Below are positions 1 to 64,000 of a stretch of DNA of 64,000 nucleotides, one piece after another (the first letter of the stretch is position 1; each line of letters starts with the position of its first letter). The translations under genes and the position numbers were made by a program. Source of the DNA: Streptomyces sp. SID12488 (GTDB lineage: Bacteria; Actinomycetota; Actinomycetes; Streptomycetales; Streptomycetaceae); contig NZ_JAAGLT010000010.1 in NCBI RefSeq assembly GCF_010548275.1, forward strand, positions 62,001 to 126,000, written 5' to 3'. Below the pieces are notes generated by a model. It saw nothing but the letters and a program-made list of their open reading frames with translations. It did not search any database and was not told the DNA's origin.

Positions 1-79
1 GTTGTGAGATGCGGCGGCGCAGCTCGTGTCCGGGCAGGGGTCCCTCGGCGAGGAAGCCGAGTATCGCGAGTTCCAGCAT
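1..79 (-). CDS. PadR-family transcriptional regulator, N-terminal fragment
   Basis: Reading the minus strand from an ATG at 79 gives 26 codons before the window edge, beginning MLELAILGFLAEGPLPGHEL. This is the typical start of a PadR winged-helix protein (MLELAILG.L.EGPLHGYEL). PadR proteins are dimeric repressors that usually control a neighbouring gene. Here the neighbour is a divergent SnoaL-like gene, and a perfect palindrome lies between the two starts. The rest of the gene is outside the window, so ligand and length cannot be judged. The family call is firm from the motif; the target is inferred. Confidence 0.85.
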   Translation of the reverse strand, partial: MLELAILGFLAEGPLPGHELRRRISQ

Positions 80-100
80 GAGTCCATCTTCGCACGCATG

Positions 101-130
101 CATCGAATCGATATGAACATCGATTCGATG
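101..130. promoter_or_regulatory. Perfect inverted repeat, probable PadR operator
   Basis: CATCGAATCGAT (101-112) and ATCGATTCGATG (119-130) are exact reverse complements separated by 6 nt. The element lies between the divergent PadR start (79) and the SnoaL-like start (179), where a repressor could block both promoters. PadR regulators often bind interrupted palindromes of this size; binding itself is inferred. Confidence 0.7.
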
Positions 131-178
131 TTACGCTCGCAGGTATCCGCCCAAACGTCTCTGGAGAGGCACAGCAAG

Positions 179-598
179 ATGCCATCGCAGTCCACCGAGT
201 CAGTGATGAACCGTTTCGTCGAGTTCATCAACACGGGCAACGAGGATCTCGCCCACGAGGTCATCTCTCCGGACGCGGTGTTCCACGCGCCCAGTCACCC
301 GGAACCACTGCGGGGGCCCGATGGGTACCTGGAAGTCATCGGGATGATGCGCGGCGGCTTCTCGGATGTGGAGTGGACGCTGGAGGAGACGGTCACCGAA
401 GGCGACACCGTGGCCGCGCGGTTCACCATGCGGGGAACCCACGACGGTGAATTCTTCGGGATCCCGGCGAGCGGCAACAAGATCTCGGTGCAGGCCATGA
501 ACTTCTACTACCTGGCCGACGGCCGGATCGTCGGCGAACGGGGCCAGCCCGATCTCCTCGGGGTGATGCAGCAGATCGGTGCCGTACCGGCGTCGTGA
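179..598 (+). CDS. SnoaL-like / ester cyclase family protein
   Basis: A 139-residue NTF2-fold protein of SnoaL type. The order is an N-terminal helix (MNRFVEFINTGNEDLAHEV), a VFHAP strand, then GPDGYLEVIGMMRGGFSDVEW, and GTHDGEFFGIPASGNKI followed by a strand ending in GRIVGERGQ. This pattern is usual in the ester cyclase (SnoaL) family, which includes polyketide cyclases and many stress-induced proteins of unknown substrate. I chose ATG 179 because GGAGAGG lies upstream. A GTG at 26 is in frame, but it would run translation through the operator palindrome and over the divergent PadR gene. Control by PadR is inferred from position. The substrate is unknown. Confidence 0.75.
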   Translation: MPSQSTESVMNRFVEFINTGNEDLAHEVISPDAVFHAPSHPEPLRGPDGYLEVIGMMRGGFSDVEWTLEETVTEGDTVAARFTMRGTHDGEFFGIPASGNKISVQAMNFYYLADGRIVGERGQPDLLGVMQQIGAVPAS

Positions 599-901
599 AC
601 CTCGTAGCGCCGGGTGGGCCTTCTGCCGCACGGGGCTGCCGATGCCAAGGGCCCGTACGGCGCGGTGGCAGAGGGCGAAGGCCCGCACCGGAGCGCGGGC
701 GGCCGGCGCGGGTTCACCGCAAGAGGCCGGTCTTCTCCGACTTCGTCAAGGTCGTCGTCGGCACAGAGCCCGACCTGCTCGATGCGTTCAACTCGCCGTC
801 GCCCCCGCCTCGCGGAAAGCAGTTTTCGAGGGTTCCAGGCAAACGGACGGAGACGGGTGGGGCGGGTAGGGCGGGTGGGCAGCACCCGCCCCAGACTCCC
901 C
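599..901. other. Intergenic region without a convincing gene
   Basis: Several overlapping open frames exist on both strands, but none has both a ribosome binding site and recognisable family motifs. One plus-strand stretch (about 735-850, FSDFVKVVVGTEPDLLDAFN) looks protein-like and may be a remnant. The right end carries the terminator-like hairpin annotated separately. Confidence 0.4.
869..891 (-). terminator. Hairpin downstream of S9 peptidase gene
   Basis: GGGCGGGT (869-876) pairs with ACCCGCCC (884-891) across a 7-nt loop, 10 nt past the stop codon of the minus-strand peptidase gene. There is no clear U-tract, as is common in Streptomyces. Confidence 0.45.
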
Positions 902-2704
902 TCACACCCCCAAGTGCCGCTCCACGAACTCCAGTTCCAGCCGGACCTGCTTGATCCGTTCGTCCACCACCAGTGATCCGTGGCCCGCGTCGTACCGGTA
1001 CACCTCGTGCACCGCGCCCCTCGCCTCCAGCCGCTTCACGTAGTTGTCGATCTGGCGGATCGGGCAGCGCGGGTCGTTCACCCCGGCCGAGATGTACACC
1101 GGGGCTCGCACCGCGTCGACGTACGTCAGCGGGGACGACGCCTCGAAGCGTTCCGGGACCTCCTCCGGGGTGCCGCCCAGCAGGGTGCGGTCCATCGCCT
1201 TCAGGGCTTCCATCTCGTCGTGGTACGCCGTGACGTAGTCCGCAACCGGCACCGCCGCGAGGCCCAGTGCCCACGCGTCGGGCTGGACGCCGAGGCCGAG
1301 CAGCGTGAGGTAGCCGCCCCAGGAACCGCCGGTCAGGATCAGCCGGTCCGGGTCCGCGAGGCCCGAGCTCACCGCCCATTCCCGGACCGCCGCGATGTCC
1401 TCCAGCTCGATCAGACCGACCCGGTGCTTGAGGGCGTCCGTCCACTCCCGCCCGTACCCGGTGGATCCCCGGTAGTTGACCCGCACCACCGCGTACCCGT
1501 GGTCGACCCAGGCCGCCGGTCCCGCCGCGAACGAGTCGCTGTCGTGCCAGGTGGGCCCACCGTGGATGTCGAAGACCGTCGGGAACGGGCCCTCCACACC
1601 CGCCGGCTTCTGCACCAGGGCGTGGATACGGCCCCCCGGCCCCTCCACCCACACGTCCTCCACCGGCACCGAGCCCGGCGACTTCAGCCCGGGCGGGTCC
1701 AGGACCACCGCTCCCGTCGTCGAGCGCACCGACGACGGCTGCGCCGACGACGACCACAGGTACTCCACGCTGCCGTCGGGCCTGGCCGTCGCCCCGGAGA
1801 CCGAACCGGGGGGCGTGGGCACCTTCACCAGCTCGCGCGAGCCCAGGTCGTAGCGGAACAGTTCGCTGCGCGCCTCGAAGCCGTGGGCGATCAGGAGTCC
1901 CGAGCCGTCCGGATACCATTCCGCGCTGACATCACCCGGCAGGTCGAGGCCGAGGTCCGTCTCCTCGCCGCTCACCACGTCCCACACCAGCGGCTCCCAG
2001 CGGCCCCGGCGCTGATGCCCGACGAGCAGCCGCGTGTCCCCCTCGACGGGCGCGAAGCCCAGCACATCCAGGCCGAGTTCCTGCGCGCCGCCCTTGGTGT
2101 CGTCGAGTTCGGCGACCGTCGTACCGTCCGGGCGCAGGACGCGCAGCGCCGAGTGCATCGCGTCGCCGTGCTCCGTGTGCTCGATCGCGATCAGCGACCC
2201 GTCGTGCGAGAGGTCGCCGACGCCCGCCGACTCGCGGTGCCGGTAGATCACCACCGGGGGCTCGCCCGCCACCGCCAGGTGGATCGTCGTGCCCTCCTCG
2301 TCCGTCGAGCGCCCCACGACCGCCGTACGTCCGTCCCGGCCAAGCGCCAACCCCGCCGGGTACGAGGCATCCAGACCGGGAGTCGCGAACTCGTCCTCGG
2401 TCCCGTCCGCGCCGCCCGCGAACGGCTGTCGGCGCCACACGCCGAACTCGTCGCCGTCCTTGTCGTCGAACCACCAGATCCACTCGCCGTCGGGCGACAG
2501 CACACCGTCCGTCGTGCCGTTCGGCCTGTTGGTGACCTGTCGCTGGTGACCGGTCGCCCGGTCCCAGGCGTAGATCTCGTACGTGCCGGTCGCGTTGGAC
2601 ACGAACAGCGAACGGTCGGGGGCGTCTTCCGCCCAGTCGGGGAGGGAGACACGCGGGGCTCGGAACCGCTTCTCCCAGTCGGGCATGGCTTCTGCGTAGC
2701 TCAT
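902..2704 (-). CDS. S9 family peptidase (prolyl oligopeptidase / acylaminoacyl-peptidase type)
   Basis: 600-residue serine peptidase with an N-terminal beta-propeller (about residues 40-340, repeated SPDG/W blades) and a C-terminal alpha/beta-hydrolase domain. The nucleophile motif GGSWGGY places the catalytic Ser near 461. Asp (GVNDPRCP) is near 544 and His (DAGHGS) near 575, a complete triad. It has no signal peptide, so it probably acts on short peptides in the cytoplasm. I use the ATG at 2704 (MSYAEAMPDWEKRF); a start at 2743 would add 13 residues that do not look conserved. It follows the LAL regulator gene on the same strand by 42 nt, so the two may be cotranscribed. Substrate specificity cannot be read from sequence. 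Confidence 0.9.
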   Translation of the reverse strand: MSYAEAMPDWEKRFRAPRVSLPDWAEDAPDRSLFVSNATGTYEIYAWDRATGHQRQVTNRPNGTTDGVLSPDGEWIWWFDDKDGDEFGVWRRQPFAGGADGTEDEFATPGLDASYPAGLALGRDGRTAVVGRSTDEEGTTIHLAVAGEPPVVIYRHRESAGVGDLSHDGSLIAIEHTEHGDAMHSALRVLRPDGTTVAELDDTKGGAQELGLDVLGFAPVEGDTRLLVGHQRRGRWEPLVWDVVSGEETDLGLDLPGDVSAEWYPDGSGLLIAHGFEARSELFRYDLGSRELVKVPTPPGSVSGATARPDGSVEYLWSSSAQPSSVRSTTGAVVLDPPGLKSPGSVPVEDVWVEGPGGRIHALVQKPAGVEGPFPTVFDIHGGPTWHDSDSFAAGPAAWVDHGYAVVRVNYRGSTGYGREWTDALKHRVGLIELEDIAAVREWAVSSGLADPDRLILTGGSWGGYLTLLGLGVQPDAWALGLAAVPVADYVTAYHDEMEALKAMDRTLLGGTPEEVPERFEASSPLTYVDAVRAPVYISAGVNDPRCPIRQIDNYVKRLEARGAVHEVYRYDAGHGSLVVDERIKQVRLELEFVERHLGV

Positions 2705-2746
2705 GTCTCTATGTAACCCGATCGGCGGTCTGCCGCGGCGCACGAT

Positions 2747-5680
2747 CTAACGCTGAAGCGGTGTCCCGCCGGATCGGTCGCCGCCGGAGTCCGGCAGGGC
2801 CGTGTGGACGTCCTTCCTCGACGCGCCCAGCTTCGTCAGCACCCGGGCCACGTGTTTCTCGACGGTGCGCGGGGACAGGAACAGGGTCTCGGCGATGTCC
2901 TGGTTGGTGGCGCCGCCGGACAGCAACCCGGCGACCTCCAGTTCCCGGGGCGACAGCTCGCTCCCGTAGCCGCGCCGGCCACGGCGCCCCACCGCCGCCA
3001 CGCCGAGTTCACGCAGGCGGTGCTGGCAGCGCGCGGCGTCACCGGTCGCACCCAGGTCGGTGTAGCCGCGCACGGCCTCGGCCAGGTGTCCGGCCGCGTC
3101 CTCCGGTTCGGCGCACGTCAGGGCGTCGCCCCGGTGTTCGGCGGCCCTGGCCACCTCGTAGGGGCGGCCGATCTCCTGCCACCTCCGCTGCGACTCGGCG
3201 AAGTGCTCGGCGGCTTTCACCCGCTCGGTGGTCGCCGTCGGTCCGGTGGCACGGAGCAGCAGCAGTCCCTGGGCCAGTTCCAGTTCGGCCAGGGCAGCCG
3301 GCGCGTCCCGGTCGCGGACACCGGACTCGGCCTCCGTCACGAGTTGTTCGGCCGCCGTGCGATGCCCGCAGCCCAGCGCGGCCTCCACCGCGACGGGAAG
3401 CAGGCCGAAGGTCCGTGTCCAGGAACCGAGTCCACGCAACGTCGACAACGCCGGTTCGGCGGCCGCCCAGGCCGCCCGCGGGTCGTGCTGGGCGAGCCGG
3501 ACAGCCGTGAGGGCGGCGGCGATCCCCATGGTGCTGTCCGCCGAGGTGCCTCCGTGCTCCGCGGCGGCGATGAAGTGGTCGAGGGCCCGGGAGTGCCGGC
3601 CCTGGGCGAGGGCCCGGTGTCCCTGGTAAAGCAGTCGGTCGACCTCGACCTGTCTCATATCGGGGTGAGCGCGTTCCAGGGCGGCGTACTCGCCGTCCAG
3701 GCCGGCCCAGCGGCAGACCAAATGGTCGACGCGCAGCTCCTGGGAGCGGACGAGGCACTCGAACGGCCGACCGTCCACGCCGTCGGCCAGGTCTCTCACC
3801 TCGAGCAGCAGGGCGCGGGCCCGCCGGTCGTGGCCGAGCTGGATGGCCGCGAGGGTGAGGTTGTACAGGGCGAAAATGGCCTGTCTCAGCACCACGCCGT
3901 CAGCGCCGCGCCGCGGCAGCCGGTCCACCAAGGGCCAGACGGCGGGATCACCGTCCCTGGCCATCAACAGCAGTCGGACGTTCCTGACCACCATCCGGCT
4001 CGTCTCGTCGGTACCATCCGCCACGGCCTGCTCGGCCCGGCCGAGCCATGTCCACCCCTGCGTGGCGGCGCCGTCCAGGTCGTGCAGGGCCAGCGCGATC
4101 ATCGCCTTCACCGCCTTGTGCGGGAGGGTGGCCAGCTCGTCGATGGCGTGTTCGAGCTCGCGGAAGCCGGCAGGGTCGCGGTCGATGTTGAGCATGGTCA
4201 GACCGAGTTCCATGCGGATCTCACCCCGGGTGGCCGCAGGCAGCCGCGGATCGGCCAGCACGCCGTGCAGCTCGCGGACGGTCGCCGCGTAGTCGACGCC
4301 GAAGTTGACGATACGGGCGAGCGCGAGCGCGGCCCGGGAACGTCGCTCGGTGTCCGCCCCGGACTGCGCCAGGATCTGGTGCAGGAGCGTGCCCGCGGTG
4401 CCGGTGTCGCCCAGCGCGACGGCCTGTTCGGCGGCCTGCTCGGTGCGATCGAGCCAGCCCTGCCGGTCGCCGACGGCGAGCGTGTGGTGCGCGATCTGCA
4501 CCAGCGGCAGCGGGTCGTGCGTCTGGAGTTCGTCGATGGCACGCCGGTGCAGGCGGACCCGGCGCGGCCCGAGGATCTGCCGGTAGGCGACCTGCTGGGC
4601 CAGCACGTGGCGGAAGGCGTACCGGCCGGTGCCGGTCTCGCGCAGCACGGCCGCCCGCAGCGCCTCGGTCAGCGCTTCGGTGGCCGTGTCGCCGTCCAGT
4701 CCCGCGACCTCGGCGAGCAGCGCCTCGGTGGCGGGCACCGCCAGTACGGCCGCCGCGTCCACCACCGCCGCCCCGGCCTGTGACAGCGATGTCAGACGCT
4801 CGGTGACCGCTTCCCGCAGACCGCTGGGCACAGCGGCCCGCTCCAGCTCCCCGACGTCGCGGCGGGCCTGGTCCCGGAGCGTGAGCAGGTCTTCCTCGGC
4901 GACCAGCGGCAGGCCCTCACTGCGGCGGTGGAGCACCGCGCACAGCTCGGGCGTGGCCTGTGTGCCGAGCGCGATTCCGGCCAGGTCGGCGATGTCCGTC
5001 CCGGTGAGCGGCGACAGCCGGATCACGGTGCCGTCCGCACCGGGCGGAGGCCGGTAGGCCGCGCCCAGGACGGGGGTCCCGGGCGGCAGGTCCTCGGCCC
5101 GATAGGTCACCACCAGCGCGAAGTGCTCGGGCAGGTCCCGGGCGAGCAGCAGGAGCAGCTCGCGGGTCGCGTCGTCGGCCCAGTGGAGGTCTTCGACCAC
5201 CATCACCACGCGCCCGATCGAGGCGAGCACCGTGCGCACGGCCCGGATCAACTGGTGGCGTGTCGCACGCGGGTCACGCGGTTCGGGCGGTGCCGGTGGC
5301 AGGCGGTCGGCCAGGTCCGGCAGCAGCGGAGCCAGCGCGCCGGCCGTGGGCGGAAGACCGGTGTCCGGCAGCCACGGAGCGACCTTGCCGAGCGCGTCCA
5401 CCACCGGCCCGTAGGGCAGGGGCTCGCGCAGCGGGTGGCAGAACCCGGTGACCACCCGCCAGCCCTCCGACCGCAGGATCGCGGTGGCCTCCTTCACCAG
5501 CCGGGACTTCCCCATGCCGGCGTCGCCCTCCACCATCACCACAGCTGGTGGCCGCCGAACGGCGTTGAGCAGCCGGTCGAGTTCGTGGCGGCGTCCGACG
5601 AACGCGAAGCCCCGTCCGAAGCCCGCAGCACCACACTGGTCAGCCGTCCCGGCCACCCCGTCACCGTCCTTCGCGGACAC
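2747..5680 (-). CDS. LuxR-family regulator with N-terminal AAA ATPase (LAL type)
   Basis: 977 residues, the usual size for large ATP-binding LuxR regulators. FVGRRHELDRLL is followed by a Walker A motif GDAGMGKS at 52-59 and a Walker B-like VVMVVEDLHWADD near 165. A long alpha-helical TPR-like middle (about 350-880) follows, and a C-terminal LuxR HTH (LSPRELEVAGLLSGGATNQD, then SPRTVEKHVARVL). LAL proteins are STAND-type, ligand-responsive transcription activators, often within or next to pathway gene sets. Here the closest downstream gene is the S9 peptidase, and the divergent neighbour is another STAND-type protein. The start codon at 5680 is not backed by a strong Shine-Dalgarno sequence. 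Confidence 0.9.
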   Translation of the reverse strand: MSAKDGDGVAGTADQCGAAGFGRGFAFVGRRHELDRLLNAVRRPPAVVMVEGDAGMGKSRLVKEATAILRSEGWRVVTGFCHPLREPLPYGPVVDALGKVAPWLPDTGLPPTAGALAPLLPDLADRLPPAPPEPRDPRATRHQLIRAVRTVLASIGRVVMVVEDLHWADDATRELLLLLARDLPEHFALVVTYRAEDLPPGTPVLGAAYRPPPGADGTVIRLSPLTGTDIADLAGIALGTQATPELCAVLHRRSEGLPLVAEEDLLTLRDQARRDVGELERAAVPSGLREAVTERLTSLSQAGAAVVDAAAVLAVPATEALLAEVAGLDGDTATEALTEALRAAVLRETGTGRYAFRHVLAQQVAYRQILGPRRVRLHRRAIDELQTHDPLPLVQIAHHTLAVGDRQGWLDRTEQAAEQAVALGDTGTAGTLLHQILAQSGADTERRSRAALALARIVNFGVDYAATVRELHGVLADPRLPAATRGEIRMELGLTMLNIDRDPAGFRELEHAIDELATLPHKAVKAMIALALHDLDGAATQGWTWLGRAEQAVADGTDETSRMVVRNVRLLLMARDGDPAVWPLVDRLPRRGADGVVLRQAIFALYNLTLAAIQLGHDRRARALLLEVRDLADGVDGRPFECLVRSQELRVDHLVCRWAGLDGEYAALERAHPDMRQVEVDRLLYQGHRALAQGRHSRALDHFIAAAEHGGTSADSTMGIAAALTAVRLAQHDPRAAWAAAEPALSTLRGLGSWTRTFGLLPVAVEAALGCGHRTAAEQLVTEAESGVRDRDAPAALAELELAQGLLLLRATGPTATTERVKAAEHFAESQRRWQEIGRPYEVARAAEHRGDALTCAEPEDAAGHLAEAVRGYTDLGATGDAARCQHRLRELGVAAVGRRGRRGYGSELSPRELEVAGLLSGGATNQDIAETLFLSPRTVEKHVARVLTKLGASRKDVHTALPDSGGDRSGGTPLQR

Positions 5681-5850
5681 TGCTGCCGTGCGCCGCTACC
5701 CATCTTGGCGGCCGTACATACCCACTCTAAGCGGCCCCCATTGTTCCGTCCCACCGGTACCGGCAGCGTCGGACATGCGCCCCCGGGCAACGTGCGTCCC
5801 GGCCGAGGCGCATCCCCGTGCAGGGCGCGTGCCCAGGCAGGGAAGGAAAG

Positions 5851-7365
5851 ATGGGTCGTCCCGAGAAACCGCTGGATCCCGGCGAAGGTCCCGTTCAGCG
5901 CTTCGCGAGCGAACTGCGTGCGCTGCGGAGCGACGCCGGCAGCCCCACCTACCGTTCGATGGCGTGCCGTGCCCACTACTCCCCCACCGCGCTGGCCCAG
6001 GCCGCCGCGGGCGACCGGCTGCCGTCCCTGGCCGTGGTCGTGGCCTTCGCCCGGGCCTGTGGCGGGAATCCGGACGAATGGCAGCAACGGTGGTCGCAGG
6101 CCGCCGAGGAGTCGGCCGCGTTCCGGGACGACGACGTCGCCCTGTCGCCCTACCGGGGGCTGGAGCGGTTCGAGAGTGAGCAGCGGCACCTGTTCTTCGG
6201 GCGCGACCGTGTGGTGGACAGCCTGCTCGACCTCATACGCACGAAGCGGTTCGCCGCGCTGTCCGGACCGTCGGGCAGCGGGAAGTCCTCGCTGCTGCGC
6301 GCCGGCCTGCTGCCGGTCCTGCGAGATGCCGCGCGGTGCGCCGGACACCCGGTCACCGTCCACCTGATCACGCCGGGACCACGGCCGGCGACCACGTACG
6401 AGCAGCTGCTGTCGCCCGGCGCCGACGACCCGGAACGCTGGATCGTCGTCGACGAGTCCCACGAGCTGGGCACGCCGGTGCCGGACCTGGACGAGCGGCT
6501 GCGGTTCGTCGAGCTGCTGGTGGCCGCGCGGCGACCGGAATCGCGGCTGAGGGTGGTCCTCAACCTCAGGCCGGACTTCCTGTGGTGGTGCCCGCGTCGG
6601 ACACCCTGGCTCGACGCACTGACCGACTGCACCGTGCGGATGCCGGGGATGACGTCGGCGGAGCTGCGCGAGGCGATCGTCCGCCCGGCGGCGGCGGCCG
6701 GGCTCGCCGTGGAACGTGATCTCACGGCCCGGCTGATCGACGACTTCCTCGGGCAGCCCACCATGCTGCCCATGCTCTCGAACGCGTTACTGCGCGTCTG
6801 GTGCCGCCGACGCGGCCGGGTGCTCACCCTGGCCGACTACGAGGAGACGGGCGGGGTGCGGGGCGCCCTCGCCACCACCGCGGAGGAAGTGTTCGACCGG
6901 CTGTGCGCCCGGCAGCGGCTCACCGCGCGCAGGGTGCTGCGCCGTTTTGTCGCCCCCGACGAGAACCGCTCCTACGTGCGCCGGCCGGTGCGGCCGTCCG
7001 AGCTGCGCGCGTTCGAGGACCGGGAGACGCGGCCGGTGCTGAACACGCTGGTCGGCGCCCGGCTCGTCACACTCGGCGAGAACTCCGCGGAGCTCACCCA
7101 CGACGCCGTGATCAGCGAGTCTCCCAGGCTGCGTCGGTGGCTGGAGGAGGACCGCGAGCGCCTGCTGCACCACCGGTATCTGACCGAGGCGGCGGGAGCC
7201 TGGCAGGAGCTCGGTCACGACGAGTGCGACCTCTATCGCGGCAAGCGCCTCGCCATCGCGGAAAGCCTTTTCCTCAGCTGTCAGGAACCCGACGAGCTGA
7301 CCGGTCTGGAACGCGAGTTCCTCACCGCTTCCCGCCACGCTCAGGGGCACCGCCACGCCGCGTGA
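5851..7365 (+). CDS. XRE-type HTH plus nSTAND1 NTPase, no WD40 repeats
   Basis: 504 residues. The N-terminal part (about 13-85) is an XRE-like HTH of the kind found at the front of actinobacterial nSTAND proteins (FASELRALRSDAG ... YSPTALAQAAAGDRLPSL). SPYRGLERFESEQRHLFFGR leads into Walker A GPSGSGKS (139-146), an Asp-rich Walker B (RWIVVDESHEL) and a winged-helix region ending ELTHDAVISESPRLRRWL. In full-length relatives a coiled coil, a membrane segment and WD40 repeats follow FLTASR; here the protein stops about 10 residues later. ATG 5851 is preceded by GGAAGGAAAG. The natural reading is a short STAND switch lacking the sensor repeats. It ends before a strong bidirectional terminator. 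Confidence 0.8.
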   Translation: MGRPEKPLDPGEGPVQRFASELRALRSDAGSPTYRSMACRAHYSPTALAQAAAGDRLPSLAVVVAFARACGGNPDEWQQRWSQAAEESAAFRDDDVALSPYRGLERFESEQRHLFFGRDRVVDSLLDLIRTKRFAALSGPSGSGKSSLLRAGLLPVLRDAARCAGHPVTVHLITPGPRPATTYEQLLSPGADDPERWIVVDESHELGTPVPDLDERLRFVELLVAARRPESRLRVVLNLRPDFLWWCPRRTPWLDALTDCTVRMPGMTSAELREAIVRPAAAAGLAVERDLTARLIDDFLGQPTMLPMLSNALLRVWCRRRGRVLTLADYEETGGVRGALATTAEEVFDRLCARQRLTARRVLRRFVAPDENRSYVRRPVRPSELRAFEDRETRPVLNTLVGARLVTLGENSAELTHDAVISESPRLRRWLEEDRERLLHHRYLTEAAGAWQELGHDECDLYRGKRLAIAESLFLSCQEPDELTGLEREFLTASRHAQGHRHAA

Positions 7366-7384
7366 CCACAACGCGTAGACGCAG

Positions 7385-7428
7385 CTGAAGGGGGTGTGAC
7401 CGCCGTGCGGCGGTCACACCCCCTTCAG
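7385..7428. terminator. Bidirectional terminator hairpin
   Basis: A perfect 20-bp stem (7385-7404 with 7409-7428) and a GTGC loop sit between the convergent nSTAND gene (ends 7365) and ribonuclease gene (ends 7434). Being symmetric, it can serve both. Confidence 0.85.
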
Positions 7429-7433
7429 ATGTG

Positions 7434-7967
7434 CTAGCTCCGTCCCGCGTAGTGGAACGTCGAGTAGTGGTCGTCGGTCCAGAACAGGTCGCCGGTACCG
7501 ATCGCCCTGACGATCCGGTTGGCGTCACGCCGGGGAACCACGTCGTCCCGCTGACGGTCGTAGATGGTCGTGTTGTACTCCTGGAAGGTCCCCGTGTACC
7601 CGTGGCTGGAGCTGGGGGCCGCCGGGCTGTTCATGAAGTTGATGAGGCCCTGGTCGCGGTCGTAGAACCGGCCGCCGGTGAAGACGAAGTCGGAGTGGGT
7701 AACCCCGTTGCTGTCAGTCCAGTGGGCCGCCTCGATCCACTCCCGGTCACCGAGGTTGCGCCAGTTCGGCCATCCCATATTCTCCCAGAAGTCGATGCCC
7801 AATTCCATGTTGCTCGGCGGATTCTGGGTGTGCTGGGCACTACCCGAGACCGGCGCCGGCTGCGCGGAGGCGACACCGGGGGCGGCGACACCTATTCCCA
7901 GGGCGAGCGTGGAGGCGACGAAGCCCACGGCGAACGCACGCCTGCTCTTGACAACGAGTTTCTTCAT
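7434..7967 (-). CDS. Secreted guanyl-specific ribonuclease, RNase Sa-like
   Basis: 177 residues: signal peptide (basic MKKLVVKSRR, hydrophobic 11-29, cleavage near ASA-QP at 35), then a domain matching the microbial N1/T1/RNase Sa fold at its C-terminal half. FQEY supplies Glu130, RRDANRIVR supplies Arg147 and Arg151, and DDHYSTF supplies His167. These line up with RNase Sa Glu54, Arg65, Arg69 and His85 with the same spacing between Glu and both Arg residues. Unlike RNase Sa the mature part has no cysteines, so no disulfide. ATG 7967 is preceded by GAAAGAGAA. The expected activity is cleavage of single-stranded RNA after G, outside the cell. No barstar-like inhibitor gene is adjacent. Confidence 0.8.
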   Translation of the reverse strand: MKKLVVKSRRAFAVGFVASTLALGIGVAAPGVASAQPAPVSGSAQHTQNPPSNMELGIDFWENMGWPNWRNLGDREWIEAAHWTDSNGVTHSDFVFTGGRFYDRDQGLINFMNSPAAPSSSHGYTGTFQEYNTTIYDRQRDDVVPRRDANRIVRAIGTGDLFWTDDHYSTFHYAGRS

Positions 7968-8209
7968 GCTGATCGGATTCTCTTTCACTTGCCACTCCGC
8001 CGTGTTCGGCGGCTTACGGCAAATCCTCACATCCGAGCAATTGTCCAGCTATCCCCTGCCGATTGGTGTGGACAATCCGCCGCTCGAGCGACGGCCATCC
8101 GATTGCCGGCGGCAGGGTGCGGCCTTCCCGCATGACCAGCTGACAGCGCTGACGGCCCTGGCCGACCCCGCGAACCCGGCACCCACCCCCGCCCCGTACC
8201 TTGGAAGGC

Positions 8210-9037
8210 GTGTACCGGTTTCTGCTGACGCCCCGTTGGTGGGGGATCAACGTCTTCGTGCTGCTCGCCATCCCCTTCTGCGTGTTCATGGGGTCGTGGC
8301 AGCTGAGCCGGTTCGAGGACCGCGTGCAGGACCACAGGACCGCCACCGAGGAGGTCTCCGCCGAGAAGGGGGAGGCCGCCCGGCCGCTCGCCGAGCTGCT
8401 GCCCGTCGACAAGAAGACCTCCGGGGACCGCGTCACCGCCACCGGGCGGTACGGCACGCAGCTCCTCGTCCCCGGCCGCCAACTGGACGACCGCAGCGGC
8501 TACTACGTACTGACCCTGCTGCGGACCGACGGCGGCAAGGCGCTGCCCGTCGTACGCGGCTGGCTGCCCGGTACCGCCGACCCCGCGAAGGCCCCCGCCC
8601 CGCCCGCCGGTGAGGTCACCGTCACCGGTGCGCTCCAGGCGTCCGAGACGCCGGGGTCCAACGGGGTGAGCGCGGCGGGCGGTCTCCCGGCCGGGCAGAC
8701 CGGCGCGATCAGCGCGGCCTCGCTGGTGAACCTCGTCCCGTACGACCTGTACGACGCCTGGGTCACCCTCGACAAGGGCGACTCCGGGATGAAGGCCGTA
8801 CCGGCGACCGCGCCCGCGGACACCGGGCTCGACCTGAAGGCGTTCCAGAACCTCGGCTACACCGGCGAGTGGTTCGTCTTCGCGGGCTTCGTCGTCTTCA
8901 TGTGGTTCCGGCTGGTGCGCCGCGAGGCGGAGTTCGCGCGGGACGCGGAGCTGGGGCTCACGCCCACACCCGCCGCATCCGACACTCCGGCCGCTCCGGC
9001 CGATGAACCCGCGCGGGAAGACGCCCCCGTCTCCTGA
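8210..9037 (+). CDS. SURF1 family protein
   Basis: 275 residues with the SURF1 topology: a transmembrane segment near 10-30 (WWGINVFVLLAIPFCVFMGS), a WQLSRFEDR motif just after it, a periplasm-side domain with the YGTQLLVPGRQLD and PVVRGWLPG motifs, and a second membrane segment near 215-235 (WFVFAGFVVFMWFRL). SURF1 helps assemble the aa3-type cytochrome c oxidase at the cytoplasmic membrane. GTG 8210 gives the usual VYRFLLTPRWW start; a TTG at 8201 is in frame but includes the GGAAGG that is the only nearby ribosome binding site. The Ala/Pro-rich C-terminal tail (about 250-275) is a typical actinobacterial addition. Confidence 0.9.
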   Translation: MYRFLLTPRWWGINVFVLLAIPFCVFMGSWQLSRFEDRVQDHRTATEEVSAEKGEAARPLAELLPVDKKTSGDRVTATGRYGTQLLVPGRQLDDRSGYYVLTLLRTDGGKALPVVRGWLPGTADPAKAPAPPAGEVTVTGALQASETPGSNGVSAAGGLPAGQTGAISAASLVNLVPYDLYDAWVTLDKGDSGMKAVPATAPADTGLDLKAFQNLGYTGEWFVFAGFVVFMWFRLVRREAEFARDAELGLTPTPAASDTPAAPADEPAREDAPVS

Positions 9038-9091
9038 CCGCCCGGGTTCATACCGCCGGTACCCGGTGTACGCGGTGCGGTCTACCCGGTA

Positions 9092-10453
9092 CTACGTGGT
9101 CTCCCCCATGACACCGGTCCTGTACACCGTGCCCGCGCATGCGTTCGACACAGTCGTCGTCACCGTGGGCGAGCCGCCCTCTGCCGTGTAGGACACCGCC
9201 ACGCTGCCGTCGGCCACGGTGCCGTCCTCCGTGAACATCTGGGTCGAGGTGCCGATGTCGCCGCCACTGGTGCCGGTCGTGGCCGAGTCGGTGCTCTCGC
9301 TCGGTGTGGGCGTCGGTGACGACGAGGGGTCGCCCGTGCTGCCGCCGTCGGTAGTGCCGGTCGTCGGGCATGTCTCCGAGGGCACCCACGCGAACTGCAC
9401 CGTGTACGCCGCACCCGGCGCCAGCACCAGTCCGCTGACCGAGGCCGACGGGTCGGGCAGGCCACTGGCCGCGTCCCCCGCCGTATGGTCGGCGACGCTC
9501 ACCTTCGACGGGTCCGCCGCCGCCTGCGCGAGCGGCGTCACGGTGCCGTTGCCGCCGACCGTGCAGGCGGCGGCGGAGACGTTGACGACGCGAAACGTGC
9601 CGTAGACCGCGCCACTGCCGTCGGGGCTGCCGACCGAACCGGTGGCCGAGCCCAGCTGGGTCCCTTCGCAGGCGGGCGTCGTCGCGGAGCTGGCCGTCGG
9701 ATTGGCGCCGCCGGTCGTGCCGCTGTTGCCGCTGCCCTTGCCCGGGTCGGCCGCACCGCCGGAGGCACTGCTCGTCGGCTTGTCCTTGACCGTGTCGGAG
9801 CCGCCCACGGAGGTGCTCTCGCCGCCGTCCGGGCCCTTGCCGTTGTCCGAGCCCCCCTCGGTCTGCGCGCCGTGGCCCGCGATCAGAGAGGGATCGGGCT
9901 GGGGACCGGTGACGTTCGAGACGTGCAGCAGGGCCGGGATGGCCGTGCCGATGAAGAGCGCGGCGGCGGCCATACCGATGGCGGCGTGCCGCTTGCGGGC
10001 CCGTCGGGCGGGTACCGCGCGCCGGAGATGGTCCAGCACCGCGTCGGTCGGCTGGATTCCGCCCACCGCCTGGTGCAGCATCGTGCGCAGTGCCAGCTCT
10101 TCCGAGCCGAGCCCGTCCAGGCTCTGGTCGTCGGGGCCGTGATTCACAGTTCCGTTCCCTGCGTGCGATTGCTTGTGCTCTTGCTCATGGCGGCCTGGTC
10201 CTTGGACTCCGGCTCGCCAACTCCCTTTTGATCGTGCCCCGTTCACAGGAACTCTACCGGCCTGGAACTTATCGGTCCGGAAACCGCCGCTCCCCGGGGC
10301 GGCACCCCCGCGCCCTTCGCGCCCGGCATCGGCCGAGCCCGGCTCCTCGTGTCCCGGCCCCTCAGCCGCTTGCCTCTCGGGTCCATGGGCCTGGCCCCGT
10401 TCCCGGTCCTCGCCCTGATCCCGGCCTTGATCCCGGCCTTGATCGCCACTCAT
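9092..10453 (-). CDS. Membrane protein coupled to ECF sigma factor, probable anti-sigma-like partner
   Basis: 453 residues, one membrane segment at about 157-177 (HAAIGMAAAALFIGTAIPAL). The first 100 residues are hydrophilic and repetitive (DQGRDQGRDQGED, charged Gly-rich). Residues 103-155 contain a conserved-looking helical stretch (LALRTMLHQAV...PTDAVLDHLRRAVPARRARK), and the outside part is a Ser/Thr/Gly linker plus a domain of unknown function. The ATG at 10453 overlaps the sigma factor stop (ATGA) and has GGAGGAAC upstream, so the two are translationally coupled. An internal GTG (10147, VNHGPDDQSL) could give a shorter product starting at the conserved part. Its role as a sigma regulator is inferred from coupling and topology; no canonical zinc anti-sigma motif is visible. 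Confidence 0.65.
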   Translation of the reverse strand: MSGDQGRDQGRDQGEDRERGQAHGPERQAAEGPGHEEPGSADAGREGRGGAAPGSGGFRTDKFQAGRVPVNGARSKGSWRAGVQGPGRHEQEHKQSHAGNGTVNHGPDDQSLDGLGSEELALRTMLHQAVGGIQPTDAVLDHLRRAVPARRARKRHAAIGMAAAALFIGTAIPALLHVSNVTGPQPDPSLIAGHGAQTEGGSDNGKGPDGGESTSVGGSDTVKDKPTSSASGGAADPGKGSGNSGTTGGANPTASSATTPACEGTQLGSATGSVGSPDGSGAVYGTFRVVNVSAAACTVGGNGTVTPLAQAAADPSKVSVADHTAGDAASGLPDPSASVSGLVLAPGAAYTVQFAWVPSETCPTTGTTDGGSTGDPSSSPTPTPSESTDSATTGTSGGDIGTSTQMFTEDGTVADGSVAVSYTAEGGSPTVTTTVSNACAGTVYRTGVMGETT

Positions 10454-11115
10454 GCCGGTTCCTCCATGGCGATGCGCAGCGCGGCGATCCCCCGCGAGCC
10501 GTACGCCTTCACCGAGCCGAGCGATATGCCCAGCGTCGCGGCGACCTGCGCCTCCGTCATGTCCGAGAAGTAGCGCAGGACGAGGACCTCGCGCTGGCGG
10601 CGCTGCAGTCCCTTCATCGCCCTGATGAGGGAGTCGCGCTCCAGCAGGTCGTACGCCCCCTCCTCCGCGCTCGCCATGTCGGGCATCGGCTTGGAGAGGA
10701 GCTTCAGGCCGAGGATGCGGCGGCGCAGCGCGGAGCGGGAGAGGTTCACCACCGTCTGGCGCAGATAGGCGAGCGTCTTCTCCGGGTCACGGACGCGCTT
10801 GCGCGCCGAGTGCACCCGTATGAACGCCTCCTGGACGACGTCCTCGCAGGACGCGGTGTCGTCGAGGAGGAGGGCGGCGAGGCCGAGGAGTGAGCGGTAG
10901 TGCGCGCGGTACGTCTCGGTCAGGTGATCGACCGTCGTCCCCGCCGCCACGCTCTCGTCGGCGCCGTCGCGCTGGTCGGGTATGCGGGTCGGCCGCGCTG
11001 CGGGCATCGGCGCGATCACCGGCATGCCGCCGGACGCACCGGGCGCGCGGGGTCGGCGGGGCGGACGCAGGGCTGTGCCGCGCGTCGCCGCTCTGAAGTC
11101 CAGTACCTCTGCCAC
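10450..11115 (-). CDS. RNA polymerase ECF sigma factor, SigE-family type
   Basis: 221 residues. Region 2 is around YRAHYRSLLGLAALLLDD..CEDVVQEAFIRV, and region 4 around GLQRRQREVLVLRYFSDMTEAQVAATLGISLGSVKAYGSRG. The first 60 residues are a low-complexity basic/Pro-rich leader; an internal start downstream cannot be excluded. Translation appears to start at GTG 11115. The stop overlaps the membrane-protein start by 4 nt, a common layout for an ECF sigma and its regulator. It lies downstream of asd on the same strand after a 389-nt gap, so it probably has its own promoter. The target regulon is unknown. Confidence 0.9.
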   Translation of the reverse strand: MAEVLDFRAATRGTALRPPRRPRAPGASGGMPVIAPMPAARPTRIPDQRDGADESVAAGTTVDHLTETYRAHYRSLLGLAALLLDDTASCEDVVQEAFIRVHSARKRVRDPEKTLAYLRQTVVNLSRSALRRRILGLKLLSKPMPDMASAEEGAYDLLERDSLIRAMKGLQRRQREVLVLRYFSDMTEAQVAATLGISLGSVKAYGSRGIAALRIAMEEPA

Positions 11116-11504
11116 GCATGTTGGACACGCGTACCCCCGTCAGGGTTGTACGCATCCGGCATCACTTTTGCGTCATCCGACACAGCCACCCTCATGCGTC
11201 CCGCACTTCCCCTAAGTCCATGGTCACCGCGCGTCCCCCGCATGGTCACGACGTCCCACGCCCCGGAAGGCCGACCGCAAAGACGCTCCCCGTCGTCCGC
11301 GCGGTTGCGGAGGGCGGGGAGCAAAATCTTCTTTTCTGTTCGTTCTCGCCGATCTCACCTGGATCCTACAAACGTTTTCTGTCGTAACCGGAGTGATTTC
11401 CGACAAGATCAACAGACCGCGACGAACCAGAACAGAGGGTTACCCGCAGGTCAGGGCATGTCGGGGAATGGTCAGGTCGGCGTCAGGGAAACGTCAGGGT
11501 GCCG
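11116..11504. other. Intergenic region between asd and sigma gene
   Basis: No supported gene. It contains AT-richer stretches (11325-11420) suited to the sigma-gene promoter and an imperfect hairpin at about 11287-11322 (GCTCCCCG and CGGGGAGC arms). On the minus strand the T-rich run precedes the hairpin, so a terminator role for asd is doubtful. Confidence 0.45.
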
Positions 11505-12797
11505 TCAGGCACGCTCGGCCGCCACCAGCTCGGCGATCTGCGCGGTGTTGAGCGCGGCGCCCTTGCGCAGGTTGTCCCCGCACACGAACAGCTCCAGCGC
11601 GGTCGGGTCGTCCAGTGACCGCCGGATCCGGCCGACCCAGGTCGGGTCGGTGCCGACGACGTCCACCGGTGTCGGGAACTCGCCGGCCTCCGGGTTGTCG
11701 AACAGCACGACCCCGGGCGCGGTGGCGATGATCTCCCGGGCCCCGGCGACGGTGACCTCGCCCTGGAAACGGGCGTGGACGGTCAGCGCGTGCGCGGTGA
11801 CGACCGGCACGCGTACGCACGTCACGGCCACGGGGAGCTTGGCCAGCCCGAGGATCTTGCGGGTCTCGTCCCGCAGCTGCATCTCGTCCGACGACCAGCC
11901 GTCCGCCCGGACCGAACCGGCCCACGGTACGACGTTCAGCGCGACCGGCTCCGGGAACGGCCCCGTCCCCTCACCCACGGCCCGCCGTACGTCTCCGGGG
12001 CTGGTCCCCAGTTCCGTACCGGCAACCAGGGACAGCTGCCGTCGCAGGGTGTCCACGCCGGCCCGGCCCGCCCCGCTCACCGCCTGATACGTGGAGACCA
12101 CCAGCTCGCGCAGGCCGTACTCGGCGTGCAGCGCACCCAGGGCGACGATCATCGACAGGGTCGTGCAGTGCGGGTTGGCGATGATCCCGCGCGGGCGCTG
12201 CCGCAGCGCGTGCGCGTTGACCTCGGGGACGACGAGGGGCACGTCCGGGTACATCCGGAAGGCGCCCGAGTTGTCGACGACGACCACGCCCTTGGCGGCG
12301 GCGACCGGCGCCCACCGCTCGGCGATGTCGTCGGGCACGACGAACATGGCGACGTCGACGCTGTCGAAGGCCTCCTCCGACAGCGCCACCACCTCGACCT
12401 CCTCACCGCGCACGGCCAGCTTGCGACCGGCCGAGCGCGGAGAGGCGACGAGACGGATCTCGCCCCAGACGTCCGCACGCTGGGACAGGATCCGCAGCAT
12501 GACGGCACCGACGGCACCGGTCGCCCCCACGACGGCGAGCGTGGGCCGCGCGGCCGGCCGGGCTGCGGCTGATCGCGACACGGCCGCCCGAGGACCGACG
12601 GATCCGCTCACGGCGGCCCACCGGGGCACGGCGGCCGATCCTGACCCGCCCGACCGAGGACCGACGGTCGACCCGGCTCCGGTCGACCGGGACGCGGCCG
12701 GTCCGGACCCGGCCGCCCGAGGACCGGCCGTTCCGCTCACGGTGGCCGACTGGGGCGCGGCAGCCGGTCCGGTCGCGGTCGATCGGGGCGGAGCCAT
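11505..12797 (-). CDS. asd: Aspartate-semialdehyde dehydrogenase with repetitive N-terminal extension
   Basis: 430 residues; family members are about 340-350. The enzyme converts aspartyl-phosphate to aspartate semialdehyde in Lys/Thr/Met/diaminopimelate synthesis. The core begins near 84: LAVVGATGAVG (NADP loop, 87-97), the catalytic Cys211 in ANPHCTTLS, the STYQAVSGAG loop, and C-terminal VCGDNLRKGAALNTAQ. Residues 1-84 are almost only A, S, G, P, R, T and V, with a repeated GPRAA unit (residues 25-29 and 68-72, with a related GPRSG at 46-50). The matching DNA copies are 129 bp apart. The ATG shares one base with the ask stop (TGATG), which supports this start through coupling, though a shorter form starting nearer the core is possible. 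Confidence 0.92.
   Translation of the reverse strand: MAPPRSTATGPAAAPQSATVSGTAGPRAAGSGPAASRSTGAGSTVGPRSGGSGSAAVPRWAAVSGSVGPRAAVSRSAAARPAARPTLAVVGATGAVGAVMLRILSQRADVWGEIRLVASPRSAGRKLAVRGEEVEVVALSEEAFDSVDVAMFVVPDDIAERWAPVAAAKGVVVVDNSGAFRMYPDVPLVVPEVNAHALRQRPRGIIANPHCTTLSMIVALGALHAEYGLRELVVSTYQAVSGAGRAGVDTLRRQLSLVAGTELGTSPGDVRRAVGEGTGPFPEPVALNVVPWAGSVRADGWSSDEMQLRDETRKILGLAKLPVAVTCVRVPVVTAHALTVHARFQGEVTVAGAREIIATAPGVVLFDNPEAGEFPTPVDVVGTDPTWVGRIRRSLDDPTALELFVCGDNLRKGAALNTAQIAELVAAERA
12582..12780. repeat. Degenerate ~129-bp-period repeat inside asd 5' end
   Basis: GGCCGCCCGAGGACCG occurs at 12582 and again at about 12711, followed in both copies by similar sequence (xxTTCCGCTCACGG and ATCCGCTCACGG versions), with a weaker copy between. 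It encodes the low-complexity Asd extension. Confidence 0.6.
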
Positions 12798-14077
12798 CAG
12801 CGGCCGGTGCCTCCGTAGACGACGGCTTCGTCGCTGTCGGAGTCGAGGCCGAAGGCCGAGTGCACGGCGCGGACGGCCCCGGGGACGTCGTCCTCGCGGG
12901 TGACCACCGAGATGCGGATCTCGGAGGTCGAGATGAGCTCGATGTTCACACCCGCGTCGGACAGCGCCTGGAAGAAGGACGCGGTGACGCCCGGGTTGGT
13001 CTTCATACCCGCGCCGACCAGCGAGATCTTGCCGATCTGGTCGTCGTAGCGCAGCGACTCGAAGCCGATCCCGCCCTTCGCCTTCTCCAGGGCGTCGATG
13101 GCCTTGCGGCCCTCGGACTTGGGGAGGGTGAAGGAGATGTCCGTGAGACCGGTCGACGCGGCCGACACGTTCTGCACGATCATGTCGATGTTGATCTCCG
13201 CGTCCGCGATCGCGCGGAAGATCACCGCGGCCTCGCCCGGCTTGTCCGGGACGCCGACGACCGTGATCTTGGCCTCGGAGACGTCGTGGGCGACTCCGGA
13301 GATGATGGCGTGCTCCACCTGCTGGTCCCCTTGCGACTTGGGATTCTCGTTGCTGACCCAGGTGCCCGGCAGTCCGGAGAAGGACGAGCGAACGTGGATC
13401 GGAATGTCATAACGGCGGGCGTACTCCACACACCGGTGGAGCAGCACCTTGGAGCCGGACGCGGCCAGCTCCAGCATGTCCTCGGAGGAGATCCAGTCGA
13501 TCTTCCGGGCCTTCTTCACCACGCGCGGGTCGGCGGTGAACACACCGTCGACGTCGGTGTAGATCTCGCACACCTCGGCGTCGAGGGCTGCGGCCAGTGC
13601 GACGGCGGTGGTGTCCGACCCGCCGCGCCCCAGCGTGGTGATGTCCTTCTTGTCCTGGCTGACGCCCTGGAACCCGGCGACGATGGCGATGTTGCCCTCG
13701 TCCAGCGCGGTCCGGATGCGCCCCGGCGTGACATCGATGATCCGGGCTTTGTTGTGGACCGAGTCGGTGATGACGCCTGCCTGGCTGCCGGTGAACGACT
13801 GGGCCTCATGGCCCAGGTTCTTGATCGCCATGGCCAGCAGCGCCATGGAGATCCGCTCTCCTGCGGTCAGCAGCATGTCGAACTCACGCCCGGCAGGCAT
13901 CGGAGACACCTGCTCGGCGAGATCGATCAGCTCGTCCGTCGTGTCGCCCATCGCGGAAACGACGACGACCACTTGGTGGCCGTTCTTCTTCGCTTCCACG
14001 ATTCGCTTGGCGACACGCTTGATGCCCTCGGCATCGGCTACGGATGAGCCTCCGTACTTCTGCACGACCAGGCCCAC
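12797..14077 (-). CDS. ask: Aspartate kinase
   Basis: 426 residues, the normal class for actinobacterial aspartokinases that produce alpha and beta subunits from one gene. KYGGSSV at 7-13 is the catalytic motif; [24 protein letters not shown] and [15 protein letters not shown] follow in the usual order. The C-terminal third carries two ACT domains ([20 protein letters not shown] and [20 protein letters not shown]), where lysine plus threonine feedback normally acts. An internal start making a beta subunit from the ACT half is known for this family and may exist here. The gene is directly followed by asd, forming the conserved two-gene aspartate-pathway operon. It is divergent from the two-component pair. 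Confidence 0.96.
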
Positions 14078-14273
14078 GTGCGCTCCTCGCTCAGTCCGTC
14101 TGCGGTCGGCTCAGTCTAACGAGCGGCCGAATTCCCCCTTCGGGGTATCGCATGGTGAGATGTCCCGCTCACCGCAGCGATCTTCGGCCGCTCCGGACGG
14201 CACATGCCCACCTCGCCGTGGAATACGCGTCATACGCGTCGCGACTGTGAATTAAGTTTCAAGGACTGCGGGC

Positions 14274-14286
14274 TAAGGTTCGCCTG
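14274..14286 (+). promoter_or_regulatory. -10 element suggesting leaderless start of response regulator
   Basis: TAAGGT at 14274-14279 resembles the Streptomyces housekeeping -10 and ends 6 nt before the GTG start at 14286, so transcription would begin at or near the start codon. No Shine-Dalgarno sequence is present, in line with a leaderless mRNA. The -35 match is poor. Confidence 0.45.
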
Positions 14287-15035
14287 TGCGCGTACTCCTG
14301 GTGGAAGACGATGAACCGGTCGCCCAGTCACTCCGTCGCGGCCTGCTGCGCTACGGCTTCGAGGTGGCGTGGGTGTCCACGGGCGGCGCGGCACTCAGCC
14401 ACACCGAGCCGTACGACGTCGTCCTGCTCGACCTCGGCCTGCCCGACACCGACGGCCTGGACGTCTGCAAGGCGCTGCGCGCACGCGGTGACGTCCCGAT
14501 CATCGTCATCAGCGCACGCAGCGACGAGACGGACCGGGTGGTCGGCCTGGAACTCGGCGCGGACGACTACGTCTCCAAGCCCTTCGGCGTACGAGAGGTC
14601 ATCGCGCGCATAAGAGCGGTGATGAGGCGCGTCCAGCCGCGCGACCGGGCCGCCGGCCCCGACCGGTACGGCACCCGCCTGACGATCGACCGCAAGGCCG
14701 CCCGCGTCCGCCTGGACGGCGACGAGGTCGCCCTCGCCCCCAAGGAGTACGACCTGCTGGCCTTCCTCACCGAGGAGCCGGGCGCGCTGATGTCGCGCGA
14801 GCAGATCATGGAGGCGGTCTGGGACGCGAACTGGTTCGGGCCGACGAAGACGCTCGACGTTCATGTGGCGGCGCTGCGGCGGAAGTTGACGGGCGCGATC
14901 GCCATCGAGGCGGTACGGGGCGTCGGCTTCCGGCTGGAGATCGTCAAGGACGAGAGGAACGAGAAGAACGAGACGACCGGGAAGAACGAGACGCCCGAGC
15001 CGAACGAGATCGCCAAGGACGCTGAGCCCTCGTGA
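14286..15035 (+). CDS. OmpR-family response regulator
   Basis: 249 residues. The receiver domain has the acidic pair at 8-9, phospho-acceptor Asp49 in VVLLDLGLPD, a conserved Ser (VISARS) and Lys98 in VSKPFG. The winged-helix effector (about 125-215) contains the typical APKEYDLLAFL and TLDVHVAALRRKL stretches. A charged, repetitive tail of about 30 residues (ERNEKNETTGKNETPEPNE) follows the DNA-binding domain and is unusual. The GTG start appears leaderless. The stop overlaps the kinase start (GTGA), so kinase and regulator are made together. Signal and target genes are not deducible. Confidence 0.93.
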   Translation: MRVLLVEDDEPVAQSLRRGLLRYGFEVAWVSTGGAALSHTEPYDVVLLDLGLPDTDGLDVCKALRARGDVPIIVISARSDETDRVVGLELGADDYVSKPFGVREVIARIRAVMRRVQPRDRAAGPDRYGTRLTIDRKAARVRLDGDEVALAPKEYDLLAFLTEEPGALMSREQIMEAVWDANWFGPTKTLDVHVAALRRKLTGAIAIEAVRGVGFRLEIVKDERNEKNETTGKNETPEPNEIAKDAEPS

Positions 15036-16384
15036 ACCGTCAGCTCATCCGGAGTTACATCCTGCTCGTCGCGGTGGCCATCTTCCTGTTCACGGTGCCG
15101 GTCGCCTTCACGCTCACCAAGCAGCTGCGCGACGACACGAAGGTGTCCGTCCAGCGCGAGGCCCAGACCATGGCGCTGCTCCTCGGCAACGGCGACAGGA
15201 TCTCGTGCGAGGCCCTGGAGAAGGTGGCCAAGGCGTACGACCGCGAGACGCTCGGCAGGGTTCAGGTGGCCACCGACAGCTGCGCCGCGAAACTGCCGAG
15301 GCCCGAGGCGGACGCCGCCCTGACCCGGGCCGTACGGGACAACGAAGTCACTACCGACTGGGGCTCCGACTTCATCTGGGGCAAGCAACTGACGGTCACC
15401 GTCCCCGCGCAGGGGGAGTCGGCCGTGCGGATCGTGTACTCCACGTCGGACATGACCAAGCGGCTGTGGAGCATCTGGGGGTTCCGGGCGGGACTGGCCG
15501 TGCTCGTGCTGGCCGCCGCCGCGGCGATCGGCGCGTACGCCGCCCGCCGCATCACCGCTCCCCTGCGCGAACTCAACAGCATGGCAAGCAAGTTCAGTGA
15601 CGGCGACCTGACCGCACGCTCGCCGGTGACGGGCCCGCCGGAGACGCAGACGCTGGCCCGCACCCTCAACCAGGGTGCGGAACGCCTGGACACACTGGTC
15701 GCCTCGCAGCGCATCTTCGTCGCCGACGCCTCGCACCAACTCCGTACCCCCCTCACGGCGTTGCGCCTCTCGCTGGACAACATCGCGGACGGCACCGACG
15801 ACGAGTTCGTACGGGAGGACGTGGAGCAGGCGACCGCGGAGGTGGTCCGGATGAGCCGTCTGGTCAACGGGCTGCTGGTGCTGGCCCGGGCCGAGGCGAA
15901 GGTCACGGCGGCGGAGCCGCTGTCCCTCAGGGACATCGTGGACGAACGCCTGTCGGTGTGGAGGCCGGCCGCCGACGAGCGCGGAGTCACCATCGCGCTC
16001 AGGGGGAGTGCCGACGGCCGGCTGCTTGTGCTGGCCAGCCCCGGTCATCTGGACCAGGTACTGGACAACGTGCTGTCGAACGCCCTGGAGGTCTCACCGG
16101 ACGGCGGGACGATCACCGTACGGGCACAACCCCGGGGCGACGAGATGGAGTTGACGGTGGCGGACGGGGGTCCCGGCATGTCGGACGCCGAGAAGTCCCG
16201 TGCCTTCGACCGCTTCTGGCGCGGCCAGGGCCTCACCGGGCGCTCCGGCTCGGGGCTCGGCCTCGCCGTCGTCAAACAGCTGGTGACGGACGACGGCGGC
16301 ACGGTTGCCCTGGCGGACGCGCCCGGGGGCGGGTTGAGCGTGGTGATCAGCCTGCGGGCGGCAACTCAGAAGAGCACCGGCTGA
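15032..16384 (+). CDS. Sensor histidine kinase
   Basis: 450 residues: membrane segment 1 (about 9-28), an extracytoplasmic sensor loop (about 30-148) with a Cys pair (Cys59, Cys84), membrane segment 2 (about 152-172), HAMP linker (173-225), and H-box ADASHQLRTPLTALR with His235. An N-box (LDNVLSNALEVSPDGG) and G-boxes (VADGGPGMS and GSGLGLAVVKQL) complete the kinase. It is the partner of the preceding regulator by a 4-nt overlap. The small sensor loop with two cysteines could form a disulfide, but the stimulus is unknown. Confidence 0.93.
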   Translation: MNRQLIRSYILLVAVAIFLFTVPVAFTLTKQLRDDTKVSVQREAQTMALLLGNGDRISCEALEKVAKAYDRETLGRVQVATDSCAAKLPRPEADAALTRAVRDNEVTTDWGSDFIWGKQLTVTVPAQGESAVRIVYSTSDMTKRLWSIWGFRAGLAVLVLAAAAAIGAYAARRITAPLRELNSMASKFSDGDLTARSPVTGPPETQTLARTLNQGAERLDTLVASQRIFVADASHQLRTPLTALRLSLDNIADGTDDEFVREDVEQATAEVVRMSRLVNGLLVLARAEAKVTAAEPLSLRDIVDERLSVWRPAADERGVTIALRGSADGRLLVLASPGHLDQVLDNVLSNALEVSPDGGTITVRAQPRGDEMELTVADGGPGMSDAEKSRAFDRFWRGQGLTGRSGSGLGLAVVKQLVTDDGGTVALADAPGGGLSVVISLRAATQKSTG

Positions 16385-16442
16385 CCTGACCGACTTGGCT
16401 GACCTGGGTTGACCTAGCTGACCTGGGTTGACCTGGTTGATC
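16385..16442. repeat. Short GACCTGG-type tandem repeat
   Basis: About seven imperfect copies of a CTGACCTGG/TTGACCTGG unit fill the gap between the convergent kinase gene and NTF2-like gene. No stable hairpin is evident. It is probably a local slippage product. Confidence 0.5.
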
Positions 16443-16469
16443 GGGACCGTTCTGCTCGGTCCGGGCTGG

Positions 16470-16970
16470 TCAGCCCTCGGGCATCATCGAGGAGTGGTGG
16501 TTGACGATCAGCCACTTGCCGCCCCGCTTCTCGTACTCGTACGTGTAGCGCGCGTCGACCCGCCTCTTCTCGCCGGTCTTCGGGTCGGTGAGGATGAAGT
16601 AGTAGGAGCCGGTGTCGATCGCCGAGTTGTTGTCCAGGATGTTGATGATCGTCTTGGTCTTCGTGCCGACCGGCTTGTTCAGCAGGAAGTGGTCGAAGTA
16701 GTCCTCGATCTCGGCGTGGTTGGTCCGGATCTTGTTGGAGACGGTCGGCAGCAGCACCGCGTCCTTCGCGTACCGGTCGGTGACCTTCTCCGGGTCTCCG
16801 GTCTGCAGGGTCTTGTTCCAGCCGTCGAAGAGGGCGGCGATCTGCTTCTTGGTGGGCTTCTTGGGCTGATGGTCGGCACCCGCCGCGCTGACCCCGACCG
16901 TCACCGTGGCTGCGGTGACGAGGGCGGTGGCCGTGACGAGGGCGGCGCGTATGCGGGTCTTGCGGTTCAT
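16470..16970 (-). CDS. Secreted SgcJ/EcaC-type NTF2-like protein
   Basis: 166 residues with a clear signal peptide (MNRKTRIRAALVTATALVTA, cleavage near SAAGA at about 32). The mature part is an NTF2-like/CaMKII-association-type domain: KKQIAALFDGWNKTLQTGDPEKVTDRYAKDAV, LPTVSNKIRTNHAEIEDYFDHFL, and KWLIVNHHSSMMPEG. This is the pattern of the SgcJ/EcaC family, whose founding members sit in natural-product clusters but most of whose members have no known reaction. It is monocistronic. Function in the cell envelope is unknown. Confidence 0.75.
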   Translation of the reverse strand: MNRKTRIRAALVTATALVTAATVTVGVSAAGADHQPKKPTKKQIAALFDGWNKTLQTGDPEKVTDRYAKDAVLLPTVSNKIRTNHAEIEDYFDHFLLNKPVGTKTKTIINILDNNSAIDTGSYYFILTDPKTGEKRRVDARYTYEYEKRGGKWLIVNHHSSMMPEG

Positions 16971-17241
16971 CGCAACTCCTGTACGGGTGAGGGGGGTTCA
17001 CCTCCTCCGCAGCTCCTGCGGTGGAAGTGACTCCAGCCTCTCTTTTCGCCGGTTAGCGCCCGTGCAAGGGACGTACAGGGGTCGGGAAGGAAGACGCCAA
17101 CTCACTTGAGGCGACGGCCTGGTCACGTTCCGAAGCGGCGCGGGCTGCACCATCGGCCCGCCGGTCCTCCCCAGGACACGCACAGTTGCCCCAGTACGGT
17201 AAGCCCGGTCCGCAAGCCCCCCGCAGAGGAGACCCACCCGC

Positions 17242-18231
17242 ATGACCTCCCGGCAGAAGCTGTTCACGCTCGGCATGACGACGACGGTGGCCGCCGCACT
17301 GGCGCTCACCGGATGCGACATGGGCTCGGAGGACAGCGCCGGCGGCGCCTCGGCGAGCCCCGCGGCGAAGGGTGCCGTCACCGAGGCGCAGGCAGCGAAG
17401 ATCCTCGACACCTACGAGTCGGTCAACAACAAGGCCAACGCCCAGCAGGACTCGGCCCTGTTGGGCACCGTCGAGGGCGGGCAGCTGTACGAGCAGAGCA
17501 AGGCCGACTACCGCCTCTTCGAGACCGAGTCGAAGGAGGACCAGGCCGCTTACCGGAACCCGTTCCACTACACCGGCCGGAAGTACTGGATCCCGGCGGG
17601 CAAGGACTGGTTCGCGGTGACGACCACGTCCAACAACTCGAAGGACGAGGCGCTGCTGGTCTTCGGCAAGGAGTACGACGACTGGAAGCTGATCTCGGCG
17701 GTCCACTCGGACGTACCGCTCCCGGCGATCGCCACCGACGACTCCGGCCTCGCCGCCGCCGTCGACGCGGGCACCCGCGTCGGCACACTCGCCCCGAACC
17801 AGATCTCCGCGGCGTACGAGGACCTGTACACGACCGGCGGCAAGAAGGCCGGCGTGGACATCTCGCACAGCACCGAGGCCGCGAAGGACGCGATCGAGAC
17901 CCACGCGAAGCGTGACAGCGGCAAGGGCGCGAAGTTCGCGACCAAGGTGTTCGTCAGCACACCCGCCGAGTTCGACACGGTCTACGCCCTGCGTCTCAAG
18001 GACGGCGGCGTCCTGGCCGCGCTGCCGACCGCGCACGCCTCGCAGTACGTGCTGAAGGCGTCGTACCGCGAGAACTACGACATCACGCCGACGGAGGTGG
18101 AGTCGGTCTTCAACGGCCGGGATCGCGACACCGTGGTGAACACCTACCAGGGCATGGCCCTGGCCATCCTCCCGAAGACGGGGAAGCCGTCGGTGACGGC
18201 CCGCGAGTACCGGATCGTGAACTCGCAGTAG
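17242..18231 (+). CDS. Conserved secreted lipoprotein
   Basis: 329 residues with a lipoprotein signal: MTSRQKLFTLGMTTTVAAA then lipobox LTGC, so Cys25 would be lipidated and the protein tethered outside the membrane. The mature part is soluble, starts AKILDTYESVNNKANAQQD, and alternates strands and helices with conserved-looking GRKYWIPAGKDWFAVTT and LLVFGKEYDDWKLISAV. I recognise it as a common Streptomyces lipoprotein of unknown role, not an enzyme I can name. The ATG is preceded by GCAGAGGAGACCC. It stands alone, convergent with the DUF5063-recR unit. Confidence 0.75.
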   Translation: MTSRQKLFTLGMTTTVAAALALTGCDMGSEDSAGGASASPAAKGAVTEAQAAKILDTYESVNNKANAQQDSALLGTVEGGQLYEQSKADYRLFETESKEDQAAYRNPFHYTGRKYWIPAGKDWFAVTTTSNNSKDEALLVFGKEYDDWKLISAVHSDVPLPAIATDDSGLAAAVDAGTRVGTLAPNQISAAYEDLYTTGGKKAGVDISHSTEAAKDAIETHAKRDSGKGAKFATKVFVSTPAEFDTVYALRLKDGGVLAALPTAHASQYVLKASYRENYDITPTEVESVFNGRDRDTVVNTYQGMALAILPKTGKPSVTAREYRIVNSQ

Positions 18232-18431
18232 CGACGCCGTCAGGAATGGCCGCAGGAGGCGGGAGCGGCGGCAGGAGCGGTCGGTCCACGAACCCCTTGA
18301 GGGGCTCGGTGTCGAACGTGATGTTCACGGGGTCGGGGAGCTTGGCGGTGGCGCCGAAAGGCAGCCAGCCGGTGACCCGGCGCATGCGCCCCGGTCACCG
18401 TACGCGCCACCTGTCTGCGGGACTCCTGTTC

Positions 18432-18472
18432 GGCGCCGGACACCTCGGGCTGGGTCTCCCGCGTCCGGCGCC
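18432..18472. terminator. Inverted repeat between convergent genes
   Basis: GGCGCCGGAC (18432-18441) and GTCCGGCGCC (18463-18472) can form a 10-bp stem. It lies between the lipoprotein gene (ends 18231) and the DUF5063 gene (ends 18512). The remaining gap sequence has no supported gene. Confidence 0.45.
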
Positions 18473-18511
18473 CGACCGCTACCCAACTGCTCAACACGAC
18501 CTACATGACGC

Positions 18512-19171
18512 TTACTTGACCGTCCGCAGCCCAAGCGGCTCCGCGATCTCTTCCGCCATCACCTTGCCGGCCTCCTCGGCCAGGGTCTCGTCGCCGAGTT
18601 CCTGGTCCGTGTCCAGGCCGTCCAGTTCCGCCAGGGGCTGGTTCAGACGGACATGGGCGACCAGCGACTGCAGCGCGCGCAGGGTCGCGGACGCCGTCGA
18701 GCCCCAGTTGGAGAAGTAGGAGAACTGCCACCACCACATGGCCTCCGTGGTGCGGCCCGCGCGGTAGTGGGCCATGCCGTGGCGGAGGTCGGCGATGACG
18801 TCGGCCAGGTCGTCGGAGATACGGGCCGGGACCGGGGGCTTGCGGGGCTCGTAGGGGTCGAAGACCTCCGAGTAGACGTCCACCGGGTCCAGCATCAGCG
18901 CAAGCCGCTCGCGGATGTCGTCCACGTCCGGTTCCGGGCCCATGTCGGGCTCGTAGCGCTCGTCCGGGAGGATGTCCTCGTGCGCGCCGAGGCGACCGCC
19001 CGCCAGCAGGAGCTGGGAGACCTCCAGGAGGAGGAAGGGCACCGCCGAGTCCGGCTCGTCGCCCTTCGCCACCTCCGTGACGGCCACCAGGAAGCTCTCC
19101 ACCTGGTCGGCGATCTGGACCGCGAAGTCGTCCGGGTCCTGCGCAGTGTCGTGCAGCGTGGCGTCAGACAT
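18512..19171 (-). CDS. DUF5063 domain-containing protein
   Basis: 219 residues, cytoplasmic, strongly acidic. The region about 15-170 ([20 protein letters not shown] ... [16 protein letters not shown] ... [23 protein letters not shown]) matches the actinobacterial family found directly downstream of recR. The function is not known; gene order is conserved enough to suggest a link with RecR or simply shared expression. The start overlaps the end of recR by 8 nt, so the two are translationally coupled. Confidence 0.8.
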
Positions 19172-19763
19172 CTAGAAGTCGTCTCCCCTCGAAGGCGCGG
19201 CCAAGGGTGACCTCGTCCGCGTATTCCAGGTCGCCACCCACAGGGAGGCCGCTGGCCAGGCGGGTGACCTTGAGGCCCATGGGCTTGATCATGCGGGCGA
19301 GGTACGTCGCTGTGGCCTCGCCCTCCAGGTTCGGGTCCGTGGCCAGGATCAGTTCCGTGATCGTGCCGTCCGCGAGGCGGGTCAGCAGTTCCCTGATACG
19401 GAGGTCGTCCGGGCCCACCCCCTCGATCGGGCTGATCGCGCCGCCCAGGACGTGGTACTTGCCCCGGAACTCACGCGTCCGCTCGACCGCCACGACGTCC
19501 TTGGGCTCCTCGACGACACAGATGACCGTCGTGTCCCGGCGCGGGTCACGGCAGATGCCGCACAACTCCTCCTGCGCGACATTTCCGCAGGTCGCGCAGA
19601 AGCGGACCTTCGCCTTCACTTCGAGCAGGGCGTGCGCGAGGCGCCGTACGTCCGTCGGCTCCGCCTGGAGGATGTGGAAGGCGATCCGCTGCGCGCTCTT
19701 GGGACCGACGCCGGGGAGCCGCCCCAGTTCGTCGATGAGGTCCTGGACCACGCCTTCGTACAA
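19164..19763 (-). CDS. recR: Recombination mediator protein RecR
   Basis: 199 residues, the standard RecR length. An N-terminal helix-hairpin-helix ([20 protein letters not shown]) is followed by a zinc finger with Cys56, Cys59, Cys68 and Cys71, a TOPRIM domain ([14 protein letters not shown] ... [15 protein letters not shown]), and the C-terminal Walker B-like tail ([21 protein letters not shown]). RecR works with RecF/RecO in RecA loading at gaps. It lies downstream of ybaB on the same strand, the classical order, but without dnaX next to it. Confidence 0.97.
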
Positions 19764-19909
19764 CGGACTGCCTTTCCTGGGTGTTGCGGTGCTTCGGTAC
19801 TTCGGTGGTTCAGTGGTTCCTTACTCGTTTCCGTCTTTCCTGCTGTACGTACCGTAGTTGGCCGCCGCCCACCTGAGGAAGGCGGGACGCGGGGCGCGCG
19901 GCGCGAACG

Positions 19910-20275
19910 TCAGAACGGCAGGCCCGGGATGCCGCTTCCGCCGCCGCCCAGACCCTGGGCCAGCGGGCCCAGCTTCTGCTGCTGAAGCTGCTGCGCGTTC
20001 TCGTTCGCCGCCTGTACGGCCGCCACGACCAGGTCGGCGAGGGTCTCCACTGTCTCCTCAACAGATGCAGCCTCCGGGTCGACCGCCTTCGGGTCGATCT
20101 TGAGGGCCCGCAGTTCGCCGGCGCCCGTCACGGTCGCCTTCACCAGACCACCGCCCGCCTGCCCGTCCACCTCGGTCCGCGCCAGCTCCTCCTGCGCGTT
20201 CGCCAGGTCCTGCTGCATCTTCTGGGCCTGCTGGAGCAGCTGCTGCATGTTGGGCTGGCCACCACCGGGGATCAC
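19910..20275 (-). CDS. ybaB: YbaB/EbfC family nucleoid-associated protein
   Basis: 121 residues. The central motif [23 protein letters not shown] is a coiled-coil helix, followed by [26 protein letters not shown], the YbaB dimer strands, and a second long helix; a Gly/Pro-rich tail ends in GLPF. These small DNA-binding dimers coat the nucleoid and are usually found upstream of recR, as here (146-nt gap). I used the GTG at 20275 because GAGGAG lies just upstream; the longer open frame adds residues absent from the family. Confidence 0.93.
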
Positions 20276-20583
20276 GATCAGCTCCTCGTTGCTCGTACGT
20301 GTTGTCCGCCTGCGAACACCTACCTGTTCGGCGTTCAGCACGAGCCTACGTGGTCGGGTAGGCCGTCGCTCCAGCACTCTTTCGAGTGAGCCGGTCCTGT
20401 GGCCTATACCTGATCAAGGACTTCTTCCGAGCGGAAAAGAAACGAAAGCCCGGTCACCGCCACCCATTGGGCGGTAAGAAGAGGGCGGCGCGACAGCTTT
20501 ACACCGGCATCGGACGTCACGCGGGCGTCTTACGGTGTCACGCACGGTGATGTGGTCAGTCTGCTCAGCTAAGGGAGTGCCGG

Positions 20584-21354
20584 GTGAGCCAGCCGGAGAT
20601 GCAGCCCGAGGGGCCGCCGCAGAGACCGCCCCACGACGGGCGGAGCGAAGGTCCCCCTGAGCTGGGCTTCCCCGGGCTGCGGCCCGGGGACCTGACCGGC
20701 CGGCCCTTCCCCCTCGGCGACTGGGGCGAGCCCGCACCGCGCCTCGACGAGCTGTACCGGTGGGTGGAGCAGGGGGCCCTGGAGACGGCGGCCTGGTACC
20801 TCGCCGACCGCGTCTGGAAACGGCGGGGGGCCCGGGCGCTGCGTACGGGGGCCGCGCTCGGTGCGGTCTCCGGGGCCGCGCTGCCGCTGCTCGATCTCAC
20901 CGGGGTGATGGGCGGGGTCGCCCCCTGGGGGTATCTGGCGATGCTGGTCGCGGTGGCGTGCGTGGCCGCCGACCGGTTCTTCGGGGTCACCTCGGGGTGG
21001 ATAAGGGACGTCGCGACCGCGCAGGCCGTGCAGCGGCGGCTTCAGGTGCTGCAGTTCGACTGGGCGTCGGAGAGCGTTCGCGAGGTCCTGGGCCCGACGG
21101 AGGGAACGGCGGGCGAGGCCGCCGACCGGTGCCTGGGGGTGCTGCGAAGGTTCTCGGAGGACGTGACGGAGCTGGTGCGGGCGGAGACGGCGGACTGGAT
21201 GGTGGAGTTCCGCACGGGCTCCGCGCCGCTGGGGATCCAGTCGGCGGGGATGGTGATGCCCCGACAGGACGCGACGGTGCATCAGGGCCGGTTCGGGGTC
21301 GCCCCGGGAGCCCGCCCGAACATGCCCCGGCAACGGCCGCCGGAGGCGCGGTGA
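20584..21354 (+). CDS. SLATT domain-containing two-TM protein
   Basis: 256 residues. After a Pro-rich 40-residue leader, a helix (LDELYRWVEQGALETAAWYLADRVWKRR) leads into two membrane segments (about 93-112 and 118-138: GAALGAVSGAALPLLDL and WGYLAMLVAVACVAADRFF). A long cytoplasmic helix pair follows (AQAVQRRLQVLQFDWASESV). This is the layout of SLATT effectors, predicted pore-forming proteins first described beside SMODS/CD-NTase and SLOG genes. Here no nucleotide-cyclase or SLOG partner is in sight; the gene lies divergent from ybaB-recR, a position I believe is common in Streptomyces. A housekeeping role is as likely as defence. Confidence 0.7.
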   Translation: MSQPEMQPEGPPQRPPHDGRSEGPPELGFPGLRPGDLTGRPFPLGDWGEPAPRLDELYRWVEQGALETAAWYLADRVWKRRGARALRTGAALGAVSGAALPLLDLTGVMGGVAPWGYLAMLVAVACVAADRFFGVTSGWIRDVATAQAVQRRLQVLQFDWASESVREVLGPTEGTAGEAADRCLGVLRRFSEDVTELVRAETADWMVEFRTGSAPLGIQSAGMVMPRQDATVHQGRFGVAPGARPNMPRQRPPEAR

Positions 21355-21513
21355 GGTAGGTGGCTGCGGCCGAAGGAACCGCCCCCGTGCCGTCGGCGCT
21401 CGTCACGACCGATGGCCGGCGCTTCCTCGTGGCCGAATACGTCTGCCAGACGGGGAGCATCTGGCCGAATGAACACTCCTGAATCAGGCATTCCGGGAGC
21501 AGGGTCTCGCGAC

Positions 21514-21909
21514 ATGAACATGACGAAGAGATTTGCCATCGTGGGAGCGGCCACAGCTGCCGTTGCCGCCTCCGCACTGGTCATGGCTCCCACCGCCTCG
21601 GCTGACTCCTACAACGGCTGCACCTATCCTCGCGTCTGCTTCTACCTCACCACGAGCGACTGGAACAGCGGCAGCCCCAACGCCGCGTACCAGGACGTCA
21701 CCACCGGCTACCAGAACCTCGGCGCCAACAGCCGGGGCGCGGACCGTGTGCACAACACCCGCAACGACGACCGCGCCTACCTCCGCTACATCCGGAACAG
21801 CACCGGCGCGACCGAGTACATCTGCGTGCTACCGAACGTAACCGCGGTCTTCACCTCCGCGTACACCGTGACCGGCATCAGGATCGACACGGCGGCCACC
21901 TGCCCGTGA
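21514..21909 (+). CDS. Small secreted protein, peptidase-inhibitor I36-like
   Basis: 131 residues: signal peptide (MNMTKRFAIVGAATAAVAAS, cleavage after ASA near 32), then a Cys-paired beta-rich domain beginning CTYPRVCFYLTTSDWNSG. The pattern C-x4-VCFY followed by short strands, NLG, and DRVHNTRNDDRAYLR resembles gamma-crystallin/I36-type secreted peptidase inhibitors of Streptomyces. Two further Cys residues (ICVLPN and AATCP) suggest two disulfides. GGGAGCAGGG precedes the ATG. The target, if any, is unknown. Confidence 0.6.
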   Translation: MNMTKRFAIVGAATAAVAASALVMAPTASADSYNGCTYPRVCFYLTTSDWNSGSPNAAYQDVTTGYQNLGANSRGADRVHNTRNDDRAYLRYIRNSTGATEYICVLPNVTAVFTSAYTVTGIRIDTAATCP

Positions 21910-21952
21910 CGGCAAGAACCTCGCCGCCCCGTCCGAGACGAGACGGCGAGGT

Positions 21953-23710
21953 TCAGCTCTCCTTCTCGTACGTCAGCTTTCCGCCGCTCCCCTCCGTCGC
22001 CCGCTCCAGCGTGCCGTCCTTGCGGAGAGTGAGCGTGGAAGCGGCGCCCGGGGTGCAGGCGGAGGGTGGTTCGCCGGTGGTTACCTGGGACGGGGTGATC
22101 CTCAACAGGGCGCCCTTGGTGGGCTGTTCGGACAGGGCGGCGACGAACACGCAGTGGTAGGTGCCCGTGGAAGCCGTGGGACCGTCGGCGACCAGGGTCA
22201 GCACCCGGTCGCCCACCTCGCCCTGCCTGATGGTCAGTTGACGCGTGTTGTGGCCCGTGGAGTTGTCGATCGAGGCGGTCCAGATGCCGAGGAAGCCGGA
22301 CGGTACGGCACCGTCCTGCGGCGAGGTCGCCGAGGTCGGCGTGGGGCTCGGGGGCGGGGGCGCGACCGGGGTGCCTTCGTCGCCGTTCAGCTGGGCGACT
22401 ATGGACGCGCCGGCCCCGAGGGCGACGACCAGCGCGGCGACGCCGAGCGCCAACGACAGGCGTGACCTCCTGCTCCGCTTCTCCGCGTGATCCGCACGCC
22501 CTGTCGCGCCGCGGGTGGGCCCGTTCGGGGGCGTCGTGCTCCACGCGGCCGGGACGGCATGCTCTTCGAGCGCCGGGTCCCCGGGCCAGACAGGGGGCTG
22601 CCGACTGTCACCGAGGGTGGCGGCGAAGGGCTGCGGGTGGTGCTGTGGGTGTCCCTGGCCGGGATGGGCGGGTTGTCCGGTGGGCGGCGCGTGTTCGGGC
22701 GTGACATCGTCCGGCGCTTCCCCGTGGCCCTCCGCCTCCGCCTCGACCGCCTCCGCCTCGGCCTCGTCCGTTTCGCCCTCGTCCGCCTCCATCTCCAGCA
22801 ACCGCACCGCGTGCCGCCCCAGTTGGGCGATCAGCGCGCCCGGCAGCCAGGTGTCCCGCTCGTATCCGTCGGTCCCGGCCACGACGGGGGCCGCCGACAC
22901 CCCCGTACGCGCCAGGATCTGTTCCGGTGTGGGCCGCTGGGCCGGGTCCTTGTGGAGGCAGTCGCGGACCAGGGCGGCCAGGCTCTCCGGGACACCCGTC
23001 AGGTCGGGTTCCTCCTGGGCGATGCGGAACATCATGGCGTGGGCCCCGCTGCCGACCGCGCCGAACGGCAGGGTGCCCGTGACGGCGTACGCGAGGACGG
23101 AACCGAGGCAGAAGACGTCGGCCGCGGCGGTGACCCGGTCGCCCCGCACCTGCTCGGGTGCCATGAACCCGGGTGAACCGACGAGCGCGCCCGCGCGCGT
23201 GAGGCCGCCCTCCGTGACGGTCTCCAGGGCGCGGGCGATACCGAAGTCGATGACCCGGGGCCCGTCGATGGTGACCAGGACGTTGGACGGCTTGAGGTCG
23301 CGGTGGACGATCCCGGCAGCGTGGATGTCGTGCAGGGCGTGCGCGAGCCCGGCGGCGAGGACCCGCACCGAGTACTCGGGCAGCGGCCCGTGATCGTGCC
23401 CGACGACCTGCTTCAGGCTCGGCCCGGCGACGTATCCGGTGGCGAGCCAGGGGACCTCGGCCTCGGTGTCCGCGTCGAGGACGGGCGCCGTCCAGTGGCC
23501 CCCGACGCGACGCGCGGCGGCGACCTCCTGCCGGAACCGGTCCCGGAACTCGTCCTGCTCGGCCAGCTCCCGCCGGACCAGCTTCACGGCGACAGTGCGC
23601 CCCCGCTCGGACCGCGCGGCGTACACATGCCCCATCCCGCCCGCACCGAGCCGCGCGACCAGCCGATACGCCCCGATCCGCACCGGATCCCCGTCCCGGA
23701 GCTTCTCCAT
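21953..23710 (-). CDS. Membrane Ser/Thr protein kinase (PknB type)
   Basis: 585 residues. Kinase domain 13-270: GAGGMGHVY loop, Lys43 (VAVKLV), catalytic HRDLKPSN with Asp138, DFG 155-157, and APE at 184-186. All catalytic residues are present. A disordered acidic/Pro-His linker (about 305-410, with an EAEAEAVEAEAEG stretch) leads to one membrane segment at 417-439. The outside C-terminal domain (about 465-585: GFLGIWTASIDNSTGHNTRQ) contains a Cys pair but no PASTA repeats. This architecture is common in Streptomyces; the outside domain presumably senses something at the envelope. The gene is alone on its strand. Confidence 0.93.
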   Translation of the reverse strand: MEKLRDGDPVRIGAYRLVARLGAGGMGHVYAARSERGRTVAVKLVRRELAEQDEFRDRFRQEVAAARRVGGHWTAPVLDADTEAEVPWLATGYVAGPSLKQVVGHDHGPLPEYSVRVLAAGLAHALHDIHAAGIVHRDLKPSNVLVTIDGPRVIDFGIARALETVTEGGLTRAGALVGSPGFMAPEQVRGDRVTAAADVFCLGSVLAYAVTGTLPFGAVGSGAHAMMFRIAQEEPDLTGVPESLAALVRDCLHKDPAQRPTPEQILARTGVSAAPVVAGTDGYERDTWLPGALIAQLGRHAVRLLEMEADEGETDEAEAEAVEAEAEGHGEAPDDVTPEHAPPTGQPAHPGQGHPQHHPQPFAATLGDSRQPPVWPGDPALEEHAVPAAWSTTPPNGPTRGATGRADHAEKRSRRSRLSLALGVAALVVALGAGASIVAQLNGDEGTPVAPPPPSPTPTSATSPQDGAVPSGFLGIWTASIDNSTGHNTRQLTIRQGEVGDRVLTLVADGPTASTGTYHCVFVAALSEQPTKGALLRITPSQVTTGEPPSACTPGAASTLTLRKDGTLERATEGSGGKLTYEKES

Positions 23711-23855
23711 GCCCGCGCCGCCTCCCCTTCCCTTTCTCCCCTCCCCCGCTCCCCTACTTTCCCACTAGGACACACGACAACCTGTCGTGTAAAGCGCCGG
23801 ACCGCAGACAGGACGCCGATATCCCGCGGTCACCCGGGGCGCCTACGCTCCCCAC

Positions 23856-25220
23856 ATGACCCCTCAGCCCAATCCCCAGGCCGGTGCGGCCGTGAAGGCC
23901 GCCGATCGCGCGCACGTGTTCCACTCCTGGTCCGCGCAGGAGCTCATCGACCCGCTCGCCGTCGCCGGTGCCGAGGGGTCGTACTTCTGGGACTACGACG
24001 GCAGGCGGTATCTGGACTTCACCAGTGGGCTGGTCTTCACGAACATCGGGTACCAGCACCCGAAGGTCGTCGCGGCGATCCAGGAGCAGGCCGGGCGGAT
24101 GACGACGTTCGCGCCCGCGTTCGCCGTCGAGGCGCGGTCGGAGGCGGCTCGGCTCATCGCCCAGCGAACCCCAGGGGACCTGGACAAGATCTTCTTCACC
24201 AACGGCGGCGCCGACGCCGTCGAGCACGCCGTGCGCATGGCTCGGCTGCACACCGGGCGGCCCAAGGTGCTGTCCGCCTACCGCTCCTACCACGGCGGTA
24301 CCCAGCAGGCCGTGAACCTCACCGGCGACCCCCGCCGCTGGCCCTCCGACAACGGCACCGCCGGTGTCGTGCACTTCTGGGCCCCTTATCTCTACCGGTC
24401 CAGGTTCTATGCCGAGACCGAGGAGCAGGAGTGTGCCCGGGCGCTTCAGCACCTTGAGGACACCATCGTCTTCGAGGGACCGGGCACCATCGCGGCGATC
24501 ATCCTGGAGACCATCCCCGGCACCGCCGGCATCATGATCCCGCCACCCGGCTATCTCGCCGGGGTGCGCGCGCTCTGCGACCAGTACGGGATCGTCTTCG
24601 TCCTCGACGAGGTCATGGCCGGGTTCGGGCGCACCGGTGAGTGGTTCGCCGCCGACCTGTTCGACGTCGTGCCCGACCTGATGACCTTCGCCAAGGGCGT
24701 CAACTCCGGCTATGTGCCCCTGGGTGGCGTGGCGATCTCGGCCGCCATCGCCGAGACGTTCGCCACCCGCCCCTACCCCGGCGGCCTCACCTACTCCGGG
24801 CACCCCCTCGCCTGCGCCGCCGCCGTCGCCACGCTCACCGTGATGGCGGAGGAGGACATCGTCGGGCAGGCCGCCCGCACCGGCGAGAACATCATCGGAC
24901 CGGCGCTCAGGGAACTGGCCGTACGGCATCCGAGCGTCGGCGAAGTCCGCGGCACCGGTGTCTTCTGGGCCCTGGACCTCGTACGGAACAAGGAGACCCG
25001 GGAGCCGCTGGTCCCGTACAACGCGGCCGGGGAAGCCAATGCCCCGATGGCCGCGTTCGGCGCCGCCGCGAAGGCGAACGGGCTGTGGCCGTTCATCAAC
25101 ATGAACCGCACCCATGTCGTCCCGCCCTGCAACGTGACGGAGGCCGAGGCCAAGGAGGGTCTCGCCGCCCTGGACGCTGCCCTTTCCGTCGCCGACGAGT
25201 ACACGGAGTCCGCCGCGTAG
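23856..25220 (+). CDS. Class III pyridoxal-phosphate aminotransferase
   Basis: 454 residues. SGLVFTNIGYQHPKV, FTNGGADAVEHAVRMAR (phosphate-binding GGA), SYHGGT, LDEVMAGFGRTGEWFA with PLP-binding Asp251, and TFAKGVNSGYVPLGG with the Schiff-base Lys280 are all intact. This fold-type I subgroup transfers amino groups from omega-amino acids or amines such as beta-alanine, taurine or GABA to pyruvate or oxoglutarate. The substrate cannot be fixed from sequence. The next gene downstream, 118 nt on, is a GntR regulator on the same strand, which may control it. No aldehyde dehydrogenase is adjacent. Confidence 0.9.
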   Translation: MTPQPNPQAGAAVKAADRAHVFHSWSAQELIDPLAVAGAEGSYFWDYDGRRYLDFTSGLVFTNIGYQHPKVVAAIQEQAGRMTTFAPAFAVEARSEAARLIAQRTPGDLDKIFFTNGGADAVEHAVRMARLHTGRPKVLSAYRSYHGGTQQAVNLTGDPRRWPSDNGTAGVVHFWAPYLYRSRFYAETEEQECARALQHLEDTIVFEGPGTIAAIILETIPGTAGIMIPPPGYLAGVRALCDQYGIVFVLDEVMAGFGRTGEWFAADLFDVVPDLMTFAKGVNSGYVPLGGVAISAAIAETFATRPYPGGLTYSGHPLACAAAVATLTVMAEEDIVGQAARTGENIIGPALRELAVRHPSVGEVRGTGVFWALDLVRNKETREPLVPYNAAGEANAPMAAFGAAAKANGLWPFINMNRTHVVPPCNVTEAEAKEGLAALDAALSVADEYTESAA

Positions 25221-25338
25221 GACAAGAAAGTGGGCAAGCGCACGGGAAAGTCTCCCCGGAACCCGAACGCGTAAGGTGACGTGCTCGTAGTCATATGCGA
25301 GTAGTCATCCACACGCGCGAAGGGGGAGGGCCCCGACC

Positions 25339-26211
25339 ATGCCCGCCAGCAGCGGCAACGGCGCCGTGACCCGCAGCACCCTGCGTCAGCAGATCGCGAC
25401 CGCGCTCCGCGACGAGGTGCTGGCCGGCCGTCTCCAGCCGGGTCAGGAGTTCACGGTCAAGGAGATCGCCGAGCAGTACGGCGTCTCCGCGACGCCCGTC
25501 CGCGAGGCCCTGGTCGATCTGTCGGCCCAGGGCCTGCTGGAGGCGGACCAGCACCGCGGCTTCCGCGTGCACGAGTACTCGCCGGCCGACTTCCGGGGCA
25601 TGATCGAGGCCCGCGGCCTGGTCACCGACGGTATGTTCCACGGCCTGGCGAAGGGCCTGGCGACCGGTGTGGCGGGTCGTCCGGCGGACGGCCGGGTGAG
25701 TGGCTTCGCCGTCGACAGCCCGGGTCCGCGCGGCTTCTTCGTCCGCGTCGGCGACCCCCGTGCCGCCGCCGTCCTCGCCGGTGTCCGCCGCCGGGGCGAG
25801 GAGGCGCGGCGTGCCGCCACCGCCGGTGAGCTGAACGTCCTCATCGGCTACGACCTGCGCTTCTGGCGCGAACTGGGCGCCCTGTTCGGCAACCAGTACC
25901 TCACCGACTTCCTGCACCGGCTGCGCGTCCAGTCCTGGGTGTGCGCGGTGCAGCACCTGCGCCGGCTGAGCGACCTGCGCGGTCACCTGTGGTCCAGGTA
26001 CACCGAGGTCATCGACGCGCTGACCCTCCGCGACCTCGCCGAGGCGCACCGGATGGTCGACGACTACGACCTGCACTCCCTCGCCCTCATAGAGGGTCTG
26101 GCCAACGACCAGGCCGTCCTCGCTTCCGTCGGAAGCGAGGACAAGGACGACGAGGAGAAGAAGGACGACGGGGTCACCGCACCGGCCGGCAACGGGGGCT
26201 CCCTCGGATGA
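25339..26211 (+). CDS. GntR-family transcriptional regulator
   Basis: 290 residues. An N-terminal winged helix (TLRQQIATALRDEVLAGRLQ ... EIAEQYGVSATPVREALVDL ... GLLEADQHRGFRV) is typical of the FadR/GntR superfamily. The C-terminal half (about 80-260) is longer than a standard FCD domain, with a Gly/Arg-rich insert around 110-165 (TGVAGRPADGRV...GVRRRGEEARRA), and ends in an acidic tail DKDDEEKKDD. The ATG follows AGGGGGAGGG. The stop overlaps the next start by ATGA, so the glycosyltransferase fusion is translationally coupled. Whether it controls that gene or the upstream aminotransferase is open. Confidence 0.85.
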   Translation: MPASSGNGAVTRSTLRQQIATALRDEVLAGRLQPGQEFTVKEIAEQYGVSATPVREALVDLSAQGLLEADQHRGFRVHEYSPADFRGMIEARGLVTDGMFHGLAKGLATGVAGRPADGRVSGFAVDSPGPRGFFVRVGDPRAAAVLAGVRRRGEEARRAATAGELNVLIGYDLRFWRELGALFGNQYLTDFLHRLRVQSWVCAVQHLRRLSDLRGHLWSRYTEVIDALTLRDLAEAHRMVDDYDLHSLALIEGLANDQAVLASVGSEDKDDEEKKDDGVTAPAGNGGSLG

Positions 26212-28646
26212 GCGCCCCCACGCGCACCACCGGCACCCTCGATCTGACCGTCGTCGTCCCCGCCTACAACGAGGAACAGCGGCTCGGCCCCACCCTCGCC
26301 GCGATCACCGGCCACCTCCGGGAGAACGAGGGCCGTTGGGGCGACTGGGAGGTGGTGGTCGTCGACGACGGTTCCACCGACGGCACCCGTGACATCGTCA
26401 CCGGCCTCGCCGACCCCCGCGTCCAGCTCGTCACCAGCCCGCGCAACCGCGGCAAGGGCAACGCCCTGCGCCTCGGCGTCGCCGCCTCGCGCGGCGCCCG
26501 TGTCCTGGTGACGGATGCCGACCTGGCCGCGCCCATAGAGGAACTCGACGTGCTGGACGAGGCCCTCACCGAAGGGCACGCGGCGGCGGCGATCGGCTCC
26601 CGTTCCGTCCCCGGCGCGACCATCGAGCACCACCAGCACCGGGTGCGCGAACTCCTCGGCCGGGCCGGCAACCTCCTGATACGCAGGGTCGCCGTCCCCG
26701 GCATAAGGGACACCCAGTGCGGCTTCAAACTGTTCGACGGCGACCGTGCCCGGACGGCGTTCGCCGCGTCCCGGCTGAACGGCTGGGGCATCGACGTCGA
26801 GGTCCTCCAGCACTTCCGCCGCGCGGACTGGCCGGTCGCCGAGATACCGGTCCGCTGGGCCCACCAGTCCGGCTCGAAGGTACGCCCGCTGGACTACGCC
26901 CGCGTCCTCGCCGAACTGACGGCCCTCAAGGCGCGCGCGGTCCGCCCGGCCGACCTCCTCGCGGTCACCCTCTTCCTCCTCATGGCGGTCGCCCTGTACG
27001 CGGGCCGCTGGCTCGACCCGGCCGGCCGCTACCTCCCCGACTCCCTCCAGGACCAGAACCAGTGGGAGTGGTTCTTCGCGGTGACGGCCGACAACATCAG
27101 CCACTTCCGCAACCCGCTCTTCACCGACTTCCAGGGCTTCCCCGACGGCGTGAACCTCATGGCCAACACGGTCATGCTCGGCCTCTCCGTCCCCTTCGCA
27201 CCGATCACGCTCCTCGCCGGACCGGCCATCTCCCTCGCCCTGGTGATGACCCTGGGCCTCGCCGCGACCGCCACGGCCTGGTACTGGCTGATCGTGAAAA
27301 GGGTCGTACGGCAACGGGGAGCGGCCTTCGCCGGCGCGGCCCTGGCGACCTTCGCGCCCCCGATGGTCAGCCACGCCAACGCGCACCCCAACTTCGTCAT
27401 CCTCTTCATGATGCCGCTGATCATCGACCGCGCCCTACGGCTGTGCGAGGGCGAACGGGTCCGCCGCAACGGCGTGATCCTGGGCCTGATGGCGGCGTAC
27501 CAGATCTTCCTCGGCGAGGAACCGCTCCTGCTGGCGGCGATGGGGATGGTGCTGTTCGCCCTCGCCTACGCCGCCGTACGCCGGGACGCGGCGAAGGCCG
27601 CCTGGCGTCCGCTGCTGCGAGGTCTGCTGATCGGGGGCGCGGTCTGCCTCCCGATCGTCGCCTTCCCCCTGTACTGGCAGTTCGCCGGACCGCAGAGCTA
27701 CAAGAGCGTCCTGCACGGCGACAACGCGGGCAACAGCCCGCTCGCGCTGCTCTCCTTCGCCGAACGCTCCCTAGTCGCGGGCAACGCAGACCGGGCGAAC
27801 GCCCTCTCCCTCAACCCGACCGAACAGAACGCCTTCTACGGCTGGCCGCTGGTCCTGCTGGCCTTCGCGATCGTCGTACGGATGTGGGAGCGCACGGCCG
27901 TGAAGGCGCTCGCCTTCACCGCGGTCGCCGCCGCCTTCCTGTCGCTGGGCCCCGAGTTCCGCGTCCCGCTGACCGACACCGTGCTGCCGGGACCCTGGGC
28001 GCTGCTCGCCAAGAAGCCGCTGTTCGAGTCGGTGATCGAGGGCCGGGTCGCGATGATCTGCGCGCCCGCGCTGGGCATGCTTCTGGCCATCGCGCTGGAA
28101 CGGCTTGCGGCCACCCGCAACCTGACCTCGCAGTACTTCGGCACGCTGGCCGTCCTCCTCGCCGTGCTGCCGATCGTCCCGGCCCCACTGAAGACGGTGG
28201 AACGCACGCCCGTGCCCGCCTTCATCGCGGACGGCACGTGGAAGTCGTACGTCGGGAAGGGCGAGTCGCTCGTCCCGGTACCGTTGCCCGATCCCGGGAA
28301 CGCGGAGGCGCTGCACTGGCAGACGGCGGCCGGTCTCGACTTCAAGCTGCCGGGCGGGTACTTCAACGGGCCCTACGGTGACGAGCGCGTCGGTATCTAC
28401 GGTGCCGCGCCCCGCTTCACCTCCAACATGCTGCGGGACGTCCGCTACACGGGCGTCGCGCCGACGATCGGCGTCAACTGGCGGACGCAGGCGAAGAAGG
28501 ACTTCGCGTACTGGAAGGCGGGCGTGCTGGTGCTGGCCCCACAGGGCAACGACGGGGTGCTGCGCGAGACGCTGGAACAGTTGACGGGCGAGAAGGGTAA
28601 GTGGACGGGCGGGGTGTGGGTATGGGACCTGCACGACAGGTCGTGA
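26208..28646 (+). CDS. GT2 glycosyltransferase fused to multi-TM domain
   Basis: 812 residues. Residues 10-240 form a GT2 domain like dolichyl/polyprenyl-phosphate sugar transferases: VVVPAYNEEQRL, VVDDGSTDGT with Asp53-Asp54, VTDADLAAP (metal-binding DxD) and CGFKLFDGDRA. From about 245 to 700 there are roughly ten membrane segments (LLAVTLFLLMAVALYAGR onwards), with a GT-C-like DQNQWEWFFAVTAD loop and a large final outside domain (about 680-812). The likely role is to make a polyprenyl-phosphate sugar and flip or transfer it in one polypeptide. ATG 26208 overlaps the GntR stop. The acceptor is unknown. Confidence 0.8.
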   Translation: MSAPTRTTGTLDLTVVVPAYNEEQRLGPTLAAITGHLRENEGRWGDWEVVVVDDGSTDGTRDIVTGLADPRVQLVTSPRNRGKGNALRLGVAASRGARVLVTDADLAAPIEELDVLDEALTEGHAAAAIGSRSVPGATIEHHQHRVRELLGRAGNLLIRRVAVPGIRDTQCGFKLFDGDRARTAFAASRLNGWGIDVEVLQHFRRADWPVAEIPVRWAHQSGSKVRPLDYARVLAELTALKARAVRPADLLAVTLFLLMAVALYAGRWLDPAGRYLPDSLQDQNQWEWFFAVTADNISHFRNPLFTDFQGFPDGVNLMANTVMLGLSVPFAPITLLAGPAISLALVMTLGLAATATAWYWLIVKRVVRQRGAAFAGAALATFAPPMVSHANAHPNFVILFMMPLIIDRALRLCEGERVRRNGVILGLMAAYQIFLGEEPLLLAAMGMVLFALAYAAVRRDAAKAAWRPLLRGLLIGGAVCLPIVAFPLYWQFAGPQSYKSVLHGDNAGNSPLALLSFAERSLVAGNADRANALSLNPTEQNAFYGWPLVLLAFAIVVRMWERTAVKALAFTAVAAAFLSLGPEFRVPLTDTVLPGPWALLAKKPLFESVIEGRVAMICAPALGMLLAIALERLAATRNLTSQYFGTLAVLLAVLPIVPAPLKTVERTPVPAFIADGTWKSYVGKGESLVPVPLPDPGNAEALHWQTAAGLDFKLPGGYFNGPYGDERVGIYGAAPRFTSNMLRDVRYTGVAPTIGVNWRTQAKKDFAYWKAGVLVLAPQGNDGVLRETLEQLTGEKGKWTGGVWVWDLHDRS

Positions 28647-28647
28647 G

Positions 28648-28698
28648 CTTCCGGGCTTCCGGGCTTCCGGGCTTCCGGGCTTCCGGGCTTCCCGGAAG
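28648..28698. repeat. Five-copy 8-bp tandem repeat ending in hairpin
   Basis: CTTCCGGG is repeated five times (28648-28687). The last copy pairs with CCCGGAAG (28691-28698) across a 3-nt loop, just behind the GT2 fusion stop, so the array may also work as a terminator. A looser GACCC repeat follows at about 28738-28770. Confidence 0.7.
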
Positions 28699-28897
28699 GA
28701 TGGCCGGTCGCGATCAGCCGCTGACTCCCTGACCGTTCCCGACCCGACCCAGCCCGACCCGACCCGTTCCTGACCTGTTCCTTTCGGTGTCTGGCCCGTC
28801 ACACGGGGGTCCGACCCACCCGTCACCCATTACGCTTCCCTGACTGCTCCGCCAACGGTGCCTGACCACCGCCTTCGACGATGCGAGGAGTTCTCCT

Positions 28898-29548
28898 TTG
28901 GCCTGTGACCTGTGGCTGGTCCCACTCGTCGACGTTCTCTGCCACACCCCCGACAACCCCTTCGCCGACGAACTCGCGCTCTACGACAAGGTGCTGGGCG
29001 AGGCGGGACTGCCTCCGGTCCCGGTGTACGCGTACATGCCGGGACTGTCCGGCGACGTGGCCCCGATCGCGGGCTTCGACTACGACGCGCTGCACTTCCT
29101 GCGCCGCGCGTATCTCCTCCAGGTGTGCGGTCTGCCGGTGACGCCGGTGGACGAACTGGGCGGTGACTACGAGCAGTTGCTGGAGATGTTCGAGGCGACC
29201 GCCCAGCAGTCCCACCTGGTCTGGCACTACGACCACGCGGGCGCCTACGTCCCCGTGGACTTCCCGCACCCTCTCTCGAGCGATGAACTCCTCGCGGGGG
29301 GCGGCCCGTTGGGCTCGTCCCAAACCCTGCTGAGGGAGCTGGAGTTCGTGGCCCCCTCGCTCGGCATCGATCCGGCGAACCCGCCGGTGGCCCCGTCCCC
29401 GCCGCTGACCCCCACCTCGCTGGAGGAACCGGCGGCACCCGCCCCACACGACTCGAGCCCGTTCGCCCGGGAACGGCACGTGTGGCTGGGGCTGAACGCG
29501 GCGGCGACGCGGAGCCTGGCCCAGGGGTCGATGATCGTCTTCAGCTGA
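28898..29548 (+). CDS. Conserved hypothetical protein
   Basis: 216 residues, cytoplasmic. I do not recognise the family. The first 125 residues look folded (LWLVPLVDVLCHTPDNPFAD, YDKVLGEAGLPPVPVYAYMP, DYEQLLEMFEATAQQSHLVWHYDHAGAYVPVDFP); the region 150-195 is a Pro-rich linker (PANPPVAPSPPLTPTS), and the end (WLGLNAAATRSLAQGSMIVFS) is again ordered. The start is a TTG at 28898, chosen because GAGGAG lies 7 nt upstream and no ATG/GTG fits. It is convergent with the next small gene. Confidence 0.65.
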   Translation: MACDLWLVPLVDVLCHTPDNPFADELALYDKVLGEAGLPPVPVYAYMPGLSGDVAPIAGFDYDALHFLRRAYLLQVCGLPVTPVDELGGDYEQLLEMFEATAQQSHLVWHYDHAGAYVPVDFPHPLSSDELLAGGGPLGSSQTLLRELEFVAPSLGIDPANPPVAPSPPLTPTSLEEPAAPAPHDSSPFARERHVWLGLNAAATRSLAQGSMIVFS

Positions 29549-29572
29549 GCGCGAGCACTCAGCGGCGCGCGC

Positions 29573-29863
29573 TCAGCGGATCTGAGAGAGGCCCTTCTGC
29601 AGGTCGTCGGCGTTCATGATGGGGGTGTACGTGAGCTTGGCGTTGAACTGGGTGAAGAACGGCTCGGCGGTGGCCGGGATCTCGGAGCTGTCCTTCATGT
29701 CGACGACCAGCCAGCAGGTCCGGCAACCGTCCTCGGGCCCGAAGTACGCGGCCTCCGGCTTGAGATGATCCAGGGTCTCCTTCATCAGCTCCGGCAGCTT
29801 GCCGCTGCGTATGGCCTCGTTGGCCCTCTCCGTGTCGAACTGCGCCTTGATCATGACGCGCAT
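29573..29863 (-). CDS. Small conserved hypothetical protein (ferredoxin-like fold probable)
   Basis: 96 residues: MRVMIKAQFDTERANEAIRS, then an EAAYFGPEDGCRTCWLVVDM strand pair with a CRTC motif, and a C-terminal helix. The order of strand, helix, strand, strand suggests a dimeric alpha/beta barrel of DUF3303 type, common in actinobacteria without known function. The ATG at 29863 has AGGAGAAGG upstream; the longer open frame is not supported. Confidence 0.6.
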   Translation of the reverse strand: MRVMIKAQFDTERANEAIRSGKLPELMKETLDHLKPEAAYFGPEDGCRTCWLVVDMKDSSEIPATAEPFFTQFNAKLTYTPIMNADDLQKGLSQIR

Positions 29864-30016
29864 CGCACTCACCTTCTCCTGACCGGCACACACGGGCACA
29901 CACTCGTGCGAAATCAGGATATGCCCGATACGCCCCCTTGGCGTACGCGCATTCGCCTCACCCGGCGACCCGGGGCCCGCGTCCCTTTGGGAGCGCGGGC
30001 CCTCAAGCTTCGGTTT

Positions 30017-30460
30017 CTACTCGACGACGCGGATGGTACGGATGCCCGTGCCCCGGTACCGGGTGGGGACCCGGGTCAGGACAGGCCGGCCGCGAGGCCA
30101 CTCCACGGTGGGCAGGGCCAGGTGCAGCACGTGGGCCCCACTCCAGTCCGCCTCCCCCTTGTCACCCTCGGCGTCGGCGCCGCCCGCGACCCGCAGGCGC
30201 TTGCCCACGGCGGTCGCCGCCGCGAAGTCGAGCCCTTCGATGGTGACGGACGGCAGCGCGCCCACGTGCTCGGCGACCCCCGCCCGCTCGAACTCGGCTG
30301 CGGCCAGGCTGAGCGCCGGAACGTAGACCTTCAGCGCCGGGTCCTTCTCGGCCTCGACGACCAGCCGGGAGGCCATGCTGTTGCCCGCGCCGAGCGCGAG
30401 CGCGGCGGTGTCGTCGAAGACGACGGCACGCGGCAGCGGGTACGACTTCTCCTCGGTCAC
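30017..30460 (-). CDS. PIN-domain-like toxin of type II TA pair
   Basis: 147 residues. AVVFDDTAALALG gives a first acidic strand, AAAEFERAGV a second acidic position and ADWSGAHVLHLAL a third, the spacing expected of a PIN nuclease, though diverged. Its GTG start overlaps the stop of the upstream RHH-like gene by 4 nt (GTGA), the standard antitoxin-first layout. PIN toxins cut RNA. The fold call comes from a few residues and could be wrong, but the gene pair structure is clear. Confidence 0.6.
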   Translation of the reverse strand: MTEEKSYPLPRAVVFDDTAALALGAGNSMASRLVVEAEKDPALKVYVPALSLAAAEFERAGVAEHVGALPSVTIEGLDFAAATAVGKRLRVAGGADAEGDKGEADWSGAHVLHLALPTVEWPRGRPVLTRVPTRYRGTGIRTIRVVE

Positions 30461-30723
30461 TGAACCTCTCCGATGCGCCCGGCCTCAAGGTCGGCCCACA
30501 GCTTCTCGCCGGCCTTCTCGTCCTCGTCGGTGTACGGCCTGCCGAGGAAGTGCTCCTCGACGTACGCCCGCGTCTCCTCGTACCGCTTGCGCAACTCTTC
30601 CTTGGTGGGCGTGGCCCCGGCAAGCCCCGCCACGAGGTCCCGCATGCTGATCCCGCGCTCCCGCGCCAGCTCCTGAAGACGGTCTCGGACAGCGGGGTCG
30701 ACCTTGATCGTGGTGTCAGCCAT
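30457..30723 (-). CDS. RHH-like antitoxin
   Basis: 88 residues: an N-terminal MADTTIKVDPAVRDRLQELA strand-helix-helix like ribbon-helix-helix DNA-binding antitoxins, then an acidic helical tail (KRYEETRAYVEEHFLGRPYT ... AGEKLWADLEAGRIGEV) suited to wrap the toxin. I placed the start at ATG 30723; the longer frame would run through the operator. It is translationally coupled to the PIN-like gene. Confidence 0.7.
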   Translation of the reverse strand: MADTTIKVDPAVRDRLQELARERGISMRDLVAGLAGATPTKEELRKRYEETRAYVEEHFLGRPYTDEDEKAGEKLWADLEAGRIGEVQ

Positions 30724-30727
30724 GAGC

Positions 30728-30747
30728 ACAGTATACCGACGGTATAC
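30728..30747 (-). promoter_or_regulatory. Palindromic operator overlapping -10 of TA promoter
   Basis: GTATACC (30731-30737) and GGTATAC (30741-30747) are exact inverted repeats with a 3-nt spacer. On the minus strand the promoter-proximal arm contains TATACT, a good -10, ending 6 nt before the antitoxin ATG, so the transcript may be leaderless. Binding by the antitoxin would then block its own promoter. Confidence 0.6.
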
Positions 30748-30840
30748 CGCCTCTGGGCGTTCGAGTGTGACGGTCATCGACACTCCGTTTCTTGCGAAGG
30801 ACCCGGCCGCACGGACGCACGACCGGGAGTCTGTGCGCGC

Positions 30841-31758
30841 CTACGCGGGCGCGGGCCGCCCCTGCATCAGCGCGCGGGCCAGGGCGCCGCCGCGCCGTGC
30901 CGCCTCGCGATAACCGCCGGCGGCGCCGGGCTTGCGGATCTCAACGGTCGTGACGGGTACGGCCGTTGGCTTGGCCGACACCTGCCCGGCCGACTCCGCG
31001 ACAGCAGCGACCGGCGCGGCTGGAGCAGCCGGGCGCTTGCGGCGCAGGCGGTCCTCGACGATGGCGCGGGGTGAGTACAGCGGCGAGGGCAGCCCCTGCG
31101 TCAGTGCAGCGCGCACCTCAGTACTGCTCGCCCCCGCCGCCCACCACTCCTCGACCAGCGGCGCCAGCCGCAACACCTCGGCGGCACCCAGGGCCAGCCG
31201 GGAATCGGTGCGCCGGAGCGAGTCGAGCAACCGCGCGGCGAGCGCGGTGCGTTCGCTCGGCGGAGCCTCGGGCTCGCCCGACGCCGACTCGGCGTCGGCC
31301 CCAGCCTCGACCTCGGCCGCTGGCGCGTCGGCCGACGGCGGGGAGGGAGGTTCTTGTTCCCTGGTCTTTTCTACCGAAGGGAGAGCTCCCGAGGCCCCGG
31401 ATCCCGACTCACCGGAGGCCAGGTTCTGAACTTCTTCGGGTTCACCCGCAGGGGGCTCGTCGTCGTACGGAGTGTCGAACACCTCGTACACGGTGGAGAA
31501 TTGCCCGGACTCCTCGTCCTTGCGCACCACCCGCCGCAGATACCGGGATTCCTCCAGCTCATGCAGGGCGGCGGCGATCCGCGCCCGCCCTTCCTTGCGC
31601 TGCTCGGCAAGGGTGCGGATGGTGGCGCGGGCGCCGTTCGGCAAGCTGAGGAGGTACGTCAGTACGCCTACCGCGCACCAGGAGAGACTCCGGTCGCGGA
31701 GAAGGGCGTTGCTGAACACTGAAAAGGCGCGCGTGGGCGTCGTACGATGAATGCGCAT
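30841..31758 (-). CDS. Winged-helix (DnaD/replication-like) DNA-binding protein
   Basis: 305 residues. Residues 1-100 (MRIHRTTPTRAFSVFSNALL ... GVLTYLLSLPNGARATIRTL ... GRARIAAALHELEESRYLRR) form a helix-turn-helix domain as in the actinobacterial helix-turn-helix domain family related to plasmid replication and phage regulators. A long acidic low-complexity linker (about 105-185) follows, then a helical domain (RLLDSLRRTDSRLALGAAEV) and a basic, Ala/Pro-rich tail. I used ATG 31758. These genes occur in accessory regions of Streptomyces with XRE-DUF397 pairs, as here. No exact role is known. Confidence 0.65.
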   Translation of the reverse strand: MRIHRTTPTRAFSVFSNALLRDRSLSWCAVGVLTYLLSLPNGARATIRTLAEQRKEGRARIAAALHELEESRYLRRVVRKDEESGQFSTVYEVFDTPYDDEPPAGEPEEVQNLASGESGSGASGALPSVEKTREQEPPSPPSADAPAAEVEAGADAESASGEPEAPPSERTALAARLLDSLRRTDSRLALGAAEVLRLAPLVEEWWAAGASSTEVRAALTQGLPSPLYSPRAIVEDRLRRKRPAAPAAPVAAVAESAGQVSAKPTAVPVTTVEIRKPGAAGGYREAARRGGALARALMQGRPAPA

Positions 31759-31917
31759 GAGGAGCACCGCTTTTTCGCTTTGGAGCTGGCGCTCCTTGTG
31801 CCGAGCCCCCGGGTGTTGGCGCACCGCGGGGGCGTTCTTTGTTGCCGTGACTCTAAGGGCACGCAGAGCGACGAATGCAAGCTGAACAGGCTTTTCCGGG
31901 GCGGAAGTTCGCGTTCT

Positions 31918-32370
31918 TCACTCTTCGGGGTGAAGTGCCGCCTTCAAAAGCAACGCGTGTACGAGGTGATCTCTCCCCGTCGGCCGATAACGCCAAGTCA
32001 GCGGCCATGTCTGGCCGTTGAGCGCCGGGACGGGGATGAAGGCGATACGGCACGGGCCGGACGAGAGACAGGTGACGCCCGGCGGCCAGACCCGGTGGGT
32101 CGTCGCACCCACGGGCACGAGGAAGTAGACGGCACGACTCCCGTTCGCCTCCTCAACCACGGGCCCCGGCGCGCCGCCGGTCATCCGGGCCAGCCGGTCC
32201 GCCGCCGCCCTGCCCTCGTCGCCGTCCACCCGTACCGCGTCGAACTGGACGCCCGCCTTGCGGAGTTGGATGCCGGTGGGCGGGACCCAGTCGGGGATGT
32301 CGAAGGTGTCGGGGATCTCAGGGGTGAGTGGGGGTTCGGCGAGGTTTGTCTCGTCACTTTCTGTATTCAT
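31918..32370 (-). CDS. Hypothetical protein
   Basis: 150 residues, cytoplasmic, no membrane segment. The N-terminal 50 residues are Pro-rich and disordered (TPEIPDTFDIPDWVPPTGIQ). The rest looks like a small alpha/beta domain with VQFDAVRVDGDEGRAAADRL, GAPGPVVEEANGSRAVYFLV and THRVWPPGVTCLSSGP. I recognise this arrangement from Streptomyces proteins found beside XRE-DUF397 pairs, but cannot name a function. ATG 32370 is inside a longer open frame whose extension overlaps the divergent regulator. Confidence 0.6.
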   Translation of the reverse strand: MNTESDETNLAEPPLTPEIPDTFDIPDWVPPTGIQLRKAGVQFDAVRVDGDEGRAAADRLARMTGGAPGPVVEEANGSRAVYFLVPVGATTHRVWPPGVTCLSSGPCRIAFIPVPALNGQTWPLTWRYRPTGRDHLVHALLLKAALHPEE

Positions 32371-32494
32371 GCGGACAGTTTCGGCAGGCGGGGCTAGCTT
32401 CTTCCATAACTCTGCGTCGAGAGTTGGTAGCTGTCGGAATTCGGCGTGGGTCGGTGGTGACCAGTTGAGTTCGGTTGAGTTCGGGAGTGACCGG

Positions 32495-33331
32495 ATGGCG
32501 AGTTCGGACAACAAGGTGGAAGCGGGCGGCACGGCACACATGGTCGCCGCCCTCGCCAAGGCCCTGCGCGAGCAAATGGGGCTCACCCAGGAGGAGTTGG
32601 GCAAGCTGATCGGCTACACCGCATCGGCGGTCAGCGCGATGGAGACGTGCGCGCAGCCCGCCAGCGACAAGATGCTCGTCAAGCTGGAGGAGGTGCTCGG
32701 GGGTGGGCTCGGCGTCTTCGAGAAGGCTCGGAAGTGGATGCTGATCGAGAAGTATCCGGCTCGGTTCCGGGGAGTCGCGGGGCTGGAGCGGGGCGCGGTG
32801 ACGATCTCCTCGTACGCGACCTTCGTCGTCGACGGGATCTTCCAGACCGAGCCGTACGCCCAGGCACTCATCCGGGGCGGCTATCCGGCGATCTCCGACC
32901 AGAAGCGCGAAGAACTCGTCGAGGCGCGGCTCGCCCGCCGGGCACTCTTCGACCGCGACCCGGCCCCGATGATCGAGCTGATCCTCGAAGAGACCGTGCT
33001 GCGGCGGCCGTTCGGCGATTGGGACGTCATGCACGGGCAACTGCGCTCGCTCGCCGAGGACGCGCAGAGGGACAATGTGTGCCTGCAAGTACTGCCGTTG
33101 GATCGCGGGCTGCGAGGATCGCACGCCGGTGACCGAGGCCCCATGAAACTCCTCGTCACCGAGGACCACGACCACGTCGTCTTCATGGAGATCGAGGACC
33201 AGGGCATCTTGGTAAGCGATCCACCCGAGGTGGCCCAACTCGCGCACCGCTATGCGAAGATCCGATCACAGGCTCTGAGTCCCGACGACTCACTCAGCCT
33301 CATCGAACGGTTGGCGGGAGAGGAACCATGA
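32495..33331 (+). CDS. XRE-family regulator with DUF5753 domain
   Basis: 278 residues. The HTH (about 17-75: ALAKALREQMGLTQEELGKL, YTASAVSAMETCAQPAS) is followed by the DUF5753 region (FVVDGIFQTEPYAQALIRGG, RLARRALFDRDPAPMIELIL, HGQLRSLAEDAQRDNVCLQV). This regulator family is very numerous in Streptomyces and is nearly always paired with a DUF397 gene, as with BldB-type systems. ATG 32495 is preceded by GGGAG. The stop overlaps the DUF397 start (ATGA), so the two proteins are co-produced. Confidence 0.93.
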   Translation: MASSDNKVEAGGTAHMVAALAKALREQMGLTQEELGKLIGYTASAVSAMETCAQPASDKMLVKLEEVLGGGLGVFEKARKWMLIEKYPARFRGVAGLERGAVTISSYATFVVDGIFQTEPYAQALIRGGYPAISDQKREELVEARLARRALFDRDPAPMIELILEETVLRRPFGDWDVMHGQLRSLAEDAQRDNVCLQVLPLDRGLRGSHAGDRGPMKLLVTEDHDHVVFMEIEDQGILVSDPPEVAQLAHRYAKIRSQALSPDDSLSLIERLAGEEP

Positions 33332-33582
33332 GCGACGCCAGTGCACTGCGGTGGTTCAAGTCCAGCTACAGCGACAGCGGCGGCGGGGACTGCGTCGAAG
33401 TCGCCTACGCCTGGCGCAGGTCGACATACAGCGACAGCGGCGGCGGCAACTGCGTAGAGATCGCCGCCTGCCCCCACACCCCCACCGCCGCCATCCACAT
33501 CCGCGACTCCAAGAACCCGACCGGCCCCAACCTCACGGTCACCGGCGAGGCTTGGGCCGCGTTCGTCGCCCTTACCTCCTGA
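33328..33582 (+). CDS. DUF397 protein with duplicated core motif
   Basis: 84 residues, longer than the usual 60-70. The family signature W[FR]KSSYSDSGGGxCVEVA occurs twice in tandem: WFKSSYSDSGGGDCVEVA (about 9-26) and WRRSTYSDSGGGNCVEIA (about 29-46), then IHIRDSKNPTGPNL. The second copy continues into the normal ending. The repeat is also visible in the DNA (33364-33412 and 33421-33469). DUF397 proteins are small partners, possibly antagonists, of the XRE protein. Confidence 0.92.
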   Translation: MSDASALRWFKSSYSDSGGGDCVEVAYAWRRSTYSDSGGGNCVEIAACPHTPTAAIHIRDSKNPTGPNLTVTGEAWAAFVALTS

Positions 33583-33816
33583 ACTACACGGCAGCGTGGC
33601 CTGGGCGTGCGCCTCAGCAGTGGCAAAGGACGTCGAGGACGACCACGGCGAAGCAGGAACATCGTCGGCTGCTCGCCGGTTTTCCGCCCACGCTCTGACG
33701 GAACTGCGGCGGGTGTGCTGCTGACATGGACGTTTCTTGCCCGGCAACCTCACGGTCAACTCACGCCACGTGTCCACCGAGAGGGGGAAGGTCATGCCCG
33801 CCCGGCCGTGTTCGCA

Positions 33817-34203
33817 TCAGGATTTCGGCGCGTCGTTGGTGTGGTAGATCTTGCTGACAATGGTCCACGTGCCATCGACTTTCAGCAGGTTGAAGTAGTC
33901 GGTGAAGCACAGGCCGGAGACATCGTTGGTATCGACACGTGCGTTGGCCGCTGTGCCGGTGACGTTGATGTAGGCGATCACGGCGCGGCCTTCCGGTGAG
34001 GGTCGGAAATCCCTGTCGATCCCCTCGTAGAGGCCCGTGATCGCACCGCCGGAGAGCTTGCCGTTCTCGACGCCGAAAATTGTCGCCTCTTCGGCGAACG
34101 CGGGCTTCATGATGGCGCTGTCGGCCTTGGCGACGCCCTGATTGTACTTTTCCAGCACTTCGGTGATGGCGATGTGGTCAGCGACATAGGTCGGTTTCGA
34201 CAT
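33817..34203 (-). CDS. NTF2-like / putative lumazine-binding family protein
   Basis: 128 residues: HIAITEVLEKYNQGVAKADS helix, MKPAFAEEATIFGVENGKLS, GLYEGIDRDF, and C-terminal strands GLCFTDYFNLLKVDGTWTIV with SKIYH. This is the SnoaL-like putative lumazine-binding pattern. ATG 34203 begins MSKPTYVADH. It is the last of four minus-strand genes (NAD(P)H-binding protein, OYE, VOC, NTF2) that face a GntR regulator, so it is probably an accessory enzyme or binding protein of the same pathway. Substrate unknown. Confidence 0.75.
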   Translation of the reverse strand: MSKPTYVADHIAITEVLEKYNQGVAKADSAIMKPAFAEEATIFGVENGKLSGGAITGLYEGIDRDFRPSPEGRAVIAYINVTGTAANARVDTNDVSGLCFTDYFNLLKVDGTWTIVSKIYHTNDAPKS

Positions 34204-34392
34204 GGTGTGTCTCCGGTCTGAGGTTGAGGCGCGCTCTTGCGCCGGGTTGGTCGAGACGTGGGTCAGGCTGCGTCGGCGGCCACTTGGCCAAGACCCGAAC
34301 CGGGCTTGTTCCGGTTGTTGAGCCACCAGCCCATGAATAGCTGGCGTACCTGCCGATTCACCGCCGGGACGCGCCGCAGGGTCCCGGCGGAG

Positions 34393-34824
34393 TCACGTGG
34401 CGAACACTTGGGAGTCGTCGGCGAACGCCTTGAACTCCAGGGCGTTGCCGGCCGGGTCGAGCAGGAACATCGTCCACTGCTCACCGGTTTCGCCTGCGAA
34501 GCGCACGTAGGGCTCGATGATGAATTCGGTGTCCGCGGCGCGTAGTTGGTCGGCGAGGCGGTGGAAGGCGTCGATGGTCAGGATCAGCCCGAAGTGCGGT
34601 ACGGGGACGTCGTGGCCGTCGACCGGGTTGTGTATCTGTTCGGTACGGGCCGGGGCGAGGTGGGTGACGAACTGGTGGCCGTGCAGGTTCCAGTCCACCC
34701 AGGTGTCGGCGCTACGGCCCTGCTCCAGGCCGAGCGTCTCGCCGTAGAAGCGGCGGGCGGCGTCCAGGTCGTCGACCGGGACAGCGAGGTGGAAGCGGGG
34801 GATGGGGGGAGCGAGACCGGCCAT
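34393..34824 (-). CDS. VOC family (glyoxalase/dioxygenase fold) protein
   Basis: 143 residues. [20 protein letters not shown] is the standard VOC beginning, and the second half has [19 protein letters not shown] and [17 protein letters not shown]. Candidate metal ligands are His12 (FHLAV), His near 87 (VPHFG) and Glu near 134 (ALEFK). VOC members include glyoxalases, ring-cleavage dioxygenases and resistance proteins, so the reaction is not known. ATG 34824 has GGAAGGAA upstream. It sits between the OYE and NTF2-like genes of the same strand. Confidence 0.85.
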
Positions 34825-34921
34825 GGGCCTGGGGTTCCTTCCGTGGGGCGTGGAGTGTCTGGCGCTTGCCAGTTCTGGCGGGCGGGGGCAATGCAGCTGC
34901 AGCGATGAGGTTGCGGAGGTG

Positions 34922-36031
34922 TCAGCGCTTGCGGCGCTCGACGACATAGGCGTACTGGTCGGGCCAGGTCGGCTCGGCGTCGAGCGTGAGGGCGGCGTGC
35001 TGTGGCCAGTAGGGGTTGCGCAGGAGTTCACGGCCGAGGAGGACCGCGTCGGCCTGCCCGCTGGTGAGGATGTCCTCGGCCTGCTGCGGCTCGGTGATGA
35101 TGCCGACGGCTCCGGTGGGGATGCCGGTGGCCTGGCGGGCCTGGGCGGCGAAGGGCACCTGGTAGTTGGGCCCGGCGACGATCTTGGCGTCGGGGACCAT
35201 GCCGCCGGTGGACACGTCGAGCAGGTCGACGCCGTGGGCCGTCAGTTCCTTGGCGAGGCGGACGGTGTCGTCCCCGGTCCAGCCCTCGCGCTCGTCCTCG
35301 GGATTCTCGGTCAGCCAGTCGGTGGCCGAGGTGCGGAAGAAGACCGGCAGGTCCTCGGGCCACACGGCGCGGACGGCGTCGACGACCTCCAGGGCGAAGC
35401 GGAGGCGGTTCTCGAAGCTGCCGCCATAGGCGTCGGTGCGGTGGTTGGACGCCGGGGAGAGGAAGGAGTTGATCAGGAAGCCGTGGGCGCCGTGCACCTC
35501 GACGACCTGGAAACCGGCGGCCAGCGCGCGCCGCGCGGAGTCCGCGAAGTCCCGGACGAGCTGCTGGATCTCCTCCAGGGTCAGTTCATGAGGAACGGCC
35601 AGTCCGCCGAACGCGATGGCGCTGGGGGCGACGGGCTGCCAGCCGCCCTCGGCCTCGGGCACGTACCGGTCGGAGAGCCAGGGCTTGTCCATCGACGTCT
35701 TGCGGCCGGCGTGGGCGAGCTGGATGGCCGGGACGGCGCCGTGCGCCTTGATGGCCTCGACGATGCGGGTGAACGCCTCCTGCTGGCGGTCGTTCCACAG
35801 ACCCAGGTCCCAGGGGGTGATGCGTCCGTCGGGGCGTACGGCGGTGGCCTCGGCCATGACCAGGCCCGCGCCGCCGGCGGGGCGGGCGGCCAGGTGGGTG
35901 AGGTGGAAGTCGGTCGGCACACCGGTGTCCGGGCCTTCGGAGGCGGCGGAGTACATGCACATCGGGGACATCCACACCCGGTTGGGTATCTGGAGGGATC
36001 GCAGGGTGAGGGGCGTGAACAGGGAACTCAT
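34922..36031 (-). CDS. Old Yellow Enzyme, YqjM-like NADH:flavin oxidoreductase
   Basis: 369 residues, TIM barrel binding [32 protein letters not shown] with the Cys typical of YqjM-type enzymes, [28 protein letters not shown] with the substrate-binding His-Gly-Ala-His variation, [11 protein letters not shown], and GLGR-like [15 protein letters not shown] are all present. Such enzymes reduce activated C=C bonds of enones with NADPH. ATG 36031 is used; upstream extension is low complexity. It sits in the operon controlled, by inference, by the divergent GntR protein. Confidence 0.93.
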
Positions 36032-36199
36032 GCGGGTGGTGCTTCTTTCGTGGTCGGTGGCCGGTGGTCGATGCCATCGGGCGGGTCGGGTGGTCCGTGG
36101 CGATGGCGGGCGCAGAGGTTGCACGGGCTGGGGCGTAGGCCGCTTCGAGGACTCGCTCAAGACGCCGTCGAGATGCGGGGGCGGGCGGGAGCGCCGGGT

Positions 36200-36847
36200 T
36201 CAGGCGAGGCGGGCGACGGCATCCGCGACGGGGGTGTCGCCGGAGGTCAGCTCGACGATGACGTGGCTGAGGGCGGGCTCGTGCAGGGCGGCGTCGATGA
36301 ACGCGGCGACATCGTCGCGGTGTACGTCGCCGTACTCGACGGCGGGCCCGGCGGTGACCCGCCCGGTACCCGGTCCGTCCAGCAGCGTGCCGGGGCGGAC
36401 GATCAGCCAGTCAAGACCGGTGCGGGTGAGATGGACGTCGGCACTCTTCTTGACCCTGACGTAGTGCTCGAAGCCTTCGGACGCTCCGTCGCCGCGCAGG
36501 GCGTCGGGGAACACGGAGACGAGGACGAAGCGCGGGACTCCGGCGGCCTCGGCCGCAGCGGCTGCCTTCTCCAGGCCTTTGCCGTCGATGAGCGTGGTCT
36601 TGTCCATGCCGGTTCCGTGGGCGCCGGCCGAGAACACCACCGCGTCGTGCCCGGCGAGCTTGCCTGCCAGCTCTTCGAAAGAGTCGGCGATCAGGTCGCC
36701 GGTCACCGGCGTCGCACCGGTCGCGCGGATCGTGTCGGCCTGGGCCGGGCCGCGGTGCATGCCGGTCACCTCGTCGCCGCGCTCGGACAGCAGGGCGGCG
36801 AGCCTCCTGCCGACACCTCCGGCGGCACCGATCTGGAACACCTTCAC
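36200..36847 (-). CDS. NAD(P)H-binding atypical SDR
   Basis: 215 residues. The N-terminal GAAGGVGRRLAALL is a Rossmann dinucleotide-binding loop; further motifs are VTGDLIAD, VVFSAGAHGTG, FVLVSVF, and YVRVKKSADVHLTRTGLDWL. The pattern matches the NAD(P)H-binding (NmrA/YwnB-like) subgroup, which lacks the Tyr-x3-Lys catalytic set in its usual place. It is the first gene of the minus-strand operon and starts 90 nt from the divergent GntR gene. It may act as a reductase or redox sensor. Confidence 0.88.
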   Translation of the reverse strand: MKVFQIGAAGGVGRRLAALLSERGDEVTGMHRGPAQADTIRATGATPVTGDLIADSFEELAGKLAGHDAVVFSAGAHGTGMDKTTLIDGKGLEKAAAAAEAAGVPRFVLVSVFPDALRGDGASEGFEHYVRVKKSADVHLTRTGLDWLIVRPGTLLDGPGTGRVTAGPAVEYGDVHRDDVAAFIDAALHEPALSHVIVELTSGDTPVADAVARLA

Positions 36848-36894
36848 GGAATCGTCTCCTTCCTGGCCGGATGACCAGTCGCGCCACTTGTCTT

Positions 36895-36930
36895 AATGTT
36901 GACATTGCGACAACGGCAGAATGTTAACAT
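36895..36930. promoter_or_regulatory. Twin GntR-type operator boxes
   Basis: AATGTTGACATT (36895-36906, one mismatch from a palindrome) and ATGTTAACAT (36921-36930, perfect) share an ATGTTnACAT core with centres 25 bp apart, between divergent starts at 36847 and 36937. They are good candidates for sites bound by the adjacent GntR protein. Confidence 0.65.
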
Positions 36931-36936
36931 CAGGAC

Positions 36937-37623
36937 ATGGAGAAGAGTCAACCCACAGGAGAGCGTGCGGTGGCCCCCGCCCGCCGCCGCGGACTGGCCG
37001 ACGAGGTCGCCGATCGGATCCGGGAGGCGATCTTCAGCGGTGCATACGCCCCCGGCGCACCGCTGCGAGAGGTCGAACTCTCCGGCGTACTGCAGGTCAG
37101 CAGGGGGCCGGTGCGTGAGGCTCTGCGCGTGCTGGAGCGCGAGGGGCTCGTACACTGCGCCTGGCACCGCGGCACCGTGGTCACGACACTGTCCGCCGAG
37201 GATGTCGCCGAGCTCGACAGCCTGCGCGGCGCCCTTGAGGATCTCGCCGTCCAGCAGGTCATCGCGCACGCCTGCGAGGAGGACCTTGCCGCCATCGAGA
37301 AGGCGGCCGGCGTGATGGACCGCACGACGGACCCGCACACCATGGTCCGCCTGGACATCGCCTTCCACGACGCCGTGTTCGCCGCCACCGGCCACCAGCG
37401 TCTCGCCGCGGCCTGGGAGACCATCCGCTGCCAGGTCCACCTGTTCCTGCTGACCCGCATCGGCCTCAGCACCGAGGGCTATCTCGGCTGCATCCCCCAG
37501 GAGCACCACGCACTGGCCGCCGCCCTGCGCGCCCGCGACCCCCAGGCCGCCCTCCCCCTCTTCGCCGCCCACCGCCGCCACGCGTTGGACGTCGTCACCG
37601 GCACGTCGAACCACCCGGCCTGA
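36937..37623 (+). CDS. GntR-family regulator with FCD domain
   Basis: 228 residues. Winged helix: LADEVADRIREAIFSGAYAP, PLREVELSGVLQVSRGPVRE, ALRVLEREGLVHCAWHRGTV. The FCD ligand domain (about 88-215) contains LRGALEDLAVQQVIAHACEE, a metal-type DIAFHDAVF and HHALAAALRARD followed by AAHRRHALD. The usual metal ligands Asp/His/His of FCD proteins are there. It faces the OYE operon and presumably represses it through the twin boxes. Inducer unknown; the enzymes suggest an unsaturated carbonyl compound. Confidence 0.92.
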   Translation: MEKSQPTGERAVAPARRRGLADEVADRIREAIFSGAYAPGAPLREVELSGVLQVSRGPVREALRVLEREGLVHCAWHRGTVVTTLSAEDVAELDSLRGALEDLAVQQVIAHACEEDLAAIEKAAGVMDRTTDPHTMVRLDIAFHDAVFAATGHQRLAAAWETIRCQVHLFLLTRIGLSTEGYLGCIPQEHHALAAALRARDPQAALPLFAAHRRHALDVVTGTSNHPA

Positions 37624-38058
37624 CCATCGGCCCGCCACCATCCCGCCACCAACTGGGCACTGCCCAGCGCTGGTTGAGCGTCTCTGGAACCCGGGCCCTG
37701 ACCCCTGATCCGGTCACGCCGCGATAGTCCGGGGCGCGTACCGTCCACCCAACTGCCCGTGCCCGTGTTCCGGCACTACCTGGTGTCCGCCTGAAGGGGT
37801 GCCAGCCGAATCTCTGGCGTCAGGACGGTCGGCGGGCCCCGTTGGCGGGTGATGCGCGGGCGAACCAGGTCCGCGACTCGTCTGCGGTCAGGACACGGGT
37901 CGCCTCGGCCGTGCCCGGAAGGTGCGGGAAGAACCGGTGAGCGTTCCAACTGCGCCCGTAGGCCAGCTCGTCGAGCACGCGCAGGCGTCGGACTGAAGCC
38001 CGACCAACCAAGTACAGAGGCCGGTTTGTCCCGTCCGGGCGTTCGTCGGACCGAGTTG
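37624..38058. other. Gap with only a doubtful short ORF
   Basis: No supported gene. The minus frame 37820-38011 (63 codons, containing LDELAYGRSWNAHRFFPHLP) looks protein-like and may be the end of a decayed gene, but it has no ribosome binding site or recognised family. Confidence 0.4.
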
Positions 38059-38469
38059 CTACCCGTCGATGTCCACCGGAACCCCGCGGAGTCGCAGTCG
38101 GGTCCTCAGAAGCTGCATCTCCGACAGTGTGCCCACCACACCCTCGTGGCTCAGTCTGTCGGCCAGTTCGCGGGCCTGCGACAACGACACGGCCTCGGCC
38201 TCGCGGAAGGCCTTGAGCGCCGGGACAAGGCTGGACACCGGCTCGGCCAGCCGCAGTCTGGCGGGGCCGTGCACCGCGAGCAGCGCCTCCCGCACATCGT
38301 CAGGAGCCGGCCCCTGGCCCGCTTGTTCACACAGGTAGGTGCCGCAGCTGTCGCAGGAGAACTCGGCATCCCACCACAACTCACCGTGGTTGATGAACTG
38401 GTTCAGCTGTCGCACCGCCGCGCTGCCGCACGCGCAGCGCGATGCGATCTTCGCTGTCTGACCAGTCAC
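38059..38469 (-). CDS. Zinc-ribbon-like protein with L7/L12-like C-terminal region
   Basis: 136 residues. The N-terminal half has CACGS ... CDSCGTYLC, likely one metal site. The C-terminal half (VPALKAFREAEAVSLSQARE, then GTLSEMQLLRTRLRLRGVPV) follows the pattern of the ribosomal L7/L12 C-terminal domain (IKxVREx.GLxLKEAK ... L...L...GAxVEV). Such domains occur in actinobacterial immunity and regulatory proteins. The GTG start at 38469 is in frame and the only candidate close to the conserved part. Function unknown. Confidence 0.6.
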   Translation of the reverse strand: MTGQTAKIASRCACGSAAVRQLNQFINHGELWWDAEFSCDSCGTYLCEQAGQGPAPDDVREALLAVHGPARLRLAEPVSSLVPALKAFREAEAVSLSQARELADRLSHEGVVGTLSEMQLLRTRLRLRGVPVDIDG

Positions 38470-38664
38470 CCGGGCCCCTTACGTCCTGCTCCTGCCGTCG
38501 CGATTTTCTCGCGGCCGGGGATCCCGGTGTGACTGAATTCGAGAAGAGCCGCGGCCCACTCGGGCCCGCATGGTCACGACGTGGGGAACCGGAATCCGGC
38601 GAACGGCGAAGTACCGGTAAAGGCACATGACTTCAGCACCATCGATCCGACGAAAGGAGCCCCG

Positions 38665-39306
38665 GTGACCGTCGAACCAGACGTCAGAGTGGGGCAGGAG
38701 AGTGACGCCTCGGTGGTGGAACGGTCGTGGCACGAGCCCGAGGTGTTCGCCGTGCTCTTCGACCGCCATGCCGACTCGGTGCACCGATATGCGGCGCGCC
38801 GGCTCGGTGGGGAGGCGGCCGAGGACGTGATGGCGGAGACCTTCACCACCGCGTTCCAGCAGCGCTTCCGGTACAACACGGGGCAGGCCGGCGCCCGTCC
38901 GTGGCTGTTCGGCATCGCGACAAACCTCATAAGCCGCCACAGGCGTGCCGAGGCACGGCGGCTGAGAGCGCTCGGACGGCTGCCCCCGGACGGCACCGGC
39001 GGCGGCCGGGCCGAGGAGACGGTCGCCGACCAGGTGGCGGCGCGGGTCACCGCGCAGGCGGTAGGGCCTGAACTCGCCGGTGCCCTGGCCCGGTTGCCCG
39101 CCCGGCATCGGGACGTCCTCCTCCTGGTCGCCTGGGCCGACCTCGGCTACGAGGAGGTCGCGCGCGCCCTGAACGTGCCGGTGGGGACGGTCCGGTCACG
39201 GCTGCACAGGGCCCGCAGAAAGGTTCGCGAGGCATTGGGCGGATCCGATCCAACCGCTCTCCGAGAGGAATCCGAGGAATCAGACGATGGAGGTTTCCGG
39301 CGATGA
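38665..39306 (+). CDS. ECF sigma-70 family factor
   Basis: 213 residues. Region 2: EVFAVLFDRHADSVHRYAAR and AAEDVMAETFTTAFQQR; region 4: LARLPARHRDVLLLVAWADL then GYEEVARALNVPVGTVRSRL. GTG 38665 with AAAGGAG upstream is preferred to the longer frame from 38581. The stop overlaps the next gene by ATGA. This kind of sigma with a CU044_5270-type partner is frequent in actinobacteria; the partner presumably holds it at the membrane. Confidence 0.92.
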   Translation: MTVEPDVRVGQESDASVVERSWHEPEVFAVLFDRHADSVHRYAARRLGGEAAEDVMAETFTTAFQQRFRYNTGQAGARPWLFGIATNLISRHRRAEARRLRALGRLPPDGTGGGRAEETVADQVAARVTAQAVGPELAGALARLPARHRDVLLLVAWADLGYEEVARALNVPVGTVRSRLHRARRKVREALGGSDPTALREESEESDDGGFRR

Positions 39307-40226
39307 ATGAACTCAAGCTCCTCAGGGAGTGGGACGCGGACGCGCCTGCTCTCACGGACGCCGCCCGTACCCGTGCCCGCTTCCGCCTGCACCAGGCGAT
39401 GCGGGAGCCCGCCGCCCCCATGACCATCGGCCGCCGTCCGCTGCTGCGGGTCGCGGTGGCCGCTGTAGCCGCTGGGACGGTCACCGCGACCGTGGTGGTC
39501 GCGCAGAACACGGGGACCTCTCCTCACACCCAGCCGGTGAGCGCGGCCACCGTGCTGCGAGGGGCGGCGTCCGAGGAACGCAAGCTCGAAAAGCCGATCG
39601 CGCCGCGCGACGACCAGTTCATCTACAGCAAGGAGATCACCAAGGAAACCCCGGTCGGAGGCGGCCGCACCAAGACATACGTCGACGAGAGCTGGAGCTC
39701 GGTCGACGGCTCCAAGAAGTCGTACGGCGGCGAGCTGGGCAATGCCCAATGGTTCCCGCCGTTCAAGCCGGGGGAGCGCCTTTGGCCGCCGAACAGGTGG
39801 TCGGAGCTGAAGCAACTGCCCACCGACCCTGTCAAGCTGCCGATCGCGCTGCTCGGTCTCCTCGGGAAGCCGGACCCCGACGGGCCGTTTAAGTGGCTGA
39901 TGGTCCAGACCGGCCTCTCCTACCTTCTCCGCAAGGCCGTTCTGCCGAAGGGGCTGCGCCCCGCGGCGTTCGAGGCACTCGCCACCGTCCCCGGCATCAA
40001 GTTGCTGCCGGGCCTGACGGACGCGGCGGGCCGCCCGGGCGTCGGTATCCAGTACGTCGACCCCAACATGCCCCGGGGGGGCGTCGAACAGGTGCTGGTC
40101 TTCGACGCGAAGACGTATCAGTACCTCGGCACGCGCGGCCAGCGCAAGGAAGGAGGGACGACGTACCAGCAGTGGTCCTACCACGCCGTCGGCGGCGTCG
40201 TGGACCGGGTGATGCAACGCCCCTGA
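39303..40226 (+). CDS. CU044_5270-type membrane protein, probable anti-sigma
   Basis: 307 residues. An N-terminal cytoplasmic helix (MNELKLLREWDADAPALTDA, RTRARFRLHQAM) precedes one membrane segment (about 48-68, LLRVAVAAVAAGTVTATVVV). The outside domain has SAATVLRGAASEERKLEKPI, QFIYSKEITKE and a C-terminal VQYVD-like stretch. This is the architecture of CU044_5270 family proteins, which accompany ECF sigma factors. The start overlaps the sigma stop by 4 nt. An anti-sigma function is inferred from coupling and topology. Confidence 0.78.
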   Translation: MNELKLLREWDADAPALTDAARTRARFRLHQAMREPAAPMTIGRRPLLRVAVAAVAAGTVTATVVVAQNTGTSPHTQPVSAATVLRGAASEERKLEKPIAPRDDQFIYSKEITKETPVGGGRTKTYVDESWSSVDGSKKSYGGELGNAQWFPPFKPGERLWPPNRWSELKQLPTDPVKLPIALLGLLGKPDPDGPFKWLMVQTGLSYLLRKAVLPKGLRPAAFEALATVPGIKLLPGLTDAAGRPGVGIQYVDPNMPRGGVEQVLVFDAKTYQYLGTRGQRKEGGTTYQQWSYHAVGGVVDRVMQRP

Positions 40227-40329
40227 GGGCGGCCCGCCCCTCCGAGGGGGCGGTGCCGGCTCCGGCTCCGGTGACTCGGTCGGCGACGATACGCTCGTTT
40301 CCGATCGGACCTCACACCAGGAGCCGGAC

Positions 40330-40764
40330 ATGTCCAGGACCGCAGACGTGGACCTTGTGTTCGCGCGTGCCGTCACCGTGAGCACCGTGGTGAGCGCCTT
40401 GGCGGAAGCGGGATGGTCGCTGGAGGAGCCGCTCGGGCTCTCCTACGTGGTGAACGACGACGACTCGTTCGACTGGCAGGCGACATCCGTCGACCGGGCC
40501 GATGAGATCCTTTCCCTGCTGGACTCCCCGGAGAATCGTGCATTCGATGTCGCGATCTGCGTCTACCACCCGGAAGCTGGAACCGGTGGCCAACTGCTGT
40601 TCCCGCCAGGCCGTACGCGGTGCTACTTCCTCCCGACGATCTACCGGCGAAGCCTTCCGGGAGCACCCAGGCTCACCGACATCGCCTGGTACCTGAACGC
40701 CCTGGTCCCCGCCCTTCTGCCTGCCGGTCTCCTCAGTTACGAAGCGCGCGATCTGGCCGACTGA
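40330..40764 (+). CDS. Hypothetical cytoplasmic protein
   Basis: 144 residues, acidic, no membrane segment. Distinct pieces are FARAVTVSTVVSALAEAGWS, LSYVVNDDDSFDWQATSVDR, and LTDIAWYLNALVPALLPAGL. The size, acidity and fold pattern (N-terminal helix, beta core, C-terminal helix) recall immunity proteins of polymorphic toxin systems, but no toxin gene is next to it, and I do not recognise a family. Confidence 0.6.
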   Translation: MSRTADVDLVFARAVTVSTVVSALAEAGWSLEEPLGLSYVVNDDDSFDWQATSVDRADEILSLLDSPENRAFDVAICVYHPEAGTGGQLLFPPGRTRCYFLPTIYRRSLPGAPRLTDIAWYLNALVPALLPAGLLSYEARDLAD

Positions 40765-40861
40765 CCAGGTGCGAACTTCCATCGACACTCCGCGAGCCAC
40801 GGACTGAACACTTGGCCGGCCGGGGGACGGTCGGCGAACGCATGAAACCGGGCCCCGCGGG

Positions 40862-41218
40862 TCACCAAGGGCCGTGGTCGATCAGGCCCAGGGTCAGGAC
40901 GGCCGTCGCGGTGGAGAGGAACACGATCCCGCCCACGATGTTGCGGGAGCCCACCCGCAGGTGGGCGATGATCGCACCGATGAAGTACAGCACCAGGCCG
41001 CAGGCGGCGAGGGTTCCCAGGAGCGGCACCGCGAGCCCGGCCAGCAGCCCCACAGTGCCCGCTGCCAGCAGCATGCCGAGCACCGGGACCCACTTCCGGG
41101 ATATGCCCTTCATGTCCGCCTGGGTCTTGGGGTATTCGTGGCCGATCAAGTAGGTGACGGCGGCGGCACCGTTGAAGACCGCGCCGAGGATCGTGACCGT
41201 GAGGTAGGCGGCGAACAC
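40862..41218 (-). CDS. DoxX-like small membrane protein
   Basis: 118 residues with four hydrophobic segments: VFAAYLTVTILGAVFNGAAA, VPVLGMLLAAGTVGLLAGLA, LGTLAACGLVLYFIGAIIAH, GIVFLSTATAVLTLGLI. The layout and Gly-rich helices match DoxX family proteins. GTG 41218 has a good GGAGAA site 6 nt upstream, so I prefer it to the longer frame starting at 41257. Function unknown; DoxX-like proteins are linked to redox or detoxification complexes in some bacteria. Confidence 0.7.
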   Translation of the reverse strand: MFAAYLTVTILGAVFNGAAAVTYLIGHEYPKTQADMKGISRKWVPVLGMLLAAGTVGLLAGLAVPLLGTLAACGLVLYFIGAIIAHLRVGSRNIVGGIVFLSTATAVLTLGLIDHGPW

Positions 41219-41366
41219 GAATTCTCCGTTTCTGTCGGGAACAGAGCGACTGGGCACTCCGGATGGGATTCCGTTCTCCAGGAGGACGAGTCGGCCACTC
41301 GGATTTGTGACATGGGTGGTCGGCCGGATTCGCCAGTCGTGCCGAACGCCCTCCTAACCTGGTGCC

Positions 41367-41669
41367 ATGGCGAACTGGCGGCGGTCACTTGGTCGTGGAT
41401 TCTGGGCTGTGGATCGGGCCCTGGGCGGGCAGCTGCCTCCGACTCGGGTCCAGAAGTGGGTTGCCCGACACCCGATCGGTACCGGTCTCTGCGTGGCCGT
41501 TCCCATCGCGCTCTTCCTCCTGATGGCGTCAGCCGAGGACGAAGCAGGTGGGCCCCTGCCCGCCGTACTGGGAGGGCTGGCCATGGGATTGATCTTTGCC
41601 CTCACAGCCGGTGCGGAGCGACTCCGGCAGCGCCGGCTCAAGCGCCTGGGGATCTGGGACGGATCTTGA
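41367..41669 (+). CDS. Small two-TM membrane protein
   Basis: 100 residues. An N-terminal amphipathic stretch (RRSLGRGFWAVDRALGGQLP), then two membrane segments (about 38-54: IGTGLCVAVPIALFLLM; 66-82: AVLGGLAMGLIFALTAG), and a basic C-terminal end (ERLRQRRLKRLGIWDGS), implying both ends are cytoplasmic. I do not recognise a family. The coding frame has normal Streptomyces GC-skewed codon use. Confidence 0.55.
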   Translation: MANWRRSLGRGFWAVDRALGGQLPPTRVQKWVARHPIGTGLCVAVPIALFLLMASAEDEAGGPLPAVLGGLAMGLIFALTAGAERLRQRRLKRLGIWDGS

Positions 41670-41715
41670 GAGGGCCCAGGAGCGGGAGAGGAACCAGGGC
41701 CGCCCTTCCACCGGG

Positions 41716-42387
41716 TCAGAGGCTGCGCGCGCTGATGTTGCCGTAGCTGGTGGTCGCGTGGATGGCGAGTTGGGCGGTGGCGCCGTCCGTGTTCTTGAGG
41801 GCGTTGTCGATGCGGCCGTAGGGGGTGGCGGCGTCCAGGGTCGCGGAGACTGCGCGGGTGGCGCCGACCGTGATCTCGCCGGACTCGGTACGCAGGGTGA
41901 CCGTGCCGCGTACGGCCTCGGTGATGCGGAGGTCGCCCTTCTGGGTGCGGAGTTCGCCGGATCCGCCCAGGCGGCCGACGGTGATGTCGCCGGCCTGGAG
42001 GGTGAGGCGGGCGCTGTCGGTCTCGTCGAGCTTGACCGTGCCCTGCGCGCTCTCGTAGGTGACGTCGCCGAGCCGTCCCACGCCCCGGAGTTCGGCGCTG
42101 GCCGTCTTCGCCTCGACGCGGGAGCCGGCGGGCAGTTGGACGGTCACCTCGACGGCCCCCGACTGGCCGAGGACGCGGTTCTTCGCCGGTGCGGCCTCGA
42201 TGCGCAGGACGCCTTCGCCGTAGGCGACCGTGATCTGCTCGGCCGCCTTCACGTCGCGGCTCTTGGAGGCGTTCGCGGGCAGGATCTCGACGGTGGTGTC
42301 GGTGCGGTCGGCGGCGATGAACCGAATACGTCCCGCGGGGATGTCGAGGACGGTCAGGACCGGTGCGGGAGTGTCGAACTTCTGCAT
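41716..42387 (-). CDS. DUF4097 family beta-helical protein
   Basis: 223 residues with repeating short strands, e.g. VEAKTASAELRGVGRLGDVT, SGEITVGATRAVSATLDAAT and TPYGRIDNALKNTDG, the right-handed beta-helix/adhesin pattern of DUF4097. No signal peptide or membrane segment. Members are common and of unknown function, sometimes next to membrane stress regulators. ATG 42387 follows AAGGAGAGC. The gene faces a MarR-like regulator across a 242-nt region full of GTTGC boxes, so repression by that regulator is likely. Confidence 0.8.
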   Translation of the reverse strand: MQKFDTPAPVLTVLDIPAGRIRFIAADRTDTTVEILPANASKSRDVKAAEQITVAYGEGVLRIEAAPAKNRVLGQSGAVEVTVQLPAGSRVEAKTASAELRGVGRLGDVTYESAQGTVKLDETDSARLTLQAGDITVGRLGGSGELRTQKGDLRITEAVRGTVTLRTESGEITVGATRAVSATLDAATPYGRIDNALKNTDGATAQLAIHATTSYGNISARSL

Positions 42388-42440
42388 CGTGCTCTCCTTG
42401 GACTTATTTCGTTCCCTTGTTTCCAACAATGGAAAAGCTA

Positions 42441-42564
42441 CGTTGCGTTCACATATCTAGCAACAGACTTGTTGCGATCAGTCGGCATTCTTGCAGGTGA
42501 ACGCAGAGATTTCGTTGCAATAGTTTCCGATTTAACGCAACAATGAACACTCGGCGCGTTGCAA
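42441..42564. promoter_or_regulatory. Cluster of GTTGC/GCAAC boxes in divergent promoter
   Basis: CGTTGCG (42441-42447), the inverted pair GCAACA-gact-TGTTGC (42460-42475), CGTTGCAA (42513-42520), CGCAACAA (42536-42543) and CGTTGCAA (42557-42564) lie in an unusually AT-rich 242-nt divergent promoter. The density and both orientations point to a multi-site operator. Confidence 0.6.
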
Positions 42565-42629
42565 TGAAATGGAAGCGAACGCTATGGTTGAGGTGTTACG
42601 GAACCGCAGGAACCACGGAGGAGACCGCG

Positions 42630-43406
42630 ATGCCGGGAGGCAGGCTCACCCAGCCCGAACGTCAGCAGATCGCGCTCGGGCTGACCGACGGCCTCGCCTA
42701 CGCGGAGATCGCCCGGCGCCTGGAGCGGCCGACCTCCACCGTCACACGTGAGGTGATGCGCAACGGCGGTCCCACCTCCTACCGCGCCGAGGCAGCTCAC
42801 CGCGCCACCGAACGCCGCGCCCACCGGCGCAGGACCACCACACCCCGAGGGCCGCAGACGCCGGCGCCCGCCTACGGACGTGACGCCGAGGCCGTACGCG
42901 AGTACGAGGAGGTGTTCACCACCGTCCTCACCGCTTCGGGCATGCCCACGATGATGTCCCGGGTGATGGCCTGCCTCACCCTCACCGACTCCGGCAGCCT
43001 CACCGCGGCCGAACTCGTCCAGCGCCTCGACGTCAGCCCCGCGTCCGTGTCCAAGGCGATCGCGTTCCTGGAGAGCCAGGGCATGGTCCGCCGGGAACCG
43101 GGCGAACGTCGCCGCGAGCGCTATGTCGTCGACGACGACATCTGGTACGAGTCGATGATGGCCAGCGCCCGATCCACCGCCCAGCTCGTCGGCATCGCAC
43201 GGCGGGGCGTCGGCGTCCTCGGCTCCGGCACCCCGGCCGCCGCCCGCCTGGAGAACATCGCCCGCTTCCTCGACTTCGTCTCTGAGAGCATCGCCCGCGC
43301 GGCGGAGCAGGCCCGCGAGATCCTCCACACGAAGCCCGCGGCACCCTCGGGCGACTCGGACGACTCGGGCGATGCCACCGCCGAACCACCGCGAGAAGAT
43401 CGGTGA
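42630..43406 (+). CDS. IS30-type HTH fused to MarR/GbsR-like regulator
   Basis: 258 residues. The first 45 (RLTQPERQQIALGLTDGLAY, AEIARRLERPTSTVTREVMR) match the helix-turn-helix at the front of IS30-family transposases. A basic linker (ATERRAHRRRTTTPRG) leads to a second, MarR/GbsR-like winged helix (about 105-180: MACLTLTDSGSLTAAELVQR, LDVSPASVSKAIAFLESQGM, VRREPGERRRERYVV). A helical C-terminus follows. ATG 42630 has GGAGGAG upstream. It faces the DUF4097 gene. It has no transposase catalytic part, so it is a domesticated regulator architecture, which I believe recurs in actinobacteria. Confidence 0.82.
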   Translation: MPGGRLTQPERQQIALGLTDGLAYAEIARRLERPTSTVTREVMRNGGPTSYRAEAAHRATERRAHRRRTTTPRGPQTPAPAYGRDAEAVREYEEVFTTVLTASGMPTMMSRVMACLTLTDSGSLTAAELVQRLDVSPASVSKAIAFLESQGMVRREPGERRRERYVVDDDIWYESMMASARSTAQLVGIARRGVGVLGSGTPAAARLENIARFLDFVSESIARAAEQAREILHTKPAAPSGDSDDSGDATAEPPREDR

Positions 43407-43416
43407 CAAGTCCCCC

Positions 43417-44103
43417 TCAGGCGCTCAACCGGCTTACCCCGCCTATCGGGTGACGAGTCGTCAGCCATCCGTTCGCGCCCGGTCCGAGGTGGACCTCGTT
43501 CGGGCCGCGGAACCCGAGGGACCTCAACTGGTCCCCATGCCGAGGGGACATCGTGATCGCGACGGCGGTCGCATCCTCGTCGTCGACAGCTCGCAGGCCC
43601 GGTGCCAGCAGGTCGGCGGCCACGGTGTGGTCCCAGGCGCTCGTGTCGTGCAGCGCGCCGACGAGGAACACCTTCCAGTGCGGCAGGTCGGGTCCTACGT
43701 CCTTCAGCCACATCGGCAGGGCCGGGCAGTCGTCCGGGCCGGTGGCGAGCTCGCGGGCGAGCAGACTGCTGAAGCGGGTGTCGGGGGGCTCGGACCCGAC
43801 GCCGGGCGGCAGCCAGACGGCAGCCGCGAGGAGCCCGCCGTCCGACCTCTCGGCCACCCATATCCGGCCCTCTTCGAGGGCGTAGTGGGCCAGCACCAGC
43901 CGCATGGCACTCCTCGTCTGCTCCCAGTCCGGCAGGGAGCCCTCCGGAAGCGTTGATGCGGATGCGGATGCGGGCGACGCGATCATGCGTACCACCGCGG
44001 GCACGTCAACCAGTTCCGCCGCGCGTACGGCCGCCAGAGGGCGCAGTTGAGGCATCGTCATCATGGGCGCGGTCATCATCGGCGTCGTCATCGTGCTCTC
44101 CAT
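43417..44103 (-). CDS. GNAT-family N-acetyltransferase
   Basis: 228 residues. The N-terminus is Met/Thr/Pro-rich (TTPMMTAPMMTMPQL), then the domain: RAAELVDVPAVVRMIAS, LVLAHYALEEGRIWVAE, DGGLLAAAVWLPPG, HWKVFLVGALHD, DEDATAVAITMS and LRSLGFRGPNEVHLGPG. The acetyl-CoA loop is degenerate (HDTSAWDHTVAADLLAPGLR) but the strand order fits GNAT. The start is 1 nt after the stop of the EamA transporter gene on the same strand, so the two are cotranscribed. An acetylation-plus-export resistance pair is possible. Confidence 0.8.
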   Translation of the reverse strand: MESTMTTPMMTAPMMTMPQLRPLAAVRAAELVDVPAVVRMIASPASASASTLPEGSLPDWEQTRSAMRLVLAHYALEEGRIWVAERSDGGLLAAAVWLPPGVGSEPPDTRFSSLLARELATGPDDCPALPMWLKDVGPDLPHWKVFLVGALHDTSAWDHTVAADLLAPGLRAVDDEDATAVAITMSPRHGDQLRSLGFRGPNEVHLGPGANGWLTTRHPIGGVSRLSA

Positions 44104-44104
44104 T

Positions 44105-45076
44105 TCAGGCCGCCCGGCTCGTGCCGGTGAGAATCCGGGTGGGTCGCAGGTCCGGCGTCGGCATCGGCATCGGCATCGGCATCGGCATCGGCATCGGTAC
44201 GGGTACGGCGTTCGGGCCTGTCCGGCGCGGTGCTTGCTGTGGCCGGATCTTGGGCTGGGGCCGGCTGAGCAGGACCACCCCATGGGCGGCCGTCGCCGCG
44301 CCGGCCAGGGCGAGGAGGGTGCCGGTCCCGCCGTACTGGAAGCCCTCGCCGAGCAGCGTGACGCCGATGGCGGACGCGGCGACCGGGTTGACGAGGGTGA
44401 GCAGCGCGAGGGGGCCGCCGAGACCGCTGCCGTACGCCTTCTGGGCGAGCAGTAGCCCGCTTGCGGCGAATCCGACGGTGAGGACCGCGACCAGCGCCGT
44501 GCTCCACGTCGTCCCCGCCCCGACGGCGAGCTTCTGGGCCAGCGTGGAGCCGACTCCGGAGGCGATGCCGGAGGCCGCCGCGAAGGCGAGGCCGCCCGTG
44601 GCCGAGTGGATGGCCGAGCGGCCCGAGGCCAGGCGTACGAGCACCGCGATGACGGTGGCGGCGGCGAGCGCGACCAGCAGGATCTCCGTGGTGCTCAGGG
44701 TGCCGTCCGGCCCGCTGCCCGAGGCGGCGACGGTCAGCAGTGCCGTCAGCCCCAGGAGCGTGAGGGCCATACCGCGCCACTGCGTGCCCGAGGTCCGGCG
44801 GCGAGCGGCCAGCGAGCCCAGGGGCACCGCCACCACGAGGGTCAGTACGCCGAGCGGCTGCACCAGACTCAGCGGCCCGTACCGCAGGGCGACCACGTGC
44901 AGCAGCGCGCCGCCTGCGTTGAGGAGGACCGCTCCCCACCACGAGCCCCGGGCGAGCGCCCCGCGCAGATTGGCCGTTCCGGCGGCGGTACGCTCCTGGA
45001 CCACGGCGGCCGTGGCGTAGCAGAGCGCGGAAACGAGGGAGAGAGCGACGGCCAGGAGTACTGGAGAGCTCGTCAT
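44105..45076 (-). CDS. EamA/DMT family transporter with Met-Pro repeat tail
   Basis: 323 residues with ten hydrophobic segments in two five-helix halves, the EamA (DMT) pattern: LLAVALSLVSALCYATAAVV, LLNAGGALLHVVALRYGPLS, SLVQPLGVLTLVVAVPLGSL and LLTLVNPVAASAIGVTLLGE. The cytoplasmic tail (about 288-323) carries VPVPMPMPMPMPMPMPTP, coded by a seven-copy GGCATC hexanucleotide array. ATG 45076 is used, a GTG directly before it is also possible. It is cotranscribed with the acetyltransferase. Drug/metabolite export is the family role; the substrate is unknown. Confidence 0.85.
   Translation of the reverse strand: MTSSPVLLAVALSLVSALCYATAAVVQERTAAGTANLRGALARGSWWGAVLLNAGGALLHVVALRYGPLSLVQPLGVLTLVVAVPLGSLAARRRTSGTQWRGMALTLLGLTALLTVAASGSGPDGTLSTTEILLVALAAATVIAVLVRLASGRSAIHSATGGLAFAAASGIASGVGSTLAQKLAVGAGTTWSTALVAVLTVGFAASGLLLAQKAYGSGLGGPLALLTLVNPVAASAIGVTLLGEGFQYGGTGTLLALAGAATAAHGVVLLSRPQPKIRPQQAPRRTGPNAVPVPMPMPMPMPMPMPTPDLRPTRILTGTSRAA
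44155..44200. repeat. GGCATC hexanucleotide microsatellite
   Basis: About seven uninterrupted GGCATC units inside the EamA gene encode the Met-Pro repeat. Because the unit is 6 bp, length change keeps the frame. A short related hexanucleotide run (GCATCC) also occurs near 46478-46500 in the surface-protein gene. Confidence 0.85.
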
Positions 45077-45092
45077 CACATATTCCCATCGA

Positions 45093-45150
45093 TACGAAAC
45101 GGTTTCGTACCGACAAGCTACGGTGACCCCGATCGAAACGCAAGCGTTTC
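45093..45150. promoter_or_regulatory. Two GAAAC-GTTTC palindromes upstream of EamA gene
   Basis: TACGAAAC-g-GTTTCGTA (45093-45109) and GAAACGC-aa-GCGTTTC (45135-45150) are both perfect inverted repeats. They lie 17-74 nt upstream of the EamA start. TetR- or MarR-type regulators bind sites like these, but neither neighbour encodes one. Confidence 0.65.
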
Positions 45151-45418
45151 TATAGCTAAGATCGGATGCGGGCGCCCGCCCCACTCGACATCGCCCCAGG
45201 TCACGGAGTGATTGAGTCCGGATAAAAACCCCAATTCTCCGGCAACCATCCGGCCCCGGCAGCGTCTTACAGCCGCAGGGGCTCGCTCCGGACCAGGACG
45301 TACGGGTCAGGCACATCGGTGCCGCGTCGCGTATCGCTCGCGTATCTCGCACCGCACCGCGGCGCGCTGAACCACCGCACTGCCTCGCACCACACCTTTG
45401 GCGAATCCGGGGGGATTC

Positions 45419-46714
45419 ATGTTTCGCACCATCCGTATCGGCCGCCCACTCGCCATGGGGGCGGCCGGTGCGCTGATGTCGCTGGGCTCGGTGGCTGTCG
45501 CCGCGCCCGCCGTGTGGGCCGCGCCGGGGGAACCGACTCCGTCGGCCGGGCCTTCGCAGACCTGCTGCCACACCGAGCTGGCCGTGGACGGGCCCGGCAC
45601 GCTGGGGCCGGCCGGACAGCCGGTCGACTTCACCGAGAAGCTCACCAACACCTCCGCGACCGAGCCGGAGGACGTCCTCCTCGGCCTGGTCGCGGACGCC
45701 GGGACCGGCATGCCGGAGAACGGCCTGGCCATCTGGTACCGCACCGACAGCGGGGCCTGGGAGAAGGTGCCGCTGGAGTACCGCAGCGGTTCGTTCCAGG
45801 GGACGCTGCCGCCCACCATCACGCTCGGCCCCGGCGAGAGCCGCGTCCTCCACCTGCGCCTCGGGCTGCCGACGGGCGAGCCGCACAACGGCGACAGCAA
45901 CGGCGGCACCCGGTCCGTCAAGCTGACCTCCTCCGTGGGGGCCGCCGACGGTTCCTCGGCTCTCCAGGCCCGTGACGTGCGCACCATCCCCGTCGAGGGC
46001 CTGACCGCCACCCTCACCGGCGTACCCGCCACGGCCGTGTCCGGCGGGGCTCCCGTCGAGTTCGAGGCCACCGTGGCCAACACGACGGCGTCCGACTACG
46101 TCAACGTCAGCAGCGTCCTGTTCACCGACCGCCACACCACCGTGCAGGTGTACCGCGAGGGCGAGTGGGCCGCGCTGACCCCGGTGCTCGCGGCCTCCGA
46201 ACCCGACACCGCGGGCTTCTACCTGCGCGGCCACGACTACGCGGCCCCGGCGGGCGACACCGGCACCGTACGGGTACGCGTCTCCTGGAAGGCGAACGCT
46301 CCGCTAGGCAGGACCCGCCTCGCTCAGAGCGTCATCGTCGACGAAAGCGGCTCCGGCTCCGTCCCGTTCCGGGGTACGTACGTGGGCGCCGCATCCGCCC
46401 AGCTCACGCTGACCGCCGGCCAGTCGGCATCCCCGAGCCCGATCTCGAGCCCGAGCCCGACCACGTCGGCAGCACCATCGGCATCCGCATCCGCATCGAC
46501 CGGCGCCACACCAACACCCACACCCACATCCACGCCCACGCCCACGCCCGCCGCATCCACCGCGCCCGCCACCACTCCGGCCGGCACCGGCACCCAACTC
46601 GCCAGCACCGGCGGCGACAACGGCGGCACGCTGGTCCTGGCCCTCGGCGGCACCGCACTGATGCTCGGCGGAGGCTCCCTGGCCGCCTACACACGGTTGC
46701 AGCGCCGCGCGTAA
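45419..46714 (+). CDS. Sortase-anchored (LAxTG) surface protein
   Basis: 431 residues: signal peptide (RIGRPLAMGAAGALMSLGSV, cleavage after WAA near 37), then two Ig-like/DUF11-like domains (about 60-185 and 195-335: VDFTEKLTNTSATEPEDVLL and GAPVEFEATVANTTASDYVN). A Ser/Thr/Pro wall-spanning stalk follows (about 340-390, SPSPISSPSPTTSAAPSAS), then the sorting signal LASTG (about 394-398), a hydrophobic segment and RLQRRA. LAxTG is the class E sortase motif of Streptomyces. It probably decorates the cell wall. No sortase gene is adjacent. Confidence 0.88.
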   Translation: MFRTIRIGRPLAMGAAGALMSLGSVAVAAPAVWAAPGEPTPSAGPSQTCCHTELAVDGPGTLGPAGQPVDFTEKLTNTSATEPEDVLLGLVADAGTGMPENGLAIWYRTDSGAWEKVPLEYRSGSFQGTLPPTITLGPGESRVLHLRLGLPTGEPHNGDSNGGTRSVKLTSSVGAADGSSALQARDVRTIPVEGLTATLTGVPATAVSGGAPVEFEATVANTTASDYVNVSSVLFTDRHTTVQVYREGEWAALTPVLAASEPDTAGFYLRGHDYAAPAGDTGTVRVRVSWKANAPLGRTRLAQSVIVDESGSGSVPFRGTYVGAASAQLTLTAGQSASPSPISSPSPTTSAAPSASASASTGATPTPTPTSTPTPTPAASTAPATTPAGTGTQLASTGGDNGGTLVLALGGTALMLGGGSLAAYTRLQRRA

Positions 46715-46787
46715 GGGAGTTCGAGGCCGCTGACGTACCCACCCTCGCCGGGGCGGGTACGTCAGCGGCCCGTTCGGGGCAAGTACG

Positions 46788-48620
46788 TCAGGCGGGGAAC
46801 ACCGCCGTACCGCCCTGCGTCAGCTTCCAGTTGGTGACCGCGAAGTCGGCGGGGTTCAGGGTGCCCTTCGTCGTCACGTAGTCGATCATCAGCTGGCGGA
46901 TCTCGTTCGTCGAGCTGTACGCGATGTCGGCGGCGGCGATGTGCGGGTACCCGGAACCCCCGTTGGCACGGTAGTTGTTCACCGCCACGACGAAGACCTG
47001 GTCGTCGGTGACCGAAGTGCCCTTGTAGGAAAGGTTCTTGATCCTGGAACCCTCAGCCTGCGCGATGTCGATGTCGTAGTCGACGCCGGCGGCGGTGTCG
47101 TACATGTAGTCCCAGAAGTTGTTGGCGTTCGTCAGCGTCGCGGTGTCGACGGCCGTGCCCGCCGGCACCTGGTGGTAGTACTTCGCCGCGAACTCCAGGT
47201 AGTCCTTGAGCTGGGCGCCTGTCAGCTTCTTGCCGTACAGGGTGTTGTCGTAGATGTAGAGCCCGGCGACATCGCGGATGCTGACGTCACCCTTGGGGAT
47301 GTCGGCACTGCGGCTGAAGGGCGCGGCGACGGAGATCAGCGGGAGGGCGGCGTCCGCGGTCGACAGGCCGGTGGCCACGGTGGCCATCTGGACCTGGTGG
47401 ATGAAGTCCATGACGGGGACGTCCTTCCAGCACGCCTCCGCCGCCGACAGGTCCGCCGTACACGTGCCGACCGCCGTGTTCACGTACTTCACGACGAGAT
47501 CGTGGTCGGCCTTGAGCAGCTTGGTGATTTGCTCGTCCTCGGCGACCGCGTTGCTGTTGAGGGTCTTCGCCTTCGTGCTGGTCACCTTCCACTGACCGCG
47601 CTCGAGTTCGAGCTCGAAGTCGAAGACGGTCAGGCGCATGCCGTAGCAGTACGGCTCGGAGAGGACCACGTCCTTGCCGGTCGTCTTGTTGGTCACCGTG
47701 TAGGACGACACCTCGGTGTGCGTGTGCCCGACGAGGATCGCGTCGATCCCGGGCACCTGCTCCGCCACCAGGTTCGACGCGTTCTCGACGTACGGCAGCT
47801 CGGTCCCGTACGACGAACTGCCGTCCAGGCCCGAGTGATCCGTGAGGAAGACGACGTCACAGCCGAGGGCTCGCATCCGCGGGACGTACTTCTTCGCCTG
47901 CTCGACGAGCCCCGTGAACGTCATCTTCCCGGCGACGTTGTCCTTGTCCCACAGGGCGATTCCGGGGTTGGTGAGGCCGAGGATGCCGACCTTGATGTCC
48001 GGTGCGCCGGGGACCCGGATGCGCTTGACGGTGTACGGCTGGAAGGCGGGCTTGAGCGTCTTCGCGTCGAGGGCGTTCGCGCCGAGGAGCGGGAAACGGC
48101 ACTGGCTCTCGAACTTGCGGAGGGTGTCGATGCCGTAGTTGAACTCGTGGTTGCCGAGGGCGGCGGCGTCGTAGCGCATGGCGTTCATGGCGATGGCCAT
48201 GGGGTGCTCGGGGCCGCGCTTGCCCTTGCCCGCGTCGATGGGGTCCACGCGCGCGTAGTAGTACGCCAGCGACGTGCCCTGGATGATGTCGCCCGCGTCG
48301 ACGAGCAGGACACGGTCCTCGCCCTTCTCCGCGCGCTGCTGCTTGATGAGGGTGGCCACGCGGGCGACGCCGACCGAGTTGCCGGCCTTGTCCTTGTAGG
48401 CGGCGTCCGTGTAGTAGTCCCAGTCGAAGACGTGACTGTGCAGGTCGGTGGTGCCCAGGATGGAGAAGGACCAGGTGCGGGGCGGCTTGCAGTGCGCGCT
48501 GTCGGGGCGGTCGGCGGCCTGCGCGGGGGCTGCCGCGACGCTTCCGGCGGCGGCCACGACGGCACCGGTGACGGCCGACTTGTGCATGAACTGACGGCGG
48601 TTCATGGGCGAGATGGGCAT
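46788..48620 (-). CDS. Secreted bifunctional 5'-nucleotidase / UDP-sugar hydrolase
   Basis: 610 residues. Twin-arginine signal peptide (MNRRQFMHKSAVTGAVVAAA, cleavage near AQAAD). Metallophosphatase motifs: TTDLHSHVFDWD, VDAGDIIQGTSLA, ALGNHEFNYG, TDHSGLDG and GHTHTE, with all metal ligands in order. The C-terminal 5'-nucleotidase domain (about 350-600) includes VAAPFSRSADIPKGDVSIRD and NNYRANGGSGYPHI. The enzyme likely releases phosphate and nucleoside from extracellular nucleotides. ATG 48620 follows AGGAGTT. A weak PHO-box-like sequence lies upstream. Confidence 0.93.
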   Translation of the reverse strand: MPISPMNRRQFMHKSAVTGAVVAAAGSVAAAPAQAADRPDSAHCKPPRTWSFSILGTTDLHSHVFDWDYYTDAAYKDKAGNSVGVARVATLIKQQRAEKGEDRVLLVDAGDIIQGTSLAYYYARVDPIDAGKGKRGPEHPMAIAMNAMRYDAAALGNHEFNYGIDTLRKFESQCRFPLLGANALDAKTLKPAFQPYTVKRIRVPGAPDIKVGILGLTNPGIALWDKDNVAGKMTFTGLVEQAKKYVPRMRALGCDVVFLTDHSGLDGSSSYGTELPYVENASNLVAEQVPGIDAILVGHTHTEVSSYTVTNKTTGKDVVLSEPYCYGMRLTVFDFELELERGQWKVTSTKAKTLNSNAVAEDEQITKLLKADHDLVVKYVNTAVGTCTADLSAAEACWKDVPVMDFIHQVQMATVATGLSTADAALPLISVAAPFSRSADIPKGDVSIRDVAGLYIYDNTLYGKKLTGAQLKDYLEFAAKYYHQVPAGTAVDTATLTNANNFWDYMYDTAAGVDYDIDIAQAEGSRIKNLSYKGTSVTDDQVFVVAVNNYRANGGSGYPHIAAADIAYSSTNEIRQLMIDYVTTKGTLNPADFAVTNWKLTQGGTAVFPA

Positions 48621-48766
48621 GAGGGAACTCCTGAGCAATCGGTGGCTGCACGCGTGGCTACACGCGTAGATCGTGGCGCCAGACCGGTCACCCAGGAACC
48701 AAGAACAGGCCATGACAGGCCATGTCCCGGTCAATTCCAGCGAAAGGTTCGGATCCCACCCCTCCC

Positions 48767-48799
48767 GTTAACCCCCTGTGACCCTTCTGTCAGTGGTGT
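48767..48799. promoter_or_regulatory. PHO-box-like 11-nt direct repeats
   Basis: GTTAACCCCCT, GTGACCCTTCT and GTCAGTGGTGT follow each other at 11-nt spacing. The first two resemble the GTTCACCC repeat unit that PhoP binds in Streptomyces; the third is weak. The site is 147 nt upstream of the nucleotidase start. Confidence 0.35.
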
Positions 48800-48884
48800 G
48801 ACCTAATCTCTTCCCCACTGGCCCACTCAGGGCCGAGCGGCCCCGTTTCCGGGGCGTTTTCGTACCGGGGGGTTCGAAATCATC

Positions 48885-50876
48885 GTGCAAAGACGCACTC
48901 TCTCGACCGCACTCGCGGTCACACTCACTTTCGGTTCCGTCGCGCTGACGACCGGCGTCGCGGGCACCGCCATGGCGGACGACCAGCGGGGCCTGGGCGT
49001 CGTCTCGTTCGGGGACATCGTCGTGGACGGCGTTCACCAGCGGGTCTTCGTCAGTGATCCGTCCGGCGACCGGATCGTCGTCACGGACTACCAGGGCAAC
49101 CGCGTCAAGGAGTTGTCCCGCCTGGGCGGCGTCAGGGGTCTGGAGCTGTCGGCCGACTCGGGCACGCTGTACGCGACGGTGCCCGACAACGTGGGCGGCA
49201 CCGCCGACGCGATCGTCGCCGTCGACACGGCCACGGCCACGGAGTCGGCACGGTACGCGACGGGTGACGTGAACCCGCAGTCCGTGGCCCTCGCGGGCGG
49301 CAAACTGTGGTTCGGATACGGCACCCCGGGCACCGGCAACATCGGCTCGGTCGACCTGACCGACCCGGAGCACAAGGTCACCCTGGACGCCGACGCGGCC
49401 AAGCCCTGGAGCGCCGCTCCCCTCCTGGACGCCGCGCCGGGCTCGAACAGCCTGGTCGCGGGCCTGCCTGGCCTGGCCTGGACCGAAGTGGGCGTGTACG
49501 ACGTCTCGTCGGGCACCGCGACCGCCACCGCGCGCAAGACCGTCGCGGGCAGCGAACTGCGCGACCTCTCGGTCACGCCGGACGGCGGGCGGATCGTCCT
49601 GGCCGCCCAGGACCCGTACAACCACGTGACGTACAAGACCTCCGACCTCACGTCGGACGGCAAGTACTCCAACACCGCGGGGTCCGCCAACTCGGTGGCC
49701 GTCGCCCCCGACGGCACGGTCGCCGCGGGCAACGACACGTACTTCGGCCAGGGCCTGAACGTCTACCGGCCGGGCCGCGCGGCCTCGGTCCGGGACTACG
49801 ACCTCGTCAACGGAGGCAGCACCGGCAGACTCGCCACGGCGGGCCTCGGCTGGGCACCGGACAGGTCCCGCCTCTTCGCGGTGACGGAAGCCCAGGACAA
49901 CAACTACGACCTGCGCATTCTGAACAACCCGACCAAGGCCGTCACCAGCGTCTCCGTCACCGCCCCGGCCAAGTCCGACCGGGCGAAGAAGCTGACGGTC
50001 AAGGGCAAGCTCACCAGCAAGGTGGCGGTCCCCGCCGGCACCAAGCTGACGATCACCCGCAAAGACCTCACCAACCCGAGCGGCCTGAAGATCGGCACGG
50101 CGACGGTCGCGGCGAACGGCACGTTCTCCTTCACCAACAGCCCGCCGTCCGGCGGCAAGGTGACGTACTCGCTGTCGTACGCGGGTGACGCCGACCACCT
50201 GGCGTCCTCCGGCTCGGACACGGTCGACGTCTCGCGCGCGGCGACCTCGCTCGGGCTCTCCAACAACAACAAGACGTACGACTACGCGAAGAGCGTCAAG
50301 TTCACGGCGCACCTCGGCAAGACCTACAAGAACCGCAAGGTCGAGATCTGGGCCGACCCGCACGGCTCCGACCGGCCCAACAAGCTGGTCAAGTCCGGCA
50401 CGGTCAACAGCAACGGCGACTTCTCGGTCACGTACAAGCCCACCCGCGACACCCGCCTGACGGCACGCTTCACGGGCGACGCGCGCTACGCGCCCAAGAC
50501 GGTGGCCAGCACGGTCTACACCAGGGTCAAGGTGTCGACGTCGATCAGCCGCCAGTACAAGAACAAGAACGTGTACGGCCAGACGTACGCCTACTTCCAC
50601 CAGGCCACGGTCCCGCTGTTCACCACGTCCATGACGGCGTACCCGCACCGCCGGCAGCGCCTCCAGATCGAGTACTTCTACGAGGGCACGTGGTACGAGG
50701 GCGGCTCCCAGTACTTCGCCCTGGACTCGTCCGGCATCTCCCGCGTCGAACTGGGCGGCACGCACGACATCGGCTTCCGCTTCCGCATCCGCTCGTCCTA
50801 CCTCGACGGCGCATCGGGCGACAACGTGAACACGACGACGCACGGGGCGTGGAAGTACTTCATCTTCACGAGCTGA
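48885..50876 (+). CDS. Secreted beta-propeller plus Ig-like repeat protein
   Basis: 663 residues: signal peptide (STALAVTLTFGSVALTTGVA, cleavage near AMAD at 31). Residues 40-345 are a YVTN-like propeller (DGVHQRVFVSDPSGDRIVVT, LELSADSGTLYATVPDN, DLSVTPDGGRIVLAAQDPYN). Ig-like/Big repeats follow at about 350-545 (TLTVKGKLTSKVAV..., YSLSYAGDADHLASSGSDTV, ARFTGDARYAPKTVASTVYT), then an unrecognised 110-residue domain (RQYKNKNVYGQTYAYFHQAT ... WKYFIFTS). The GTG start is supported by GGGGGG upstream. The protein is probably exported; role unknown. Confidence 0.8.
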   Translation: MQRRTLSTALAVTLTFGSVALTTGVAGTAMADDQRGLGVVSFGDIVVDGVHQRVFVSDPSGDRIVVTDYQGNRVKELSRLGGVRGLELSADSGTLYATVPDNVGGTADAIVAVDTATATESARYATGDVNPQSVALAGGKLWFGYGTPGTGNIGSVDLTDPEHKVTLDADAAKPWSAAPLLDAAPGSNSLVAGLPGLAWTEVGVYDVSSGTATATARKTVAGSELRDLSVTPDGGRIVLAAQDPYNHVTYKTSDLTSDGKYSNTAGSANSVAVAPDGTVAAGNDTYFGQGLNVYRPGRAASVRDYDLVNGGSTGRLATAGLGWAPDRSRLFAVTEAQDNNYDLRILNNPTKAVTSVSVTAPAKSDRAKKLTVKGKLTSKVAVPAGTKLTITRKDLTNPSGLKIGTATVAANGTFSFTNSPPSGGKVTYSLSYAGDADHLASSGSDTVDVSRAATSLGLSNNNKTYDYAKSVKFTAHLGKTYKNRKVEIWADPHGSDRPNKLVKSGTVNSNGDFSVTYKPTRDTRLTARFTGDARYAPKTVASTVYTRVKVSTSISRQYKNKNVYGQTYAYFHQATVPLFTTSMTAYPHRRQRLQIEYFYEGTWYEGGSQYFALDSSGISRVELGGTHDIGFRFRIRSSYLDGASGDNVNTTTHGAWKYFIFTS

Positions 50877-50909
50877 GTAAGAACTGACCCGGGAAACGGC
50901 TGAACGACT

Positions 50910-50940
50910 GAGGGGCACCCCGTCGGACGGGGTGCCCCTC
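50910..50940. terminator. Bidirectional terminator between propeller gene and purA
   Basis: GAGGGGCACCCCGTC and GACGGGGTGCCCCTC form a near-complete 31-nt palindrome (stem about 13 bp once a loop is allowed). It is between two convergent gene ends at 50876 and 50956. Confidence 0.85.
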
Positions 50941-50955
50941 AACTGTTCCGCTGCC

Positions 50956-52239
50956 CTAGATGAACGAGTTGATCTCGATCGTCTCCGTGCGCCCCGGGCC
51001 GACGCCGATCGCCGAGATCGGTGCGCCGGACATCTCCTCCAGGGCCTTCACGTACGCCTGGGCGTTCTTCGGGAGGTCGGCGAAGGTCTTGGCCTTCGTG
51101 ATGTCCTCCGACCAGCCGGGGAGGGTTTCGTAGATCGGCTTCGCGTGGTGGAAGTCGGTCTGGGAGTACGGGAGTTCCTCGACGCGCTTGCCGTCGATCT
51201 CGTACGCCACGCAGACCGGGATCTCCTCCCAGCCGGTGAGGACGTCGAGCTTGGTGAGGAAGAAGTCGGTCAGGCCGTTGACGCGGGTCGCGTAGCGGGC
51301 GATGACCGCGTCGAACCAGCCGCAGCGCCGGTCACGGCCGGTGGTGACGCCCCGCTCGTGGCCGATGCGGCGCAGGGCGTCGCCGTCCTCGTCGAAGAGC
51401 TCGGTGGGGAAGGGGCCGGCGCCGACGCGGGTCGTGTACGCCTTGAGGATGCCGATGACCCGGCTGATCTTCGTCGGGCCGACGCCCGAGCCCGTGCAGG
51501 CGCCGCCCGCGGTCGGGTTGGACGACGTGACGAAGGGATACGTGCCGTGGTCGATGTCCAGGAGCGTGCCCTGGCCGCCCTCGAAGAGGACCACCTTGCC
51601 GTCGTCGAGCGCCTTGTTGAGGAGCAGGACGGTGTCGGCGACGTACGGCTTGAGCCGGTCCGCGTAGGTGAGGAGTTCCTCGACGACCTGGTCGGCCTCG
51701 ATCGCCCGGCGGTTGAAGACCTTGGTGAGGAGCTGGTTCTTGCCGTCCAGCGCCGCCTCGACCTTCTGCGTCAGGATCGACTCGTCGTACAGGTCCTGGA
51801 CGCGGATGCCGACACGGTTGATCTTGTCGGCGTAGGTCGGCCCGATGCCACGGCCCGTGGTCCCGATCTTCCTCTTCCCGAGGAAGCGCTCCGTCACCTT
51901 GTCGACGGTCACGTTGTACGGCGTGATGATGTGAGCGTTACCGCTGATCAGGAGCTTGGACGTGTCGACGCCTCGCTCGTTCAGCCCGTTCAGCTCGGAG
52001 AACAGGACCGACGGGTCGACGACGACGCCGTTGCCGATGACGGGTGTGCATTCAGGTGTGAGGATTCCGGAAGGGAGGAGGTGCAGGGCGTACTTCTGAT
52101 CGCCCACGACTACCGTGTGGCCGGCGTTGTTGCCGCCCTGGTAGCGCACCACATAGTCCACAGACCCGCCAAGCAGGTCGGTAGCCTTCCCCTTACCTTC
52201 GTCACCCCACTGAGCACCGAGCAGCACAAGTGCGGGCAC
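50956..52239 (-). CDS. purA: Adenylosuccinate synthetase
   Basis: 427 residues, the standard length. [11 protein letters not shown] (9-18) is the P-loop; [53 protein letters not shown] and KLDVLTG complete the signature set. It joins IMP and aspartate using GTP, the first committed step to AMP. The GTG at 52239 has GGAAGGGG upstream and gives the canonical [12 protein letters not shown] start. It is alone on its strand. Confidence 0.98.
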
Positions 52240-52372
52240 GCGCGTACACCCCTTCCGGGCGGGGCATGTCCAAGGCCAGGGGTTTACGCGACAGAGCTGA
52301 CAGCTCATGCCTCGTACACCGGCGACCATCATCGGCCGCAACCCGTCGGACCCGGATGCCCCGGAATAGACC

Positions 52373-52402
52373 AAGCCCCTGGCGCAATAGCGCAAGGGGC
52401 TC
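52373..52402. other. Hairpin in purA / DAGK-like divergent region
   Basis: AGCCCCTgGCGC and GCGCaAGGGGCT can form an 11-12-bp stem with one mismatch and an AATA loop. It lies 33 nt before the start of the DAGK-like gene, in its possible 5' leader, and 135 nt upstream of purA. It may be an attenuator or terminator; no riboswitch class is recognised. Confidence 0.45.
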
Positions 52403-52434
52403 TTGCACAAAGATGCTACCCGAGGAAGCGAGGC

Positions 52435-53325
52435 ATGACCGAGGTGGCGACTTCCGACCAGCTCTTCGTGGTCATCGACCCGGTCGCCCGGCGGACGGAC
52501 GGCGAGTCTGTACGAATCGCGAAAGACGTGCTCAGCGCGGGTGCGAGAACAAAAGTGTGCCTCCCGGAAAGTACCGAGGAATTCGCTCGGGCACTGGCCA
52601 GGAGGGGATCCCGGAGGCCGGTGGTGATCGGCGACGACCGGGCCCTGCTGCGTACGGTGGCCCTGCTGCACCGGCAGCGGGAACTGGCCGGATGTGCGCT
52701 GTCGATCGTCCCGGTGGGCGCGATCGGAGTGCTCTCCCTCGCGCGCTCCCTCGGCGTCCCCACTGGCGCGGTGGCCGCGGCACGGGCCGTCCTGGAGGGC
52801 ACCGAACGCCGACTGGACCTCCTCGTCGACGACAGCGACGGGGTGGTGGTGGGCGCGGTCCGCATTCCGGCGCTACGGGGGCCGGCCGACGGCTCCGAGG
52901 AGGCGGAGGCGGACATGGACACGGGGGCCGCGGCTCATCCCTGGCTGCGTAGCTGCCAGTCCCTGGTACGGACACTGGCGGCACGGCCGGTCCGGGGGGC
53001 GCGGGGAGCCCGGGTGGCCCCGCTGCCGGGCGGCCCCGGGCCCTCGCGGCTGCGCGTCGAGGTGGACGGGGTGACCCTCGTGGACCTCGACCAGCCGGTG
53101 GAGGCGGTGACACTGACGCCGGGGGTGTCCGGGGGCGCCCGGGTGGAGGTCCGCCCGGCGTCGGTGGGGGCGGAGGCGTCTCCGCTGGGGGCGGTGGGGG
53201 TGCGGGTGACGGTGTCCGGGACGGATTTCCGGTACCGGGCGGACTCGGGGCTGGTCAGCGGGCCTGTACGGCGGCGGACGTGGGTGGTGCGGGAGGGGGC
53301 GTGGGGGCTGACGCTGCCGGGGTGA
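52435..53325 (+). CDS. Diacylglycerol kinase-like protein, catalytic motif degenerate
   Basis: 296 residues. The N-terminal half follows the lipid kinase (DAGKc) plan: [75 protein letters not shown]. The hallmark GGDGT is replaced by GDDRA, and the second half is Gly/Arg-rich and loosely conserved. It lies next to purA, an arrangement I recall from other Streptomyces. ATG 52435 with GAGGAAGCGAGG upstream. A non-catalytic or altered role is likely. Confidence 0.65.
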
Positions 53326-53333
53326 AGGTTTTT

Positions 53334-53539
53334 TCGCCCCCGCCGCCCCTACCCGTCCCGTCCTCGGGGGCGCTGCCCCCGAACCCCCGCTCCTCAAACG
53401 CCGGAGGGGCTGGATGATGCCGGCCGGGGCTTGATCTTTCAGCCCGTCCGGCGTTTGAGGACGAGGCCGTTCAGGCCGACAGCGGGGGTCTGGGGGCGGC
53501 AGCCCCCAGGGATGGGACGGGAAGGGGCGGCGGGGGCGA
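53334..53539. repeat. Large inverted-repeat element overlapping 3' end of eutC
   Basis: The two sides form a 206-nt imperfect palindrome: TCGCCCCCGCCGCCCC on the left matches GGGGCGGCGGGGGCGA on the right, and the core arms CTCAAACGCCGGA/TCCGGCGTTTGAG lie at about 53393 and 53459. The right side has about 20 extra nt. The same CCTCAAACGCCGG-type palindromes are scattered between genes in many Streptomyces genomes. Confidence 0.85.
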
Positions 53540-54277
53540 TTCATCCTTCAGGGCCACCCCCGTCAGCCCCAGCTCCCGCGCCCTGACCATCAGCGCCGCC
53601 AGCTTTCCCGCCGCCGTCTCGTACGTCAGGCCCAGCGGGGGCCGGATGTTGGACAGGCAGTTGCGGTCCGCGTCAGTGGTCGTACCCGGCCTCGGGGCGT
53701 ACGTCAGATACGCGCCCAGCGAGTCCGCCGCCGACATCCCGGGGCGCTCGCCGATCAGGACGACCACCATCGCGGCGCCCATCGCATGGGCCACGTCATC
53801 GCCGAGGGCGACCCGCGCCTGCTCGGCCAGGATCACCGGCGCCACCCGCAGCCCCGGATCCAGCAGTGCCGTCGTCGCCCGCACCATCGGCGCCGCGTGC
53901 TCGTGCACCGCCCGGCTGGACAGCCCGTCGGCCACGACGAACACCAGATCCCAGCCACCGCCGGGGAGATGCGCACGGTCGATGTCGTCGAGACGGCGCC
54001 CCAGGTCGGGGCGCTGGAGGTAGGTCAGCCGGTCACCGGCGGCGCTGCGTACCCGTACCGTCGGTTCGCCCGTCAGGCCGGCCGCGACGACCTCCGGTTC
54101 GAAGGGCGAGTGCACCGCGTCCCGGGCGGCGGCATGCGCGGCCTGCAACTCCAGGCGGTGGCGGGTGGGGAGGGCCGAGCCCGCGCGGCCGAGGCCGATC
54201 CTGGCCTGCGTGTGCCGCCGTAGCGCCGCCCACATGGTCAAGTCATCGGCAACAGCCGACAGTTGACGCTCCGTCAT
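53471..54277 (-). CDS. eutC: Ethanolamine ammonia-lyase small subunit
   Basis: 268 residues. Matches EutC throughout: ARIGLGRAGSALPTRHRLEL, AHAAARDAVH, VRSAAGDRLTYLQRPDLGRR, VFVVADGLSSRAVHEHAAPM, ALGDDVAHAMGAAMVVVLIG, ERPGMSAADSLGAYLTYAP and NCLSNIRPPLGLTYETAAGK. EutC with EutB forms the adenosylcobalamin-dependent lyase that turns ethanolamine into acetaldehyde and ammonia. The natural end is about LTGVALKDE; the final 22 residues (SPPPPLPVPSLG...PPLSA) come from the inverted repeat. ATG 54277 overlaps the eutB stop (ATGA). Confidence 0.95.
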   Translation of the reverse strand: MTERQLSAVADDLTMWAALRRHTQARIGLGRAGSALPTRHRLELQAAHAAARDAVHSPFEPEVVAAGLTGEPTVRVRSAAGDRLTYLQRPDLGRRLDDIDRAHLPGGGWDLVFVVADGLSSRAVHEHAAPMVRATTALLDPGLRVAPVILAEQARVALGDDVAHAMGAAMVVVLIGERPGMSAADSLGAYLTYAPRPGTTTDADRNCLSNIRPPLGLTYETAAGKLAALMVRARELGLTGVALKDESPPPPLPVPSLGAAAPRPPLSA

Positions 54278-55686
54278 GCCGCCAGTTCCTTTCCGATCGC
54301 CGTCAGCGGATGTGCCGTACCGGAGACGTCCCGGATCGCTCCCCGCTCGTCCAGCAGACCGATGCCGTCCAGCCACGCCTCGAACTCCGGTGCCGGACGC
54401 AGCCCGAGGACCTCACGGAGGTACAACGCGTCGTGGTACGAGGCGGATTGGTAGTTGAGCATGATGTCGTCGCCGCCCGGCGTGCAGATCACGAAGGACG
54501 CGCCCGCCACCCCGAGCATCGTGAGCATGGTCGCCACGTCGTCGTCATCGGCGTCGGCGTGGTTCGTGTAGCAGATGTCCAGGCCCATGGGCAGGCCGAG
54601 CAGTTTGCCGCAGAAGTGGTCCTCCAGGGCGGCGCGGAGGATCTGGCGGCCGTCGTAGAGGTACTCGGGGCCGATGAAGCCGACCACCGTGTTCACGAGC
54701 AGGGGGTCGTAGCGTCTGGCGACCGCGTAGGCCCGCGCCTCCACCGTCTGCTGGTCGACCCCGTGATGCGCGTCGGCGGACAGCGCGCTGCCCTGCCCGG
54801 TCTCGAAGTACAGCGCGTTGCGTCCGACCGTCCCCCGGTTCAGCTCCCCCGCCGCCGCGTACGCCTCGTCCAGCAGCCCCAGGGTCACCCCGAACGAGGC
54901 GTTCGCGGCCTGCGTACCCGCGATGGACTGGAAGACCAGGTCGACCGGGGCCCCGCGCTCCATCAGGTCCACGCTGGTGGTGACATGGCACAGCACGCAG
55001 GACTGCGTGGGGATCTGGTACCGCTGGATGACCCCGTCCAGCAGTTCCAGCAGGTCGCGTACCGCCCTCGGGCTGTCGGTCGCCGGGTTGATGCCGATCA
55101 CCGCGTCGCCCGAGCCGAGCAGCAGTCCGTCCAGCAGGGCTGCCGCGACGCCCGCCGGGTCGTCGGTCGGATGGTTGGGCTGAAGGCGGGTGGCCAGCCG
55201 CCCGGGCAGCCCGATCGTCGACCGGAAGGCGGTCACCACCCGCACCTTCCTTGCCACCGCGACCAGATCGGCGTTCCCCATCAGCTTGGACACCGCCGCC
55301 ACCATCTCGGGCGTCAGCCCGGGCGACACGGCGGCCAGCGTCTGGGCGTCCGCCGCCTCCGACAGCAGCCACTCCCGGAACCCGCCCACGGTCAGCGCGG
55401 CCACCGGCGCGAAGGCGGCCAGGTCGTGCGTGTCCACTATCAGCCGGGTCACGTCGTCGTCCTCGTACGGAATCACCGGCTCGGCGAGAAACTGAGCCAG
55501 CGGAACCTCCGCCAGCGCCCAGCGCGCCGCGACCCGCTGCTGCGCCGAGTCCGCGGCGAGGCCGGCCAGCCGGTCGCCGGAGCGCTCGGGGCTCGCGGCG
55601 GCGAGCAGGCGCGCGAGGGAGTCGAAGCGGTAGCTGTGGCCACCGAGTGTGGAGGAGTACGTGGAGGTGGAGGTGTACGTGCTCAT
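54274..55686 (-). CDS. eutB: Ethanolamine ammonia-lyase large subunit
   Basis: 470 residues; EutB proteins are about 455-465. Sequence motifs are in order: SKLMGNADLVAVARKVRVVT, GLPGRLATRLQPNHPTDDP, GSGDAVIGINPATDS, CVLCHVTTSVDLMERGAPVD, VFQSIAGTQAANASFGVTLG, FETGQGSALSADAHHGVDQQ, NTVVGFIGPEYLYDGRQILR and GLPMGLDICYTNHADADDDD. It holds the catalytic TIM barrel with cobalamin. The Thr/Ser-rich N-terminus (STYTSTSTYSST) is extra. No strong ribosome binding site marks ATG 55686. The transporter gene is divergent, 154 nt away. Confidence 0.96.
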   Translation of the reverse strand: MSTYTSTSTYSSTLGGHSYRFDSLARLLAAASPERSGDRLAGLAADSAQQRVAARWALAEVPLAQFLAEPVIPYEDDDVTRLIVDTHDLAAFAPVAALTVGGFREWLLSEAADAQTLAAVSPGLTPEMVAAVSKLMGNADLVAVARKVRVVTAFRSTIGLPGRLATRLQPNHPTDDPAGVAAALLDGLLLGSGDAVIGINPATDSPRAVRDLLELLDGVIQRYQIPTQSCVLCHVTTSVDLMERGAPVDLVFQSIAGTQAANASFGVTLGLLDEAYAAAGELNRGTVGRNALYFETGQGSALSADAHHGVDQQTVEARAYAVARRYDPLLVNTVVGFIGPEYLYDGRQILRAALEDHFCGKLLGLPMGLDICYTNHADADDDDVATMLTMLGVAGASFVICTPGGDDIMLNYQSASYHDALYLREVLGLRPAPEFEAWLDGIGLLDERGAIRDVSGTAHPLTAIGKELAA

Positions 55687-55840
55687 GGCGACGACCGTAC
55701 GAGCCACGTGTTGCCGTCAGATTTCTAAAGGTCTGGTTGACAAACATTTAACGCGCCGACACCCTTTACCGACTCATTCGGACTACAGAGTTCCACTCCA
55801 CCGGCAGTGCGCGGCAAAGCAACCAGGAAGGGGCCACCCG

Positions 55841-57370
55841 ATGGCAGTGGACGAGGGCGTAGCCCCGGCGGGGGATACGAGTACGGGGACAAGTCCCGGC
55901 GACGACGGCACGGTTCACCGGCTGAAGCCGAACGCGATCGGCCTGCTCGGCGTGGTCTTCATGGCCGTCGCCACGGCCGCGCCGATCACCGCGATGACGG
56001 GCAACGTGCCCTTCATGGTGTCGTCCGGCAACGGCATCGGCGCCCCCGCGAGCTATCTGGTCGCAATGGTCGTCCTGGCAATCTTTGCCGTCGGCTTCAC
56101 GTCGATGGCGAAGCACATCACGTCCACCGGCGCCTTCTACGGCTTCATCTCCTACGGCCTCGGCCGCACGGTCGGCCTCGCCTCCGGGCTGCTCGCCACC
56201 TTCGCGTACGTCGTCTTCGAGCCCGCCCTGATCGGCATCTTCTCGACCTTCGCGACCGACACCATCAAGGACCAGACGGGCGCCCACGTCCCCTGGTGGG
56301 TGTTCGCGATCATCATGCTCGCGATCAACGCCACGGGTACGTGGTTCGGGGTGTCGGTGGCCGAAAAGCTGCTGATCGTCCTCCTCGGCACCGAGGTGAC
56401 GATCCTCGCCGCGATGGCGATCTCGGTCGCCCTGCACGGCGGCGGCCCGAACGGCTTCACCTTCGGCCCGGTCAACCCGGTCAACGCCTTCCAGGGCACC
56501 AGCGCCGGCCTCGGCCTCTTCTTCGCCTTCTGGTCGTGGGTCGGCTTCGAGTCGACGGCGATGTACGGCGAGGAGTCCCGCGACCCGAAGAAGATCATCC
56601 CCAAGGCGACGATGATCAGCGTGCTGGGCGTCGGCGTCTTCTACGTCTTCGTCTCCTGGATGGCGATCACGGGCAACGGCGAGGCGGCGGCGGTCAAGGC
56701 GGCCTCGTCCTCGAACCCCCTCGCCCTGTTCTTCAACCCCACCGAGCAGTACGTCGGCCACTGGGCGGTCGTCGTCATGCAGTGGCTGATGATCACTGGC
56801 TCGCTGGCCTGCGGCATGGCCTTCCACAACTGCGCCGCCCGCTACATGTACGCCCTGGGCCGCGAGGGCGTACTCCCCTCCCTCAAGCGGACCATCGGCC
56901 GCACCCACCCCGACCACGGCTCCCCGCACATCGCGGGCCTGGTCCAGACGGTCATCAGCGCCCTCCTGCTGCTCGCCTTCTGGGCCGCGCACAAGGACCC
57001 GTACACGGGTACGTACGTCCTGCTGGCCATCCTCGGCACGATGGCGATCCTCGTCGTCCAGGCCGTCTGCTCCTTCGCGGTCCTGGCCTACTTCCGCAAG
57101 AACCACCCGGAGAGCCGCCACTGGTTCCGGACGTTCACGGCCCCGCTCATCGGCGGCATCGCGATGCTCGCGGTGGTGGTGCTCCTGGTGTCCAACATGG
57201 GCGTCGCGGCGGGCACCGAGTCGGGCTCACTGGTCCTCAAGGCGACACCGTGGCTGGTCGCCCTGATCGCGGCAGGCGGCATCGGCTACGCCACCTACCT
57301 CAAGCACCGCGCCCCCGAGAGGTACGCACTGCTGGGGCGGACGGTGCTGGAGGAGACGAAGGAGCGTTAG
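55841..57370 (+). CDS. eat: APC-superfamily permease, probable ethanolamine importer
   Basis: 509 residues with about 12 membrane segments. LKPNAIGLLGVVFMAVATAA, PITAMTGNVPFMVSSGNGIG, GAFYGFISYGLGRTVGLASG, FFAFWSWVGFESTAMYGEES and MAFHNCAARYMYALGREGVL match amino acid/amine permeases. Being divergent from eutBC makes ethanolamine the likely substrate, but the same subfamily also carries other amines and amino acids. ATG 55841 is preceded by AGGAAGGGG. The 154-nt intergenic region is AT-rich around 55720-55755. Confidence 0.85.
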   Translation: MAVDEGVAPAGDTSTGTSPGDDGTVHRLKPNAIGLLGVVFMAVATAAPITAMTGNVPFMVSSGNGIGAPASYLVAMVVLAIFAVGFTSMAKHITSTGAFYGFISYGLGRTVGLASGLLATFAYVVFEPALIGIFSTFATDTIKDQTGAHVPWWVFAIIMLAINATGTWFGVSVAEKLLIVLLGTEVTILAAMAISVALHGGGPNGFTFGPVNPVNAFQGTSAGLGLFFAFWSWVGFESTAMYGEESRDPKKIIPKATMISVLGVGVFYVFVSWMAITGNGEAAAVKAASSSNPLALFFNPTEQYVGHWAVVVMQWLMITGSLACGMAFHNCAARYMYALGREGVLPSLKRTIGRTHPDHGSPHIAGLVQTVISALLLLAFWAAHKDPYTGTYVLLAILGTMAILVVQAVCSFAVLAYFRKNHPESRHWFRTFTAPLIGGIAMLAVVVLLVSNMGVAAGTESGSLVLKATPWLVALIAAGGIGYATYLKHRAPERYALLGRTVLEETKER

Positions 57371-57508
57371 CCTTTAGCGGTACGGGAGTTGATCACGTGA
57401 GTTGAACACGCCCCTCGGCCGGGGCCGACGCACCGTACCTGCGTCAGCCCTGGTGCCGGGCTCGCGGGGCGGTCGAGGGCGGGGCGGTTCGGGCAGGGGC
57501 CCGACTGC

Positions 57509-58183
57509 TCATCCCTGATTACCTGAGCGACGGGCGGCGCGCACCAGGAGTGTTCCGGTCCTGCGGTTTCCCTCCGGGGCCGGGATCACTTCTGCGGTCA
57601 CGTCGGTGAACCCATTTGCCCTCAGGCGCTCGACCCACGCCTCCGGGGTGTAGTCCCAGCGCCTGACGACCAGCGGTTCGGGGTCGTCGTGCCGGTTGAC
57701 GTACGACGCCTGGCAGCCGTAGCAACCCTCGATCGCGGGCCGCTGGGAGAACGCGAGAATCCCGCCCGGGGAGAGTCGGTCCCGAACCGCCGGCAACAGG
57801 GTGTCGGGGTTGGTGAACCACACCGCGCCGAAGACCGAGTACACCGCGTCGAACCGCTCACCGCATCCGGCCAGGTGGTCGACGGCATCACGCTGGTGAA
57901 GCTCCAGGCCGTCCCACCGCTCGCGGGCCGCGTCGAGCTGGGCGGCCGAGAGATCCACGCCGACAGCCCGTGCGCCGAGCGCGGCCACGTGCGCCAGGTT
58001 CCCGCCCTTGCCACACCCCAGCTCCAGGACCGAGGCACCCGGTCCCGCGCCGATCACTTCGGCGCCCGGACCATGGTCGGGGTACTGCGTCCAGTTGAAC
58101 CACGTCGTCTCGCCCGCCGCGTTCGTCTCGCGCCGGGCCGGTTTCTTCTGCGAGTAGGTGTCCCAGGCCAACGTGTCGGTCAT
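57509..58183 (-). CDS. Class I SAM-dependent methyltransferase
   Basis: 224 residues. SAM-binding motif I is VLELGCGKGGN (about 50-60); motif II AVGVDLSAAQLDAARERW; motif III LHQRDAVDHLAG and motif IV DAVYSVFGAVWFTN. GGILAFSQRPAIEGCYGCQA and the C-terminus (RLRANGFTDVTAEVIPAPEG) are substrate parts. Substrate unknown. It follows the CxxCH-containing gene on the same strand by 96 nt, and the HAD gene lies further upstream, so these may form an operon of unknown pathway. Confidence 0.88.
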   Translation of the reverse strand: MTDTLAWDTYSQKKPARRETNAAGETTWFNWTQYPDHGPGAEVIGAGPGASVLELGCGKGGNLAHVAALGARAVGVDLSAAQLDAARERWDGLELHQRDAVDHLAGCGERFDAVYSVFGAVWFTNPDTLLPAVRDRLSPGGILAFSQRPAIEGCYGCQASYVNRHDDPEPLVVRRWDYTPEAWVERLRANGFTDVTAEVIPAPEGNRRTGTLLVRAARRSGNQG

Positions 58184-58279
58184 CGTGCCGTGCTCCTCGC
58201 GGTGGGGCGGTCAGGACCGTATGCCCGGCCAGCGGGAAAGGCTGCCGGGCATACGTGGGTTCACCGAGCGGCCTGAAGG

Positions 58280-58741
58280 TCAGGTCAACTTGGGGCTGTC
58301 GTGGCAACCAGCGTGGCACTGGTTGCAGTCGGCGATGTCGAGCTCCGGCCAGAAGTCGAGGTCGACGGCGAAGCCCGCCGCCACGATGGCGTCGATCGTG
58401 CGCTGCCGGACGGCCTTCGCGCCGCCGTGTTCGGAGCGCTCCAACAGTTCGGGCCGGTGGTGGATCATGCGCCCGGCGACCTGCTGGGAGAACTCGCAGT
58501 ACGCCTCGGTCCGAAGGATGAAAACGTGCCAGAAGGTGTCCACCAGCTCGGACGGGCTCAGCGGCAGGTGGGTTCGGCTGCCTGCAGCGAGGAAGGCCGC
58601 CATCTGACCGACGCCCCGGGCCGCGATGTCGGCGGTGATGGTGGGGTCGGCTTTACGGGCATCGGCTGCGAGCAGGTTCCTCAGCTCGGGGGTGAGCAGG
58701 GTTCCCGTATCAGTCATGGGGCGTTCCTGAACGATCGTCAC
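58280..58741 (-). CDS. Glycine-rich-domain-like protein with CxxCH C-terminus
   Basis: 153 residues. The middle, FWHVFILRTEAYCEFSQQVA then GRMIHHRPE, matches the domain found in glycine-rich domain-containing proteins of actinobacteria (FWHALILHTREYAEFC..VAGRFIHH). The end carries DCNQCHAGCHDSP: a CxxCH followed by another CH, so three Cys and two His in nine residues. There is no signal peptide for heme attachment outside the cell, so a cytoplasmic metal site is more likely. The GTG at 58741 follows AGGAGG at ideal spacing; an ATG at 58717 is a second option. Function unknown. Confidence 0.7.
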   Translation of the reverse strand: MTIVQERPMTDTGTLLTPELRNLLAADARKADPTITADIAARGVGQMAAFLAAGSRTHLPLSPSELVDTFWHVFILRTEAYCEFSQQVAGRMIHHRPELLERSEHGGAKAVRQRTIDAIVAAGFAVDLDFWPELDIADCNQCHAGCHDSPKLT

Positions 58742-58817
58742 GGCTGTACCTCCTGTGGTGGTTGGTGCTCGGCGACGTGCTGACAGGGAGTGAACCGCGT
58801 GGATCGCGTGGTGGTGC

Positions 58818-58849
58818 GCAGTGGCGCTGCGAGGTCGCAGCGCCACTGC
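58818..58849. terminator. Perfect 15-bp hairpin downstream of HAD gene
   Basis: GCAGTGGCGCTGCGA (58818-58832) and TCGCAGCGCCACTGC (58835-58849) are exact inverted repeats with a 2-nt centre, 9 nt beyond the HAD stop. It probably terminates or insulates the HAD gene from the two genes downstream. Confidence 0.75.
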
Positions 58850-58857
58850 GGATGGGT

Positions 58858-59484
58858 CTAGACCTGTTCGCGCAGGGTGAGGCCGAGGAACGCCTCGACC
58901 TGCTGGATCGTGTCGTCCGGGGTGGCGGCGAGGACGGTAGTGATACCGAGTGCTTCCGCTGGCGGGAGGTTGCGGGCGGTGTCGTCAACGAACACGCAGT
59001 CCTCAGCAGGCAGCCCCATCAGGCCGAGCATGATCGAGTAGATCTCCGGGTCCGGCTTGCGCATCCCGTAGTGCTCGGAGATCAGCACCGCGTCGTAAAA
59101 CTCGTCGAACTGGTAGCCCGCGTACGGGTCGTAGGGGTTGCTGCCGAGGCTGTTGGAGAAGATACCCACCCTCACCCCGGCACGCCGGGCGGCCTGGGCC
59201 GCGTCGATCATCATGGGCTCGGGATGCAGGCCGGCGAGCACCCGGCCCAGCAGGTTGAGGGGGTTGGTGCCGAGGATGGCGGCGGTCCCCTCGTTCCACT
59301 CGGTCTGTGTGATGGCCCCGCGTTCCAGATCCGCGTACAGGTCCCGCCCGACCGGATCCACCGCGATGGCGTTGAGGAACGTGCCCACCGGCCATCCCTG
59401 CTGAGCGTCGAACCACGCGGCGCAAGCGGGCACCGAGGTCGTGAGCACCCCGCCGAAGTCGAGAATCAGGCCGTGCCGGGTCAT
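58858..59484 (-). CDS. HAD-superfamily hydrolase (subfamily IA)
   Basis: 208 residues. Motif I is LDFGGVLTT with nucleophile Asp9, motif II GIFSNSLGSNP, motif III RKPDPEIY with Lys, and motif IV CVFVDDTARNL with both Asp. The position two residues after Asp9 is Gly instead of the usual acid/base Asp. That change is common in the epoxide-hydrolase-N-terminal-like DFGGVL subgroup, where activity can be weak or different. Its ATG overlaps the stop of the decayed regulator (ATGA), suggesting former coupling. Confidence 0.88.
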   Translation of the reverse strand: MTRHGLILDFGGVLTTSVPACAAWFDAQQGWPVGTFLNAIAVDPVGRDLYADLERGAITQTEWNEGTAAILGTNPLNLLGRVLAGLHPEPMMIDAAQAARRAGVRVGIFSNSLGSNPYDPYAGYQFDEFYDAVLISEHYGMRKPDPEIYSIMLGLMGLPAEDCVFVDDTARNLPPAEALGITTVLAATPDDTIQQVEAFLGLTLREQV

Positions 59485-59860
59485 GCCGGGCTCCTTGTCG
59501 TCAAGGTGGATCGCGCGTGGATGAGGTGCTCGGCGAGGGATCGGCTCGCGGGAGTATGCGAGGTGCGCAGGGTCTGGTGGAGGACGGTGATGCGCCGCAG
59601 GGTCTCCGTGTGGTGGACCTCTTCCAGCAAGGTCAACGAGGCATGGGCGTCAGCAACAGCAGCCTCGTGGCGTCCGGCGGCGGCATGAGCGTCGGCCCGA
59701 TCGGCGTGGGCTGTGGGCCCAGCGCACCGAACGCCCCGGCCAAACCTGAGGCCAGCGACCCTACGAATGCCCGCCTCTCCACCCGCGCTGCGCCCTCCGT
59801 CCCCATGCGCTGGAAGGGCGCCATGAACGCCTTCGACCTGGCCTTCGATGGCCGCCTCAC
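59481..59860 (-). pseudogene. Remnant of XRE/TPR transcriptional regulator
   Basis: Two pieces in different frames. The upstream piece (59860 to about 59700) reads ARVERRAFVGSLASGLAGAF, the linker after the HTH in this regulator family. The downstream piece (about 59700-59481) reads DAHAAAGRHEAAVADAHASL, TLLEEVHHTETLRRITVLHQ, the end of the TPR half. The HTH and the middle, probably over 200 residues, are missing and the frame is shifted. The stop still overlaps the HAD start by 4 nt, as for an intact operon. Confidence 0.65.
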
Positions 59861-60236
59861 CGCAGGCCAACTGTAGCCACACCAAACCCAATTACACCGC
59901 TCGCTTTACAGACCCCAGGCCGCCGGAGGCCCGAGCAACAGGCGGCGCGCCGGGACTCGCCTCTACGCAGGCCCCGGCGGCAGGAGCCGAACCGTGCTCC
60001 AGGGGATGGTCCTAACCTCGATCTTGCATGACGGCTCGCCAGCTCGGCCGGGCGGGACGTTTCTGCTTGTCCGGGCTGGGTCTTCTGCCTGTGGAAGTGT
60101 CGAGGGCCCGACTGTCGCATCGGGTGGGCGCCGGGTTCCACGGTTCCGGAACTGGTCTGCTGCTCGTCGGGATGGGGTGATGTCGCTGGTCAGCCAGGGT
60201 CCGGCAGGGCGTGCAGGCGAGCGATCGCGCTGGTGA

Positions 60237-60590
60237 TCACGTCGGTCCAGGGCCAGTGGTGGCCCAGCATGAAAGCCCGAAGGCAATGGTTACGGGCATG
60301 CGTTGCCATGCGTCCCAGTCAGAACTGATTGCGCTGGCCGCATGCCGGAGTTTGGGCAGGTGATGCTGGGTGAACGCGTCCAGCGATGTCTCCGCCGCAT
60401 GCACGGTGACGTCCATCGCTGCGAAGGCGCGTCCGTCGCCCTCGCGGATCGGGACGGCGACGGAGCGGATATCGGCGGCGAGTCCTTCGTCCGCGACGGC
60501 CCATCCGCGCCCTCAGTTCGGTGTCGAGCTGCCAGAGAGAGAGGGGACGCCGAACCTGCTGGGCTCGGCAAGGACGTCGCAATACGCTGG
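60237..60590 (-). pseudogene. Fragment of IclR-family regulator, frameshifted
   Basis: The minus frame ending with the TGA at 60237 reads GWAVADEGLAADIRSVAVPI, REGDGRAFAAMDVTVHAAET, SLDAFTQHHLPKLRHAASAI, SSDWDAWQ, an almost perfect IclR C-terminal effector half (PcaR/PobR subtype). Going upstream it meets a stop at about 60515, while the preceding residues LWQLDTELR continue in another frame. The N-terminal wHTH is absent. It is a truncated, frameshifted copy with no sign of a replacement start. Confidence 0.75.
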
Positions 60591-60800
60591 TGCATGAGGA
60601 ACGACCTGCCCGGCCCGCACAGGCCTGCCGCCCGGACCGTGTCGTTGGATCCTGTTAACCGATCAGAAGCAGGACCAGCCGACTCCTTCTCCCACGCGGT
60701 CACCCCGAGCGCGATGTGCAACCGCAGCTCTCACCCTCAGATCCTTGAAGGACGTTGCTATCGTGGGGTGGGGTAGCCCAGCTTCGAGAGGGATCCGCTG
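60591..60800. other. Intergenic region before LuxR gene
   Basis: No supported gene. Probably holds the decayed 5' end of the IclR fragment and the LuxR promoter; the AT-richer stretch around 60745-60770 is a candidate. Confidence 0.35.
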
Positions 60801-61784
60801 ATGAAGCCATCCCACACCCAAGTCCTGGTCGAGGCTGCCTATGCAGCCGGAGCCGGTGACCGGCGCGAGGCCGCGATGACGGTGCTGAGGCTGCTTGAGC
60901 CGGTGACTCACCACGATGCCAGCGCCGTCCTGCTCTGGGACCCGATGGCCCGTGCGCACCGCGCGCTCGCTGTGGTCACCTACGGTGATGAAACGGTTGC
61001 CGCATTGGGTGACCGCTATGCGGCGAGTGCTGAGAACCGGCTGGTTTGGGAGCGGCGCCTGCCGATGCGGATCGACGACGTGCCGGGCGACTACCGACGG
61101 TCCCCGATGTACCGCGAGGTGCTCGGACCTGCCGGCTTCGCAGACGGCATGACCACCTGCCTCTTCTCGGACAGCGGTGTGTACACGGGCATGCTGCATT
61201 TCTCCGCGGCGGGGCGCGGCGCGTTCCGTGATGACGCGGCCGAACTCCTCAAGGCCCTGGTGCCCGCGCTGGCGCGGATGTGCGACGTGGCTCGACGGCA
61301 GACCACCGGATGCGCCATACCGCCGGGAGCGAACGCCACCCTGATCGACTACACCGGCCGTGCCTGGGCCGTCGAGTCGTGCGCCCCGGCGCTCGCGCCC
61401 ACGCAGCCCGAGTTCACCGGCTTTCTGCGTCGCTTCATGGCCTCGGCGCAGGTTGCCGCGACCGGGCTGCAGGCGTCGAGCGAAGGGTGGCTCGCGCTGC
61501 AGGTCCTGAAGGTGGCCGATCCGCTGGGACGGCCGGAACCGGCCGTACTGGTGCAGGAGCTTCCGACGGCCGCCCTGCCCTATTCACTCTCGCCGCGCGA
61601 GTACGACATCCTGAACGGGATGGCGGCGGGGTTCTCGAACCAGCAGTTGGCATCGCAGCGAGACGTCTCCCTGCGCACGGTGACCACGCACGTGGAGCGG
61701 ATCCTCCACAAGATGGAGCAGCCGTCGCGAGCCGGCGCGGTGGCGTCGGCGCTGCGCGACGGGATTCTCAGCTTGAACCGCTGA
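60801..61784 (+). CDS. LuxR-type regulator with N-terminal sensor domain
   Basis: 327 residues. The first 170 residues (LVEAAYAAGAGDRREAAMTV, LRLLEPVTHHDASAVLLWDP ... YTGMLHFSAAGRGAFRDDAA) look like a GAF/PAS-like ligand domain. The C-terminal LuxR HTH (about 255-320) contains SLSPREYDILNGMAAGFSNQ, VSLRTVTTHVERILHKMEQP. It lacks a receiver domain and phospho-acceptor. ATG 60801 has GAGAGGG upstream. It is directly followed on the same strand by the permease and amidase-like genes, so is the probable pathway regulator. Confidence 0.85.
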   Translation: MKPSHTQVLVEAAYAAGAGDRREAAMTVLRLLEPVTHHDASAVLLWDPMARAHRALAVVTYGDETVAALGDRYAASAENRLVWERRLPMRIDDVPGDYRRSPMYREVLGPAGFADGMTTCLFSDSGVYTGMLHFSAAGRGAFRDDAAELLKALVPALARMCDVARRQTTGCAIPPGANATLIDYTGRAWAVESCAPALAPTQPEFTGFLRRFMASAQVAATGLQASSEGWLALQVLKVADPLGRPEPAVLVQELPTAALPYSLSPREYDILNGMAAGFSNQQLASQRDVSLRTVTTHVERILHKMEQPSRAGAVASALRDGILSLNR

Positions 61785-61977
61785 CCGCCGCTGTCGGTAG
61801 GAATGCGTATTGAGGCGCAAGGTGGCCGAGCGCCATATTCGAGGTGAAGAAAGCCCGCGCTGTAGGCGGTCCTCACCCGCCGAGCCGGCTGTTGCCGACC
61901 CCGCGTCTTCCCCTGCTGTCGCCGCTCACGGCACCGACAGCCGACCGGGGCTCGTTCATCCCTCAGGAGGCCCGGCC

Positions 61978-63384
61978 ATGAACGTTCCAGAAGCTCCGCA
62001 AGCCATGTCCGAAAGACCCGGCGGCACAGATGACGACCGCGACCGGCTGCATGAACTCGGATACGAGCAGGAGCTCGCCCGCACGCTCAGCCTGGCCGAC
62101 GTCGTCATCTACGGCCTGATCTACATGGTGCCGCTCGCCCCCGTCGCGGTGTTCGGCGTCGTCTACAACATGTCCGCCGGCGCCGTCGCCTCGGTCTACG
62201 TGGTGGCCGCGATCGCGATGCTGTTCAGTGCCGTCAGCTACAAGGAGATGGCGGTCCGGTTCCCGGTCGCCGGCTCGGTCTACAGCTACGTACGGATGGG
62301 CAGCAACCGCTTCCTCGGGTTCGTCTCCGGGTGGGCCATCCTGCTCGACTACCTGCTGCTGCCGGCGCTGCTGTGCGTCTTCGCGGCCAGCGCGATGACC
62401 GGAGTGGTCTCCTGGGTGCCCGCCTGGATCTGGGTGGTGATCTTCGTCGCCGCGACCGCCCTGATCAACATCATGGGCATCAGTGTCACCGCGACGATGA
62501 ACAAGATCTTCCTCTACATCCAGCTGGTCGTGCTGGCCGTGTTCCTGGTCTGGGCAGCCGTGCTCATCCTCCAGGGCCGGGCCCATCTGTCGCTCAACCC
62601 GTTCGTTCCCGCCGACGGCGGCTCCTGGTCCCTGATCCTCGGTGCGGTTCCGGTCGCCGCCCTGAGTTACATCGGGTTCGACGCGATCTCGACACTGAAC
62701 GAGGAAGCCGAGGGCGGTGGCAAAACCGTCTCCAAGGCCACCATGATCGTCCTCTACCAGGTGACCGCGCTGTTCGTCGTGCAGGTCTTCGTGGCGGGCA
62801 TCCTCGTCCCGAGCGGGACGGAATTCGCCGACGGCGACCCGGTCAACAACGCCTTCTACAACGTGGTGGGCACGGCCATGGCGGGCTGGTTCAAGACTGT
62901 CCTCCTGCTGACCGCCGCCCTGATCGCGATCTTCGCCAACACCATCGCCTCCAACGCCACCTCCGCCCGCCTGGTCTTCAGCATGGCCCGCGACGGGCAG
63001 TTGCCGAAGTTCCTGTCACGGGTCAGCGACAAGCACCAGGTCCCCCTCAACGCGATGATCTTCATCGCAGTCCTGTCGGTGGGGGTCGGCATCCTCGGCG
63101 TGGAGCAGTCGGGACTGCTGATCACCCTGGTGACCTTCGGCGCGATCACCGCCTACGTCCTCCTCCACGTCAGCGTTTTCACCCACTTCGTCGTCCGAGG
63201 CCGCAGCCGCCGCTTCTTCGTCCACTGGGTCTCCCCGATCCTCGGCGCCGCGCTCCTCCTGGTCGCGCTGTGGAACGCGGACCCCAACGCCAAGATCGTC
63301 GGCTCGTGCTGGCTCGTCATCGGCCTCGGTGTGGCGGCGTACTTCAAGCTCACCGGCCGTGCGCTCGGTGGCTCCGACGCCTGA
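61978..63384 (+). CDS. APC family permease
   Basis: 468 residues, 12 membrane segments. SLADVVIYGLIYMVPLAPVA, FPVAGSVYSYVRMGSNRFLG, SGWAILLDYLLLPALL, LSYIGFDAISTLNEEAEGGG, NTIASNATSARLVFSMARDG and QLPKFLSRV are the standard APC pattern. The N-terminal 40 residues are hydrophilic. ATG 61978 follows CAGGAGGCC. It lies between a LuxR regulator and formamidase-like genes, so the natural guess is import of an amide, amine or amino-acid-like substrate used by the enzyme. Which one is not known. Confidence 0.9.
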   Translation: MNVPEAPQAMSERPGGTDDDRDRLHELGYEQELARTLSLADVVIYGLIYMVPLAPVAVFGVVYNMSAGAVASVYVVAAIAMLFSAVSYKEMAVRFPVAGSVYSYVRMGSNRFLGFVSGWAILLDYLLLPALLCVFAASAMTGVVSWVPAWIWVVIFVAATALINIMGISVTATMNKIFLYIQLVVLAVFLVWAAVLILQGRAHLSLNPFVPADGGSWSLILGAVPVAALSYIGFDAISTLNEEAEGGGKTVSKATMIVLYQVTALFVVQVFVAGILVPSGTEFADGDPVNNAFYNVVGTAMAGWFKTVLLLTAALIAIFANTIASNATSARLVFSMARDGQLPKFLSRVSDKHQVPLNAMIFIAVLSVGVGILGVEQSGLLITLVTFGAITAYVLLHVSVFTHFVVRGRSRRFFVHWVSPILGAALLLVALWNADPNAKIVGSCWLVIGLGVAAYFKLTGRALGGSDA

Positions 63385-63400
63385 CCGCACTCGCGCATAC

Positions 63401-63466
63401 CGCCGGGCAGCACAGGCATCGGCCTGAGACACCGTCACATCGAGGCGCCTCAGTCGCTGCCCGGCG
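63401..63466 (+). other. Structured leader candidate upstream of formamidase-like genes
   Basis: CGCCGGGCAGC (63401-63411) pairs with GCTGCCCGGCG (63456-63466), an exact 11-bp stem enclosing 44 nt that hold a smaller CTGAG/CTCAG pairing and a GAGGCGCCTC palindrome. It lies between the permease stop and the leader ORF. It could be a terminator, a processing site or a regulatory RNA. I do not recognise a known riboswitch. Confidence 0.5.
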
Positions 63467-63503
63467 CTCGCGAGCTCCTTCAGCACAAGAAAGGCCACCT
63501 TCC

Positions 63504-63566
63504 GTGAGCCCATCGTCCTTGTCCCGCCGCACCGCAACGGTGTCCCAGCAGCAGCAGGTGAACTGA
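63504..63566 (+). CDS. 20-codon leader ORF with four consecutive Gln codons
   Basis: GTG 63504, with GAAAGG upstream, encodes VSPSSLSRRTATVSQQQQVN and stops at TGA 63564-63566, sharing its last base with the ATG of the next gene (TGATG). The downstream ATG has only a weak AGGTG of its own, so its translation may depend on ribosomes finishing this ORF. QQQQ is written CAG CAG CAG CAG. It may be a translational-coupling leader or an attenuation peptide; it could also be chance. Confidence 0.4.
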   Translation: MSPSSLSRRTATVSQQQQVN

Positions 63567-63913
63567 TGCGCACCAGTGCAGACCGCTCCGCCGAGCTGCT
63601 CGAAGTGTTCCGTCTGCGCAGCGAAGAACGCCTGCGCAAGGAGTGCACCGACGAGGTCGCCGCCGCCCATGACGGGGCTCCGCTGGGACTGCAAAACGAC
63701 CGCACTCAACGTGTGCTGCGGGCGCTGCGCAGCCTCCCCGTCTCGGGCAAGCACATCATCTTCTCCGAAGGTCCCGACGGCCCCTGGCACGTGGCGCAGA
63801 TCGTCCTGGGCATGCCGGGCAACCTGCTCCTGACCCAGCAGTCCTTCGAGGACTACGAAGACGCCATGCGGTACATCTTCACGGCGCGCCGCGCGCAACT
63901 GCTGCAGAACTAG
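63566..63913 (+). CDS. N,N-dimethylformamidase small-subunit-like protein
   Basis: 115 residues, cytoplasmic. As I recall it, the small (alpha) subunit of bacterial dimethylformamidase has the order RRKE..D.....A....PFG....P..RV....R..P..GKYYI.SE....Y.IA.I, then an EEAM.A.F..R end. Here LRKECTDEV, PLGLQNDRTQRVLRALRSLP, SGKHIIFSEGPDGPWHVAQI, then YEDAMRYIFTARRAQ occur in the same order. The following gene starts like the large subunit. Known DMFases hydrolyse dimethylformamide to dimethylamine and formate. Whether the substrate here is the same is uncertain. Confidence 0.6.
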   Translation: MRTSADRSAELLEVFRLRSEERLRKECTDEVAAAHDGAPLGLQNDRTQRVLRALRSLPVSGKHIIFSEGPDGPWHVAQIVLGMPGNLLLTQQSFEDYEDAMRYIFTARRAQLLQN

Positions 63914-63929
63914 AAAGAAACGAGGAGCC

Positions 63930-64000
63930 CATGGCACTCTCGAGCGGCCGCACGACGACCCAGAACGTCTTCGGCTACACCGATCGCTTCTCCGCCCGCC
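63930..64000 (+). CDS. Probable N,N-dimethylformamidase large subunit, N-terminal fragment
   Basis: ATG 63930 with GAGGAG 3 nt upstream reads MALSSGRTTTQNVFGYTDRF, then SAR, to the window edge (23 codons). The GYTDRFSAR stretch resembles the beginning of DMFase large (beta) subunits, which start around a G-Y-x-D-R-x-S motif. It is 16 nt after the small-subunit stop. Only the first domain residues are visible, so the call rests mainly on the gene pair. Confidence 0.55.

What the first reader, a model, noticed from the sequence alone, without database searches (positions are those of the whole stretch)
60801..64000. LuxR-permease-formamidase-like operon at the window edge
Four plus-strand genes in a row: sensor-LuxR regulator, APC permease, a 115-residue protein whose motif order fits the small subunit of N,N-dimethylformamidase, and a following gene starting with GYTDRFSAR like the large subunit. 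Seen: gene order and motifs. Inference: a dedicated amide import and hydrolysis system. A DMFase-type enzyme linked to its own importer and regulator would be unusual; DMFases are described mostly from solvent-degrading bacteria, and the natural substrate in Streptomyces may be different.
Basis: partly seen in the sequence, partly recalled or inferred. Interest (0 to 1): 0.65.

Follow-up and report, generated by a model that had tools for sequence, protein, structure and literature searches.

The report
Dimethylformamidase-like amide hydrolase gene cluster
A Streptomyces gene cluster encodes a two-part iron enzyme that probably breaks an amide bond in a compound the cell imports; it belongs to a rarely seen, horizontally spread branch of the dimethylformamidase family whose neighbours point to amines rather than to the solvent as the natural food.

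Summary
The four genes are real. Read past the window edge, the fourth is a complete 771-aa DMFase-type large subunit (Pfam DMFA2_C, E 5e-86) with all three Fe(III) ligands and the catalytic His. The 115-aa gene is the small subunit: a profile of 14 cluster small subunits finds only the DMFase small subunit in the PDB. The protein is not a close DMFase. It belongs to a supported clade (60-97% identity; other relatives aligned at 46% or less) scattered over Streptomyces, Pseudomonas, Rhizobium, Arthrobacter, Mycobacteriales and Aeromicrobium. All 18 members examined keep the small subunit, 16 an orthologous APC permease, 11 a DmfR-like LuxR regulator. All 18 have Ala where 74 of 74 other relatives have Trp, and Glu at the substrate-gating Phe693 of DMFase. 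Ten of 18 carry an aldehyde dehydrogenase downstream; aminobutyraldehyde-type ones joined separately in Streptomyces, Pseudomonas and Rhizobium, an SSADH-like one in Mycobacteriales. Best reading: uptake and hydrolysis of an N-acylated omega-amino compound (polyamine/GABA type), not DMF; the substrate is inferred. The LuxR link is known (DmfR); the APC link is recurrent, and I found no report of it. Here a hairpin separates the dehydrogenase from the four genes, and 8 of 18 members lack one downstream.

The parts
60801..61784 (+). LuxR-type regulator, 327 aa, GAF-like N-terminal region plus GerE HTH; full-length relative of DmfR
   Evidence: GerE 4e-14; GAF_2 1e-3, below cut-off; 27% to pAMI2 DmfR, E 4e-22; 32% to the regulator beside a Rhodococcus DMFase-like pair
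61978..63384 (+). APC-superfamily permease, 468 aa (a TTG start at 61810 is possible; relatives start near 61978)
   Evidence: AA_permease_2 1e-35; orthologs at 49-96% in the 15 other clusters that have one, 16 of 18 in all; no other homolog at E<=1e-40 in this genome
63566..63913 (+). Small subunit of the DMFase-type amidohydrolase, 115 aa
   Evidence: 35% to DmfA1; profile vs 6lvb_B E 1.5e-5, only match; low-confidence model, top Foldseek match 6lvb_B, E 8e-4, but TM only 0.40 and rmsd 15.7
63931..64000 (+). Large subunit, first 70 bases inside the window; the gene runs on to 66246 in window numbering (L002:5931-8246), 771 aa
   Evidence: DMFA2_C 5e-86; 6lvb_A E 5e-144; Fe ligands; model vs 6lvb_A Z 54.6, 736 residues, 2.1 A

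Best explanation
The LuxR-APC-small-large unit is an inducible uptake-and-hydrolysis module. The regulator, a DmfR relative, is thought to sense the amide and switch on the unit. The APC permease brings the compound in. The large-small heteromer, with a Tyr2-Glu-bound Fe(III) as in dimethylformamidase, hydrolyses its amide bond. The substrate is most likely not DMF but an N-acyl derivative (acetyl or another short acyl) of an omega-amino compound of the putrescine / 4-aminobutanal / GABA type. The amine part then goes through an aldehyde dehydrogenase, here an aminobutyraldehyde-type one encoded just downstream, to GABA and the TCA cycle, and the acyl part to acyl-CoA. Shown by computation: gene content, subunit identity, catalytic residues, the separate clade, conserved linkage to the permease, separate recruitment of the dehydrogenases. 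Inferred: regulation, transport direction, substrate class and order of steps.
For: Enzyme: DMFA2_C 5e-86; 6lvb_A E 5e-144; AlphaFold model vs 6lvb_A Z 54.6, 736 residues, 2.1 A; Y408, Y448, E531 (Y399, Y440, E521 of DMFase) and H529 (H519) in 18 of 18 clade members and 74 of 74 other relatives aligned. Small subunit in 18 of 18, identified by profile. Clade set apart with 100/100 support. In 11 clade loci vs 53 other loci with enough flank, an APC ortholog lies within 6 kb on either side in 10 vs 0, and a full-length LuxR relative in 8 vs 0 (one control locus has a partial one; Fisher 7e-11 and 4e-8). Aldehyde dehydrogenase downstream on the same strand in 10 of 18: seven aminobutyraldehyde-type, three SSADH-like. 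In the ALDH tree the aminobutyraldehyde-type cluster copies are sister to a copy elsewhere in their own lineage (Streptomyces 100/99, Pseudomonas 100/98, Rhizobium 100/100). Mycobacterial member L161 also carries class-III aminotransferases (best of 42 solved matches for one is named putrescine aminotransferase, with others scoring nearly as high), an SSADH-like enzyme, alanine dehydrogenase and acetate-CoA ligase; acetyl-CoA-synthetase-like genes follow the ALDH in R. herbae and R. ruber. Clade-wide residues: E704 (18/18; 3/74 elsewhere) at Phe693 of DMFase, described as narrowing the pocket (PMC7686228); A561 (18/18) at a Trp kept in 74/74; H585 (18/18) where 68/74 have Trp.
Against: No substrate is shown. 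In this genome a perfect 18-nt inverted repeat follows the large-subunit stop; a hairpin with altered arms is there in 5 of 6 Streptomyces copies and may end the transcript before the ALDH. No ALDH was found downstream of the full copies in G107, G193 and S. europaeiscabiei, nor in five other members (Arthrobacter x2, Mycobacterium Root135, Antrihabitans, Aeromicrobium). Within 6 kb the ALDH contrast is modest (4/11 vs 4/53, p 0.02) and the acetate-CoA ligase contrast is nil (1/11 vs 3/53). The ALDH tree holds only copies from genomes with the module, so finer placement could change. Kinase plus phospho-lyase-like genes in two mycobacterial members would equally suit amino alcohols. The APC permease reaches no substrate-specific model; its best weak scores are to general and branched-chain amino acid and urea-system permeases.
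Confidence: 0.5

Rival explanations
1. It is an ordinary DMFase that hydrolyses DMF or small N-alkylformamides to formate and an alkylamine.
For: Same fold, two subunits, same Fe ligands and a DmfR-like regulator.
Against: Separate clade from DmfA2; Phe693 of DMFase is Glu in 18 of 18 and a Trp kept in 74 of 74 relatives is Ala in 18 of 18; aminobutyraldehyde- or SSADH-type neighbours do not fit methylamine or formate. A relative, AceAB, is reported to lack DMF activity (PMC11573777, passage). Note that position 693 is itself variable: Phe in only 15 of 74 relatives.
Confidence: 0.12
2. The substrate is an N-acyl amino alcohol (ethanolamine or aminopropanol type). The amine is phosphorylated and cleaved by a phospho-lyase to an aldehyde, which the dehydrogenase oxidises.
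For: M. sediminis and G953 carry an APH-family kinase and a class-III aminotransferase-fold protein like PRK06148/PRK06149 (below their cut-offs) beside the module; the permease scores weakly to an ethanolamine permease model; acetate-CoA-ligase-like genes in three members.
Against: I saw the kinase/lyase pair only in the two mycobacterial members; aminobutyraldehyde dehydrogenase recruitment in three other lineages points to amino aldehydes. In G953 the kinase is on the opposite strand. That such a pair makes aldehydes from phosphorylated amino alcohols is recalled, not tested.
Confidence: 0.13
3. The aldehyde dehydrogenase is not part of the pathway; the module is regulator-permease-amidase only and its substrate is some unrelated natural or man-made amide.
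For: Hairpin before the ALDH here; no ALDH found downstream in 8 of 18 members; ALDH-like stretches are common (31 to 62 first-look candidates per genome).
Against: Four ALDH acquisitions on the same strand downstream of the same small clade.
Confidence: 0.25

Closest known systems
N,N-dimethylformamidase DmfA1A2 of Paracoccus (PDB 6LVB; EC 3.5.1.56)
   Same: Fold over nearly the whole large subunit, two-subunit make-up, Fe ligands Y399/Y440/E521, H519, N547, LuxR-type regulator of the DmfR kind
   Different: About 36% identity; Glu at the Phe693 gate; Ala and His at Trp551 and Trp574; APC permease and aldehyde dehydrogenase neighbours, neither of which is annotated in the 12 kb around dmfA1A2 on pAMI2
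AceAB, acetamiprid amidase of Pigmentiphaga D-2
   Same: Two-subunit relative of DMFase reported to have no activity on DMF (PMC11573777, passage)
   Different: Its sequence was not compared here; its substrate is an insecticide
N-acetyl-(R)-beta-phenylalanine acylase (PDB 8HUY)
   Same: Same large-subunit fold (Z 50.2, 694 residues); the entry title says that the fold can hydrolyse an N-acetyl amide
   Different: More distant (335 vs 485 bits); keeps both Trp residues that this clade lost (alignment)
gamma-Aminobutyraldehyde dehydrogenases (PRK13473 / NF010000)
   Same: The downstream P0005 passes the subfamily cut-off, 702 vs 615 bits, and is 85% identical to a second copy elsewhere in the genome
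   Different: P0005 does not reach the TIGR03374 equivalog cut-off (559 vs 909 bits)

Membership tests
DMFA2_C / DMFase-like amidohydrolases (filed here) | DMFA2_C domain above gathering score | tested here: met
   289.9 bits vs 27
DMFA2_C / DMFase-like amidohydrolases (filed here) | Fe(III) ligands Tyr399, Tyr440, Glu521 and catalytic His519 | tested here: met
   Y408, Y448, E531, H529
DMFA2_C / DMFase-like amidohydrolases (filed here) | Separate small subunit of the DMFase kind encoded just upstream | tested here: met
   Profile of 14 cluster small subunits vs 6lvb_B E 1.5e-5, only PDB match; 17-bp gap to the large subunit
N,N-dimethylformamidase proper (EC 3.5.1.56; not filed) | Phe693 gate contributed by the neighbouring large subunit | tested here: not met
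   Glu704 in 18 of 18; gate role from PMC7686228. The loop is low-confidence in the model, and Phe is found in only 15 of 74 other relatives
N,N-dimethylformamidase proper (EC 3.5.1.56; not filed) | Hydrolysis of DMF to formate and dimethylamine | not testable with these tools
   Needs purified enzyme
N,N-dimethylformamidase proper (EC 3.5.1.56; not filed) | Regulation by a DmfR-type LuxR activator | tested here: inconclusive
   A full-length DmfR relative is adjacent; that it regulates the operon is not tested
N-acetyl-(R)-beta-phenylalanine acylase (not filed) | Nearest relationship to that enzyme rather than to DMFase | tested here: not met
   335 bits vs 485 bits for DMFase; Z 50.2 vs 54.6
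Aminobutyraldehyde dehydrogenase, NF010000 subfamily (downstream gene) | Score above curated cut-off | tested here: met
   702 vs 615 bits
Aminobutyraldehyde dehydrogenase, TIGR03374 equivalog (downstream gene; not filed) | Score above curated cut-off | tested here: not met
   558.7 vs 909.3 bits
APC-superfamily permease | AA_permease_2 above gathering score | tested here: met
   123.9 vs 27 bits
A substrate-specific APC permease equivalog (not filed) | Score above the cut-off of such a model | tested here: not met
   None of the 20 NCBIfam families listed reached its cut-off

The most novel reading that the evidence does not exclude
This clade is a mobile catabolic module for N-acylated polyamine-derived compounds: a ferric Tyr2-Glu amidohydrolase that cleaves N-acyl-4-aminobutanal, 4-acetamidobutyrate or N-acylputrescine, with its own APC importer. 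It would be a natural, non-solvent role for the DMFase fold and a metal chemistry not known to me in polyamine breakdown. Bacteria have attached an omega-aminoaldehyde dehydrogenase to it at least three separate times.
Probability: 0.25. Interest if true: 0.65.

Novelty: new variant of a known kind. Interest (0 to 1): 0.45.

Why it matters
DMF was introduced only in 1893 (PMC7686228), so what DMFase-type enzymes evolved to cut is open. A clade with a recurrent importer, changed residues near the catalytic ones and repeatedly recruited aminoaldehyde dehydrogenases turns that question into a short list of compounds to test. It also warns against reading the automatic label 'N,N-dimethylformamidase beta subunit family', seen on many plasmid relatives, as a substrate.

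Tried and rejected
Small protein against Pfam and NCBIfam: no match; alone against the PDB only E 0.16, resolved with a profile. Operator search: one short palindrome in the permease-small gap, whose bases vary among the five Streptomyces copies, so no claim. The idea that one dehydrogenase travelled with the module was rejected by the ALDH tree. The acetate-CoA ligase link was kept only as a hint, because within 6 kb it is no commoner than in the control loci; in R. herbae it lies outside that limit. The control loci are largely MAGs from other groups, so the neighbourhood contrast is partly taxonomic. One search used 9 of 53 for small subunits in the control loci; the union is 7 of 53, since two loci matched both queries, and a diverged small subunit could be missed there. 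Of the 80 loci, 16 had too little flank and were left out of the neighbourhood count; one relative (L101) has a shortened frame. Two near-identical R. leguminosarum plasmid copies (L035, L036) were not counted among the 18. Sampling is thin. At E<=1e-180 the clade was found in 3 of 348 genomes of the genus of Pseudomonas SJZ074, 1 of 295 of the family of Arthrobacter MYb23, 4 of 351 of the family of M. sediminis, 1 of 346 of the family and 1 of 26 of the genus of R. herbae; each of these draws included one or more genomes that I already knew, so only three of the finds were new. Foldseek rows beyond the DMFase and acylase entries match single domains only and were not used.
Full report
Observation. 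The window is part of a longer contig, and the fourth gene, of which only 70 bases lie in the window, is complete beyond it: 771 aa, window-equivalent 63931-66246. A fifth co-directional gene, an aldehyde dehydrogenase, starts 243 or 261 bp further on, depending on the start codon.

Identity of the enzyme. The large subunit carries DMFA2_C (289.9 bits against a cut-off of 27) and is closest among solved structures to Paracoccus DMFase (485 bits), then to N-acetyl-(R)-beta-phenylalanine acylase (335 bits). An AlphaFold model (mean pLDDT 86) superposes on 6lvb_A over 736 residues at 2.1 A, Z 54.6. The DMFase iron ligands Y399, Y440, E521 and catalytic H519, as given in PMC7686228 (two of three parts of the text read), correspond to Y408, Y448, E531 and H529. 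They are present in 18 of 18 clade members and 74 of 74 other relatives aligned. The small protein matched nothing in Pfam or NCBIfam and 6lvb_B only at E 0.16 alone. A profile of 14 cluster small subunits, itself included, finds 6lvb_B as its only PDB match at E 1.5e-5. A low-confidence model (pLDDT 72) also has 6lvb_B as top Foldseek match (E 8e-4, but TM 0.40 and rmsd 15.7).

A separate clade. Eleven are 60-97% identical to the query; the others that I aligned are at 46% or less. In a maximum-likelihood tree of 38 proteins these 18 are split from the rest with 100/100 support; within them Actinomycetota and Pseudomonadota are mixed (Rhizobium next to Arthrobacter, 88/85), so transfer between phyla is likely. 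The clade is rare: of 199 genomes of the genus searched, this one included, only this one and two others carry a copy at 96% or more; three more have a distant relative at 41-48%, one of them a fragment. The named Streptomyces carriers found are S. europaeiscabiei and S. acidiscabies.

What travels with it. All 18 have the small subunit just upstream. Sixteen have an ortholog of the APC permease; the two Rhizobium copies have a peptide-type ABC transporter (SBP_bac_5) instead. Eleven have a full-length relative of the LuxR regulator; the Rhizobium and Pseudomonas copies have AraC-type regulators instead, and none was found for M. sediminis and G953. Within 6 kb on either side, 10 of 11 clade loci against 0 of 53 other DMFase-like loci carry the permease, and 8 of 11 against 0 of 53 the full-length regulator (Fisher 7e-11 and 4e-8). 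This genome has no second homolog of the permease at E<=1e-40. The LuxR link is older than this clade: DmfR of pAMI2 is 27% identical over 330 aa and is reported to activate dmfA1A2 (PMC4543880, passage).

Substrate clues. Ten of 18 members have an aldehyde dehydrogenase downstream on the same strand: aminobutyraldehyde-type in this genome, S. acidiscabies, two Rhizobium and three Pseudomonas copies; succinate-semialdehyde-like in M. sediminis, R. ruber and G953, where no model reached its cut-off for the two scanned. In G193 an ALDH lies beside a truncated second large-subunit copy, some 17 kb from the full module. In the ALDH tree the aminobutyraldehyde-type cluster genes group with a copy elsewhere in their own lineage: Streptomyces 100/99, Pseudomonas 100/98, Rhizobium 100/100 (only genomes with the module were sampled). 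So the same kind of dehydrogenase was probably added at least three separate times, and another kind once. G953 carries, beside the module, class-III aminotransferases, an SSADH-like enzyme, alanine dehydrogenase (above its cut-off) and an acetate-CoA ligase cut by the end of the stretch; acetyl-CoA-synthetase-like genes follow the ALDH in R. herbae and R. ruber. Three positions distinguish the clade in the catalytic domain: E704 in 18 of 18 where DMFase has Phe693, a residue of the neighbouring subunit that narrows the pocket (PMC7686228), although that position is variable elsewhere (Phe in 15, Glu in 3 of 74); A561 in 18 of 18 where 74 of 74 other relatives, and the beta-Phe acylase, have Trp; and H585 in 18 of 18 where 68 of 74 have Trp. 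The two other DMFA2_C proteins of this genome also keep the Trp at 561. I infer a roomier, more acidic site suited to a substrate with an amino group; that A561 lines the pocket rests on its nearness in sequence to N557 (N547 of DMFase) only, and the model does not show the gate loop reliably (residues 701-705 under pLDDT 50).

Against. A perfect 18-nt inverted repeat follows the large-subunit stop here; a like hairpin with altered arms is present in 5 of 6 Streptomyces copies and missing in S. acidiscabies. It may end the transcript, leaving the dehydrogenase under other control. In eight of 18 members I found no ALDH downstream. Two mycobacterial members carry a kinase and a phospho-lyase-like gene that would suit amino alcohols.

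Literature. In the open-access library no paper holds both 'dimethylformamidase' and 'putrescine'. One holds it with 'aldehyde dehydrogenase', a bibliometric review of thermostable enzymes seen only as a listing. One holds it with 'permease'; its permease passages are about trimethylamine N-oxide and the reference list, not a DMFase neighbour. Most subscription papers are not held, Dziewit 2010 among them, so a published description cannot be excluded.

Verdict. It is a new variant of a known kind: a DMFase-type amidohydrolase clade with a recurrent APC importer and a probable amine-linked substrate.

Noticed in passing
G000 contig 55 (L033:8126-11728, minus strand) and contig 108 (L032:12997-14613, minus strand): Two further DMFA2_C proteins in this genome, one about 1200 aa with a signal-like start; by alignment the Fe-ligand positions Y, Y, E and the His are kept in both. 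Function unknown.
   Followed up: partly
G193: L027 and L028 (about 17 kb apart): A second, truncated large-subunit copy (366 residues, 98% identical to the query) with the dehydrogenase, in reverse orientation to the full module; looks like a local duplication with inversion.
   Followed up: no
window 55841-57370: A second APC permease, 509 aa, only about 23% identical to the one in the finding.
   Followed up: no
L034 / L162 (Rhizobium ruizarguesonis plasmid pRL12): Beyond the Rhizobium module, on the other strand, lie glutathione-linked formaldehyde oxidation genes and a P450 with ferredoxin and reductase; whether they belong to the same pathway is unknown.
   Followed up: no
L002:8263-8298 (window-equivalent 66263-66298): Hairpin after the large-subunit stop, kept with altered arms in 5 of 6 Streptomyces copies; terminator-like.
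   Followed up: partly
L054:6477-7640: In Arthrobacter bambusae a 387-aa protein that aligns to the large subunit at 28% over 404 columns lies between regulator and permease.
   Followed up: no
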